A stretch of DNA of 45,206 nucleotides from a virus, in IMG/VR virus record IMGVR_UViG_3300037963_005050, positions 1-45,206 of that record; one strand, given 5' to 3'. The notes below the pieces were generated by a model. It saw only the letters and a list, made by a program, of their open reading frames with translations, was not told the origin of the DNA and ran no database searches. This document shows positions 1 through 45,206 of this stretch, piece by piece (position 1 is the first letter of the stretch; the number at the start of each line of letters is the position of its first letter). Made by a program: the position numbers and the translations under genes.

Positions 1-14
1 CTATATAAAAAAAT

Positions 15-257
15 TTGTCCTATAAGATTTTCCGTATGGCCCCCACTGAAGATAATAAGATCTACCACATATACTTGAAGAACGAGTGTGTACTTCATAG
101 TTTGTCAGAGGAGAACTTTCGGAGTAGTTGGGAGACCCTACAGAACCTCGTAGGGCTTGTGAAGACTGACTATCAAGCTGAGGATCTCTCCTATGAAGTA
201 GTGGATGTACTACAAGATAGAGGGGATATCAGTAATTTGTCAGACACCTCACAGTGA
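15..257 (+). CDS. small conserved hypothetical protein (start uncertain)
   Basis: This is an 80-residue acidic, soluble-looking protein with no signal peptide or membrane segment. An in-frame stop at 6-8 means it cannot extend upstream. It must start at the TTG at 15 (MSYKIFRMAP) or the ATG at 36 (MAPTEDNKIY). I favour the TTG because the short aromatic lead-in resembles small cyanophage proteins I recall, and two nearby genes also seem to start with TTG, but no clear ribosome-binding site precedes either codon. The motif NKIYHIYLKNECVLHSLSEE looks like a compact alpha/beta fold. Its function is unknown. The stop at 255-257 directly abuts the strong promoter of the next gene, so the two are probably transcribed separately. 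Confidence 0.7.
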   Translation: MSYKIFRMAPTEDNKIYHIYLKNECVLHSLSEENFRSSWETLQNLVGLVKTDYQAEDLSYEVVDVLQDRGDISNLSDTSQ

Positions 258-286
258 TTGACAGTAGACTACATAACTGGTATAAT
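258..286 (+). promoter_or_regulatory. consensus sigma70-type promoter
   Basis: TTGACA lies at 258-263 and TATAAT at 281-286, separated by exactly 17 bp, so all 12 consensus bases match. Transcription would begin near 293, about 20 nt before the ATG at 315, leaving room for the GGAG ribosome-binding site near 299-302. Host-type sigma70 promoters drive early genes in T4-like cyanophages. This suggests that the downstream glycosyltransferase-like gene can be expressed by unmodified host polymerase. Confidence 0.85.
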
Positions 287-314
287 AATTGTTGAAATGG
301 AGTGATTCTAATTC

Positions 315-1091
315 ATGGCAAAAGGTTTTACAGTAAAGGCTTCAACACCAAAAAAAGATAAAGGTCCTGAGTGGGACTACGAAGCCATTAAAGAGAGGAT
401 GAGGGGCAAAGCGATTGTCTTCTGTCTTCCTGGAAGGGGATGTTCATATGCATTCATGAAGAACTTTGTACAATTGTGTTTTGACCTTGTACAAAACCAG
501 ATGAGTATTCAGATCAGTCAGGACTACTCGTCTATGGTGAACTTCGCACGTTGTAAGTGTCTCGGCGCGAATGTTCTGAGAGGGCCTGACCAGATTCCCT
601 GGGATGGTAAACTTCAGTATGACTATCAGTTGTGGATTGACTCTGATATTATTTTTAATACCGAGAAGTTCTGGCAGCTGTGCGACCTCGCGTTAAACTC
701 TGAGGGAGAAGAGAAGGAGATTGTCGCTGGTTGGTATTCGACCGAAGATGGGCGGACAACCTCTGTTGCACATTGGCTGGAGGAAGATGACTTCCGTAAT
801 AATGGTGGTGTGATGAACCATGAAATGGTTGATGGTATTAGTAAGCGTAAGAAGCCCTTTACTGTTGACTACACTGGTTTTGGATGGGTGATGATTCAGA
901 ATGGTGTCTTTGAAAACAAAGAGATGAAGTATCCTTGGTTTGCACCGAAGATGCAAGTGTTTGAATCTGGTGCTGTTCAAGATATGTGTGGTGAGGACGT
1001 TTCGTTCTGTCTTGATGCAATTGAGTCAGGATATAAGATCTGGTGTGATCCACGGATTCGTGTTGGTCACGAGAAGACCCGAGTTATTTGA
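315..1091 (+). CDS. GT-A-type glycosyltransferase-like protein
   Basis: This 258-residue soluble protein looks like a nucleotide-diphospho-sugar transferase of the GT-A/GT2 kind. Visible features are a beta strand, AIVFCLPGRG (33-42); a metal/nucleotide-sugar DxD motif, LWIDSDIIF, with D109 and D111; an acceptor-side GEDVSF (226-231), as in GT2 enzymes; and a late His (H252 in RVGHEK) at the place where GT-A folds often provide the third metal ligand. It would transfer a sugar to DNA, a virion protein or a host glycan; the acceptor cannot be read from sequence. A GGAG ribosome-binding site lies about 12 nt before the ATG. It has its own consensus promoter and is closed by a strong terminator, forming a single-gene unit. 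The fold assignment is fairly safe; enzymatic activity is inferred. Confidence 0.8.
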   Translation: MAKGFTVKASTPKKDKGPEWDYEAIKERMRGKAIVFCLPGRGCSYAFMKNFVQLCFDLVQNQMSIQISQDYSSMVNFARCKCLGANVLRGPDQIPWDGKLQYDYQLWIDSDIIFNTEKFWQLCDLALNSEGEEKEIVAGWYSTEDGRTTSVAHWLEEDDFRNNGGVMNHEMVDGISKRKKPFTVDYTGFGWVMIQNGVFENKEMKYPWFAPKMQVFESGAVQDMCGEDVSFCLDAIESGYKIWCDPRIRVGHEKTRVI

Positions 1092-1097
1092 TATCAG

Positions 1098-1124
1098 AAG
1101 GAGGTTGACAGACCTCCTTTTTTT
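1098..1124 (+). terminator. Rho-independent terminator after the glycosyltransferase-like gene
   Basis: A perfect 8-bp stem, AAGGAGGT (1098-1105) with ACCTCCTT (1112-1119), encloses the loop TGACAG and runs into seven T's (1118-1124). It begins 7 nt after the TGA at 1089-1091. Its loop also carries the -35 box of the next promoter. Confidence 0.92.
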
Positions 1125-1133
1125 GTGTATAGT
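1105..1133 (+). promoter_or_regulatory. sigma70-type promoter overlapping the terminator loop
   Basis: TTGACA at 1105-1110 and TATAGT at 1128-1133 are 17 bp apart, matching 11 of 12 consensus bases. The -35 box sits in the loop and last stem base of the terminator at 1098-1124. The expected start is near 1140, ahead of the 48-aa gene at 1156. It would drive the basic protein, the SET protein and the 228-aa protein as one operon. Confidence 0.75.
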
Positions 1134-1155
1134 AGAAACAAGTTAACAAGGAACT

Positions 1156-1302
1156 ATGGCAAAACTCAAACAATCTTTGACTGGTCAGACGATGATCGAC
1201 TCGACTCCGAAAAAGACTCGTCAGGGTATGGGTAAACACACGAAACTTGCTGCAACTTCAGCTAACAAGAAGAAGAAGCGTTATCGTGGTCAAGGACGTT
1301 GA
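1156..1302 (+). CDS. 48-aa highly basic protein, nucleic-acid-binding type
   Basis: The start is the ATG at 1156, preceded by AAGGA at 1148-1152; the stop is TGA 1300-1302. The product is 48 residues with a net strongly positive charge. The second half contains GMGKHTKL and the run NKKKKRYRGQGR at the C-terminus. It is rich in Lys, Arg, Thr and Gln, has no Cys and no hydrophobic core, and so is probably disordered or folds on RNA or DNA. I recall similar very small basic proteins in cyanomyoviruses but know no function. Its TGA overlaps the TTG start of the SET-domain gene in TTGA, which indicates translational coupling. A nucleic-acid-binding or ribosome-directed role is inference from charge alone. 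Confidence 0.8.
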   Translation: MAKLKQSLTGQTMIDSTPKKTRQGMGKHTKLAATSANKKKKRYRGQGR

Positions 1303-1673
1303 TTGAAGGATATAACCTGACTGTATACACTTATCTCGCTCCCAGTAAAGTCTGTGACGGGGTAGGTGTTTTTTCTTTAGTTGATATTCCAAGAGATACT
1401 GTCATCTTTAAACCAAAGACTTGTATTCAGATTACTGATGTGTCTCCTGAAATACAGACCTATCTAAAGAAGATGACCTATTATGATGATAATGGTTATT
1501 GGATTGATGATGATCTACAACGATTAGGTCAACAGTATTACATTAATCATTCACATCATCCGAATGTAGCTTACGAACGTAGTACGGGACAACTGTATGC
1601 GATTCGTGATATAATTAAGGACGAAGAACTCACTGATTATTATTTTCCAGGAGAAAGGGATTGGCTTACTTAA
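1299..1673 (+). CDS. SET-domain protein (putative protein lysine methyltransferase)
   Basis: These 124 residues are essentially a bare SET domain. The recognisable SET motifs appear in order: the N-terminal GxG strand, GVGVFSLVDI (21-30); the knot motif NHS at N83-H84-S85 in YYINHSHHPNV; and the last motif, KDEELTDYY (108-115), with the expected acidic-Glu-Leu-x-x-Asp-Tyr arrangement, where the Tyr is the usual catalytic or substrate-channel residue. SET enzymes transfer methyl groups from S-adenosylmethionine to lysines. The start is TTG at 1299 inside the previous gene's stop (TTGA), with AAGGA just upstream. No ATG occurs before residue 59, which would delete the fold, so TTG is well supported. 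The next gene overlaps its 3' end by 13 nt. The substrate is unknown: a phage virion, ribosomal or host protein is possible. Confidence 0.82.
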   Translation: MIEGYNLTVYTYLAPSKVCDGVGVFSLVDIPRDTVIFKPKTCIQITDVSPEIQTYLKKMTYYDDNGYWIDDDLQRLGQQYYINHSHHPNVAYERSTGQLYAIRDIIKDEELTDYYFPGERDWLT

Positions 1674-2347
1674 ATCACAGTTTACCTGATTGGTCTTGTT
1701 ACATTCGTAATGAGTTCCTGTATAACCATAAGAAAGGACATGGAGAGGTCACTAAGGCTGATGTCCATAGTGTCGCGAGTATGGAGAAACGTGTCCCTTT
1801 GTTTGAGGCGTTTCTGGAGAATGGTGTCAATTGGACACGGAGACCCCTACATGCCTTCTGTTGGGACCCAGAGGCGAAGATAGAACCCTTAGAGGACATC
1901 ATGTACTGGGATTGTTTTAGTCCTTATATTGATGTACAGAGACGACATCGACTTGCTGGTCTTCAGGCACAATTGATTCGTCCTGATGGTAAGAAGGTAT
2001 TGGGTGATTATATGTTCACGATGGATTGGTCCTGGGAGAATAAAGGTGTACCAGACCTGAACTATTCAGAAACACCAGAACATAAGTGTGCTCACTTGTT
2101 TAAGGTTGAAACTGGTAATTATTACGCCTATCCTAATAATCGGATCATTTGGTACGATAATGCCTGGACATTCAAACGTATTGATAAGAACCCTGGTTTT
2201 GAGATCGATACCACTGTCTATAGTGTAGAGAATAAGAGAAAGATGGAAACCTCTGATCATTACATGTATGAGGTAACTGATCTTGAAAATAAAGATAGTG
2301 TTGATACTTGGCACGGACAAGAGTTTAGGTACGCCGATCCTCAATAA
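1661..2347 (+). CDS. conserved cyanophage-type hypothetical protein, 228 aa
   Basis: This soluble protein has many Trp, Tyr and His residues and segments such as LNHSLPDWSCYIRNEFLYNH, FCWDPEAKIEPLEDIMYWD and YYAYPNNRIIWYDNAW. I do not recognise a catalytic family, but the composition is that of a well-ordered globular protein. The TTG at 1661 is preceded by a purine-rich GGAGAAAGGGA that fits a ribosome-binding site. The gene overlaps the SET gene by 13 nt, so both are likely translated from one transcript. The first internal ATG is around residue 41 (MEKRVPL) and would remove conserved-looking sequence. The stop TAA 2345-2347 is embedded in a TAAATA late-promoter-like element. A product modified by or cooperating with the SET protein is a guess from operon order only. 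Confidence 0.78.
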   Translation: MAYLNHSLPDWSCYIRNEFLYNHKKGHGEVTKADVHSVASMEKRVPLFEAFLENGVNWTRRPLHAFCWDPEAKIEPLEDIMYWDCFSPYIDVQRRHRLAGLQAQLIRPDGKKVLGDYMFTMDWSWENKGVPDLNYSETPEHKCAHLFKVETGNYYAYPNNRIIWYDNAWTFKRIDKNPGFEIDTTVYSVENKRKMETSDHYMYEVTDLENKDSVDTWHGQEFRYADPQ

Positions 2348-2350
2348 ATA
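2344..2350 (+). promoter_or_regulatory. possible T4-late-type promoter (ATAAATA)
   Basis: ATAAATA overlaps the stop of the upstream gene and lies 13 nt before the ATG at 2364, closer than the roughly 20-27 nt seen at most other late boxes here. This makes it a weaker candidate; it may be coincidental in an AT-rich stop region. Confidence 0.4.
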
Positions 2351-2363
2351 ATCAAAAAGAGTT

Positions 2364-2519
2364 ATGGAAGATAAGAACTTTTTAAGAGAGATCAATCACG
2401 ATCAAAAAACACCAAAGAATCAGAAGAAAGTCCGTCAAGATGGTTTCTATGAAGCCTCTGAAGCGGACTGGAAAGACTTCTGGGAGAATGAAGATAAAGC
2501 CGAAATCTTAACTGAGTAA
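2364..2519 (+). CDS. 51-aa acidic small protein
   Basis: The ATG at 2364 follows AAAGAG; the stop is TAA 2517-2519. The 51-residue product is charged and mostly acidic, with a C-terminal amphipathic stretch (EASEADWKDFWENEDKAE) rich in Trp, Asp and Glu and a more basic centre (KTPKNQKKVRQDG). It is too short for a family assignment. The length, spacing and start fit a genuine gene filling the gap between the 228-aa gene and the gp25 promoter. Function unknown. Confidence 0.6.
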   Translation: MEDKNFLREINHDQKTPKNQKKVRQDGFYEASEADWKDFWENEDKAEILTE

Positions 2520-2535
2520 TTTGTCGGGATACCCC

Positions 2536-2543
2536 TATAAATA
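2536..2543 (+). promoter_or_regulatory. T4-late-type promoter for the baseplate block
   Basis: An exact TATAAATA octamer, the T4 late promoter consensus, sits at 2536-2543, 26 nt upstream of the GTG of gp25. It is the best late box in the window and fits as the main start of the gp25-gp6-giant transcript. In T4 such boxes are read by gp55-type sigma with the sliding clamp; cyanomyoviruses carry homologues of these factors. Confidence 0.82.
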
Positions 2544-2569
2544 ACCCTAGATTGTTGTAACATAGTTAA

Positions 2570-2971
2570 GTGCCAGTCCAAAGGATTAGTAAGGGGTTTA
2601 AGGACGTTAGTGCAACGTTCAAGATCAACCCTATGAACTACGACATTATTACGTTGAAGAATGAGACGGCTATTGCTCGTTCTATTCGTAACCTTATCTT
2701 TACGGTACCTGGTGAGAAACCATTTGAACCTAATATCGGTTCTAGGGTCACAAACCTCTTATTTGAGAATCTGGATGTTCTAACTGCTAGTTCAATCCAA
2801 ACTGAAATTGAAGCTACGATCGGTAATTACGAACCTAGAGTCAAGTTAGTCCAGGTAAGGGTGACACCTAATTATGATAATAACGAATTTGATTGTTACA
2901 TCAAATATAATATTGTTGGAATCGAAGTTCCACAACAACAATTATCATTTGTATTACAACCGACTAGGTAA
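2570..2971 (+). CDS. 25: baseplate wedge subunit gp25
   Basis: This 133-residue protein belongs to the GPW/gp25 family, close to the 132 residues of T4 gp25. The family core is visible at about 28-65: NETAIARSIRNLIFT, then PGEKPFEPNIGSRVTNLLFE. gp25 sits at the inner baseplate wedge next to gp6 and gp53, initiates sheath assembly and carries a lysozyme-like fold. It starts with GTG at 2570; no ATG is possible before residue 22 and the strong late promoter sits 26 nt upstream. The stop TAA abuts the ATG of gp6 (TAAATG), the usual 25-6 pairing of T4-like phages. Confidence 0.95.
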   Translation: MPVQRISKGFKDVSATFKINPMNYDIITLKNETAIARSIRNLIFTVPGEKPFEPNIGSRVTNLLFENLDVLTASSIQTEIEATIGNYEPRVKLVQVRVTPNYDNNEFDCYIKYNIVGIEVPQQQLSFVLQPTR

Positions 2972-5029
2972 ATGCCTCTAGTTAATTTTAGCAACTTAGA
3001 TTTTGATCAGATCAAGGAGTCCATTAAGGACTATCTTCGTGCGAACTCAAATTTCACTGATTATGATTTTGAGGGATCGAATCTAACCACAATTATCGAT
3101 ACGTTAGCATATAATACGTATATCACCTCATATAATGCCAATATGGTATCAAATGAGGTATTCATCGATAGTGCCACGCTCAGGGAGAACGTGGTGTCTC
3201 TAGCACGCAATATAGGGTATGTACCGAGGTCTAGAAAGAGTTCTGTAGCAAATGTATCTTTCGTTGTAAATGCAGCTAATACAACCGCAGTTACTCTGAC
3301 ACTCAAAGCAGGTGCTGTATTGACTTCAAGGTCAACACAGTCTGATAAGAATAAAAATTATATCTTCTCAATTCCAAATGATATTACCGTTCCTGTGGAT
3401 GCGGACGGTTTTGCACGTTTCAATATCGATGTATATGAAGGAACATTTGTAACTCAAACGTTCACTGTCGATACTGGTAACCCACAACAGAAATTTATCC
3501 TTCCAAACTCTGGTATTGACACCGACACTTTATCAGTAATCGTTAAAGATACTGCACTTTCAACAGTTTCAAGGAAATTTGAACTTTTTGACAGTCTCTT
3601 TAACGTTACTAAGGACACAAGGTGTTACTTTATCCATGAAATTTCGCAGGAGAGGTATGAATTACTATTCGGAGATGGAATTTTTGGCGTCAAACTTGAT
3701 AATTCTAACTTTGTTCAGGCAACATACATTATTTCCAATGGTTCATCCGCCAACAATATCACTAATTTCACTTACATCGGCAATATCGTAGACAATAATG
3801 GTGCCAATGTGAGTCAGGGAGTGTCAATTGTCTCGACTAATACACCATCTGGTGGTGGTAAATCAATTGAAAGTGTAGAATCAGTCAAAAAATACGCTCC
3901 TCAGATCTATGCATCACAAAATAGGGCAGTCACAGCAGCTGATTATGAGGCTTTAGTTCCACAAATCTACCCAGAAGCCGAATCTGTCTCTGCTTTTGGT
4001 GGTGAAGACCTTACTCCACCCGAATTTGGAAAAGTTTTTATCAGTATTAAACCATATAATGGCGTATTTTTGTCAAGTGCTATCAAACAAAACTTACAAC
4101 AGAGTATTAAAAGGTACACAGTAGCAGGAATTAGACCTGAAATAATCGATCTTAAGTATCTTTACGTTGAAGCTGATATTGAAGCGTATTATAACTCGAA
4201 CAAAGCACCTTCTCCATCGTTTGTTCAGAACTTAGTCACTCAAAATATTCAAAAATACTCAGATTCTTCCGAATTAAATCAATTCGGTGCTCGATTTAAG
4301 TATTCTAAGTTCCAAAAAGTTGTTGATAGTAGTAATGAGTCGATTACATCGAACATTACGACCGTCAAAATGCGAAGAGACATGCAAGTAAGACTCAATA
4401 CCTTCGCAGAATATGAACTTTGCTTCGGGAATCGGTTCCATGTCAAGAATCATGGTCATACTCCAGTATATCAAGGTACTTTGCTCGGTTATAACATTAG
4501 ATCAACTGGATTTACAGTAAGTGGAATTAGTGGAACTGTCTATCTTGGTGATAGACCTACTGGAAATCTTGAAAAGGGGACAATTTTCTTGTTTAAACTG
4601 AATTCTCCAACTGAACCAATCATTGTAAAACAAAATATTGGTGTAATTGACTATATGAAGGGAGAAATAAAATTGAATCCCATCAATATCATTAGTACAG
4701 TGGTGAATAAGAATTCTCCTATTGTTGAAGTATCTGTAAATCCCTTCTCAAATGATGTGATTGGTCTCCAAGATCTCTATCTACAATTGGATGTAAATAA
4801 TACAACAGTGAGTTCTGTTGCTGATAACATTTCTTCTGGAAATGATGTATCTGGTACAAATTATATTGTTTCATCAAGTTATGGCTTGAATACTTTGGTA
4901 AGAGGTAATCCAATTGTTACTGTTGACGTAGATCCAACACTTGAAGCTCAATCATCTTCACCTACGACTGTAACACCTTCGACAACATCTTCTAATACTT
5001 TCGGTAGATCCACAACATCGTCCTATTAA
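2972..5029 (+). CDS. 6: baseplate wedge subunit gp6 (baseplate J-like)
   Basis: At 685 residues it matches T4 gp6 (about 660). The N-terminus, LDFDQIKESIKDYLRAN, is the usual gp6 opening. A baseplate-J signature, YELLFGDGIFGVKLDN, lies around 227-243, followed by SVESVKKYAPQIYA and AVTAADYEALVP at about 300-330, as in J-family proteins. The last 60 residues are Ser/Thr-rich (TTVTPSTTSSNTF) and look flexible. gp6 forms the continuous ring that holds the wedges together around the hub and changes conformation on contraction. The gene starts with the ATG immediately after the stop of gp25 and ends 6 nt before the giant gene, so the three are co-transcribed and probably translationally coupled. 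Confidence 0.95.
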   Translation: MPLVNFSNLDFDQIKESIKDYLRANSNFTDYDFEGSNLTTIIDTLAYNTYITSYNANMVSNEVFIDSATLRENVVSLARNIGYVPRSRKSSVANVSFVVNAANTTAVTLTLKAGAVLTSRSTQSDKNKNYIFSIPNDITVPVDADGFARFNIDVYEGTFVTQTFTVDTGNPQQKFILPNSGIDTDTLSVIVKDTALSTVSRKFELFDSLFNVTKDTRCYFIHEISQERYELLFGDGIFGVKLDNSNFVQATYIISNGSSANNITNFTYIGNIVDNNGANVSQGVSIVSTNTPSGGGKSIESVESVKKYAPQIYASQNRAVTAADYEALVPQIYPEAESVSAFGGEDLTPPEFGKVFISIKPYNGVFLSSAIKQNLQQSIKRYTVAGIRPEIIDLKYLYVEADIEAYYNSNKAPSPSFVQNLVTQNIQKYSDSSELNQFGARFKYSKFQKVVDSSNESITSNITTVKMRRDMQVRLNTFAEYELCFGNRFHVKNHGHTPVYQGTLLGYNIRSTGFTVSGISGTVYLGDRPTGNLEKGTIFLFKLNSPTEPIIVKQNIGVIDYMKGEIKLNPINIISTVVNKNSPIVEVSVNPFSNDVIGLQDLYLQLDVNNTTVSSVADNISSGNDVSGTNYIVSSSYGLNTLVRGNPIVTVDVDPTLEAQSSSPTTVTPSTTSSNTFGRSTTSSY

Positions 5030-5035
5030 TAAAAA

Positions 5036-8000
5036 ATGGCAGTAGATAGAGTAAAATTCCAGGAAATTGTCGCCAGTCAACTTCCAAGATATGTTAGAGA
5101 AGATTTTCCTCTTCTTGGGGAGTTTTTAGAGCAATATTATATTTCTCAAGAGTCTCAAAGTGGACCTGTTGATATTATAAACAATATTGACCAATACGTA
5201 AAGGTTGAAGAGTTATTTGATATTGTCGATAATACATCTTTAACGTCTGATATTTCCTTTACGACGAAAGAAATCCCTGTATCGTCAACAATTGGTTTCC
5301 CTGATGCAAACGGAATCATTCAGATTGATGATGAGGTCATATATTACACTGGAATCACTTCAACTTCTTTTACTGGATGTAAAAGAGGATTTAGTGGTAT
5401 AACGACATATGTTTCTACAGGTAATCCTGACGAATTGACTTTTAGTCAGACCGAAACCAACAAACATACCACAAGTACAAAAGTAAAGAACCTGAACGTT
5501 CTGTTTTTGAAACAGTTTTTAAACAAACTGAAAAAACAGGTCACACCAGGTTACGATGATAGAAATTTTTACGAAGATTTAAATAAGAAGAATTTCATTT
5601 ACAACTCGAAGAGTTTTTACTCTTCAAAAGGTACCGATCAGTCATTTGAAATTTTATTCCGAGCATTATATGGTGAAGATGTTGAAATTTTGAAACCATC
5701 GGAGTTTCTGCTCACCCCTTCTAATGCCGATTACAAAATAACTCAAGACTATGTTGTCGAAAAACTTTCAGGTGACCCTTTAGATTTAAAAAACCTTACT
5801 ATTTTCCAAAGAAGAACTGGAGCAAGAGGTTCTGTCACTAATGTTCAACAAATTCCATATGCTGACTATCAATTCTATCAAGTAAGTATTGATTCTGGAA
5901 ATGACAACACAAGTGTTACTGGTTCGATTTTTGGTGAATTCAAACCTAACCCTTTAACAAAACTTCTTGAGAATGTAAGTATTGGTGCATCAATTATTAG
6001 TGTTGACTCTACTGTAGATTTCCCAGAGTTTGGAAATTTGGCCATTGTTGACGAAGATGGTCGAGAATTGTCAATTGCATACACTGGAAAGACTTCTAAC
6101 CAGTTTTATAACTGTTCAGGAATTATTAATGAGTTAGAAAAGACAGTAGATGTCAAATTTGACGACTATTCTTATGCATATGTTGGAATTAATACAGATA
6201 CTGAGATTCAGGTTCGCTTTACGTCAACACTGAAGGATTTTGTCCAAAATGATAAGACAAATTACTTCAGACCTCTAGATACTATTCAAATTAAATCTCT
6301 TGGTTATGAGGCTCCTGGCAAAAAGAGTAATAATTGGCTTTTAAACGTCAAACCAAAATATAAAGTAGGTGAAACCACAGTTATTGACGCAACTGCATTC
6401 ATCTATCAATTTAAATTCCTTGAAACTCACTTTTTTAGTGAGGGATATGAACTGAGATATGAAAATGAGGATAAGACGGTATCTTTGTTGGGAACTGTTG
6501 TCAGAGTTATTTCCAATGACACTGTTAATGTAAGATTCTCCGCTCAGATACCTCTTACTGGTACATTTTTCGTCGAAAATCAACTTTTAAAGGGAGATTC
6601 GACAAAATATCCTTACCTTGAAGAGTTTGTTGCAAACGTTCAGAATACGTATGCAAAATTTAACGGGGATGTGATGGTCGCATCCAACTCAATACCAAAA
6701 TTTGATGATATTTTAACAAATACGTACAACTGTAGTGTCACATTCTCAGCATCACTTAAAAGTACAAAAATATTAGATCTTCCTACTAATCCCACTTCTT
6801 TGCCTGATCATGGATTCCATACTGGAGATTCAGTTTACTTCCAGTCAGCTGGTACAGGATTTGAAAATATTCCATCAGCATCATATTTTGTAAAAAGAAT
6901 TGATGAGAGTAAAATTAGTCTTGCAAGAAGTAAGGCAGACTTATTCCGAAATACTTTTGTAACATTCAACGGTTCTGTCACTAATGCATCTCTGACATTA
7001 CTTGAATTCTACAAGAAAAATATTGAACCACAGGGTATTTACAGACAAATACTCGAACCTACTAATAATAGAGTTGATAACCAAATAACAAAGGCAGGAA
7101 CCACTGGTATTTGGAATAATGGTGTTGAGCTGTTGAACTATAAGTCAACCAATAGTGTATATTATGGTGATATTCTTGGATTTACCGTTACTCGGGGTGG
7201 ACAAGATTATGATGTTATCAATCCTCCAGTAGTCAATATATCTGATGAAGTAGGAACTGGTGCTACTGGTGTTGCTAATGTCTTAGGTAATTTAGTAAGA
7301 CTTGATGTAACTGATGGTGGTATGGGTTATTATGCACCACCGACTATCACAATTACGGGTGGTAATGGATTTGGTGCGGCCGCAGAGCCTAGAATGATTT
7401 CTATCATACATGAAAATCCATTCATTGCCGACTCATCTAATGTAATAAGTCTAGCAAATAATGAAATTACATTTAGAAGTGATCACAAATTTCTTGATGG
7501 TGAAAGTGTCATCTACGAAACAAGAGGTACGAAGGGTATAGCTGGTCTTACCACTGAGTCTGAATATTTTGTATTTGTTAGTGGTCAAAAAACTCTTAAA
7601 CTTCATACAACAAGAGCCGATGCAATCGCAGGTGTCAATACTGTTGGATTCACTCAGTTTGGTAATGGTGTTCAATATTTACGTGCATCAAAACTTAAAT
7701 CTATTGTATCAAGTGTTGTTATTACAAATCCTGGAGAGGGATACGAGAATAAACAAAGAGTTATTCCAACTGTTGGTGTTAATACTGTTTCAAACAGAGT
7801 TGAAATTCAAAATCATGGATACAGAGATGGAGAAGTCGTTAGATACACGAGAGATAGTTCTTTACCAAGTGTACAGGGACTATATGAAAATAGAGATTAT
7901 TACGTAATTAAAGTAAATGAAGATGAATTTTCTCTAACAGAAGTTGGAAGTGGTACACAGGGTAAATCTTATTTCTATGATAGAAAGATAACTGTTAATT

Positions 8001-11000
8001 TTGTAAATGCAGGAAGAGGTTCTTTTAATTATCCTCCAATCACAGTTGATGTAGAGGGTGCAGCATCATCTTTCGATAAGACATTCGTTGAGGATTTCCA
8101 AGAATTATATGTTATTGAGTCTCCAATCACTGAAAATATTATTACTCCAGTCTCCGTTCTTGCTTGGACTGATACCGAGGCAGAGATTCACAATCCATAT
8201 TATGTTTTAGTTAGTGAAAATGCAAATTGGCTTATCAGTGATGATCCATTCATTGGTAACATTCTTCTTTATGAAGCAAAGTTACAACCCGTATTCAGAG
8301 GTTCTATTCAATCTATTGATCGTGTTTCTGGTGGTGTTGGATATGGAGCATCCACTATTATCGATTTTAACAGACAACCAGAAATCACATTTAAATCTGG
8401 AGAAGGTGCGGTCTTAACTCCGATTATAAACAATGGTAAAATTACAGAGGTAGTTGTAAATTCTCCTGGAAACGGATACAACTCTCCACCAGATTTAGTC
8501 GTTAGAAGTTTAGACAATAAAGGGGATTATGCTATTCTTGTCCCGATCATTGAGAATGGTCAAATCAAAAGTGTAACGATTCAAAAGACTGGATTAGGAT
8601 ACACTCCTGGAAAGACTTCTATTGATGTAATTGCCTCAGGTCGTGGTTCAAGAGTTCAAACTAACGTAAGAGCATGGAATGTTAACTTATTTGAGAAAAC
8701 CTTTGAAAACATTGGTGACGATGATTGTGTTTTAACTGAAAATATCGCAAACACTTCTTTGCAGTTCGCATCATTCTATGCTCCTAGACCTCTCAGAGCT
8801 GGTTCAAATTCTGTTAATGGATTCGAAGAAGACAATATCAAGTATGGTCTTTTTGACTTACAATTGACCACAGGTGGTGAAGAGACCTCTAGTGGATTCC
8901 ACTCTCCAATTTTGGGATGGGCTTATGATGGAAATCCCATTTATGGTCCATATGCATATGACAAGATCAATGGATCAGGTAATATCCGCAGAATGAAGAG
9001 TGGTTACAAGTTAAAGAATACTCCAGTAAACAGACCATCATACACAGCATTCCAAAATGGATTCTTTGTTGATGATTATGAATTTGTTGGGGATGGTGAC
9101 CTTGACGAGTACAATGGTAGATTCTGTGTTACTCCAGATTATCCTAATGGAGTATATGCATATTTCTGTACAATAAGTGATAATATAGAATCAACTGGAC
9201 CTTTCAATAATTACAGACTTCCACAGTTCCCATATGTAATTGGTGACAAATTTAGGTCTTTGCCTGTTGATTTTAATTTTAAGGCAACTTCTAATCAAAC
9301 CGATTACAATATCACCAAAAATAATTGGTTTAGAAACACCAGATTCTATTTTACAAATGGTGGTAATAATGGATACGACTATATCTTTAATTCTGATTTA
9401 ATTAGAAATTCATCCATTGATATTACATCAACCACATTGGGTGGTATTGATATTTTAAATATCAAAGATCCTGGTCATAACTATAAAGTAAATGATAAGA
9501 TTATCTTTGATTCATCTCAAACCAGTGGAAGAGGTGTAAATTGGAGAGTCTCTGAAATCAAGGGTAAAGACATTGAACAGGTAAGTCTTGCAACCACTGT
9601 TTTTGATGCATCAGAAATTATTGGAGATAATTCAGCAAATAGTTTCTTAGGAATAACTTCATCACCTCACGGTTTCTTAACAAACGATATTGTCTTCGTT
9701 GATGGTTTGTCTCAATTCTATAGGGGTCTTGGTGGGGCATATAGAGTTGGTGTGACAAGTGAAAGATGGTATACGTCTGTAGGTATTGCAACGGGAACGA
9801 CGACTGGTATCGTCACTTATGTCTATCTTAACGGTATCATTGACCCCTCCGTCGTTAGACCTAATGATATTTTAAGAATTGATAGTGAGCAATTTAAGGT
9901 ATTAAATCTGGATGCAGTATCTGGAAGAATTAGAGTCCTTAGAGGTCACAATAACACACTTCAGGTCACTCATTCAGCGGATACTCTTGTTAGAGATGAT
10001 CCCAGAAAGGTAAGGTTTACTACCACTGGTATTAGTACCAATAAACCTGTCACCACAAACAGAACTCATTACTTCATGCCAAATGAGTCTGTAGGTCTTG
10101 GAACTGCAACTACAGGAACAGCAACAACAATTACATTCTCAAATCCTGGTGTGGGTGTCACCCAGATAAGACTTCAACAACAACAGTTCTTCTATCCAGA
10201 TCATGGTTTTGAACTTAACACTCCACTCAAGTATTATACAAATGGTGGTACATCTTTAGCAGTTTGGAGTGGTATTCAAAGTTCCACAATATTCAATCTC
10301 GAAGAAACAAGAGATCTGTTTGCAGTTCCACTTACTAGAGATATAATTGGTCTGGCATCAGATCGTGTAGCATTGAGTACAGTTACTAGTCAATACGTTG
10401 GTGTTGATTCTTCTAAGGGTGGATTGTTATACTTTACTAATTCTACAGGTCTTGGAGTTACTCATAGTCTTGTGACTGTTCTTCCCCAAGTTCTTACTGG
10501 AAGAATCTCTCAAAATGTAGTCACAGTTTCGACAGGTGAAACTCATGGAATGAAGAGAGGGGATAGGATTTCGGTTGACGTAAATCCAACCACAACCTCA
10601 ACAATTAAAGTATTTTATGATGATTATAATAGAAGAATAGTATTTGATAAAGATACTATTGAACCATCAGGTATTAACACAAGCGGTAATATGATTACCG
10701 TTCCAAGTAATAAGTACAGAACTGGTGATAAAATCATCTATACTTCTGGTGACCCTTCGGAGGGTTTAATAGCGTCAGGAATGTATTATGTCTTCGTGTA
10801 CAAACGGAATATTATCAAGCTTGTCATGGATAAGTTTGAATTGTTTACGGAAAATCCATCCTTTGTAAATGTTGGCTCTGCGACTACAGGAACTATTGCT
10901 CGAATTAATCCAAGAATTGAAGTTCAAAAAAATCAGAACTTAAAGTTTGACTTATCCGACCCCTCATTATCATTTGTTGATAAGGGAATCACTTATTCTG

Positions 11001-14000
11001 CATTTGAGATGCACATCTACAGTGATTCTCAGAAGATTAATGAGTTCTTTACTACAAAAACAGACTCAACATTTGAAGTCACAACTGAGGGTAACATTGG
11101 TATTGATAGTACTGCGAACCTCACTTTAAATGTAAGTGATAATATTCCCAGAATTCTGTACTATGGTTTTGAACCAGATAATCTCGATATCATACCACCA
11201 GTAAAATTGAGAATATTTGAAGATGATACAGTATTTGAAAATAATAGTATTGGAATCGTTCCCAATAAGTTTGATGGTGTTTACAGTGTAGTTGGAGTTA
11301 CATCAGATACCTATGATTACAATATTCCTTTTGATAGTGACACAATAACTTCTTACGGTTCTACAAGTGCAACGATGAAATATCACACTTCATCTTTGAC
11401 TGCACAAGGACCTATTCATACTGTTAATGCTATTAACAAAGGGCTTGGATATAAAACTCTTCCTGGGTTTACTTCTGTAAGAAGTGCTACAGGAACTGGT
11501 GCATTATTAGAACCAAGGAGCACAACAATTGGTTCGATTCTCAAACAGAAGATGAACTACATTGGGTTTGGTTTCCCATCAGATAATACTCTTAATGCTG
11601 TCGGATCTCTCCCTCAAGTTCTTAGAGTTGATCCTCTTGGATCTTTTGAGTCAATCGGAATTTCTTCGGGTGGTGTAAATTATAGTCAACCTCCACAATT
11701 GGTGGTTCTTGATGGTGTCACAGGAAAACAGATTACTGATCTTGATTTGAGATTTGGTAATGATGATAACTTCATTACTATTGTTCAAAATACACAATCT
11801 TTGAATGACGTTGAACCACAGATTATACCTCTTCAAAATACCAATGGTTTTAGTATCAGTTCAATTACATATAATAACTCAACAAAAATTGTACGTTTAA
11901 GTTTCTCAAAACAGTTCAGTGATGCCCAAGATTGGCCATTTAAAGTCGGTGAAGAAATTCTTGTAGAAAACGTTGCAGTTGGTTTTGGTACAACAGGTAC
12001 AGGATACAACTCTGAAGATTATGGATTCAAACTTTTCAAAGTTACATCTCTCGACAGTAATCTGGGTGGAAGTGGTTCCTATATTGAATATGACTTAACA
12101 GATGTCCTTGGAACAGGTGAGTCTCCAGGTAATATTACTAGTGTAGTATCTGGATCCGTTACTCCCAAAACATTCTTCCCTATATTTGATCCCGTAATTA
12201 AGGTAGCACCTTTATTGACTGGTGAAAAAGTAGATAACGAAGGGAGAAGTGGTATTGTAGAAAGATTTGATAATGTAAGTAGATATCTATTTGTTTCATC
12301 TGAGGAAAATTTCTTACCAGGAACAGACATTGTATCCGAATCTTCTGGTGTTAAGGCATCAATCATTGAGAAAATTCCATTCAACTCCACAATTAAACTT
12401 GGTGTTGGCGCAACATTTATTGATGGTTGGCAAACGAACTCAGGTTTCTTAAATGACAATCTTCAGGTCATTCCAAACAATGAATACTATCAGAACTTCT
12501 CATATTCTCTCAAATCGAGAATTGATTTAGAAACTTGGGAAGATGCAGTAAGTTCGCTTAATCATACTGCAGGTTTCCAGAAATTTGCCGATTTGGTTAT
12601 TGATAATAATGCACCTGGTATTGTTACTGCAGCAGATATTGAGATTTCTACTGTTGTCGATCTCATTGGTGAGGGAATGCTTAACTGTTTCCCCGACTTC
12701 GATGGAGCGACTGAGAGAACTTTAGATATTTCTGAAGGTAGAACAATCTCTAATGAGATTGTATTTGAAAACAAGGTTCTCGTTGATTATTTTGAGTCAA
12801 GAGGAAATAGAGTCCTTAAGATTGACGACTTTAGTGGTGATTTTGACAGTGAACCAAGAGATACCCCTTACTCCATCATTAGTTTCTTCGATGACAAATA
12901 TGCATGGAATAAGTTCTTCACTCTTATTCAGGATACTGAAATAAGAAATAGAAAACAGTTTGGTATCGTAACTCTTCTCCAAAATGGTTCTGAGGGATAC
13001 TTAAATCAATATGGTACACTTGATACTGGTAAAGCACTCGGTTCATTCGATTACATCAGTATCGGAACAAGTCAGTTTGGTCTTCAATGGTATCCAAACC
13101 TTTTCGAGTTTAATAACTACGAAATCTCTTACTTTAATTTCGCAGGTCTAGAGAGTGTGACTGGGATAGGTTCAACTGCCATCGGTAGTATGGTTTCAGT
13201 TGCTTCATCGTCTGTCTCTGTTGCAGCTGGCACCACAACGAGAATTCTGGAAATTCCAACCGCAACAAGATCAGCAAAACTTCATATTCAAATGGAGGAT
13301 GGTAATGACAACTACTTCTATAATGAACTGAATGTTCTTCATGATGGTACAAATGTACAACTTCTTCAATATGGTGATGTTGACACCACTGGTGGACCAT
13401 CTTCTGGATTTGGAACATACACTGCAAACATTAGTGGAAGTAACATCGAAATTGATATTCATCCAATAGTAGGAACTGCTGTAAGTACGAACATCTTATC
13501 AGTTGAGGTACATGGTACTAACACTGGTGTTGATACTACTGGAATGATCGTTACAAACCTTTCTTCGTACCACACAGGAATTTCTTCATCTGCCACACCT
13601 TCTGCAAATGAGATTGCTTCTTACAATGATCCATTTGCTGCCGAATACTTCATGGTCACTGTCCATGACACAACAAATGATGAATATGAAATGTTTGAAT
13701 GTCATGTTCTTGACTCAAACAATAATAACATTACGAAGTACGGACAAATTGATACCATTTCTGGTGTAGGTCTTGGTACTGTTGGTATGACGAAGACTGG
13801 AAGTGCAGTAAGTCTGAACTTCACTCCAAATGCAAACATTGCCGTTGATGTTAAGATATTTGGTATTGGTCTGAAGAACTTCAACAATATTACAGGTATC
13901 ACTTCAATTAGCGATCTTCAGAATAACATTCTGTTCTCTAATCATGGTACATACACAGGAACGGAGTTTGATACAAAAAGAGCTTTCAACCTTAAGCACA

Positions 14001-17000
14001 ATGGTCTCCCAATTTTCCAGAGAGCATTCCTTGGAAACAATTCATCTATTGTAAATCTTACAAACAACTCAATTAACATTCCTGACCACTTCTTCGTCAC
14101 AGGTGAAAAGCTCGTTTACAGTTATGAGAACTCATTAGTAGAATCTACAAATGCTATCGGTATTGTTACACAATCAATTGCCGGTGTTTCTACTGATAAA
14201 CTTCCAACTGAAGTCTTTGCAGTTAAACTTAGTAATTCTGCAGTTGGTCTTGCAACTAATGCTGCTGCAGCATTGGCAGCAACTCCAGACACAATTGATC
14301 TCCTGACACTTGGTATTGGTACATTCCATAAATTCACATCTACAAATCAAAATGCAAGAGCCTTGATGGCTATTGATAATATGATTCAGGCTCCAGTTAC
14401 TGAGGTTGTTATTTCAACCACTCTGGACCAAGAACTCATATTTGACGTTGATTTTGAAGTTACTGGTATTACATCATTTAGATCTAATGACCTTATCAAG
14501 ATTGATGATGAGATCATGTTGATTCAGAACATTGGTGTTGGTCAAACCAACAACTTCAAGGTTCTCAGAGCACAAATGGGCACTGGAGTTGCAACTCACG
14601 CAAATGGCTCTACTGTTCAGAGACTTGGTGGTAATTATAATATTGTTGAAAATACTGTACACTTTGCCTCAGCACCATTTGGTGGGATTCCGATCGGAAC
14701 AGATACTGCAGGTCCTGATAATGTAGATTGGTCAGGTATCACTACTCATTCTACATTCCAGGGTAGAACATTCATGAGAAGTGGTATTGAAGATGATACT
14801 GCAAGCACTTATAGTTCTAACTTTACTTTTGACAATATCCAAAAAGATTTCAACGGTCAAACTAAGAACTTCTCATTGTTACAGAGTGGAAGTAACGTTA
14901 TTGGATTCTCTACAAACCAAGCAATTATCCTGAACTCGAATATTCTTCAGGAACCACAAGGTGCTCAAGCAACGACTGGTGACTTCACTCTTGGTGAAAC
15001 AGCTGGTGTCACAAGTATCACTTATCTTGGTGAGAGTGTTTCCTCTGAGGATGATCCCAACAGAGCAACTATTCCTAGGGGTGGTTCAATTATTTCTGTT
15101 GCATCAACTCCTGGTTTTGGTTTCCAACCTCTTATTTCGGCTGGTGCTTCATGTTTCGTCTCTGGTGGTGGTACAATTACATCAATCGAAATCGGTAATC
15201 CTGGATCTGGATATAGAGTTGGTGTTCAAACGGTTCAGGTTGGTATTATCACGACTAATGTTGGTTTCTCAACCGTTGTCAATATTGGTACTGCAACTGT
15301 TCAAGATGGTGAGATTGTTGCAATTACTACGTCGTTCTTCGGATCAAATCTCGATCAAAACAATCCACCGTTAGTTGTTATCGACGCTCCTCTTCCTTAT
15401 TCAAATATTCCACTTGTATATGCTGATGGAACCACTGGATTGGGTACTGGTGCTAAGGTTGATGTCAGGGTTGGTCAAGGTTCAAGTGTAATTGAATTCG
15501 AGATTGTCAGTGGTGGTTTTGGTTATGGAGAGAGTGAAGAACTTAGACTCTCTATAGGTGGAACGACTGGTATTCAAACTACATCGAGTGCTTCTTTTGA
15601 TCAGTTTATTCTTACGGTGACGGAGACATATCGTGATACGTTCAATGGATTTACCATTGGTGAACTTGATGTATTTGACAAGTTGGATGATCAATTTGAT
15701 GGTGTTACAAAGAGATTCCCACTTGCTATTGCAGGTAATTTGTTTGCAATTGAAACCGCAGTCGGATCTGATATTAACATTGCACAATGTCTGATTGTCA
15801 CTATCAATGACATTCTTCAAGTACCTAACTCCTCTTATAAGTTTAACGGTGGTAGTATCATTGAATTTACAGAACCACCTAAGGTAGGAGACACCTCTAA
15901 GATCATCTTCTATAAAGGAACTCCTGGTGTAGACGTTGTTCTTGTCGATATTCTTGAAACAGTCAAGATTGGTGATAGTTTGCAACTGAAAAACGATTCT
16001 GGAAAGGGTCAAACAATAGGATTACTTCAGGAAGAAAGAATTGTGACAGGTATTACAACTCTGGATACTGTCACTACTTTCGCATATGATGGTCCTGGTA
16101 TTACAACTAATCAAACTTTAGTTAGACCACTCACATGGTGTAAACAAATTGATGACATTACAATCAATGGCGACTTTGTAACTAAGGACAGAGTTGAATA
16201 TGAGCCATCCATTTATCCTGCCGCTTACTTGACTCAATATGTTGGTGTGAATACGGTTAATGCTTATGTTGACACCGTAAGACCATTCTTTAATTCGAAG
16301 AACGAAACTTCACTTCTCGATTATAACGATAGAGTTACTATTGTTGATCAGTCACCTATCGTGGGTGCAATCGCAACAGTCACCGTAAGTGCTGGAGGTT
16401 CAGTCACTGGTTTCACCATTAGTAATGTTGGTTCGGGTTATTCTGGTTCAGCTGATGTTTCTATCTCACAACCAATTGATATTGTGGGTGGTACAAGAGC
16501 AACTGCAACAGCAAATATCTCTGGTGGTGGTGTGACATCATTCACTATCACTAATGCGGGTGTTGGTTATTCTGCCTCGAATCCTCCACAAATCCTTGTT
16601 GAGGTACCTGAAGCAAGAAGAGAAGTTGTTGGTGTTAATTCTTACTTCGGTGATCAAGGTATTATCGTTGGTTATGCACAAACAACACTCACCTCAGGAA
16701 CACTTGAACTTTATATCCCTCAAGATTCCTTTATGAGAGATACAAACATTGTGGGAACTGCAGTCACTCTCAGTCAAGTTCAGGCTGGTGATTTGTTCGT
16801 CGTCAATCTTTCTAACTTCGGATTATCGACGACTAATAGTGACGGTATTTACACCGCAACTAAGGCGTATGACTTTGTGACTGACTTGACTTCAGTTGGT
16901 TTAGGAACCACAGCTATTAGAAGAGTTGAGGTGAATACTGTAGGATTTGGTACAACTACAGCCGGATTTATAAGAGGGAAGAACTTTGGTGAGTACACTT

Positions 17001-17134
17001 GGGGAAGAATTCAATTCAAGAATAGAGTTGCAGGTAATGCACTTACATTTACACCAAATGGATATTCTGGATTGACTACATCTCCTTTGATTCAAAGGTT
17101 CCGACCACTTAAATTTAATAACTATCTAACTTAA
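5036..17134 (+). CDS. giant 4032-aa baseplate/tail structural protein (gp7 position, YHYH domain)
   Basis: This is an uninterrupted 12.1-kb gene directly after gp6, where T4 has gp7 (about 1030 aa), so a wedge protein about four times larger is implied. The N-terminus (to about 270), MAVDRVKFQEIVASQLPRYV, is a helical domain typical of cyanophage tail giants. The rest is beta-rich. A YHYH-family domain spans about 1270-1400, with LGWAYDGNPIYGPYAY at 1293-1308 and CVTPDYPNGVYAYF downstream; the His of the name motif are replaced. At least a dozen GxGYxxPP-type repeats occur (for example VTDGGMGYYAPP, VNSPGNGYNSPP, ITNAGVGYSASNPP), plus three IDDE modules (IQIDDEVIYYTGIT, ILRIDSEQFKVL, LIKIDDEIMLIQ). 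No transmembrane or signal segment is apparent. Orthology to T4 gp7 is positional; similarity is not visible by eye. Confidence 0.9.
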   Translation: MAVDRVKFQEIVASQLPRYVREDFPLLGEFLEQYYISQESQSGPVDIINNIDQYVKVEELFDIVDNTSLTSDISFTTKEIPVSSTIGFPDANGIIQIDDEVIYYTGITSTSFTGCKRGFSGITTYVSTGNPDELTFSQTETNKHTTSTKVKNLNVLFLKQFLNKLKKQVTPGYDDRNFYEDLNKKNFIYNSKSFYSSKGTDQSFEILFRALYGEDVEILKPSEFLLTPSNADYKITQDYVVEKLSGDPLDLKNLTIFQRRTGARGSVTNVQQIPYADYQFYQVSIDSGNDNTSVTGSIFGEFKPNPLTKLLENVSIGASIISVDSTVDFPEFGNLAIVDEDGRELSIAYTGKTSNQFYNCSGIINELEKTVDVKFDDYSYAYVGINTDTEIQVRFTSTLKDFVQNDKTNYFRPLDTIQIKSLGYEAPGKKSNNWLLNVKPKYKVGETTVIDATAFIYQFKFLETHFFSEGYELRYENEDKTVSLLGTVVRVISNDTVNVRFSAQIPLTGTFFVENQLLKGDSTKYPYLEEFVANVQNTYAKFNGDVMVASNSIPKFDDILTNTYNCSVTFSASLKSTKILDLPTNPTSLPDHGFHTGDSVYFQSAGTGFENIPSASYFVKRIDESKISLARSKADLFRNTFVTFNGSVTNASLTLLEFYKKNIEPQGIYRQILEPTNNRVDNQITKAGTTGIWNNGVELLNYKSTNSVYYGDILGFTVTRGGQDYDVINPPVVNISDEVGTGATGVANVLGNLVRLDVTDGGMGYYAPPTITITGGNGFGAAAEPRMISIIHENPFIADSSNVISLANNEITFRSDHKFLDGESVIYETRGTKGIAGLTTESEYFVFVSGQKTLKLHTTRADAIAGVNTVGFTQFGNGVQYLRASKLKSIVSSVVITNPGEGYENKQRVIPTVGVNTVSNRVEIQNHGYRDGEVVRYTRDSSLPSVQGLYENRDYYVIKVNEDEFSLTEVGSGTQGKSYFYDRKITVNFVNAGRGSFNYPPITVDVEGAASSFDKTFVEDFQELYVIESPITENIITPVSVLAWTDTEAEIHNPYYVLVSENANWLISDDPFIGNILLYEAKLQPVFRGSIQSIDRVSGGVGYGASTIIDFNRQPEITFKSGEGAVLTPIINNGKITEVVVNSPGNGYNSPPDLVVRSLDNKGDYAILVPIIENGQIKSVTIQKTGLGYTPGKTSIDVIASGRGSRVQTNVRAWNVNLFEKTFENIGDDDCVLTENIANTSLQFASFYAPRPLRAGSNSVNGFEEDNIKYGLFDLQLTTGGEETSSGFHSPILGWAYDGNPIYGPYAYDKINGSGNIRRMKSGYKLKNTPVNRPSYTAFQNGFFVDDYEFVGDGDLDEYNGRFCVTPDYPNGVYAYFCTISDNIESTGPFNNYRLPQFPYVIGDKFRSLPVDFNFKATSNQTDYNITKNNWFRNTRFYFTNGGNNGYDYIFNSDLIRNSSIDITSTTLGGIDILNIKDPGHNYKVNDKIIFDSSQTSGRGVNWRVSEIKGKDIEQVSLATTVFDASEIIGDNSANSFLGITSSPHGFLTNDIVFVDGLSQFYRGLGGAYRVGVTSERWYTSVGIATGTTTGIVTYVYLNGIIDPSVVRPNDILRIDSEQFKVLNLDAVSGRIRVLRGHNNTLQVTHSADTLVRDDPRKVRFTTTGISTNKPVTTNRTHYFMPNESVGLGTATTGTATTITFSNPGVGVTQIRLQQQQFFYPDHGFELNTPLKYYTNGGTSLAVWSGIQSSTIFNLEETRDLFAVPLTRDIIGLASDRVALSTVTSQYVGVDSSKGGLLYFTNSTGLGVTHSLVTVLPQVLTGRISQNVVTVSTGETHGMKRGDRISVDVNPTTTSTIKVFYDDYNRRIVFDKDTIEPSGINTSGNMITVPSNKYRTGDKIIYTSGDPSEGLIASGMYYVFVYKRNIIKLVMDKFELFTENPSFVNVGSATTGTIARINPRIEVQKNQNLKFDLSDPSLSFVDKGITYSAFEMHIYSDSQKINEFFTTKTDSTFEVTTEGNIGIDSTANLTLNVSDNIPRILYYGFEPDNLDIIPPVKLRIFEDDTVFENNSIGIVPNKFDGVYSVVGVTSDTYDYNIPFDSDTITSYGSTSATMKYHTSSLTAQGPIHTVNAINKGLGYKTLPGFTSVRSATGTGALLEPRSTTIGSILKQKMNYIGFGFPSDNTLNAVGSLPQVLRVDPLGSFESIGISSGGVNYSQPPQLVVLDGVTGKQITDLDLRFGNDDNFITIVQNTQSLNDVEPQIIPLQNTNGFSISSITYNNSTKIVRLSFSKQFSDAQDWPFKVGEEILVENVAVGFGTTGTGYNSEDYGFKLFKVTSLDSNLGGSGSYIEYDLTDVLGTGESPGNITSVVSGSVTPKTFFPIFDPVIKVAPLLTGEKVDNEGRSGIVERFDNVSRYLFVSSEENFLPGTDIVSESSGVKASIIEKIPFNSTIKLGVGATFIDGWQTNSGFLNDNLQVIPNNEYYQNFSYSLKSRIDLETWEDAVSSLNHTAGFQKFADLVIDNNAPGIVTAADIEISTVVDLIGEGMLNCFPDFDGATERTLDISEGRTISNEIVFENKVLVDYFESRGNRVLKIDDFSGDFDSEPRDTPYSIISFFDDKYAWNKFFTLIQDTEIRNRKQFGIVTLLQNGSEGYLNQYGTLDTGKALGSFDYISIGTSQFGLQWYPNLFEFNNYEISYFNFAGLESVTGIGSTAIGSMVSVASSSVSVAAGTTTRILEIPTATRSAKLHIQMEDGNDNYFYNELNVLHDGTNVQLLQYGDVDTTGGPSSGFGTYTANISGSNIEIDIHPIVGTAVSTNILSVEVHGTNTGVDTTGMIVTNLSSYHTGISSSATPSANEIASYNDPFAAEYFMVTVHDTTNDEYEMFECHVLDSNNNNITKYGQIDTISGVGLGTVGMTKTGSAVSLNFTPNANIAVDVKIFGIGLKNFNNITGITSISDLQNNILFSNHGTYTGTEFDTKRAFNLKHNGLPIFQRAFLGNNSSIVNLTNNSINIPDHFFVTGEKLVYSYENSLVESTNAIGIVTQSIAGVSTDKLPTEVFAVKLSNSAVGLATNAAAALAATPDTIDLLTLGIGTFHKFTSTNQNARALMAIDNMIQAPVTEVVISTTLDQELIFDVDFEVTGITSFRSNDLIKIDDEIMLIQNIGVGQTNNFKVLRAQMGTGVATHANGSTVQRLGGNYNIVENTVHFASAPFGGIPIGTDTAGPDNVDWSGITTHSTFQGRTFMRSGIEDDTASTYSSNFTFDNIQKDFNGQTKNFSLLQSGSNVIGFSTNQAIILNSNILQEPQGAQATTGDFTLGETAGVTSITYLGESVSSEDDPNRATIPRGGSIISVASTPGFGFQPLISAGASCFVSGGGTITSIEIGNPGSGYRVGVQTVQVGIITTNVGFSTVVNIGTATVQDGEIVAITTSFFGSNLDQNNPPLVVIDAPLPYSNIPLVYADGTTGLGTGAKVDVRVGQGSSVIEFEIVSGGFGYGESEELRLSIGGTTGIQTTSSASFDQFILTVTETYRDTFNGFTIGELDVFDKLDDQFDGVTKRFPLAIAGNLFAIETAVGSDINIAQCLIVTINDILQVPNSSYKFNGGSIIEFTEPPKVGDTSKIIFYKGTPGVDVVLVDILETVKIGDSLQLKNDSGKGQTIGLLQEERIVTGITTLDTVTTFAYDGPGITTNQTLVRPLTWCKQIDDITINGDFVTKDRVEYEPSIYPAAYLTQYVGVNTVNAYVDTVRPFFNSKNETSLLDYNDRVTIVDQSPIVGAIATVTVSAGGSVTGFTISNVGSGYSGSADVSISQPIDIVGGTRATATANISGGGVTSFTITNAGVGYSASNPPQILVEVPEARREVVGVNSYFGDQGIIVGYAQTTLTSGTLELYIPQDSFMRDTNIVGTAVTLSQVQAGDLFVVNLSNFGLSTTNSDGIYTATKAYDFVTDLTSVGLGTTAIRRVEVNTVGFGTTTAGFIRGKNFGEYTWGRIQFKNRVAGNALTFTPNGYSGLTTSPLIQRFRPLKFNNYLT

Positions 17135-17135
17135 A

Positions 17136-17142
17136 ATAAATA
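17136..17142 (+). promoter_or_regulatory. T4-late-type promoter (ATAAATA)
   Basis: ATAAATA begins 2 nt after the stop of the giant gene and lies 25 nt before the ATG of the 549-aa fibre gene, with an AAGGA ribosome-binding site between them at about 17153-17157. Spacing matches the other late boxes. Confidence 0.7.
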
Positions 17143-17167
17143 AAACATAGAAAAGGATCCTCAGTAG

Positions 17168-18817
17168 ATGGCATACCAAGGTATTAACACTGGCACTACG
17201 CCAAATGATGGAACAGGTGATACCCTAGTAGACGGTGGAGTTAAAATTAATAGTAACTTCACCGAGTTATATAGCCTTATTGGTGATGGTTCCACCTTGG
17301 CCGTTGGTATTGTAACGGTCATCACTGCAGGAACAAACGTATCTATTAATACATCAACTGGTAATGTAACGGTATCAGCACCAACCCCAGTATCCATTGC
17401 AACTACTGACGTTGACATTTCAAGAAATCTTAAAGCCGCTGGGATTACAACATTAGGTGTGACAACTGTCACATCATTATTAACTTCAGGTATCACAACT
17501 TTGGCAAGTCAAGGTGGTGTTACAACGACTGGTGGTGATCTTTATGTTGGTGGTGACCTGTATGTTTTAGATGATGTTGTTTATGATGAAGTAACTGGAA
17601 GAAATATCAATATTACAGGTGTTGGTACAATTGGTCAATTGTTCGTTGGTTCTGGTCATTCTGCTGGAACTCTTGATGTTGCTGGTGTATCGACTCTAAC
17701 TGGTAATGTGAGTTTGGGTGGTTCTATCTTTTTAGGTGAAGATAAGGCAGTAGACTTTAAGCAAGGTAAGTTTAGAATTTACCACGATGACAGTACTGGA
17801 AATAATATTGATGTATCAAGTGGAGCATTTAATATTAATGCTGATACACAGATCTTCAATAGTGGAGCTGGAACAACTCAAGTCATAGCAACGAACGCTG
17901 ACGGAAATTTTGGTACAGAATTATATTACAGTAATACAAAAAGATTTGAGACAAAACACGGTGGGGTTGGTGTATTGGGTTACTTCAGAGTAACTGGTAT
18001 CTCTACTCTCGGAATCGTAACTGGTGCAACTTATTACGGTGATGGATCAAACCTGACGGGAATTGCTGTAACTGCAAATGTCAGTACAAATACATTAGTG
18101 GTTTCTGGTGTATCCACTCTAGGAGTTGTCACTGGAGCAACATATTATGGTAGTGGTGCAAACCTAACACTAACAGGTGCTGATGGTTCTGGACTGACTG
18201 GTGTAGTTACCACTCTTACTGGAGCTGATGGTTCTGGACTGACTGGAGTAGTCACAACTCTAACTGGTGCTGACGGATCTGGTCTGACTGGTATCACCAC
18301 ATTGATTTCGGCTGGGAGTAATATCACAGTAACAACAAATGCAGGTATCACTACCATATCATCAACAGGTGGTGGTGTTGGTGTCGGAACTACAACTGTC
18401 AGTACAAATTCGCTGGTCGTCTCTGGTGTTTCTACTTTAGGTGTAGTCACTGGTGCAACATACTTCGGAGATGCGTCGGATATCACACATTCAAGTTGGA
18501 CTCTTGGTGCAGATGGATCCACACATTATCAATTTACTGGTCCAGGTGGACTGAGTGCAACTGCCGATCCTGTTATCTACTTAGCAAGAGGTCAGAATTA
18601 CGAATTTGTAAATAATATGGGTGCTCATCCATTCGAAATTCGCTCCTCGAATGGTGGATCTGCATTCTCGACGGGTGTAACAAATAATGCGGTGTCTAAC
18701 GGAACTCTGAGATTTGAAGTTCCATTCAGTGCACCAAACTCATTGTACTATCAATGTACATCTCATGCCGGCATGGGTGGAACGATTGTTATCTATCCAA
18801 ACCTGTTCACGGTCTAA
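17168..18817 (+). CDS. tail fibre-like protein with C-terminal cupredoxin-like domain
   Basis: The 549-residue protein has three parts. The N-terminus, MAYQGINTGTTPNDGTGDTL and VKINSNFTELYSLIG, is a common cyanophage fibre head. The middle (about 130-440) is a Thr/Gly/Val-rich beta fibre with repeats STLGVVTGATYYG and three 15-aa LTGADGSGLTG units. The last 110 residues resemble a cupredoxin: YEFVNNMGAHPFEIR supplies H487, and LYYQCTSHAGMGGTIVI supplies C530, H533 and M536. The Cys-x2-His-x2-Met spacing is that of amicyanin-type blue copper proteins. The fibre role follows from composition and from its place between the gp7-position giant and gp8. Copper binding is inferred from residues. In other phages such domains may be non-metal folds, but here all four ligands are present. 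Confidence 0.85.
   Translation: MAYQGINTGTTPNDGTGDTLVDGGVKINSNFTELYSLIGDGSTLAVGIVTVITAGTNVSINTSTGNVTVSAPTPVSIATTDVDISRNLKAAGITTLGVTTVTSLLTSGITTLASQGGVTTTGGDLYVGGDLYVLDDVVYDEVTGRNINITGVGTIGQLFVGSGHSAGTLDVAGVSTLTGNVSLGGSIFLGEDKAVDFKQGKFRIYHDDSTGNNIDVSSGAFNINADTQIFNSGAGTTQVIATNADGNFGTELYYSNTKRFETKHGGVGVLGYFRVTGISTLGIVTGATYYGDGSNLTGIAVTANVSTNTLVVSGVSTLGVVTGATYYGSGANLTLTGADGSGLTGVVTTLTGADGSGLTGVVTTLTGADGSGLTGITTLISAGSNITVTTNAGITTISSTGGGVGVGTTTVSTNSLVVSGVSTLGVVTGATYFGDASDITHSSWTLGADGSTHYQFTGPGGLSATADPVIYLARGQNYEFVNNMGAHPFEIRSSNGGSAFSTGVTNNAVSNGTLRFEVPFSAPNSLYYQCTSHAGMGGTIVIYPNLFTV
18170..18304 (+). repeat. three tandem 45-bp units in the fibre gene
   Basis: Three consecutive 45-bp units (18170-18214, 18215-18259, 18260-18304) each encode a 15-residue LTGADGSGLTG-type beta repeat. 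The copies differ mainly at third codon positions, so the protein sequence is held while the DNA has drifted. Copy number could change by slippage or recombination and would alter shaft length. Confidence 0.9.
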
Positions 18818-18826
18818 ATTAACGTC

Positions 18827-18832
18827 TAAATA
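18827..18832 (+). promoter_or_regulatory. late-type promoter core TAAATA upstream of gp8
   Basis: CTAAATAAG with the TAAATA core at 18827-18832 lies 20 nt before the gp8 ATG and 9 nt after the preceding stop. It shares the core and spacing of the other late boxes. Confidence 0.6.
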
Positions 18833-18852
18833 AGAAAAAAGTCCTCTAACAA

Positions 18853-20412
18853 ATGGCTGCGATAATTACTGATCAACTGCGTATTTTGAATGCGAAGAAT
18901 TTTGTCGATTCTGTACAGGATTCTTCCAACTCTTACTATGCGTGGATTGGTCTTCCAGATGCTCCTGAGTTTCAGAGTGATTGGAATTCTTCTCCACCTG
19001 CCCCTAAAGATAGTTTGGATGACTCCAACTATTATTGGGACACCATGATTGCTCTTAAGAAGATCAATAGTGGTGATGTAAGTCAAGTTGTAAGAAAGAT
19101 TTCTTGGCAGTCAGGTACCACATATGATATGTGGAGAAATGATATTGATAGAGATAATCCTTCTCAACCATCTGGAGCATTCGATATCTATGACTCCAAC
19201 TTCTACGTAATGAATAGTGAGTACAAGGTTTATATTTGTCTCTTTAATAACGCAAATCCAGAGAATAGCTTTAGAGGTGGTCCTTCTCTCGATGAACCTA
19301 ACTTCACTGACTTAGAACCAAGAGAGGCTGGAAGTAGTGGTGATGGTTATATTTGGAAATATCTTTACACTATCAAACCAAATCAAATTATCAAGTTTGA
19401 TTCTACAAATTATATAGCGGTTCCAACAGATTGGGATACCAATACATCCTATCAATCAGTTAGAGAAAATGCTGGAAACAGTGGTCAATTAAAGATTGTC
19501 ACGATTAGAAATCGTGGTGTTGGTATCGGAACAGCAAACGTAACTTATACAAGAGTTCCTATTCTTGGTGACGGTAGAGGTGCTGAAGCTACAGTTGTTA
19601 TCAATAATGACTCAAAAGTTGAATCAATTACGGTGTCTAAGGGTGGTGAAGGATATTCTTTCGGTACACTCGATCTTGAAAGAGGTGGTGTTCCAAATGG
19701 AACGATTGCACCAGTGTTTGATGTAATTATTCCACCAAACGGTGGTCATGGTGCCGACATATATCGTGAATTAGGTGCCTACAATGTCCTCTCTTATGCT
19801 AGATTTGAAAATGACACTCAAAATCCTGACTTTATCACTGGTAACCAGTTTGCACAAGTAGGTATCGTTAAAAATCCAAAGAACTACAATTCAACAACTA
19901 ATCTGACAATCGACAAGGCAAGTGCAGTATATGCACTTAAATTGGTTGGAACTGGATATAGTGAGGCAAAATTCACAGCTGACTCATTTATTACACAAAC
20001 TGTGGGTCTTGGTTCAACGGCTGTTGGTAGAGTTGTTTCATATGATCAACAAACTGGTATTTTAAAATATTGGCAGGACAGAAGAACTGCAGGTTTTAAT
20101 ACTGACGGAACAAAGAATGTAAACCCAACTTATGGATTTGAACAGCTGAGATTCACTGCTGACCCTGTATCTGGTGGTAGTGTAGATATTATTCCCACAT
20201 CTGGTAATACATTAACAATTGATGCAAATTTTACAGGTGTATCAACCACAATAAATAGTCGTACCTACTACCTGGGTCAAGACTTCACTAAAGGAGTCTC
20301 TAATCCAGAGTCTGAAAAGTACTCTGGTGACATCATTTACGTTGATAATAGACCCTCAGTTACTAGATCAGCTTCACAGAAAGAAGACGTTAAAGTTATC
20401 TTGCAATTCTAA
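18853..20412 (+). CDS. 8: baseplate wedge subunit gp8
   Basis: This 519-residue protein is the cyanophage form of gp8; T4 gp8 has 334. The opening, MAAIITDQLRILNAKNFVDS, and the C-terminus, SGDIIYVDNRPSVTRSASQ followed by EDVKVILQF, are hallmarks I recall from cyanomyovirus gp8 proteins. The centre carries two GxGY repeats (VSKGGEGYSFG around residues 258-270; LKLVGTGYSEAKF around 360), absent from T4 gp8 as I remember it, which helps explain the extra length. gp8 dimers bridge wedge proteins near gp7 and gp10. The gene lies between a fibre gene and the DUF4815 giant, whose ATG is only 5 nt past the gp8 stop, so they share a transcript. Confidence 0.88.
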   Translation: MAAIITDQLRILNAKNFVDSVQDSSNSYYAWIGLPDAPEFQSDWNSSPPAPKDSLDDSNYYWDTMIALKKINSGDVSQVVRKISWQSGTTYDMWRNDIDRDNPSQPSGAFDIYDSNFYVMNSEYKVYICLFNNANPENSFRGGPSLDEPNFTDLEPREAGSSGDGYIWKYLYTIKPNQIIKFDSTNYIAVPTDWDTNTSYQSVRENAGNSGQLKIVTIRNRGVGIGTANVTYTRVPILGDGRGAEATVVINNDSKVESITVSKGGEGYSFGTLDLERGGVPNGTIAPVFDVIIPPNGGHGADIYRELGAYNVLSYARFENDTQNPDFITGNQFAQVGIVKNPKNYNSTTNLTIDKASAVYALKLVGTGYSEAKFTADSFITQTVGLGSTAVGRVVSYDQQTGILKYWQDRRTAGFNTDGTKNVNPTYGFEQLRFTADPVSGGSVDIIPTSGNTLTIDANFTGVSTTINSRTYYLGQDFTKGVSNPESEKYSGDIIYVDNRPSVTRSASQKEDVKVILQF

Positions 20413-20417
20413 GAGAT

Positions 20418-23400
20418 ATGCCACAGGAAACTAATCTCAATGTCGCTCCGTATTTTGACGACTTTGATCCGCAATCGAATTATTACAAGGTTTTATTTAA
20501 ACCTGGTTTCCCAGTTCAAGCAAGAGAACTGACTGGTCTGCAGTCTATTCTGCAAAATCAAGTCGAAGAGATGGGCAACCACTTCTTCAAAGAAGGTGCG
20601 AAGATTATTCCTGGTGACCTGACTTATGTCAGGAATTTTTATGGTATTCAAATTGAACCAGAATTCTTAGGTATTCCTGTTGGTATCTACCTTGATCAGA
20701 TTCTTGGTACCACTATCACTGGTGCTACATCTGGTGTTACTGCAAAGGTTGTAAAATATATTACTAATGATGAGTCTGAGAGAGGTGTATATACTCTTTA
20801 TCTGAACTACGAAAACTCTGCAACTTCAGATGAAGAGGTCAGCACTTTCTTGAGTGGAGAAATTTTATTAACAAGTAAGAATATCACATATGCATCAACC
20901 TTTATCTCAGCAGGTGAAGGTTTTGCAACTTCTATCCCTCAAAATGCACCAATTATTGGTTCATCATTCAATATTTCTGAGGGTGTATATTTCTTAAGGG
21001 GTTATTTTGTCAATGTAAGTGCAGAAACTCTTATTCTTGACCAATATGGTAATACCCCATCATATAGAGTTGGTTTAGATGTTGTTGAAGAGATCATATC
21101 ATCAGATATTGATCAAAATCTTGCTGATAATGCTCAAGGATTTAATAATTTTACCGCTCCAGGTGCAGATAGATTAAAAATTGGTACATCACTTGCTAAG
21201 AAACCACTTGACAGTTTTGAAGATACTAATTTCGTTCAGTTATCTGAAGTTAAGAATGGTGTACTTAGAGTCGTTAATGAAAACACTTCGTACAACTTTA
21301 TTGGTGATGAGTTTGCAAGAAGAACTTTTGATGAATCTGGCAACTACTATGTAAAGTCTTTCAGAACTATCGTTAAAAACAGTCTTAACGATAATCAAGG
21401 TAATAGAGGTATATTTGAAGATGGACAAACAACAGATTTTGGTCAAACACCAAGTGACAAAATCGGTATCTATAAGGTAAGTCCTGGTAAAGCTTATGTC
21501 AAGGGATATGAGGTAGAGACTATTGCCCCAACATTGATTGACTTCCAGAAACCAAGGACTGTCAAGAAAGTAGAACAGCAAGCAGTAAACTTTGGTTTTG
21601 GACCTTCCCTTAGATTGAACAGGGTTAATGGTTCTGCAAGTATTGGTATCAATACAACTAACACATTAAGTCTTAGAGACGAAAGAGTTGGTTCTGATGA
21701 TGAGGTTGCAGGAGGTAAGGAGATTGGTATTGCAAGAGTATATGACTTTGCTCTTGAGTCAGGTGCTTATGATTTAAATAATCAGAATGTCAACCAATGG
21801 GATCTTTCATTGTTTGATGTCCAAACATATTCCGATATTTCAGTCAACGAAGCTGTTACACTAAACACATCAACTCACATTAAGGGTGAGTCTAGTGGTG
21901 CAACAGGTTTCCTGAAGTTTAATGTTGCTGCGGGTACAGCACTTACTGCATATAACGTCAATGGAAACTTCCATAGGGGAGAAAGACTTCTCTTTAATGG
22001 TGTGTTGGATGATTCTAGATTCGTAACTAGTGACACCAATTATTCATTATCAGATGTAAAATCTATTCACGGTATTGTAGGATCTGCAAATACATTTACT
22101 GGTGACACCATCCAAAATAGAGTTCGTAATTTTGGATCTGCGAATGTTGCAGCAGAAAGTGGTTCTCAATCCTTAGTTTCAATTCCTGCAGATGCTGGAT
22201 TTACTTTTGTTGGTATTGTTACTGTAGGAAATTTAGTCAGATATTCAAGAAGTAGTTTAGATATTCAAAGTCTTGGTAGAGTAGTCAGTATTGCAGCTAC
22301 TAATTTTACAATTGAAGCTGTTCAATCTGTTAATGGTGTATGTGATGGTTCTCTTCCAACGTCATCAGAGACAGTTCAAAATTTAGAATTGATTTCTACA
22401 AGACTGGCAGGTGGTTCGGGATCTGGTAATATTGCAGGAAATGAAGCTCTATTCAGTACACTGCCTAAACTAAATGTCGAATCAGTAAATCTTGTTGGTT
22501 CTGATATTGTTATTAGAAGACAATATAATACATCAATTTCAAATAATTCAACTCCTGCAATTAATGCCGGGGATAATGAGGTATTTTTACCATATGATGA
22601 GGAAAGATATACTCTCATCAGATCTAATGGTGATACAGAAATATTGTCAGATGATAGAATTTCGTTAACAAATGGTTCAACCACTCTAACAATCAATGGT
22701 CTTGGTGCAAATGACACTAATTCTAGATTGATAACGACTCTAAGAAAGAGTAATATCAAATCAAAAGTAAAAATTAAAAATATCTCAAAAGATATCATCA
22801 TCAATAAATCAAGAGACACTGCATCTGGTATTGGTTCTACCACCTTAGGTGACGGTCTTGAGAGTGGTAATTATCCATATGGTACGAGAGTTCAGGACGA
22901 AGTAATCTCACTGAACACTGCTGATGTTTATAAAATTCATGGTATTTTTGAATCTGAAGACACGACAGATCCAGTAGCTCCTAATATGACATTAGGTCAA
23001 CTTGATGGTGTTAGTGCGACTACAAACGATTTGATTATTGGTGAAACTTTAATTGGTCAAACAAGTGGTGCAAAGGCAGTTTACTTACAAAAACTTGATG
23101 ACACACAAATTTATTTTACATATCTGAATAATTCAACATTTTTGAATAATGAAATTATTAAATTCCAGACTTCGAGTGTCAATGGTGTATCTTCTGGAGT
23201 TAATATTGGTTCAAAAGAAATTACAAGCGATTTTAAATTTGATAATGGACAAAGGCAGTCCATTTACGATTACTCTCGTATCGTAAGAAAGTCTGAGGTA
23301 CCAGTTCCTGCAAGAAAAATCCGTGTTTATTTTGCATCCGCAGGATATCAAGACTCTGATGATGGGGATATTACAACCGTAAGTTCTTATGAAGGTTTTA

Positions 23401-26400
23401 ATTACTCCAAAGATCTTGGTGTGGTTGGAAATTCAAGAGTTTCAGACATCATTGATGCTAGACCAAGAGTTGTTGATTACTCAGTTAGTGAAGGGGCAAA
23501 CTCTCCATTTGAATTTAGTGGAAGATCTTTTGCCGATGGTCAAGAAGGTAGAACACATAGTTCGTCACACATCATAGCATCTGACGAGTCTATGACTCTT
23601 GATTATAATTACTTCTTGGGAAGAGTAGATAGAATTTTTATTGATACTACGGGAAGGCTTGGTGTTCTTCAAGGTGCGGCAGAAGATAATCCTAAGATGC
23701 CTGAGCCACTGAGCAATACGATGACTATTGCTACGGTCTATCTACCACCATTCCTTTATAGCACCTCTGACGCTGAAGTTAAGTTTGTTGAGCATAAGAG
23801 ATATCAGATGACTGATATCGCAAAACTTGAGCAAAGAATTAAGAATCTTGAATATTATACATCACTTAATCTTCTTGAATCACAAACTCTTAATTTGTTT
23901 GTGGAAGATTCTAACGGTTTGAATAGATTTAAGTCTGGAATATTTGTTGACAATTTCTCAAGTCTTGAACCTCAAGACACCTCTGTTGGTATTAGAAATA
24001 GTATCGATAGAAAGAAAGGTATTCTCAGACCATCTCATTATACTACTGCACTCAGTCTTCAACTTGCAACTAATGCTATCAGTGGTGTTGGAACAACATC
24101 CAATACTAATGAAGACACAGAGTTTGTGGATCCTGTGGGTGTTAATGTAAGAAGAACTGGTCGAACAGTCACTCTTGATTATGATCATGTTGAATGGTTG
24201 AATCAACCATATGGTACCAGAGTTGAGAATGTTACACCATACTTGGTACAATTCTGGCAAGGAAGTATAGAATTAACACCAGATGTTGATGTGTGGATTG
24301 ATACCACACAAATGGAAACCAATAATGTGATGATGGAAGGTTCCTTCAATGGAATTGCTCAAGCACTTGGAGCAGAAGTCACAACAAATGCTGATGGTCA
24401 GAGTGTTGGTGTTACGCCAATTATTTGGAACTCTTGGGAAACGACTGGTGTAAACTTAGATATATCCTTGTCTAACGATACATCAACATCTACATCATCT
24501 TCTCAGAACACAATATCCGCAAGTGAGAATACCAACCTTGGTGGTGGAGGTAGTGTCAATGGAACTGTAGATATTCAAACAAATACGACAACCACCACAA
24601 CAACAAATAATATCTCTGCAACATCATCAATCTCCCTTGATCAGCAGAGAACTGGTACTCAGTACACAGTGAATGAACAAATTGACACAGAATCTCTCGG
24701 TGCTTTCGTTGTCAATAATGAGATCATCAACTTCATGAGATCTCGTAACATCACTATAAGAGGAACCTCATTTAAACCATTTACTAGACTTTATAGTTTC
24801 TTTGATGGAGTCGCAATTACAAAGTTCTGCACTCCAAAGCTCATTGAAATTGAAATGGATCATGGAACTTTCACTCCAGGTGAAACAGTGGTTGGTGCCA
24901 TGGATAATGGGGGTGCAGTTTCAAATAATTCTGCTTCTGTTCCATCAATAAGATTTAGAGTTGCAAGTTCTAATCATAAGTTTGGTCCATACACTGCTCC
25001 TACAGACATATACAACGTAAATCCCTATAATAGAGACCTTCAAGTTCCGGCAACTTACTCTGAGTCCTCTTCACTTTTGAACGTTGACTTGTTCAGTCTT
25101 CAGTCCACGGATTTCCCACAATTCGATGGATACATTGGAAAAGATATGGTCTTAACTGGTCAATCAAGTGGTGCTCAGGCTAGGGTGAGAAATAGACGAC
25201 TGATTACCGATAGAGTTGGATCTTTACTCGCATCATTTAAAGTCCCCGAATCTGGAAATTCGTCCAACCCTGTATTCGAAACTGGTAGATCTACATTAAG
25301 ACTTACAAGTAGTAAATCTAATAGTATGATTGAGGGTGTGGTTACCACGGCTGGTGATGCTATCTTCTATTCACAGGGTGACCTTTCTACCACTCAAGAG
25401 ACAACATTGTCCCTTAGAAACGCAACCGTCATTCAAGAGGACTTCTCTCAGAATCAGACACTTTCTGATACAGCAACATCTAATACAATCACAGTTACAT
25501 CAACAGATACAAATACTCAAGTAACTGACGTTGACTTAGAACTTGGTGGAACTTTACCACCTCCACAAATTATTGTTCAACCACCACCAGCCCCAAGATT
25601 CACGGGTGGTGGTAACACAGGTGACCCACTTGCACAAACATTCACAGTCGATGATGAGACAGGTATCTTTGTAACGAAAGTAGATTTCTTCTTCAGAACA
25701 AAGGCTGAAAGTGCTCCAGTGATGTTCCATATTAGAGAAACTAAATTGGGACAACCAGCTCGTAAAGTTCTTCCATTCTCTGAAGTTTCACTTGATCCTG
25801 ATCAGGTCAACCTCAGTGATGATGGTACAGTTGCAACTACCTTTACTTTCCAATCACCAGTCTACCTTGAAGGAGAGACTGAATATGCGATGGTATTGAT
25901 GTCTCATGCAACAGACTATACTGTCTATATCAGTAGATTGGGTGAGGCAGACATCACAACATTAGGTGGTGGTGAATCCGATCAGGTTATTGTTTCGGAA
26001 CAACCTCTCCTTGGCTCTCTATTTAAGTCACAAAACGCATCTATCTGGACCCCAAGTCAGTACGAAGACCTTAAGTTTAAACTTTATAGAGCCAATTTCA
26101 AATCTACTGGTAGTGTTTCTTTCTTCAATCCACTTTTACCAGAATCTCTTGAAAAAGTTGATCCCAATGGTCTTTCACTTGAATCAAGACAAGTCAGAGT
26201 TGGTCTTGGAACCACTGTCAACGATGCCAGTGTACCTGAACCATTACAACTTGGTAATACAGTCAAACAGTTGAGTATTGGAGCACAAGGTACTCTTGTA
26301 GCGTTTGCTGGGTCAGCAACAGGTACCATGAATGTTACTAATGTTGGTGCTGGTTTCACTCCATCAGCTGGTGGATTTACTTATACTGGTGTTGCACTTA

Positions 26401-28028
26401 CAGCAATTACTGGTAAAGGTATAAACGCAACCGCAGACATTCAGATCCTAAATGGTGTTGCGCTTGGTGCTACAATCAATGCAGGTGGTAGTGGTTATGT
26501 AGTTGGCGACGTATTGACCCCAGTTAGTATTGGTAACCTCGATCTTGGATCTGGTATTCAACTTTCTGTATCAGAAATACTTGGAAACAACACACTTGTC
26601 CTCGAAAATGTTCAAGGTAATTTCTCTACAAATTCTGCATATCCTCTTCATTACGAAAACAACGTTGGGTTCACTACAGAGCTCAACGGTGTAGGTGGAG
26701 ACGTTATTCCTTTATCACCAATTAATGTAACTCATCAAGGTGACTACATCAGAGTCTTCAAGAGAAATCATGGTTTATACTCTAATGTTAATAGAGTCAC
26801 AATTAGTGATGTAAGAAGCGACTTTACACCCAATACTTTATCACAAAAATATGCATTTGATACAACATCATTTATAACTCTTGAAACTGATGCATCAGGT
26901 TATAATACGTTTGAAAACCTTGGTGTTGGTGGCACTAATCCTGGATACGTTCAAATTGGTGATGAAATCATTAGTTATACTGGAGTCAATGGAAGAACAC
27001 TTACTGGTGTAACCAGAGGTGTTGATAACACTACGATTGCAACTCATAGTTCTGGTGAGTTGGTGTATAAGTATGAGTTGGATGGTGTATCACTGAGAAG
27101 AATTAATAGAGAACATCAACTGATTAATGTTACCGCAGCTGACCTTGATGAACCAGCTATTGGACTTGATTATTACTACGTGAAAGTACAAATGAATGCC
27201 AATGGTACTAACAGAGCACCTGGTAATGCACCTGGATTCCCTCCTCTGTACTTCAATGAAAGAAAGGTTGCAGGTGGTCCTGACGTTAAGAGCACTTACA
27301 ACTTACCATTCCACTTGATTACACCAAGAGTTACAAATATCACACCTCTTGGAACCACTCTCATTTCTCAGGCAAGAACTGTCACTGCCTCAAGCGTATC
27401 GGGTAATCAGGAGAATATGCTTGATAGAGGATTCCAAAGAGTCAACTTGTTTGAGAAGAATTACTTTGATTCTCTTAGAATGGTTGCATCTTCAAGAAAT
27501 GAAGAACTCTTATTGGATTCCGACCTCTTCCCTGGTGACAGATCATTCTCTATGTTATTCAATCTTGTAACAACGGATACAAGAATAAGTCCTGCAATTG
27601 ACCTTGACAATGCATCTGTTGTATTCACATCAAATAGGGTGAATCAACCAGTTACGAATTATGCAGATGATTTTAAAGTTTCTACAACAACAGAGGATCC
27701 AAATAGATTCTTCTATGTTTCTAAGAATATTACTTTAGAAAATCCTGCAACATCTCTTGAAGTCTTACTTGATGCTTATTGTTCAACAAGAAACGATATC
27801 AGAGTCTTCTACGCAGTTGATCAAGATGTCCCAGTTGATGAGACGGTCTTTATTCCATTCCCTGGATTCGCAAACATTGATTCTAATGGTTCAGTTCTTG
27901 AACGTGGTAATAGTAATGGAACTCCAGATACTTTTGTTCCTAAGAGAGATTCTTATGAGGTTGATCCTTCAGTAAATCTCTTCAGAGAATATAAGTTCAC
28001 TGTTGACGATTTAGTTTCGTTCATCTGA
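20418..28028 (+). CDS. giant 2536-aa DUF4815 baseplate/tail protein (gp10-like position)
   Basis: The N-terminal region, MPQETNLNVAPYFDDFDPQS then YYKVLFKPGFPVQARELTGL, is the signature of the DUF4815 family of phage tail proteins. A long beta-rich body follows, with four GExxxGxxSGAxA modules (such as GETLIGQTSGAKA). A Ser/Thr/Asn linker lies around 1350-1420. A Pro hinge, PPPQIIVQPPPAPR (about 1713-1727), precedes a beta-sandwich (DPLAQTFTVDDETGIFVTKV to WTPSQYEDLKFKLYRANF). GxGY repeats lie near 1975-2030 and an IGDEIISYTG module near 2178-2215. Databases often label such proteins structural, or wedge/tail-pin gp10. Position after gp8 fits gp10, but homology to T4 gp10 cannot be claimed by eye. 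It probably links the baseplate to the fibres. Confidence 0.88.
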   Translation: MPQETNLNVAPYFDDFDPQSNYYKVLFKPGFPVQARELTGLQSILQNQVEEMGNHFFKEGAKIIPGDLTYVRNFYGIQIEPEFLGIPVGIYLDQILGTTITGATSGVTAKVVKYITNDESERGVYTLYLNYENSATSDEEVSTFLSGEILLTSKNITYASTFISAGEGFATSIPQNAPIIGSSFNISEGVYFLRGYFVNVSAETLILDQYGNTPSYRVGLDVVEEIISSDIDQNLADNAQGFNNFTAPGADRLKIGTSLAKKPLDSFEDTNFVQLSEVKNGVLRVVNENTSYNFIGDEFARRTFDESGNYYVKSFRTIVKNSLNDNQGNRGIFEDGQTTDFGQTPSDKIGIYKVSPGKAYVKGYEVETIAPTLIDFQKPRTVKKVEQQAVNFGFGPSLRLNRVNGSASIGINTTNTLSLRDERVGSDDEVAGGKEIGIARVYDFALESGAYDLNNQNVNQWDLSLFDVQTYSDISVNEAVTLNTSTHIKGESSGATGFLKFNVAAGTALTAYNVNGNFHRGERLLFNGVLDDSRFVTSDTNYSLSDVKSIHGIVGSANTFTGDTIQNRVRNFGSANVAAESGSQSLVSIPADAGFTFVGIVTVGNLVRYSRSSLDIQSLGRVVSIAATNFTIEAVQSVNGVCDGSLPTSSETVQNLELISTRLAGGSGSGNIAGNEALFSTLPKLNVESVNLVGSDIVIRRQYNTSISNNSTPAINAGDNEVFLPYDEERYTLIRSNGDTEILSDDRISLTNGSTTLTINGLGANDTNSRLITTLRKSNIKSKVKIKNISKDIIINKSRDTASGIGSTTLGDGLESGNYPYGTRVQDEVISLNTADVYKIHGIFESEDTTDPVAPNMTLGQLDGVSATTNDLIIGETLIGQTSGAKAVYLQKLDDTQIYFTYLNNSTFLNNEIIKFQTSSVNGVSSGVNIGSKEITSDFKFDNGQRQSIYDYSRIVRKSEVPVPARKIRVYFASAGYQDSDDGDITTVSSYEGFNYSKDLGVVGNSRVSDIIDARPRVVDYSVSEGANSPFEFSGRSFADGQEGRTHSSSHIIASDESMTLDYNYFLGRVDRIFIDTTGRLGVLQGAAEDNPKMPEPLSNTMTIATVYLPPFLYSTSDAEVKFVEHKRYQMTDIAKLEQRIKNLEYYTSLNLLESQTLNLFVEDSNGLNRFKSGIFVDNFSSLEPQDTSVGIRNSIDRKKGILRPSHYTTALSLQLATNAISGVGTTSNTNEDTEFVDPVGVNVRRTGRTVTLDYDHVEWLNQPYGTRVENVTPYLVQFWQGSIELTPDVDVWIDTTQMETNNVMMEGSFNGIAQALGAEVTTNADGQSVGVTPIIWNSWETTGVNLDISLSNDTSTSTSSSQNTISASENTNLGGGGSVNGTVDIQTNTTTTTTTNNISATSSISLDQQRTGTQYTVNEQIDTESLGAFVVNNEIINFMRSRNITIRGTSFKPFTRLYSFFDGVAITKFCTPKLIEIEMDHGTFTPGETVVGAMDNGGAVSNNSASVPSIRFRVASSNHKFGPYTAPTDIYNVNPYNRDLQVPATYSESSSLLNVDLFSLQSTDFPQFDGYIGKDMVLTGQSSGAQARVRNRRLITDRVGSLLASFKVPESGNSSNPVFETGRSTLRLTSSKSNSMIEGVVTTAGDAIFYSQGDLSTTQETTLSLRNATVIQEDFSQNQTLSDTATSNTITVTSTDTNTQVTDVDLELGGTLPPPQIIVQPPPAPRFTGGGNTGDPLAQTFTVDDETGIFVTKVDFFFRTKAESAPVMFHIRETKLGQPARKVLPFSEVSLDPDQVNLSDDGTVATTFTFQSPVYLEGETEYAMVLMSHATDYTVYISRLGEADITTLGGGESDQVIVSEQPLLGSLFKSQNASIWTPSQYEDLKFKLYRANFKSTGSVSFFNPLLPESLEKVDPNGLSLESRQVRVGLGTTVNDASVPEPLQLGNTVKQLSIGAQGTLVAFAGSATGTMNVTNVGAGFTPSAGGFTYTGVALTAITGKGINATADIQILNGVALGATINAGGSGYVVGDVLTPVSIGNLDLGSGIQLSVSEILGNNTLVLENVQGNFSTNSAYPLHYENNVGFTTELNGVGGDVIPLSPINVTHQGDYIRVFKRNHGLYSNVNRVTISDVRSDFTPNTLSQKYAFDTTSFITLETDASGYNTFENLGVGGTNPGYVQIGDEIISYTGVNGRTLTGVTRGVDNTTIATHSSGELVYKYELDGVSLRRINREHQLINVTAADLDEPAIGLDYYYVKVQMNANGTNRAPGNAPGFPPLYFNERKVAGGPDVKSTYNLPFHLITPRVTNITPLGTTLISQARTVTASSVSGNQENMLDRGFQRVNLFEKNYFDSLRMVASSRNEELLLDSDLFPGDRSFSMLFNLVTTDTRISPAIDLDNASVVFTSNRVNQPVTNYADDFKVSTTTEDPNRFFYVSKNITLENPATSLEVLLDAYCSTRNDIRVFYAVDQDVPVDETVFIPFPGFANIDSNGSVLERGNSNGTPDTFVPKRDSYEVDPSVNLFREYKFTVDDLVSFI

Positions 28029-28047
28029 GAGGTATCGCTTTAGCATA

Positions 28048-28281
28048 ATGAGTAAAATGATTCCAGTTGAAGGCATGGATGGGTATTATAGAGATACCCA
28101 TTCAGGTGCCATTGTTAATAAAAATAATAATGACTTTCAGTCATATTTGAAACGTCGTGAGAAGTTGAACGGACAACAACAAAACTTCGTTGATTTACAA
28201 GATGAGGTTGAAAACTTGAAAACTGACGTGAGTGACATTAAGAATATGCTTCATACCATCACCGATTTATTAAATAAATAG
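28048..28281 (+). CDS. 77-aa coiled-coil protein before gp13
   Basis: The start is ATG 28048, 19 nt after the preceding stop, with a GAGAGG just upstream. The N-terminal half, MIPVEGMDGYYRDTHSGAIV, looks like a short folded or extended segment. Residues about 33-77 form a predicted coiled coil with heptad hydrophobics (LQDEVENLKTDVSDIKNML). The stop TAG lies within the TAAATAAATAG late box of gp13. A small oligomeric virion or assembly protein is plausible from its place between baseplate and neck genes; I know of no assigned function. Confidence 0.82.
   Translation: MSKMIPVEGMDGYYRDTHSGAIVNKNNNDFQSYLKRREKLNGQQQNFVDLQDEVENLKTDVSDIKNMLHTITDLLNK
28274..28280 (+). promoter_or_regulatory. T4-late-type promoter (ATAAATA) for the neck genes
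   Basis: ATAAATA at 28274-28280 overlaps the stop of the 77-aa gene and lies 25 nt before the ATG of gp13, the typical spacing in this window. Confidence 0.7.
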
Positions 28282-28305
28282 ACATATAGATAGGTCTAAT
28301 TATAG

Positions 28306-29178
28306 ATGGCACAGCCAAGTACTAGACAAGAACTTATTGATTATTGTTTGAGACAGTTGGGTGCTCCTGTACTGGAGATCAACGTTGCAGACGAACAAAT
28401 CGAAGATCTTGTAGATGATGCCATCCAGTATTTCCAAGAGAGACACTTTGATGGTGTGGGACAAACATATCTCAAGTATCAAATCACTCAGGCTGATGTT
28501 GATAGAGGAAAGGCAAGACCACCTGGTGCCGCTGCTCTAAGTTCGGGTAGACCATCGGTTGGTATTGCTTCAACTGCAGCAAGTACTAATATTGTAGGAA
28601 CTGCAACGACGTTCACATATTACGAAAATAGTAATTATCTTCAGATCCCACCTAACGTTATCGGGATCAATAAAGTATTTCAATACGATGATGCTCAATC
28701 AATTAGCTCATCGAACATGTTCAGTTTCAAGTATCAACTGTTCCTGAACGATATCTACTATTGGGGTAACACAGATTTGTTGAGTTACTCAATGGCTATG
28801 TCATATTTGGAGTCGATGAACTTCCTTCTGAATACTCATAAACAGATCAGATTCAATCAAAGAAAAGATAGAATGTATCTTGATATTGATTGGAGTAATC
28901 TAAGAGTCGGTGAGTTCATAATTATTGATTGTTGGAGAACTGCTGATCCCAACGATTATCCAAGAGTTTACAATGACTCTTTCTTGAAACCATATTTGAC
29001 ATCGCTTATCAAAAGACAGTGGGGTCAGAATCTGATTAAGTTTCAAGGAGTCAAATTACCTGGTGGTATTGAGTTCAACGGAAGACAGTTATATGATGAC
29101 GCACAGGCAGAACTCGATCGTATACAGGAGAGAATGTTGAGCACATATGAGTTACCACCTCTTGACATGATAGGGTGA
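28306..29178 (+). CDS. 13: neck protein gp13
   Basis: The 290-residue product corresponds to T4 gp13 (309 aa). The N-terminal helix, TRQELIDYCLRQLGAPVLEI, and the segment EQIEDLVDDAIQYFQERHFD are characteristic of phage neck and connector proteins. The centre has IPPNVIGINKVF and a Tyr/Asn-rich stretch; the C-terminus, RIQERMLSTYELPPLDMIG, matches the usual end. gp13 forms the first ring below the portal and, with gp14, seals the packaged head before tail joining. It starts 25 nt after a late box and is followed 6 nt later by gp14, the conserved 13-14 order. Confidence 0.93.
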   Translation: MAQPSTRQELIDYCLRQLGAPVLEINVADEQIEDLVDDAIQYFQERHFDGVGQTYLKYQITQADVDRGKARPPGAAALSSGRPSVGIASTAASTNIVGTATTFTYYENSNYLQIPPNVIGINKVFQYDDAQSISSSNMFSFKYQLFLNDIYYWGNTDLLSYSMAMSYLESMNFLLNTHKQIRFNQRKDRMYLDIDWSNLRVGEFIIIDCWRTADPNDYPRVYNDSFLKPYLTSLIKRQWGQNLIKFQGVKLPGGIEFNGRQLYDDAQAELDRIQERMLSTYELPPLDMIG

Positions 29179-29184
29179 TGACAT

Positions 29185-30654
29185 ATGTTAAATCCCTTTT
29201 TTCTTAACGGTACTAGATCCGAACAAAACCTAATCCAAAGTCTGGTCAACGAACAGTTGCAGATGTATGGTGTTGAGGTTCATTACCTTCCAAGACAGTA
29301 TGCAACAACAAAAACTGTCATAAAAGAGGTCATTCAATCTAACTTTACCGAGGCCTTTCCTTTAGAAGCCTACATCGATAACTATGAAGGTTACACTGGT
29401 CAGGGTACCATACTTTCAAAATTTGGAATCGAAAATAGAGATGACCTTCAACTCGTCATCTCGAAAGAAAGATTTGAAAACTATATCTCACCATTAATAG
29501 AAAATCTCTCTGGAGTTGAGTTAAGTACACGACCAAAAGAGGGTGACTTAATTTACTTCCCACTTGGAGATAGATTATTTGAGATTAAGTTTGTTGAACA
29601 CGAACAACCTTTCTATCAACTGAAGAAGACCTACGTTTATGAATTAAGATGTGAACTCTTTAGATATGAAGATGAGGTTATTGATACCGACATCACAGAT
29701 ATTGATGATGAGATCGCACAGATTGGATATATCCAGACATTAAATCTTATTGGTGCTGGTACATCTGCGACAGCAACAGCTTCGGTTTGTCCAGTTGGTG
29801 GTGTCAATAAGATCTACATCACAAATATGGGAAGAGGATTTACTGGTCAACCAGTGGTTGGATTCTCATCTGCCCCAACAACTGGAACAACAGCCACAGG
29901 TATTGCATCAGTAAATTACACCTATCCTGCATGTGATGGTAAGTCTGGTAGAGTATCTGCAATCAATATCACAAACGCAGGTTGTGGATACACCGTTCCA
30001 CCTATAATTACTGTTAATGGTGGAAATGGATCTGGTTTTGCTGCTACAGCTGGTATCTCAACAGCTGGATCAGTTCAAACCATCACCGTCACCAATGGTG
30101 GTTCTGGATACATAACAGCACCAAACGTATCTATCGGTTTGACTTCAGGAACGTATCCACTCTTTAGTTCGACTCAATATAAGTTTAGTAGTGGTCAGAA
30201 CAAGTTTAGTTCTATGTTCCCAACTCCTTCTAGATATGCAGTTGGAGTTGCAACTATAAGTGCATCTGGTATTGTTACAGCAGTCTACATTCTTGATGGT
30301 GGTGAAGGATATGATACTCACCCGATTGTTCACATTGACCCACCTGTTGTTGATAGTACAACAGGTATCGGTGGAACATTTACATTCAATGAAATCGTTA
30401 CTGGATCAATTTCAGGAACCACCGCTAGAGTTAAAGAATGGAACGGTGTCACGGATGTTATGGAGGTTGGTATTATAGACGGTTCATTTAGAGAAGGTGA
30501 GATCTTAACAGGAAGTGAGTCTGGAGCAAAGTATATTGTAGGTGGTATTAATACTGATGATATTGTAACTCCATTCGCCGATAATGATAACATTGAAACG
30601 GCCGCAGATGCTATCATAGACTTCTCTCAAACCAATCCATTTGGAATGCCTTGA
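29185..30654 (+). CDS. 14: neck protein gp14 with C-terminal beta-repeat extension
   Basis: The first ~190 residues are gp14: MLNPFFLNGTRSEQNLIQ, QMYGVEVHYLPRQYATT, and RPKEGDLIYFPLGDRLFEIK. PKEGDLIYFP is, as I recall, identical in T4 gp14. T4 gp14 has 256 residues but this protein has 489. The extra ~290 residues are four GxGY repeats (ITNMGRGFTGQP, ITNAGCGYTVPP, VTNGGSGYITAP, LDGGEGYDTHP) and a GE-SGA module (FREGEILTGSESGAKYIV). The core seals the head-tail junction with gp13. The extension would project from the neck and resembles modules in the gp7-position giant, suggesting an adhesive or decorative add-on. It starts with the ATG 6 nt after gp13. Confidence 0.92.
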   Translation: MLNPFFLNGTRSEQNLIQSLVNEQLQMYGVEVHYLPRQYATTKTVIKEVIQSNFTEAFPLEAYIDNYEGYTGQGTILSKFGIENRDDLQLVISKERFENYISPLIENLSGVELSTRPKEGDLIYFPLGDRLFEIKFVEHEQPFYQLKKTYVYELRCELFRYEDEVIDTDITDIDDEIAQIGYIQTLNLIGAGTSATATASVCPVGGVNKIYITNMGRGFTGQPVVGFSSAPTTGTTATGIASVNYTYPACDGKSGRVSAINITNAGCGYTVPPIITVNGGNGSGFAATAGISTAGSVQTITVTNGGSGYITAPNVSIGLTSGTYPLFSSTQYKFSSGQNKFSSMFPTPSRYAVGVATISASGIVTAVYILDGGEGYDTHPIVHIDPPVVDSTTGIGGTFTFNEIVTGSISGTTARVKEWNGVTDVMEVGIIDGSFREGEILTGSESGAKYIVGGINTDDIVTPFADNDNIETAADAIIDFSQTNPFGMP

Positions 30655-30665
30655 TACAAAACTGT

Positions 30666-30671
30666 TAAATA
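30666..30671 (+). promoter_or_regulatory. late-type promoter core TAAATA upstream of gp15
   Basis: TTAAATAG lies in the 38-nt gap between gp14 and gp15, 21 nt before the gp15 ATG. The core and distance match the other late boxes. Confidence 0.55.
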
Positions 30672-30672
30672 G

Positions 30673-30684
30673 AGGTATATACCT
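30673..30684. other. perfect 12-bp palindrome AGGTATATACCT in the gp15 leader
   Basis: AGGTATATACCT is self-complementary and ends 8 nt before the gp15 ATG; it overlaps the purine-rich AGAGG that could be the ribosome-binding site. The core GGTATATACC recurs upstream of the gene at 34992. It may be an operator, a weak hairpin, or chance. Confidence 0.6.
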
Positions 30685-30692
30685 GTAAAATA

Positions 30693-31694
30693 ATGTTTGA
30701 GTATTTTTACAACGAGATCTTTAGATCTGTTATCATTGGTTTTGGATCAATGTTTAACGGTATACAGATTAAGCATAAGGATGACTCAGATGACACCGTA
30801 AGTGTCATCAAGGTTCCTCTAGCTTATGGTCCCACCCAAAAGTTTCTCGCAAGGTTGAATCAAAATCCCGATTTGAATCATCCGACTCAAATGACTCTTC
30901 CTAGGATGTCATTTGAATTCACAAATCTTGCTTACGACCCCTCTCGTAAAACAACTCAAACACAACAGATGGTTATCAAATCATCTGACGGTACTGAAGA
31001 AAGAAAAACATATCTTCCTGTTCCATACAATATGACGATTGTCCTTTCAGTTTATACAAAACTGAATGATGATATGCTTCAAATCGTAGAACAAATCGTC
31101 CCATATTTTCAACCAGGTTATACACTTCCTATCAAATTTCTTGGGAATTTCAATGAGGTAAGAAATGTTCCAGTTGTTCTTGACAACATTGATATGTCTG
31201 ACGAATATGAAGGGAACTTTGATACAAGAAGAGCTCTTCTTTACACATTTACATTTACCGTCAAAACCATGGTCTTCGGACCTCTCAAGGATGTTTCTGG
31301 GGATATCATCAAGAAAGTTTCTATTGGTTATGTTGCTGGTAGTAAGGATGGTAGTAAGTACGAAAGAGATCTTACGTATCAAGTTACTCCAAGAGCACTC
31401 AAAGATTATGATGGTGTAGTTGCTACATTGTTGGCTGAAAATGTTGATATGAATGAAACTGTGATTGATGTTGATAATGGATCTGCGCTGACTGAAGGAT
31501 CATATATCTACGTTGATCAAGAAGAGATGTATATTGAAACAATAGCAGATAATAAGATTGTTGTCAGAAGAGCTCAAGATAAGACACCTCTTCAAAATCA
31601 TGTCAGTGGATCAAAGGTCTTTAATATCAATGCTGCTGATAATGCTCAGATTGAACTCGGAGATGATTTCGGGTTTGATGGTAGTGTATTCTGA
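30693..31694 (+). CDS. 15: tail sheath stabilisation protein gp15 with C-terminal add-on
   Basis: The opening MFEYFYNEIFRSVI parallels MFGYFYNSSFRR of T4 gp15. The motif QIVEQIVPYFQP nearly matches the T4 version (QIVEQILPYFQP, from memory), so the assignment is firm. gp15 caps the tail tube and sheath, stabilising the contractile tail and giving the docking site for the neck. T4 gp15 has 272 residues; this one has 333. The last ~85 residues contain an IDDE-type module (SYIYVDQEEMYIETIADN then KIVVRRAQDK) also found in the gp7-position giant and the DUF4815 protein. The protein ends GFDGSVF. Upstream are a TAAATA box and a palindrome. Confidence 0.92.
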   Translation: MFEYFYNEIFRSVIIGFGSMFNGIQIKHKDDSDDTVSVIKVPLAYGPTQKFLARLNQNPDLNHPTQMTLPRMSFEFTNLAYDPSRKTTQTQQMVIKSSDGTEERKTYLPVPYNMTIVLSVYTKLNDDMLQIVEQIVPYFQPGYTLPIKFLGNFNEVRNVPVVLDNIDMSDEYEGNFDTRRALLYTFTFTVKTMVFGPLKDVSGDIIKKVSIGYVAGSKDGSKYERDLTYQVTPRALKDYDGVVATLLAENVDMNETVIDVDNGSALTEGSYIYVDQEEMYIETIADNKIVVRRAQDKTPLQNHVSGSKVFNINAADNAQIELGDDFGFDGSVF

Positions 31695-31702
31695 GGTTGA
31701 AT

Positions 31703-32128
31703 ATGGATAAGTATGAAAAGCTCAATGAAACGTTTGATGTTGAACCTATTGAGGTTAAGAAAGAAGTAAAGAGTATTGAAAAACAAATCTCTAAGTTTGA
31801 AAATTCAAATGAGGATATTCGTAAAGATTATGAATATACTAGAGGTAATTTGTATTCAATAATTGAAAAAGGTCAAGAAGCAATCAATGGTATTCTTGAA
31901 CTTGCTCAAGAGAGTGAGATGCCTAGGGCATATGAAGTTGCAGGACAACTTATTAAAAACGTGTCTGATGCCACAGATAAGTTGATGGATCTGCAGAAAA
32001 AATTAAAAGATGTGAATGAAGAGAAAGATAAAGGTCCTACAAATGTGACTAATAATGCATTGTTTGTTGGTTCGACCGCAGATCTTCAAAAGATGTTAAA
32101 GAACGTCAACAAAGATCTAAATACTTAA
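31703..32128 (+). CDS. 16: terminase small subunit gp16
   Basis: The ATG at 31703, preceded by GAGG at about 31694, gives 141 residues (T4 gp16 has 164); a TTG six bases earlier is also possible. The protein is charged and largely helical, with coiled-coil-like segments such as KEVKSIEKQISKFENSNEDI and DATDKLMDLQKKLKDVNEE, fitting the ring-forming gp16 family. gp16 binds viral DNA and stimulates the gp17 ATPase and nuclease. In T4 it is adjacent to gp17, but here about 11 kb of fibre and accessory genes separate them. The identification rests on order and helical character plus recalled cyanophage gp16 sequences. Confidence 0.88.
   Translation: MDKYEKLNETFDVEPIEVKKEVKSIEKQISKFENSNEDIRKDYEYTRGNLYSIIEKGQEAINGILELAQESEMPRAYEVAGQLIKNVSDATDKLMDLQKKLKDVNEEKDKGPTNVTNNALFVGSTADLQKMLKNVNKDLNT
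32118..32123 (+). promoter_or_regulatory. possible late-type core TAAATA at the end of gp16
   Basis: TCTAAATAC overlaps the last codons of gp16 and lies 17 nt before the ATG at 32141. It shares the TAAATA core but has a shorter spacing and may be coding coincidence. Confidence 0.4.
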
Positions 32129-32140
32129 AAAGATTGAAAG

Positions 32141-32476
32141 ATGGCTGTAACTCCTAGTGTAAATATAGTTATTGCTCAAGGAGCAGATTTTAGTGAAACT
32201 TTTAATTCTACTGAATCTGATGGATCTGCATCTAATTTGGTAGGGTATACAGGCACATCAAAGATTAAAAAACATTCAACATCAACTTCATCTAAATCAT
32301 TCTCAGTCACAGTTACTGGAGCAACTGGTGAGGTTTCTATTGCTATGACTTCAGGAAAAACTGTAGATCTGAAACCTGGAAGGTATTACTATGATGTAGT
32401 ATTGACATCAACATCTGGTGCTGTGTCGAGAATGGTTGAAGGTATGGCTTTAGTAACCGCAGGTATTACCACCTAA
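32141..32476 (+). CDS. 111-aa beta-sandwich protein (BppU N-terminal-like)
   Basis: This 111-residue protein begins VTPSVNIVIAQGADFSETF and continues with GYTGTSKIKKHSTSTSSK, GEVSIAMTSGKTVDLKPGRY and YYDVVLTSTSGAVSRMVEGM. The pattern (a strand, YxGxxxxxxK, an SIAMTS turn, LKPGRYYYDV, then VSRMVEG) is reminiscent of the BppU N-terminal baseplate domain and related Ig-like tail modules. It is an all-beta single domain with no signal peptide. It opens the insertion between gp16 and gp17 and precedes two paralogous small proteins, with a 1-nt gap to the next ATG. A particle decoration or fibre-attachment role is likely; the exact function is not known. Confidence 0.78.
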   Translation: MAVTPSVNIVIAQGADFSETFNSTESDGSASNLVGYTGTSKIKKHSTSTSSKSFSVTVTGATGEVSIAMTSGKTVDLKPGRYYYDVVLTSTSGAVSRMVEGMALVTAGITT

Positions 32477-32477
32477 T

Positions 32478-32801
32478 ATGGCAAACATTAGAAAGGCATC
32501 TTCTGCCGTAAAAAGGATTGCTAAAAAATCAGCTGCAGGATCATCAGTAAGGTCTACGAGACAACCATCAACTATTGAGGAGATGGGAGACACTTCAATT
32601 TCATCTTTAGGTCCTGCTCAAGATGGATTTTTGTTGTCATATGATGCAAGTACAGATAAATTTGTATTAGTTGATGCAGATACTGTAGTTACAAGATCTA
32701 TTGAAGATGAAAATCTTCCACAAGATTTTATTGATGTAGTAGAGTCTCAACTTGACCTTGGAGAGGTTGCAATTGGAGATGTAGATGGGGGTGCATTCTG
32801 A
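32478..32801 (+). CDS. small virion-type protein with C-terminal DGGxF tag (paralogue 1)
   Basis: These 107 residues divide into a basic N-terminus (MANIRKASSAVKRIAKKSAA, about 1-35) and an acidic C-terminal domain: PAQDGFLLSYDASTDKFVLV, then EDENLPQDFIDVVESQLDL, ending GDVDGGAF. The C-terminal domain is clearly paralogous to the next gene, and both end in DGGxF. The stop TGA overlaps the next ATG in TGATG, so translation is coupled. The positive N-terminus could contact nucleic acid or an acidic surface (inference). It is part of the insertion between gp16 and gp17, whose other genes are fibres. No known family recognised. Confidence 0.75.
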   Translation: MANIRKASSAVKRIAKKSAAGSSVRSTRQPSTIEEMGDTSISSLGPAQDGFLLSYDASTDKFVLVDADTVVTRSIEDENLPQDFIDVVESQLDLGEVAIGDVDGGAF

Positions 32802-33037
32802 TGCCAACAAGATTCGGAGATCTTTTAGCTAACAGTCCACAAGATGGTGATGATAAAAATTACATAGCTTATGATGACTCATCAAAAAAATTCGTAATTA
32901 GAAATATTGATGCAGATAAGGTATTTTCAGAGAGTGCTGAAGATAACAATGTCCCTGAAGAATTTGTTGATCAAATTGAGGACAAGGTAAATTTATCAAA
33001 TATCAGTCTATTTAGTATAGATGGAGGCGATTTTTAA
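32801..33037 (+). CDS. small virion-type protein with C-terminal DGGxF tag (paralogue 2)
   Basis: This 78-residue acidic protein is a shorter paralogue of its neighbour. SPQDGDDKNYIAYDDSSKKF aligns with PAQDGFLLSYDASTDKF of the neighbour, EDNNVPEEFVDQIEDKV aligns with EDENLPQDFIDVVESQL, and the C-terminus SIDGGDF aligns with DVDGGAF. It lacks the basic N-terminus. The start codon overlaps the previous stop (TGATG). It looks like a tandem duplication followed by divergence; a shared partner recognising the same C-terminal motif is suggested but unproven. Function unknown. Confidence 0.75.
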   Translation: MPTRFGDLLANSPQDGDDKNYIAYDDSSKKFVIRNIDADKVFSESAEDNNVPEEFVDQIEDKVNLSNISLFSIDGGDF

Positions 33038-33038
33038 C

Positions 33039-33055
33039 TAAATAATTCTTATAAT
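33039..33055 (+). promoter_or_regulatory. TAAATA late core and TATAAT box upstream of the 523-aa fibre
   Basis: In the 49-nt gap there is a TAAATA at 33039-33044 and a TATAAT at 33050-33055, 31-47 nt before the GTG at 33087. No -35 hexamer is visible 17 nt upstream of TATAAT, so the late-type reading is preferred. A GAGAGGGAG ribosome-binding site follows near 33071-33079. Confidence 0.45.
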
Positions 33056-33086
33056 GGTATAAAAACGTCAGAGAGGGAGATTATCT

Positions 33087-34658
33087 GTGGCATCACCAGT
33101 AATTCAGTTTAAAAGAGGTTTATTAGCCAACCTTCCTGCACTCAGAGCAGGCGAACCAGGCTTTGCAACTGATTCTTATGATCTCTATGTTGGTATTGAC
33201 TCTACCACAAATAACAACCAATTTGTTGGTTCTGGTAGATATTGGCAGGTAAATACTGCTACTGTTGGTAGTGGTGTAAAACTTGTAGAGGGTACAAATA
33301 ACGGTACCCATTCTATTACGCTTAAATCTCCAAATAGTTTATCTGGAGTCACGACATTTGTGATGCCTGCATCTGGCAGTCAAGACGAGTTTTTGAAAAT
33401 TTCTAGTGTAAGTGGAAACGTCCATACACTTGCATACGCTGCAGTTCCATCTGGAAGTTTTACTATTGCTGCTGACTCTGGTTCTAACGACACATTTACT
33501 ACTGGCGAGACTCTCACATTTACTGGTGGCGAGGGTATTGATACTGCCGTTAGTAATAACACTATCACTATTGCCGCAGAAGATGCAACTGAAACCAACA
33601 AAGGTATCGCCACTTTCGATGGTACAGACTTTACTGTTACATCTGGTGATGTAACTTTAAATGCAGAAAGAATTCAGGACATTGCTGGTGCAATGTTTGG
33701 TAGTAATACTGAAACTCTGATTACTGCAACCTATCAAGATGATGATGGTACTATTGATCTCGTAGTTGATAATGATCTTCACAACTACAGTAATGCTAAT
33801 TCAGGATTCACTACAGCATCATCAACTACAACATTTACAAATAAAACTTTTGATGCTAATGGTACTGGTAACTCAATTTCTAATATTGAAGTCGCAGACT
33901 TTGCTGCAGCTGCAATCGTTATAGAATCTGAGGGCATTGCTAATAATGACAATGACACAACCATCCCAACATCAGCTGCTGTTAAAGATTACGTTGACAG
34001 TACAGTTACTGGAGAGGATTTAGATATTGCTGGTGATTCTGGTACAGGTGCTGTTGACCTTGATTCACAGTCACTTACTATTGCCGGTACATCGAATGAG
34101 ATTGAAACCTCAGCATCTAATCAAACCATTACAATTGGTTTACCAAATACAGTCAATGTAACAACAAAAATCGACGTTCCTACTATTGAAGTAACGAATG
34201 TAAAAGCTAGAGATGGTACATCTGCTATCACAATTACCGACTCCACTGGTGCGGTTTCATGTGCTCAAAACCTTACGGTTACAGGTAATCTGACCGTTAA
34301 TGGTTCTACTACACAGGTCAATACTTCACAAACAACCATTGAAGACCAACTCCTGGAACTGGGTATGGTTGATGGTTCTGCACCATCATCTGACCTGAAT
34401 AAGGATATCGGTGTTATCTTCAACTACTACACGTCTTCTGCTAAGAAAGCTGCAGTATACTGGGATGACTCAACTTCAAGAATCGTTGTTTCATCTGATG
34501 TGTCCGAATCTTCAGGTGTTCTGACTTCAGCTACAGCAGGTGCACTTGAAATCGGCTCTCTTCATATTGGTGGATGTAGTGGTGTTCAGGAAGTCATCAA
34601 GTGTTCGAGTGGTGAGGTTCTGATTGAAAATGCAACCATTGATGGCGGTTCGTTCTAA
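33087..34658 (+). CDS. tail fibre protein with Mtd-N-like head and C-terminal DGGSF
   Basis: The 523-residue product opens MASPVIQFKRGLLANLPALR then AGEPGFATDSYDLYVGID, the hallmark of the Mtd N-terminal domain found on phage receptor-binding proteins. The body is a Thr/Ser/Asp-rich beta fibre with AERIQDIAGAMFG around 193, TSAAVKDYVDSTV, LTVTGNLTVNGSTTQ and DLNKDIGVIFNYYTSS, all common in phage fibres. It ends IENATIDGGSF. Only Gly/Ser/Thr-type fibre composition is seen; no catalytic site and no cleavage domain. GTG is the only plausible start, with a good GAGAGGGAG upstream. It probably forms a trimeric receptor-binding or side fibre, followed directly by a terminator. Confidence 0.85.
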   Translation: MASPVIQFKRGLLANLPALRAGEPGFATDSYDLYVGIDSTTNNNQFVGSGRYWQVNTATVGSGVKLVEGTNNGTHSITLKSPNSLSGVTTFVMPASGSQDEFLKISSVSGNVHTLAYAAVPSGSFTIAADSGSNDTFTTGETLTFTGGEGIDTAVSNNTITIAAEDATETNKGIATFDGTDFTVTSGDVTLNAERIQDIAGAMFGSNTETLITATYQDDDGTIDLVVDNDLHNYSNANSGFTTASSTTTFTNKTFDANGTGNSISNIEVADFAAAAIVIESEGIANNDNDTTIPTSAAVKDYVDSTVTGEDLDIAGDSGTGAVDLDSQSLTIAGTSNEIETSASNQTITIGLPNTVNVTTKIDVPTIEVTNVKARDGTSAITITDSTGAVSCAQNLTVTGNLTVNGSTTQVNTSQTTIEDQLLELGMVDGSAPSSDLNKDIGVIFNYYTSSAKKAAVYWDDSTSRIVVSSDVSESSGVLTSATAGALEIGSLHIGGCSGVQEVIKCSSGEVLIENATIDGGSF

Positions 34659-34673
34659 GTCTAAAATGATAAA

Positions 34674-34680
34674 ATAAATA
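34674..34680 (+). promoter_or_regulatory. late-type promoter abutting a terminator
   Basis: ATAAATA at 34674-34680 is followed at once by the terminator stem beginning at 34681 and lies 26 nt before the ATG at 34707. By T4 geometry, transcription would begin near 34686, inside the left arm of the hairpin. Confidence 0.7.
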
Positions 34681-34706
34681 AGAGGGTAGTGATACCCTCT
34701 TTTTTT
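34681..34706 (+). terminator. Rho-independent terminator after the 523-aa fibre gene
   Basis: AGAGGGTA (34681-34688) pairs with TACCCTCT (34693-34700) around the tetraloop GTGA, followed by a run of T's from 34700 to 34706. The ATG of the next gene starts immediately after the T-run. Confidence 0.9.
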
Positions 34707-34943
34707 ATGAATGAAAGTGATGTAAAGTATTTGATTTCATCTTATCAAAACACTTCTAATGACTTGTTTACTCAGTCAATTGCAACTAATGCAAAGATTA
34801 GACAATTAACTGATTTAGTTGAAGCTTTGACGAAGAAAGTAAAGGAACAGGAAGCAGAGATAGAGTCTTTAAAATCGACAAACCAGAAACCAAAAACAAC
34901 CAGATCTAAGAAGACACCTGGTGATGGTGGATCTTTCGAATAA
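34707..34943 (+). CDS. 78-aa coiled-coil protein with C-terminal DGGSFE
   Basis: The start ATG at 34707 directly follows the terminator T-run; no good ribosome-binding site is seen outside the hairpin. The longer in-frame GTG at 34689 would lie in the terminator loop and is rejected. Residues about 22-60 form a coiled coil (AKIRQLTDLVEALTKKVKEQ, then EAEIESLK), with a basic linker KPKTTRSKKTP and the C-terminal DGGSFE. Three upstream gene products share the DGGxF end. A coiled-coil oligomer carrying the same C-terminal tag suggests an adaptor or assembly factor for the fibres, an inference from the shared tag. Confidence 0.75.
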   Translation: MNESDVKYLISSYQNTSNDLFTQSIATNAKIRQLTDLVEALTKKVKEQEAEIESLKSTNQKPKTTRSKKTPGDGGSFE

Positions 34944-34951
34944 ATATTAAT

Positions 34952-34981
34952 ACACTTATATAAGTGTTAAAGGTATATACC
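34952..34981. other. two palindromes in the leader of the giant fibre gene
   Basis: ACACTTATATAAGTGT (34952-34967) is a perfect 16-bp palindrome and GGTATATACC (34972-34981) a perfect 10-bp one. The second is also found upstream of gp15. No T-run follows, so they are not terminators. They occupy the gap before the ATG at 34992. The TAAATA at 34941-34946 in the same region may be a late core (46 nt away). Confidence 0.6.
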
Positions 34982-34991
34982 AGGTATCATA

Positions 34992-37900
34992 ATGGCAAGT
35001 CCAAAGGTAAAGTTAAAGCGATCGGCTGTCGCTTCAAAACGCCCTTCGCTCGCAAATTTAGAGTTAGGCGAGTTAGCTCTTAATACTTACGATGGAAAGT
35101 TATTTGTTAGACGGGACACTAGTGGTGTAGGTATTGCTACCACTGTAAGTACGGTAAATCCATGGACTGAAAACTATGGATCAACGGGTATAGCTTATAG
35201 TGGAAATGTATCTGTTACTGGTGTTTCTACATTCTCTGCTGCTAAAGATGCAATTAATGCTAATAGCACAACAACGAATCCTGCTATAAACATTCAATAT
35301 GATGGAACCACGAAAGGATCACTTATTCCTGCAAGTGATGGATTAGAAATAGGGGTGATTGCAGGTAATCATATATCTATGAATCTCAATCGTCATGGTA
35401 GCAATACTAGTGATTTCATAGTAAAGAGTTCTGGTACTGAATTATTTAAAATTGATAGTGGCACTTCAGTAGCAACATTTATAAGCACTGATACTAGTAG
35501 TTCTGCAGGTCCAGAATTAAAACTGTATAGGAACAGTTCGTCTCCTGCAGATGCAGATTACATTGGACAGATTAAGTTTGCCGGAGAAAGTGACACTGGT
35601 GTAGAAAGAAACTATGCCAAGATAAGTGGTAAGATTTCAGATGCAAGTAATGGTACTGAAGATGGTATCATTGAGATTGCACATATTAAGGCAGGTTCTC
35701 AAAACATTAGTGCAAGATTTAAAAGCACGGAATTGATGCTTTTGAATGGTACTGATTTCAGTGTTGCTGGTGACTCTACTTTCACTGGAAATATATTAGC
35801 AGCTTCTGATAGCACCGTAGATATCGGAACAAATAGCACTAGGTTTGCTAACGGGTATTTTGATACTTTATATGGTGATGGTTCTAATCTGACTGGAATT
35901 AGTGGTGGAATCTCTAATGTTGTAGAAGACACTACACCACAACTTGGTGGAACATTAGATACTAATGGTAATCTAATTCAATTTGGTGATAGTTCTGGTA
36001 CAACCGATGATAGGTTGCAGTTTGGTGCTTCTCAAGATTTATCAATTTATCATAACGGTGCTGATAGTTATGTAAGTCAAGGAGGCAATGGCAATCTTTT
36101 CATTAGAAACACGACTGATGATGCAGATGTCGTCATCCTGTCTGATAATGGTTCTGTAGGTACTGCTGTTGTTGATTATTTCCGTGCTGATGGTAGCACT
36201 GGTGAGGCTATTCTTTACCACTATGGTACTCAGAAACTTGCTACCAAATCTACTGGTATTGATGTAACTGGAACTATTACTGCCGATGGATTAGATATGG
36301 AGGATGATCATAAAATCCTCCTTGGAACTGGTGATGATTTAGAAATCTATCATGACGGCACCAACTCCTATGTTTCTAATACCACACTAGGTCATCTTGT
36401 CGTTGAGCAAACAAGTACAGGCGACCTTATTCTTAGGAATACTACTAACGACCGTGACGTTATTATTCAGACAGATGACGGTTCTGGTAACCTTACTAAC
36501 TACATCAGATGTGAAGGAGACATTGGTGAGGTTGGTCTGTACCACTATGGTTCTCAGAAACTTGCTACTAAGTCTACTGGTATTGATGTAACTGGACTTA
36601 CTGATACAGATACTTTAAGTGTTTCTGGTGGTTCTACTTTCAATGACACAGTACATTTGCCAGCAAACGTTCAACTTAGATTTGATTCCAACAATACAAC
36701 AGATTCTTTAAGAATCTATGATGATGGTAGTAATAGTAGATTTGAATCCGACCACAGTATTTTCTTTGAAACTGACAGTACGTGGGCAGTATTAAATGAA
36801 TCTGGTAATCAGTATAAGCTTAGAGCAAATTCTAATAATGTTCTTCTTTATCATAGTGGAAATGAAAAATTTAAAACCACATCCTCTGGTGCTGTTGTCA
36901 CTGGTGTTCTAACAGCAACATCATTTAGTGGTGATGGTTCTAATCTGACTGGTGTTGGTGGTGCTAGTTCTATCAGTGATTTATCTGATGCCACAACCAA
37001 TTCAAACGGTTCTACTATTGGATTAGGATTAAATGCCCTTGCCAATGATGATGGTACCGACAATAAAAACACGGCGTTGGGATACAACGCACTGAATGCA
37101 AATACTTCAGGTAATAGCAACACAGCAGTAGGCTATTTGGCTGGACAAGATGTAACAACTGGCTACCAAAACTCTCTTTTAGGCGATCAAGCCGGTCAAA
37201 ACATAACTTCAGGTTATCGAAACACGGCTTCTGGGTATACCGCACTTAATGCTGTAACAACAGGATACAGAAACACGGGCATTGGTTATCAAGCTGGAGA
37301 CAACATAACAACTGGATATAACAACATTGTTATTGGAAATCAGGCTGACGCAAGCTCTGCCACAGCAGCTAATGAAATCACACTAGGCAATAGCAGCATC
37401 ACCAGCCTTCGCATCCCAGGCTTACAATCTGGAGCGTCTAACGGAGACGTTCTCACTTACAACTCCAGCAATGGTAATATCACACTTGCATCTGTCGGTG
37501 GTGCTAGTTCTATCAGTGATTTATCTGATGCAGTTACTTATAGTAATGGATCTTCGATCGGTTTAGGATTAAATGCCCTTGCAAATAATGATGGTACGGA
37601 CAACAAAAACGTAGCCCTGGGTTTAAACGCTTTTACTGCACTTACTTCTGGAAGCTACAACACAGCTATTGGTTGGAAGGCGGGAGAAGCACAAACAACT
37701 GCAACGCAAAACACGTTAGTTGGAGCCAGTGCTGGGCAAAAAATCACTACAGGTCCCAACAATACTTTTTTAGGTATTGAAGCCGGGTTTGAATGTACTA
37801 CAGGTAGTCGAAACACTGGTGTTGGACGACAGGCTTTAGATGCAATTACGTCAGGTCAGTACAACGTTGCCATGGGTTATCAGGCCATGGGAAGTAGTGG

Positions 37901-40900
37901 AACTGGTGCAAGTTCACATACTGCAATAGGTTATCAAGCGTTAAAGTCAGCATCTACAAGTAGTGGTAGTGTCGCACTTGGTTATGGGGCGTTGACAGCT
38001 GCTACTTCTGGAGGTGCACATGTTGCTATCGGATATAATTGTCTAAAAACAGTCACAATACCAAACCAATTAACTGGTGTTGGTTATGAGTGTCTTGATG
38101 CATACGTTGGTAATGATACTAACGGACGAACCACCGCGATGGGTTATCAGGCGGCAAAGGCTGCAACAACTCCAACCGATTTGACTGTAATCGGTAATAG
38201 AGCAATGTATACTGCCACAACTGGTGGTTCTACATCTACTGTAATAGGTGGTTTAGCAGCACAGAGTTTAACAACTGCTGCTGAAGTTACTGCTATTGGA
38301 TACAACGCCCTTGGATCAGTAACAACGGGTGGTTATAACGTTGCTGTCGGCAAGAATGCTGGTGACAACATCACCACAGGAACCAACAACATTGTCATTG
38401 GCTCAGGTGCTGATGCAAGTTCTGCTACTGCAACTAACGAAATTACTTTAGGTGATGCAAGTATTACAAGCCTCAGGATTCCTGGCTTACAATCTGGTGC
38501 AAGTAATGGAGATGTTTTAACTTACAACTCCAGCAATGGTAATATCACTCTTGCTGCTGCTTCGGGTGGTGGAATCTCTAATGTTGTAGAGGATACAACT
38601 CCACAACTTGGTGGAACATTAGACACCAATGGTAATCTAATTCAATTTGGTGATAGTGGTGGTTCAACCGACGATAGGTTGCAGTTTGGTGATGATCAAG
38701 ATATGCATATGTATTTTAATGGAACTAGTTTGACCATTGATCCAAAAACCTCATCAACTTCCAGTCAATTAAATTTTAGAGCAAAGGATCAAGTTTATCT
38801 TACATCACTTAGTGGTGGTGTATTCTTAAGGGCAAATAATCAAAGTGTCATTGATATGTACGGTGGTTCCGGCGGTGGAATCTACTTCCATCATAATGGT
38901 AATGATAAGTTAAAACTTGAAGGTGGTAATTGGACGGTCCAAGGTAGTGCTACATTTACTTTTGATGGAGATATAAAAGCAAGTTCTGATAGTGCTATTG
39001 ACATAGGAACAAATAGTACCAGGTTTGCTAACGGATATTTTGATACTTTATATGGTGATGGTTCTAATCTGACTGGAATTAGTGGTGGAGGTGCATCTGA
39101 GATCAATGATTTGTCAGACGCAGTTACTATCGACAGTGGAACAGGTCTTGGTTTAGGCACGGGAGCTTTGGCCAATGATGATGGTTCTGATAACTTAAAT
39201 ACTGCAGTTGGTTATCAAGCACTTAATGCAAATACAAGTGGATCGTTAAATGTTGCCCTCGGCTATCAGGCGTTAAAAGACATTACTACTGGTCACTCTA
39301 ACGTCGCCATAGGATATCAGGCGATGCATGACACCGGCACAGGTGTTCAAGAAGCTGTTGCGATTGGTAGACTCGCTCAAAGAAAATCAACTGCAAGTAG
39401 CAATGTTTCAATAGGTTACTTTGCTCACTATGATTTAACTTCTGGTGGTTCTAATATCGCAATCGGTAGTCTAGCTGGTCAGAATCAGACAACTGGAAAC
39501 AGCAATGTTGTTGTGGGTACATCAGCATTTGATGCAGCCACTACAGCATCACACAGTGTTGCACTCGGTGGAAATGCTTTAAAATCAACGACCACCATGG
39601 GAAGTCTTACTGCAGTTGGATATAAAGCACTTGAGGATTATACAGGATATGCAGGTATTCTTGGCTATGCTGTGGCAATAGGTCACCAGGCAGCAATGAA
39701 CATGACCACACCTTATCATATAGTTGCAATCGGTTATAACGCTGCGACTGCAGCAACTACTGGTGGTACATCATGTACTTTGGTTGGTTCAAACGTAGCC
39801 GCGTCATTGACAACAGCTGGTGGTTGTACTGCTGTTGGATACGAAGCTTTACAGTTAGTTACTACTGGTAGTAACAACACAGCACTAGGTAAGAGTGCTG
39901 GTGATAATATTACGACAGGAATTAACAATATTGTTATTGGCAATACTGCTGACGCAAGTAGTGCGACCGTATCAAATGAAATTACTCTTGGAAATAGCAG
40001 TATCACTAGCCTTCGTATTCCTGGTTTGCAATCTGGAGCGTCTGATGGAGATGTCCTTACTTACAATTCAAGCAATGGTAATATTACTTTAGCAGCTGCT
40101 TCAGGTGGCGGTGGTGGAGCATCTGAGATTAATGGATTATCGGATGCAAAGACAGATAATTCTGGTGCTGCCCTTGGTTTAGGTAGTGGTACACTTGCTG
40201 CTGATGGTGGGAGCAATAACACTGTTGCAATCGGCAAAGATGCTCTTAACGACCAAACATCAGGTAATTTTAACTGCGCTGTTGGTAACGAAGCATTATC
40301 AAAAATAACCACTAATTTTCAATCTGCAGCCTTTGGCATATATGCAGGTCGTTATGTAACTGGTAGTACAAACACTTTCCTTGGTTATAGTGCGGGGCAA
40401 GGTACGGACGGATCAGCAAGTGGCAGTAATAATGTGGCCGTGGGTGAAAAATCCATGCAGCAGCTCACTTCTGGTAATGATCACACTGCTGTTGGATACA
40501 GATCTCTACGGAGAGTAACTTCGGGCATGGATAATGTCGCGGTTGGTTATGAGGCATTGGATTCATGCACTACGGGATCAAACAACTGTGTTCTTGGTCA
40601 TAGTGCATTAGGTTCATTAACAACAGGTTCATATAACATCGCTATTGGTTATAGAGCACTTACGACTGCTAATAATGATAGTGAAATAGCAATTGGATAT
40701 GACTGTTTCGCTGAAAGATCGGGACACACACTTGCATGTGGTTTAGGTTACCAAGCAGGTAAGTGGAACCAAGGTGCTAGAAATACAGCAATTGGTCATT
40801 ATTCGGTTGGTTCTAATGGAGTATCTGATGGTGCTGATAATACTGGTGTTGGTTATGAAGCATTAAAAGTAGTTACTGGTGGAAATGCAAATACTGCAGT

Positions 40901-41570
40901 CGGTAAAGAGGCGCTTGTCGCTAATACTGACGGATCGGACAATACTGCTGTTGGTTATTATGCGTTAAAGTCAAACACCAGTGCACAAAGATCTACCGCC
41001 GTGGGATATCAGGCAGTTGAGGATTCTACAACTGCAGACTATGCAACTGGTTTTGGAGCATATACTCTCAGAGACCTCACCACTGGTAACAATAACACAG
41101 CAGTTGGTGCTTTCGCAGGTGACGATATTACTACGGGTGCCAATAATACTTGCATTGGATATCAAGCCACTGCAAGTAGTGGAACTGTAAATAATGAAAT
41201 AACTCTTGGAAATAGCAGCGTTGCAACTCTTAGGTGTAATACGCAAACCATTAGCAGTTTGTCTGATGCACGCGACAAGACTGATGTACAAGAATTACCA
41301 GAAGGTTTGGACTTCATCAGTAAGTTGAATCCTGTCAAGTTCAAATGGCAGACCCGTGACGGTAATAGCAAGGATGGAAGCTATGAGGCTGGTTTCATTG
41401 CACAAGAGTTACAATCCTTACAACATGATGTTGATGCTGATTACTTGAACTTAGTGATGGACGAAAATCCTGATCGACTTGAGGCTTCATATGGAAAGTT
41501 AGTTCCAATGCTTGTCAAAGCAATTCAAGAACTGAAGTTTGAAGTGGAACATCTCAAAGCAAATAAATAA
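34992..41570 (+). CDS. giant 2192-aa tail fibre with S74 intramolecular chaperone
   Basis: The N-terminus, MASPKVKLKRSAVASKRPSL then ANLELGELALNTYDGKLFVR, is an Mtd-N-like head. The body has beta-fibre domains with YGDGSNLTGISGG copies, then four blocks (about residues 656-2090) of NTAVGYQAL-type repeats that probably form a trimeric beta-roll. Three blocks end with a NEITLGNSSITSLRIPGLQ-type cap. The last ~102 residues are a Peptidase_S74 (endosialidase-type) chaperone: SDARDKTDVQELPEGLDF, YEAGFIAQELQSLQHDV and YGKLVPMLVKAIQELKFEVE. The Ser-Lys dyad S2091 and K2096 has the 5-residue spacing of the known family, so self-cleavage just before S2091 is expected after trimerisation. It is the likely main receptor-binding or side fibre. 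It starts with ATG 34992 after two palindromes. Confidence 0.9.
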   Translation: MASPKVKLKRSAVASKRPSLANLELGELALNTYDGKLFVRRDTSGVGIATTVSTVNPWTENYGSTGIAYSGNVSVTGVSTFSAAKDAINANSTTTNPAINIQYDGTTKGSLIPASDGLEIGVIAGNHISMNLNRHGSNTSDFIVKSSGTELFKIDSGTSVATFISTDTSSSAGPELKLYRNSSSPADADYIGQIKFAGESDTGVERNYAKISGKISDASNGTEDGIIEIAHIKAGSQNISARFKSTELMLLNGTDFSVAGDSTFTGNILAASDSTVDIGTNSTRFANGYFDTLYGDGSNLTGISGGISNVVEDTTPQLGGTLDTNGNLIQFGDSSGTTDDRLQFGASQDLSIYHNGADSYVSQGGNGNLFIRNTTDDADVVILSDNGSVGTAVVDYFRADGSTGEAILYHYGTQKLATKSTGIDVTGTITADGLDMEDDHKILLGTGDDLEIYHDGTNSYVSNTTLGHLVVEQTSTGDLILRNTTNDRDVIIQTDDGSGNLTNYIRCEGDIGEVGLYHYGSQKLATKSTGIDVTGLTDTDTLSVSGGSTFNDTVHLPANVQLRFDSNNTTDSLRIYDDGSNSRFESDHSIFFETDSTWAVLNESGNQYKLRANSNNVLLYHSGNEKFKTTSSGAVVTGVLTATSFSGDGSNLTGVGGASSISDLSDATTNSNGSTIGLGLNALANDDGTDNKNTALGYNALNANTSGNSNTAVGYLAGQDVTTGYQNSLLGDQAGQNITSGYRNTASGYTALNAVTTGYRNTGIGYQAGDNITTGYNNIVIGNQADASSATAANEITLGNSSITSLRIPGLQSGASNGDVLTYNSSNGNITLASVGGASSISDLSDAVTYSNGSSIGLGLNALANNDGTDNKNVALGLNAFTALTSGSYNTAIGWKAGEAQTTATQNTLVGASAGQKITTGPNNTFLGIEAGFECTTGSRNTGVGRQALDAITSGQYNVAMGYQAMGSSGTGASSHTAIGYQALKSASTSSGSVALGYGALTAATSGGAHVAIGYNCLKTVTIPNQLTGVGYECLDAYVGNDTNGRTTAMGYQAAKAATTPTDLTVIGNRAMYTATTGGSTSTVIGGLAAQSLTTAAEVTAIGYNALGSVTTGGYNVAVGKNAGDNITTGTNNIVIGSGADASSATATNEITLGDASITSLRIPGLQSGASNGDVLTYNSSNGNITLAAASGGGISNVVEDTTPQLGGTLDTNGNLIQFGDSGGSTDDRLQFGDDQDMHMYFNGTSLTIDPKTSSTSSQLNFRAKDQVYLTSLSGGVFLRANNQSVIDMYGGSGGGIYFHHNGNDKLKLEGGNWTVQGSATFTFDGDIKASSDSAIDIGTNSTRFANGYFDTLYGDGSNLTGISGGGASEINDLSDAVTIDSGTGLGLGTGALANDDGSDNLNTAVGYQALNANTSGSLNVALGYQALKDITTGHSNVAIGYQAMHDTGTGVQEAVAIGRLAQRKSTASSNVSIGYFAHYDLTSGGSNIAIGSLAGQNQTTGNSNVVVGTSAFDAATTASHSVALGGNALKSTTTMGSLTAVGYKALEDYTGYAGILGYAVAIGHQAAMNMTTPYHIVAIGYNAATAATTGGTSCTLVGSNVAASLTTAGGCTAVGYEALQLVTTGSNNTALGKSAGDNITTGINNIVIGNTADASSATVSNEITLGNSSITSLRIPGLQSGASDGDVLTYNSSNGNITLAAASGGGGGASEINGLSDAKTDNSGAALGLGSGTLAADGGSNNTVAIGKDALNDQTSGNFNCAVGNEALSKITTNFQSAAFGIYAGRYVTGSTNTFLGYSAGQGTDGSASGSNNVAVGEKSMQQLTSGNDHTAVGYRSLRRVTSGMDNVAVGYEALDSCTTGSNNCVLGHSALGSLTTGSYNIAIGYRALTTANNDSEIAIGYDCFAERSGHTLACGLGYQAGKWNQGARNTAIGHYSVGSNGVSDGADNTGVGYEALKVVTGGNANTAVGKEALVANTDGSDNTAVGYYALKSNTSAQRSTAVGYQAVEDSTTADYATGFGAYTLRDLTTGNNNTAVGAFAGDDITTGANNTCIGYQATASSGTVNNEITLGNSSVATLRCNTQTISSLSDARDKTDVQELPEGLDFISKLNPVKFKWQTRDGNSKDGSYEAGFIAQELQSLQHDVDADYLNLVMDENPDRLEASYGKLVPMLVKAIQELKFEVEHLKANK
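35821..36027 (+). repeat. direct-repeat pair inside the giant fibre gene, copy 1
   Basis: Two adjacent segments here (35821-35909 and 35907-36027) recur later as 39001-39089 and 38571-38691. The copies look nearly identical by eye, with most differences at third codon positions. In the second location the two segments occur in the opposite order, separated by about 300 bp. This indicates past recombination between repeat arms. Confidence 0.85.
36957..41260 (+). repeat. four diverged long repeat blocks in the giant fibre gene
   Basis: Blocks start near 36957, 37498, 39088 and 40114 with GGASSISDLSDA- or GGASEINDLSDA-like sequence followed by GLGLNALAND-like sequence. All contain NTAVGYQAL-type repeats; the first three end in DVLTYNSSNGNITLA. 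The first 31 nt of blocks 1 and 2 (from 36961 and 37501) are identical. Blocks differ in length (about 540 to 1150 bp) through repeat copy number. A separate array is interrupted at 38571-39089 by the direct repeats noted above. Confidence 0.85.
38571..39089 (+). repeat. direct-repeat segments inside the giant fibre gene, copy 2
   Basis: 38571-38691 is a near copy of 35907-36027, and 39001-39089 of 35821-35909. The insert between them (about 38692-39000) encodes a distinct beta segment including HMYFNGTSLTIDPKTSSTSS. It separates repeat blocks 2 and 3. Confidence 0.85.
41563..41569 (+). promoter_or_regulatory. T4-late-type promoter (ATAAATA)
   Basis: ATAAATA overlaps the stop of the giant fibre gene and lies 22 nt before the ATG at 41592, matching the standard spacing here. 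Confidence 0.7.
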
Positions 41571-41591
41571 TAACAAATACTCTTTAGTTGA

Positions 41592-43163
41592 ATGGCTAAG
41601 AACGGTAAGTGTAAAGCAGGGTATTACTACTGTTATACAGATAAAAAATGTAAACCAATTCCTGCAGGATTTAAGGTTGTGGGTCGTGCGGGTATGCTCC
41701 GAAAGGAGAATGGTCATTCAGTAGATGATGAGTCTGAAACCGATACCAATAAAAATGGTAATGGAAACGGAAATGGTAATGGAAACGGAAATGGTAATGG
41801 AAACGGTGGAACTGTAAGTGAAGAGGGCCTTCGTGATTGGTTTGGTAAGTCCAAATCAAAAGATGGTAAGAAAGGTTGGGTAAATGTTGTAACAGGAGAT
41901 TCCTGTGCAAGTGACAAACCTGGTGAAGGTATTCCTAAATGTGTATCTTCTGCTAAAAGGGCAAGTATGTCCAAGAAGGAAAGAGTTGCAGCACAGGCTG
42001 CTAAGAGAAGAGAAGACCCAGGTCAACAGAAAAAGTCTGGAGCTTCAAAACCAACAAATGTTAAAACTGACCGTAAGGTAAAAGAGGACATGGACATTAA
42101 CGAAGCAAAGGACAAGAAGGGTAAGGGTTCTGGAACTAAAGATGCTTGTTATCATAAGGTCAAGTCACGCTACTCTGTTTGGCCATCTGCATATGCCTCT
42201 GGTGCATTGGTGAAGTGTCGTAAAGTTGGTGCGGCTAACTGGGGTAACTCAACTAAGAAAGAAGAGTACATGGCTCTTCCAGAATTTACCGACATCCAGA
42301 TCAGTGCAATGAGAGCTGCTGGTATTGAAGTTGAGGTAATTGACGAGAAGTGCTGGAAGGGATATGAGAAGAAAGGTATGAAGACCATGTTTGGTAAGAG
42401 ATATCCAAACTGTGTCAAGAAAGAAGAGACTGAACAAGTTAAAGAGGGTGATGGTGATCCTTGCTGGGATTCTCATAAGCAAGTGGGTATGAAAAAGAAG
42501 GGTAACCGTATGGTTCCTAATTGTGTTCCCAAGAATGAAGAAGTAACATGTATGGGAAATAAGAAAGGTGAAGAGTGCCCTATTCACGGAAAGAAAGAGT
42601 GTCCTACACTTGAAGAAGCAACAAGAATTCCTCCTAAAACTGGAAACATCTATTTGATTTCATTCTCGTGGAGAGGAAAGTATATGAATATGAAACTTTT
42701 CTTCCCTGAGGTAAGAAAGCCAACTAGAAATGAAATACAGGATGCACTTGATAAGTTCTATCCTGGTTGTAATCTTCTTAGATTTGATACTACAACATTC
42801 CAACCTCAAGATTCTGTTTTAAATGTTGGTGTGAGTGAAGAGGTTGATACAACTGATTGGAAAGATGATTATGTACCGATGGAGATTGAATCAACGGATT
42901 TAATTAAACCAGAACCACTTCAAGAGAAGTCAGCAGCATGGCAGAGAAAGGAGGGAAAGAATCCCTCTGGTGGTTTGAACGAGAAGGGTCGTAAGTCATA
43001 CGAAAGAGAAAATCCAGGTTCTGATCTCAAGGCACCTCAACCTGAAGGTGGTCCAAGAAAAAGATCATTCTGTGCTCGTATGGGTGGAATGAAAGGACCC
43101 ATGAAGGACGAGAAGGGAAGACCAACTCGTAAGGCTTTGGCGTTAAGAAAGTGGAAGTGTTGA
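41592..43163 (+). CDS. Cys-rich basic 523-aa multidomain protein
   Basis: Order of visible parts: a Cys motif, KCKAGYYYCYTDKKCKPIP (6-24); a nine-fold Asn-Gly linker (55-72); a basic DUF5872-like segment with DSCASDKPGEGIPKCVSSAK (about 100-120); a second unit, DACYHKVKSRYSVWPSAYAS (from 184); two CW...NC repeats, CWKGYEKKGMKTMFGKRYPN and CWDSHKQVGMKKKGNRMVPN; a beta segment, TGNIYLISFSWRGKYMNMKL; and a C-terminal DUF6321-like unit (SAAWQRKEGKNPSGGLNEKG, then SFCARMGGM, ending LRKWKC). Family numbers are from memory. Many Cys and Lys suggest metal- or DNA-binding small domains strung together. It sits just before gp17 and may be a packaged or capsid-associated protein; function unknown. Confidence 0.82.
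   Translation: MAKNGKCKAGYYYCYTDKKCKPIPAGFKVVGRAGMLRKENGHSVDDESETDTNKNGNGNGNGNGNGNGNGNGGTVSEEGLRDWFGKSKSKDGKKGWVNVVTGDSCASDKPGEGIPKCVSSAKRASMSKKERVAAQAAKRREDPGQQKKSGASKPTNVKTDRKVKEDMDINEAKDKKGKGSGTKDACYHKVKSRYSVWPSAYASGALVKCRKVGAANWGNSTKKEEYMALPEFTDIQISAMRAAGIEVEVIDEKCWKGYEKKGMKTMFGKRYPNCVKKEETEQVKEGDGDPCWDSHKQVGMKKKGNRMVPNCVPKNEEVTCMGNKKGEECPIHGKKECPTLEEATRIPPKTGNIYLISFSWRGKYMNMKLFFPEVRKPTRNEIQDALDKFYPGCNLLRFDTTTFQPQDSVLNVGVSEEVDTTDWKDDYVPMEIESTDLIKPEPLQEKSAAWQRKEGKNPSGGLNEKGRKSYERENPGSDLKAPQPEGGPRKRSFCARMGGMKGPMKDEKGRPTRKALALRKWKC
41754..41807 (+). repeat. three 18-bp minisatellite units encoding (Asn-Gly)9
   Basis: The unit AATGGTAATGGAAACGGA occurs three times in tandem (41754-41771, 41772-41789, 41790-41807), differing only in the last base of the third copy. 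The resulting nine Asn-Gly dipeptides form a flexible linker. Such near-perfect copies can expand or contract by slippage in frame. Confidence 0.92.
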
Positions 43164-43177
43164 TCTAATTAAATTTT

Positions 43178-44692
43178 ATGGCAAGTGATGTTTATTTGGG
43201 TAATCCCCTTCTGAAGAAGGCGAATACTCCAATTGAGTTTACAAAAGAACAAATTGAAGAGTATATTAAATGTAAAGATGATCCAGTTTACTTTGCACAA
43301 AATTACGTCCAGATTGTAACCTTGGACCACGGTCTTCAACCATTTAAGACCTATGACTTCCAGGAAAAGTTAATTAATAACTTCCACGAAAACAGATTCA
43401 ATATCTGTAAGATGCCACGACAGACTGGTAAGTCTACAACGTGTGTGTCTTACCTTTTACACTACGCAATTTTCAATGATAGTGTTAATATAGGTATCCT
43501 GGCAAACAAGGCAACGACTGCTCGAGAACTTCTTGCAAGACTTGCCACAGCATATGAAAACCTCCCGACATGGATGCAACAAGGAATCCTGGTCTGGAAT
43601 AAAGGAAACATCGAATTAGAAAATGGCAGTAAGATATTGGCAGCTTCTACGTCTGCAAGTGCTGTCCGAGGCATGTCGTTTAACATTCTCTTCCTCGACG
43701 AATTTGCCTTCGTTCCAAACCATATTGCAGATGCCTTCTTTGCCTCTGTTTATCCTACTATTACTTCCGGTCAAAGCACGAAGGTAATTATCGTATCTAC
43801 CCCACACGGTATGAATCACTTCTACCGTATGTGGCATGATGCGGAGAAAGGTAAGAATGAATATATCCCTACAGATGTTCACTGGTCAGAGGTACCAGGT
43901 AGGGATGACATTTGGAAAGAACAGACCATTGCTAACACATCTGAACAACAGTTCAAGATTGAGTTTGAGTGTGAGTTCCTTGGTTCTGTCGATACATTGA
44001 TTGCACCTAGTAAATTAAAGTCTATGGTGTATGATAGTCCACTCCAAAAGAATGCTGGATTGGATATTTATGAACAACCCATGAAAGACCACGACTATGT
44101 GTGTACGGTTGACGTGGCACGTGGTGTTGGTAATGATTATTCAGCATTTATCATTGCTGACATTACATCGTTTCCTCATAAGATTGTAGCTAAATATAGG
44201 AACAATGAAATCAAACCGATGTTATTCCCTAATGTCATCTGGGAGGTTGTCAAACAATACAACAATGCCTTTGTCTTGTGTGAGGTCAATGATATAGGAG
44301 ATCAAGTTGCATCCATTCTTCAGTATGATCTAGAGTATCAGAATTTACTGATGTGTGCCATGAGAGGTAGAGCAGGTCAGGTTGTAGGACAAGGGTTTTC
44401 TGGAACTAAGACACAATTAGGTGTCAAGATGTCAAAGACTGTCAAGAAGGTAGGATCACTTAACCTCAAGACAATGATTGAGGGTGACAAGGTTACCTTT
44501 AATGACTATGAGATTATCTCCGAACTTACTACCTTTATTCAGAAGAATAATTCATTTGAGGCAGAAGAGGGTTGTAATGATGACCTGGCTATGTGTCTGG
44601 TGATCTATGCATGGTTGGTTGCACAGGATTACTTTAAGGAACTGACTGATCAGGATGTTCGTAAGAGACTATATGAAGAACAAACAGATTGA
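43178..44692 (+). CDS. 17: terminase large subunit gp17 (ATPase/nuclease)
   Basis: The 504-residue protein has all the motor motifs. Walker A is MPRQTGKST (79-87), Walker B with the catalytic Glu is NILFLDEF (169-176), and the coupling motif is STPHG (207-211). The RNase H-like nuclease has VDVARGVGNDYSAF with D312, LCEVND with E369, and CNDDLAM with D468/D469. The enzyme powers DNA packaging and makes headful cuts. T4 gp17 has 610 residues; this protein is shorter mainly at the N-terminus. The start is ATG 43178, 14 nt after the Cys-rich gene, without an obvious late box in the gap; read-through from upstream is expected. It is normally adjacent to gp16; here the pair is split. Confidence 0.96.
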   Translation: MASDVYLGNPLLKKANTPIEFTKEQIEEYIKCKDDPVYFAQNYVQIVTLDHGLQPFKTYDFQEKLINNFHENRFNICKMPRQTGKSTTCVSYLLHYAIFNDSVNIGILANKATTARELLARLATAYENLPTWMQQGILVWNKGNIELENGSKILAASTSASAVRGMSFNILFLDEFAFVPNHIADAFFASVYPTITSGQSTKVIIVSTPHGMNHFYRMWHDAEKGKNEYIPTDVHWSEVPGRDDIWKEQTIANTSEQQFKIEFECEFLGSVDTLIAPSKLKSMVYDSPLQKNAGLDIYEQPMKDHDYVCTVDVARGVGNDYSAFIIADITSFPHKIVAKYRNNEIKPMLFPNVIWEVVKQYNNAFVLCEVNDIGDQVASILQYDLEYQNLLMCAMRGRAGQVVGQGFSGTKTQLGVKMSKTVKKVGSLNLKTMIEGDKVTFNDYEIISELTTFIQKNNSFEAEEGCNDDLAMCLVIYAWLVAQDYFKELTDQDVRKRLYEEQTD

Positions 44693-44699
44693 ACAAGAC

Positions 44700-44837
44700 A
44701 TGGCACCATTTGGTTTTATGAATGATGGTTTAGATGAAGGGATGTTCATTGACTCTGAGGGTGATCGGTGGACCACTGCAAGTCCATATGATGAGTATGG
44801 TAGTAACGCTGGTGGTTGGGAGCTCTGGAACTATTAA
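44700..44837 (+). CDS. 45-aa acidic small protein between gp17 and gp18
   Basis: The ATG at 44700 follows the gp17 stop (44690-44692) by 7 nt and gives 45 residues: a Gly/Asp-rich, aromatic-containing acidic peptide (GFMNDGLDEGMFIDSEGDRW, then GGWELWNY at the C-terminus). An earlier in-frame ATG at 44673 would overlap gp17 and is not needed. Its TAA overlaps the ATG of the zinc-ribbon gene (TAATG), so translation is coupled. The family is not recognised. It is small but has a sensible start, a coupled stop and no competing frame. Confidence 0.65.
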   Translation: MAPFGFMNDGLDEGMFIDSEGDRWTTASPYDEYGSNAGGWELWNY

Positions 44838-45067
44838 TGGATCTTGATGAACAGATTGAATTAAATCATCTCTTACTTACTGATAGAAAGTGTAAGAGTT
44901 GTGGTGATGTTAAGAACCTCGTAGATGGATTTTATAGGACAAGAAAGGATAGAGGACCAGTGCCATCATCATATTCTTATGTGTGTAAGGAGTGTTTTAT
45001 AGAATATGTGAGAGAGAAAAAGAAAGATAAGTGCCCAAGGTCTCGGTGGGAGTATCCAGATTGGTAA
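44837..45067 (+). CDS. 76-aa zinc-ribbon-like protein
   Basis: The start is the ATG at 44837, which overlaps the previous stop; the product has 76 residues. Two CxxC knuckles, CKSC (C19, C22) and CKEC (C50, C53), are 27 residues apart and define a zinc ribbon. The intervening GFYRTRKDRGPVPSSYSYV and the end SRWEYPDW resemble small cyanophage proteins I recall at this position before gp18. Zinc ribbons in phages occur in nucleic-acid-binding proteins, HNH-type nucleases and transcription factors; no HNH residues follow here. It is likely a DNA- or protein-binding accessory factor expressed with late genes. Confidence 0.82.
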   Translation: MDLDEQIELNHLLLTDRKCKSCGDVKNLVDGFYRTRKDRGPVPSSYSYVCKECFIEYVREKKKDKCPRSRWEYPDW

Positions 45068-45105
45068 TTTACGTCTTGTTTTCGTCGTCAAAAAGGTCAA
45101 ATTTC

Positions 45106-45111
45106 TAAATA
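45106..45111 (+). promoter_or_regulatory. late-type promoter core TAAATA upstream of gp18
   Basis: TCTAAATATTA in the 80-bp gap before gp18 places the TAAATA core 36 nt before the gp18 ATG, slightly farther than usual. A good AGGAG ribosome-binding site follows at about 45134-45138. No terminator is seen in this gap. Confidence 0.6.
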
Positions 45112-45147
45112 TTAATAGTTAAATTGAGACCATAGGAGAGAGAAAAC

Positions 45148-45206
45148 ATGGCTACTCCTCAATTATCTCCAGGAGTATTAGTCAGGGAAGTTGACTTAAC
45201 TGTTGG
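45148..45206 (+). CDS. 18: tail sheath protein gp18 (5' end only)
   Basis: The first 19 codons read MATPQLSPGVLVREVDLTV, the usual cyanomyovirus gp18 opening (SPGVxxREVDL), before the window ends. A strong AGGAG ribosome-binding site and a late-type TAAATA box lie upstream. gp18 is the contractile sheath subunit, made in large amounts. The 3' part cannot be assessed here. Confidence 0.9.
   Translation, partial: MATPQLSPGVLVREVDLTV

What the first reader, a model, noticed from the sequence alone, without database searches (positions are those of the whole stretch)
18484..18814. Cupredoxin-like fibre tip with a complete copper-ligand set
The last 110 residues of the fibre contain H487 in GAHPFEI and C530, H533, M536 in YYQCTSHAGMGG, giving His...Cys-x2-His-x2-Met as in amicyanin-type blue copper proteins. 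A phage fibre ending in an electron-transfer-type fold is unexpected. It could bind copper at the host surface, stabilise the tip, mimic plastocyanin, or be a copper-free fold that kept the residues.
Basis: partly seen in the sequence, partly recalled or inferred. Interest (0 to 1): 0.7.

Follow-up and report, generated by a model that had tools for sequence, protein, structure and literature searches.

The report
Copper-site cupredoxin tip on phage gp9
A marine cyanophage tail protein ends in a small domain folded like a blue copper protein, with all four copper-holding residues in place; hundreds of related phages carry the same module, so these virus particles probably bind copper at their tails, which nobody seems to have tested.

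Summary
Residues 444-544 of the 549-aa ORF 17168-18817 are predicted with high confidence (pLDDT 97, pTM 0.88) to be a cupredoxin. Their best structural match is the N-terminal cupredoxin domain of a copper nitrite reductase (Z 10.9), then rusticyanin. H487, C530, H533 and M536 form the classical blue-copper ligand set, and C530 is the protein's only cysteine. The carrier is a gp9-type baseplate/tail-fibre connector of a T4-like cyanophage, extended into a fibre.

It is not a one-off: 346 of 50,697 phage records match, in gp9, proximal tail fibres, collagen-like fibres, a podovirus fibre and a subtilase. Using a profile blind to the ligand columns, 218 of 236 distinct copies keep His/Cys/His/Met. 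Copies that lose Cys lose the second His every time and nearly always the first, while other conserved positions stay. That is what a metal site predicts. Nine of nine Bacteroidota surface-protein copies keep all four.

Copper binding is inferred, not shown. The domain is absent from gp9 of sister phages isolated on the same host strain. It is therefore exchangeable, more likely a metal-stabilised contact domain than an electron carrier. I found no paper describing it.

The parts
17168..18817 (+). 549-aa gp9-type baseplate wedge / tail fibre connector, fibre-like
   Evidence: PF07880 T4_gp9_10_N over residues 4-73; phrog_677 over residues 1-544; lies between the gp7-like 4032-aa ORF and the gp8-like ORF 18853-20412 (phrog_438)
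17168..17386 (+). N-terminal gp9/10-type baseplate-attachment region
   Evidence: PF07880, 34.7 bits against a cut-off of 25
18167..18292 (+). three tandem TLTGADGSGLTG repeats (residues 334-375) in the shaft
   Evidence: found in the translation; copy number differs in relatives
18497..18799 (+). cupredoxin domain, residues 444-544
   Evidence: AlphaFold2 pLDDT 97.2, pTM 0.88; Z 10.9 to 2dv6, 9.3 to rusticyanin 2cal
18626..18628 (+). H487, predicted first His ligand (G-A-H-P-F)
   Evidence: invariant in 30 diverse copies
18755..18757 (+). C530, predicted thiolate ligand, the only Cys of the protein
   Evidence: invariant in 30 diverse copies
18764..18766 (+). H533, predicted second His ligand
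   Evidence: invariant in 30 diverse copies
18773..18775 (+). M536, predicted axial Met ligand
   Evidence: invariant in 30 diverse copies, though also kept in most ligand-lost copies

Best explanation
The C-terminal ~101 residues of this gp9-type tail protein are a genuine cupredoxin domain with an intact type-1-like copper site (His487, Cys530, His533, Met536). The domain most likely takes up one copper ion per chain once the virion leaves the reducing host cytoplasm. The metal clamps the loops at one end of the beta-barrel and protects the lone cysteine. The domain then acts as an exchangeable, stable contact module at the end of the gp9 fibre, touching the host envelope or the next fibre, rather than as an electron carrier. 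SHOWN here: the sequence, the predicted fold, ligand conservation, joint loss of ligands, and modular gain or loss. INFERRED: that a metal is bound, that it is copper, when it is loaded, and the contact/stability role. My estimates: cupredoxin fold 0.97; functional metal site 0.8; copper specifically 0.7; structural/contact role rather than redox role 0.55.
For: Fold: pLDDT 97.2, pTM 0.88; Z 10.9, 88 aligned, rmsd 1.8, to the NirK N-terminal domain 2dv6; 9.3 to rusticyanin; 108 chains at Z >= 8; top Foldseek hits are blue copper proteins. Sequence: Pfam Copper-bind is the main match of 21 of 30 family members, best E 6e-4; a profile search of PDB sequences returns mostly blue copper proteins, E from 0.026; profile comparison with phage plastocyanins gives probability 80.6, E 1.3e-5, with C and H aligned. 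Ligands: invariant in 30 diverse copies; with a ligand-blind profile 218 of 236 distinct copies keep all four, and 124 of 124 C-terminal copies do. At 60% identity (40 representatives), copies with Cys keep His1 34/35 and His2 34/35, copies without Cys keep 1/5 and 0/5, while G32, F37, Y35, G60, L83, P80 and G69 stay 5/5. Loop length changes to C-x3-H-x2-M in four copies with the ligands kept. Nine of nine Bacteroidota copies keep all four. One further copy has Gln for Met, a substitution known for the axial position (axial Gln from my knowledge of stellacyanins). Purifying selection: dN 0.056, dS 0.683 against RB11-B. Modularity: RB11-B has the domain, while S-B05 and RN05-S share its gp9 body but end differently, all isolated on Synechococcus MW02.
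Against: No metal has been measured, and ligand-ligand distances in the model could not be computed. Sequence similarity to named copper proteins is weak: the window domain scores 15 bits for Pfam Copper-bind against a cut-off of 21.2. The residue after His1 is Pro (HPF), not the Asn common in plastocyanin and azurin. Homologous copies exist without ligands, so a copper-free version of the domain is tolerated. The pool behind 218/236 came partly from searches with ligand-containing peptides, so that fraction is not an unbiased prevalence. The tree has few columns, and its well supported branches force only one loss event although the best tree needs four. Nothing places the domain at the host surface.
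Confidence: 0.6

Rival explanations
1. Redox role: the copper centre exchanges electrons with a host surface or periplasmic protein (mimicking plastocyanin or cytochrome c6) or senses host redox/light state to trigger adsorption or ejection.
For: Intact type-1-like ligand set; hosts are phototrophs; [quoted passage not shown]
Against: S-PM2 has no copy of the domain at the sensitivity used. The domain is absent from gp9 of sister phages on the same host. It also occurs in Bacteroidota surface proteins. Many of these phages already encode a separate plastocyanin-like protein (12 of 19 records over the Pfam cut-off).
Confidence: 0.13
2. Copper as bait: the tail presents copper (or the copper-loaded domain) to a host metal-uptake receptor, a copper version of the Ferrojan horse idea proposed for iron in marine phage tails.
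For: Metal-bearing tail fibres have been proposed as receptor bait for iron (the term occurs in 26 held papers; content from my own knowledge). C-terminal copies always keep the ligands.
Against: No copper-uptake receptor tested; many four-ligand copies are internal rather than at protein ends (94 of 218); same family in bacterial surface proteins.
Confidence: 0.1
3. Copper-free fold that kept the residues for packing or folding; the module is only an Ig-like adhesion domain.
For: Copies without ligands exist and persist; Met is retained even in most ligand-lost copies, suggesting that it packs in the core.
Against: Ligand columns are lost together while equally conserved non-ligand columns are not. 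A lone Cys is kept in an otherwise Cys-free extracellular protein. Loop length varies while ligands stay.
Confidence: 0.12
4. A metal site, but not for copper in the virion (for example zinc or nickel in seawater).
For: Cupredoxin sites can take other divalent ions in vitro (general knowledge).
Against: His2CysMet in a cupredoxin barrel is the classical type-1 copper set, and the spacing equals that of amicyanin (general knowledge applied).
Confidence: 0.05

Closest known systems
Amicyanin / plastocyanin / pseudoazurin (type-1 blue copper proteins, Pfam PF00127 Copper-bind)
   Same: Cupredoxin fold; His...Cys-x2-His-x2-Met spacing as in amicyanin; C and H align with phage plastocyanin profiles.
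   Different: Below the Pfam cut-off (15 against 21.2 bits); HPF after the first His instead of His-Asn; fused to a virion protein; no electron-transfer partner known.
N-terminal cupredoxin domain of Hyphomicrobium denitrificans nitrite reductase (2dv6, 6tfo) and rusticyanin
   Same: Best structural matches, Z 10.9 and 9.3 over 87-88 residues.
   Different: Only 17-19% identity; an enzyme domain and a soluble periplasmic carrier, not structural proteins.
T4 gp9 (baseplate socket for long tail fibres; PF07880, phrog_677)
   Same: N-terminal 70 residues and genomic position among baseplate-wedge genes.
   Different: The window protein carries fibre-like shaft repeats and a cupredoxin C-terminus.
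Ig-like domains of phage surface proteins
   Same: Exchangeable beta-sandwich module hopping between tail proteins and morphotypes.
   Different: Cupredoxin rather than Ig fold, with a conserved metal-ligand set.

Membership tests
Cupredoxin fold superfamily | Greek-key beta-barrel superposing on solved cupredoxins | tested here: met
   pLDDT 97.2; Z 10.9, 88 residues, rmsd 1.8
Type-1 blue copper proteins | His, Cys, His (and usually an axial Met) ligands in order, with C-x(2-4)-H-x(2-4)-M | tested here: met
   H487, C530, H533, M536; conserved and lost as a set
Type-1 blue copper proteins | Binds one copper with an S-to-Cu charge-transfer band and type-1 EPR | not testable with these tools
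   Needs purified protein
Pfam PF00127 Copper-bind (plastocyanin/azurin) | Score over the curated cut-off | tested here: not met
   15.0 bits against 21.2 for the window domain; best of 30 members E 6e-4
Amicyanin | C-x2-H-x2-M ligand-loop spacing | tested here: met
   CTSHAGM; 214 of 218 four-ligand copies share this spacing
Amicyanin | Soluble periplasmic electron acceptor of methylamine dehydrogenase | tested here: not met
   The domain is the C-terminus of a phage tail protein; partner protein not tested
T4 gp9-type connector | gp9/10 N-terminal domain and position among baseplate-wedge genes | tested here: met
   PF07880 over its cut-off; gp6-like, 4032-aa, gp9, gp8-like gene order
T4 gp9-type connector | Carries the long tail fibre on its C-terminal side | not testable with these tools
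   Needs a virion structure

The most novel reading that the evidence does not exclude
Marine cyanophage virions are copper metalloproteins: an unannotated cupredoxin family is a standard tail module, and a type-1 copper centre on the tail takes part in host contact (redox-sensing or copper-dependent docking), so that copper chemistry in seawater influences phage adsorption.
Probability: 0.2. Interest if true: 0.9.

Novelty: new variant of a known kind. Interest (0 to 1): 0.63.

Why it matters
Type-1 copper sites are known from electron carriers and oxidases, not from virus particles, as far as my searches show. If the site is loaded, some of the commonest ocean viruses carry copper at their tails. 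That would link trace-metal chemistry to infection and give a simple spectroscopic handle on a cyanophage tail protein. Even if it is purely structural, it names a module present in several hundred phage records that are currently annotated mostly as connector, tail fibre or hypothetical protein.

Tried and rejected
Ligand-lost copy as a fold control: AlphaFold2 gave pLDDT 68 on 13 sequences, and its structural matches were unspecific (best Z 5.7). It can be used neither for nor against the idea that the fold survives without the metal; profile comparison does place those copies in the same family (probability 100, E 8e-41).

A scan of viral contigs with the ligand-masked alignment found no usable pattern, and the single genome-contig scan gave one locus, so cellular relatives were instead sampled in 296 Bacteroidota genomes.

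Independent-pair tests of joint ligand loss had too few pairs to reach significance. Chance was rejected as an explanation.

Literature searches for cupredoxin or plastocyanin-like domains in phage structural proteins found no relevant paper; only open-access papers are held, so this does not prove absence.

Full report
WHAT IS THERE. The ORF 17168-18817 (+) encodes 549 aa. Its first ~70 residues match PF07880 T4_gp9_10_N above the curated cut-off, and the whole protein matches phrog_677, 'baseplate wedge tail fiber protein connector'. It sits after a gp6-like ORF and a 4032-aa baseplate protein and before a gp8-like ORF. So the 'fibre' is a cyanomyovirus gp9 that has grown a fibre-like shaft with tandem TLTGADGSGLTG repeats. 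Its last ~100 residues (444-544, 18497-18799) are the domain in question.

THE OBSERVATION. H487, C530, H533 and M536 lie at 18626, 18755, 18764 and 18773. C530 is the only cysteine of the protein. C-x2-H-x2-M occurs once in 13,175 residues of the window's long proteins, against 0.0066 expected.

FOLD. With 30 diverse homologues from IMG/VR (alignment A1), AlphaFold2 gives pLDDT 97.2 and pTM 0.88. Foldseek's top PDB hits are rusticyanin, NirK, laccase, plastocyanin and amicyanin. A DALI-like alignment puts the NirK N-terminal cupredoxin domain first (Z 10.9, 88 residues, rmsd 1.8), then a multicopper oxidase and rusticyanin (Z 9.3). By sequence the relationship is weak: Pfam Copper-bind is the dominant match of the family (21 of 30 members) but below its cut-off for the window domain. 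A profile search of PDB sequences returns mostly blue copper proteins, with E-values from 0.026. Profile comparison with plastocyanins encoded by the same phages gives 80.6% probability, E 1.3e-5.

IS IT A METAL SITE? In A1 all four are invariant, but that set was gathered partly with ligand-containing peptides. I therefore built a profile with the four ligand columns masked (A2). I searched 23 phage records with it and classified every domain copy in all loci held at that stage. Of 236 distinct copies, 218 have His/Cys/His/Met. The others are FAVM, FATM, FAIM, YAQM, YCQM, NGTM, QSGM, MNDA, HSNM and HCHQ. Thus copies lacking Cys always lack the second His and nearly always the first. At 60% identity, copies with Cys keep His1 in 34/35 and His2 in 34/35. 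Copies without Cys keep 1/5 and 0/5, while several non-ligand columns of similar conservation are intact in 5/5. Met is kept in most ligand-lost copies, so it may also serve packing. All 124 C-terminal copies keep the full set; every loss is in an internal copy. In four copies the loop is one residue longer, yet the ligands remain. The number of independent losses is uncertain: the best tree needs four changes, but well supported branches force only one. Joint loss with the backbone kept is what a shared metal site predicts. I infer copper from the fold and ligand set; nothing here measures it.

DISTRIBUTION. 346 of 50,697 phage records match the domain, against 486 with a relative of the neighbouring gp8-like protein. 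Most listed hits are annotated gp9 or connector. The domain also occurs in a putative T4-like proximal tail fibre and a collagen-like fibre of P-SSM2, near the N-terminus of a podovirus tail fibre in P-GSP1, twice in a subtilase-containing protein of P-HM1, and, by structure, in giant-virus 'beta-sandwich' proteins. In 7 of 296 Bacteroidota genomes it appears in proteins that include collagen-like and CHRD-domain proteins; several begin with a likely export signal. All nine such copies keep the four ligands. S-PM2, HTVC008M and P-SSP7 gave no match.

MODULARITY. RB11-B carries the domain at 91% identity. Its sisters S-B05 and RN05-S have nearly the same gp9 body but a different, shorter end, and S-B43 has its gp9 split into two ORFs. 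All four were isolated on Synechococcus MW02. They still carry another copy, in a 782-aa fibre protein, but there the two His and the Cys are gone. So a ligand-bearing gp9 end is not needed to infect that strain. Between window and RB11-B the domain is under purifying selection (dN 0.056, dS 0.683).

HOW IT MOST LIKELY WORKS. A copper-clamped beta-barrel at the end of the gp9 fibre, loaded after lysis, acting as an exchangeable contact module. An electron-transfer or light-sensing role is possible but weakened: the domain is exchangeable, it is missing from S-PM2, it occurs in surface proteins of Bacteroidota, and most of these phages have a separate plastocyanin. Several marine cyanomyoviruses do adsorb in a light-dependent way (PMC2984593), so the redox idea is worth testing. 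The control model of a ligand-lost copy was too poor to say whether the fold survives without metal.

NOVELTY. No paper in the held library that I found links cupredoxins to phage virion proteins. Pelagimyophage fibres are described with YHYH, concanavalin, collagen and other domains, with no mention of cupredoxin or copper (PMC7029224). The fold is known; its use as a widespread virion module with an intact copper site appears undescribed. I file it as a new variant of a known kind.

Noticed in passing
L083:1859-7387 (Prochlorococcus phage P-HM1): An 1842-aa virion-region protein has a subtilase domain between two four-ligand cupredoxin copies, plus Ig-like matches.
   Followed up: partly
L136 (Prochlorococcus phage P-SSM2, record 25526-25831): A 566-aa collagen-like tail fibre has a four-ligand cupredoxin domain inserted between Gly-X-Y repeats.
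   Followed up: partly
L404-L412 (Bacteroidota genomes): Surface-type proteins, including CHRD-domain and collagen-like ones, carry the same unannotated cupredoxin family, ligands intact in nine of nine copies.
   Followed up: partly
L095 and L126 (782-aa fibre protein of RB11-B and S-B43): Ligand-lost paralogue (His to Phe, Cys to Ala, His to Val) in a second fibre protein shared by RB11-B, S-B05, RN05-S and S-B43.
   Followed up: yes
L086:2501-3990 (Synechococcus phage S-B43): gp9 is split into two overlapping ORFs within the TLTGADGSGMTG repeats: a frameshift, a sequencing error or a true split.
   Followed up: no
window 18167-18292: Three tandem TLTGADGSGLTG repeats in the gp9 shaft; RB11-B has more copies, suggesting variable fibre length.
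   Followed up: no
window 8915-8953: The 4032-aa baseplate protein contains GWAYDGNPIYGPY, resembling a YHYH-domain motif; no domain search for it was made.
   Followed up: no
L130 and L089 (S-ShM2 1186-aa and P-HM1 4448-aa proteins): A longer cupredoxin variant with an inserted segment before the Cys strand, Cys/His/Met kept and a His at or near the first ligand position, in other large structural proteins.
   Followed up: partly
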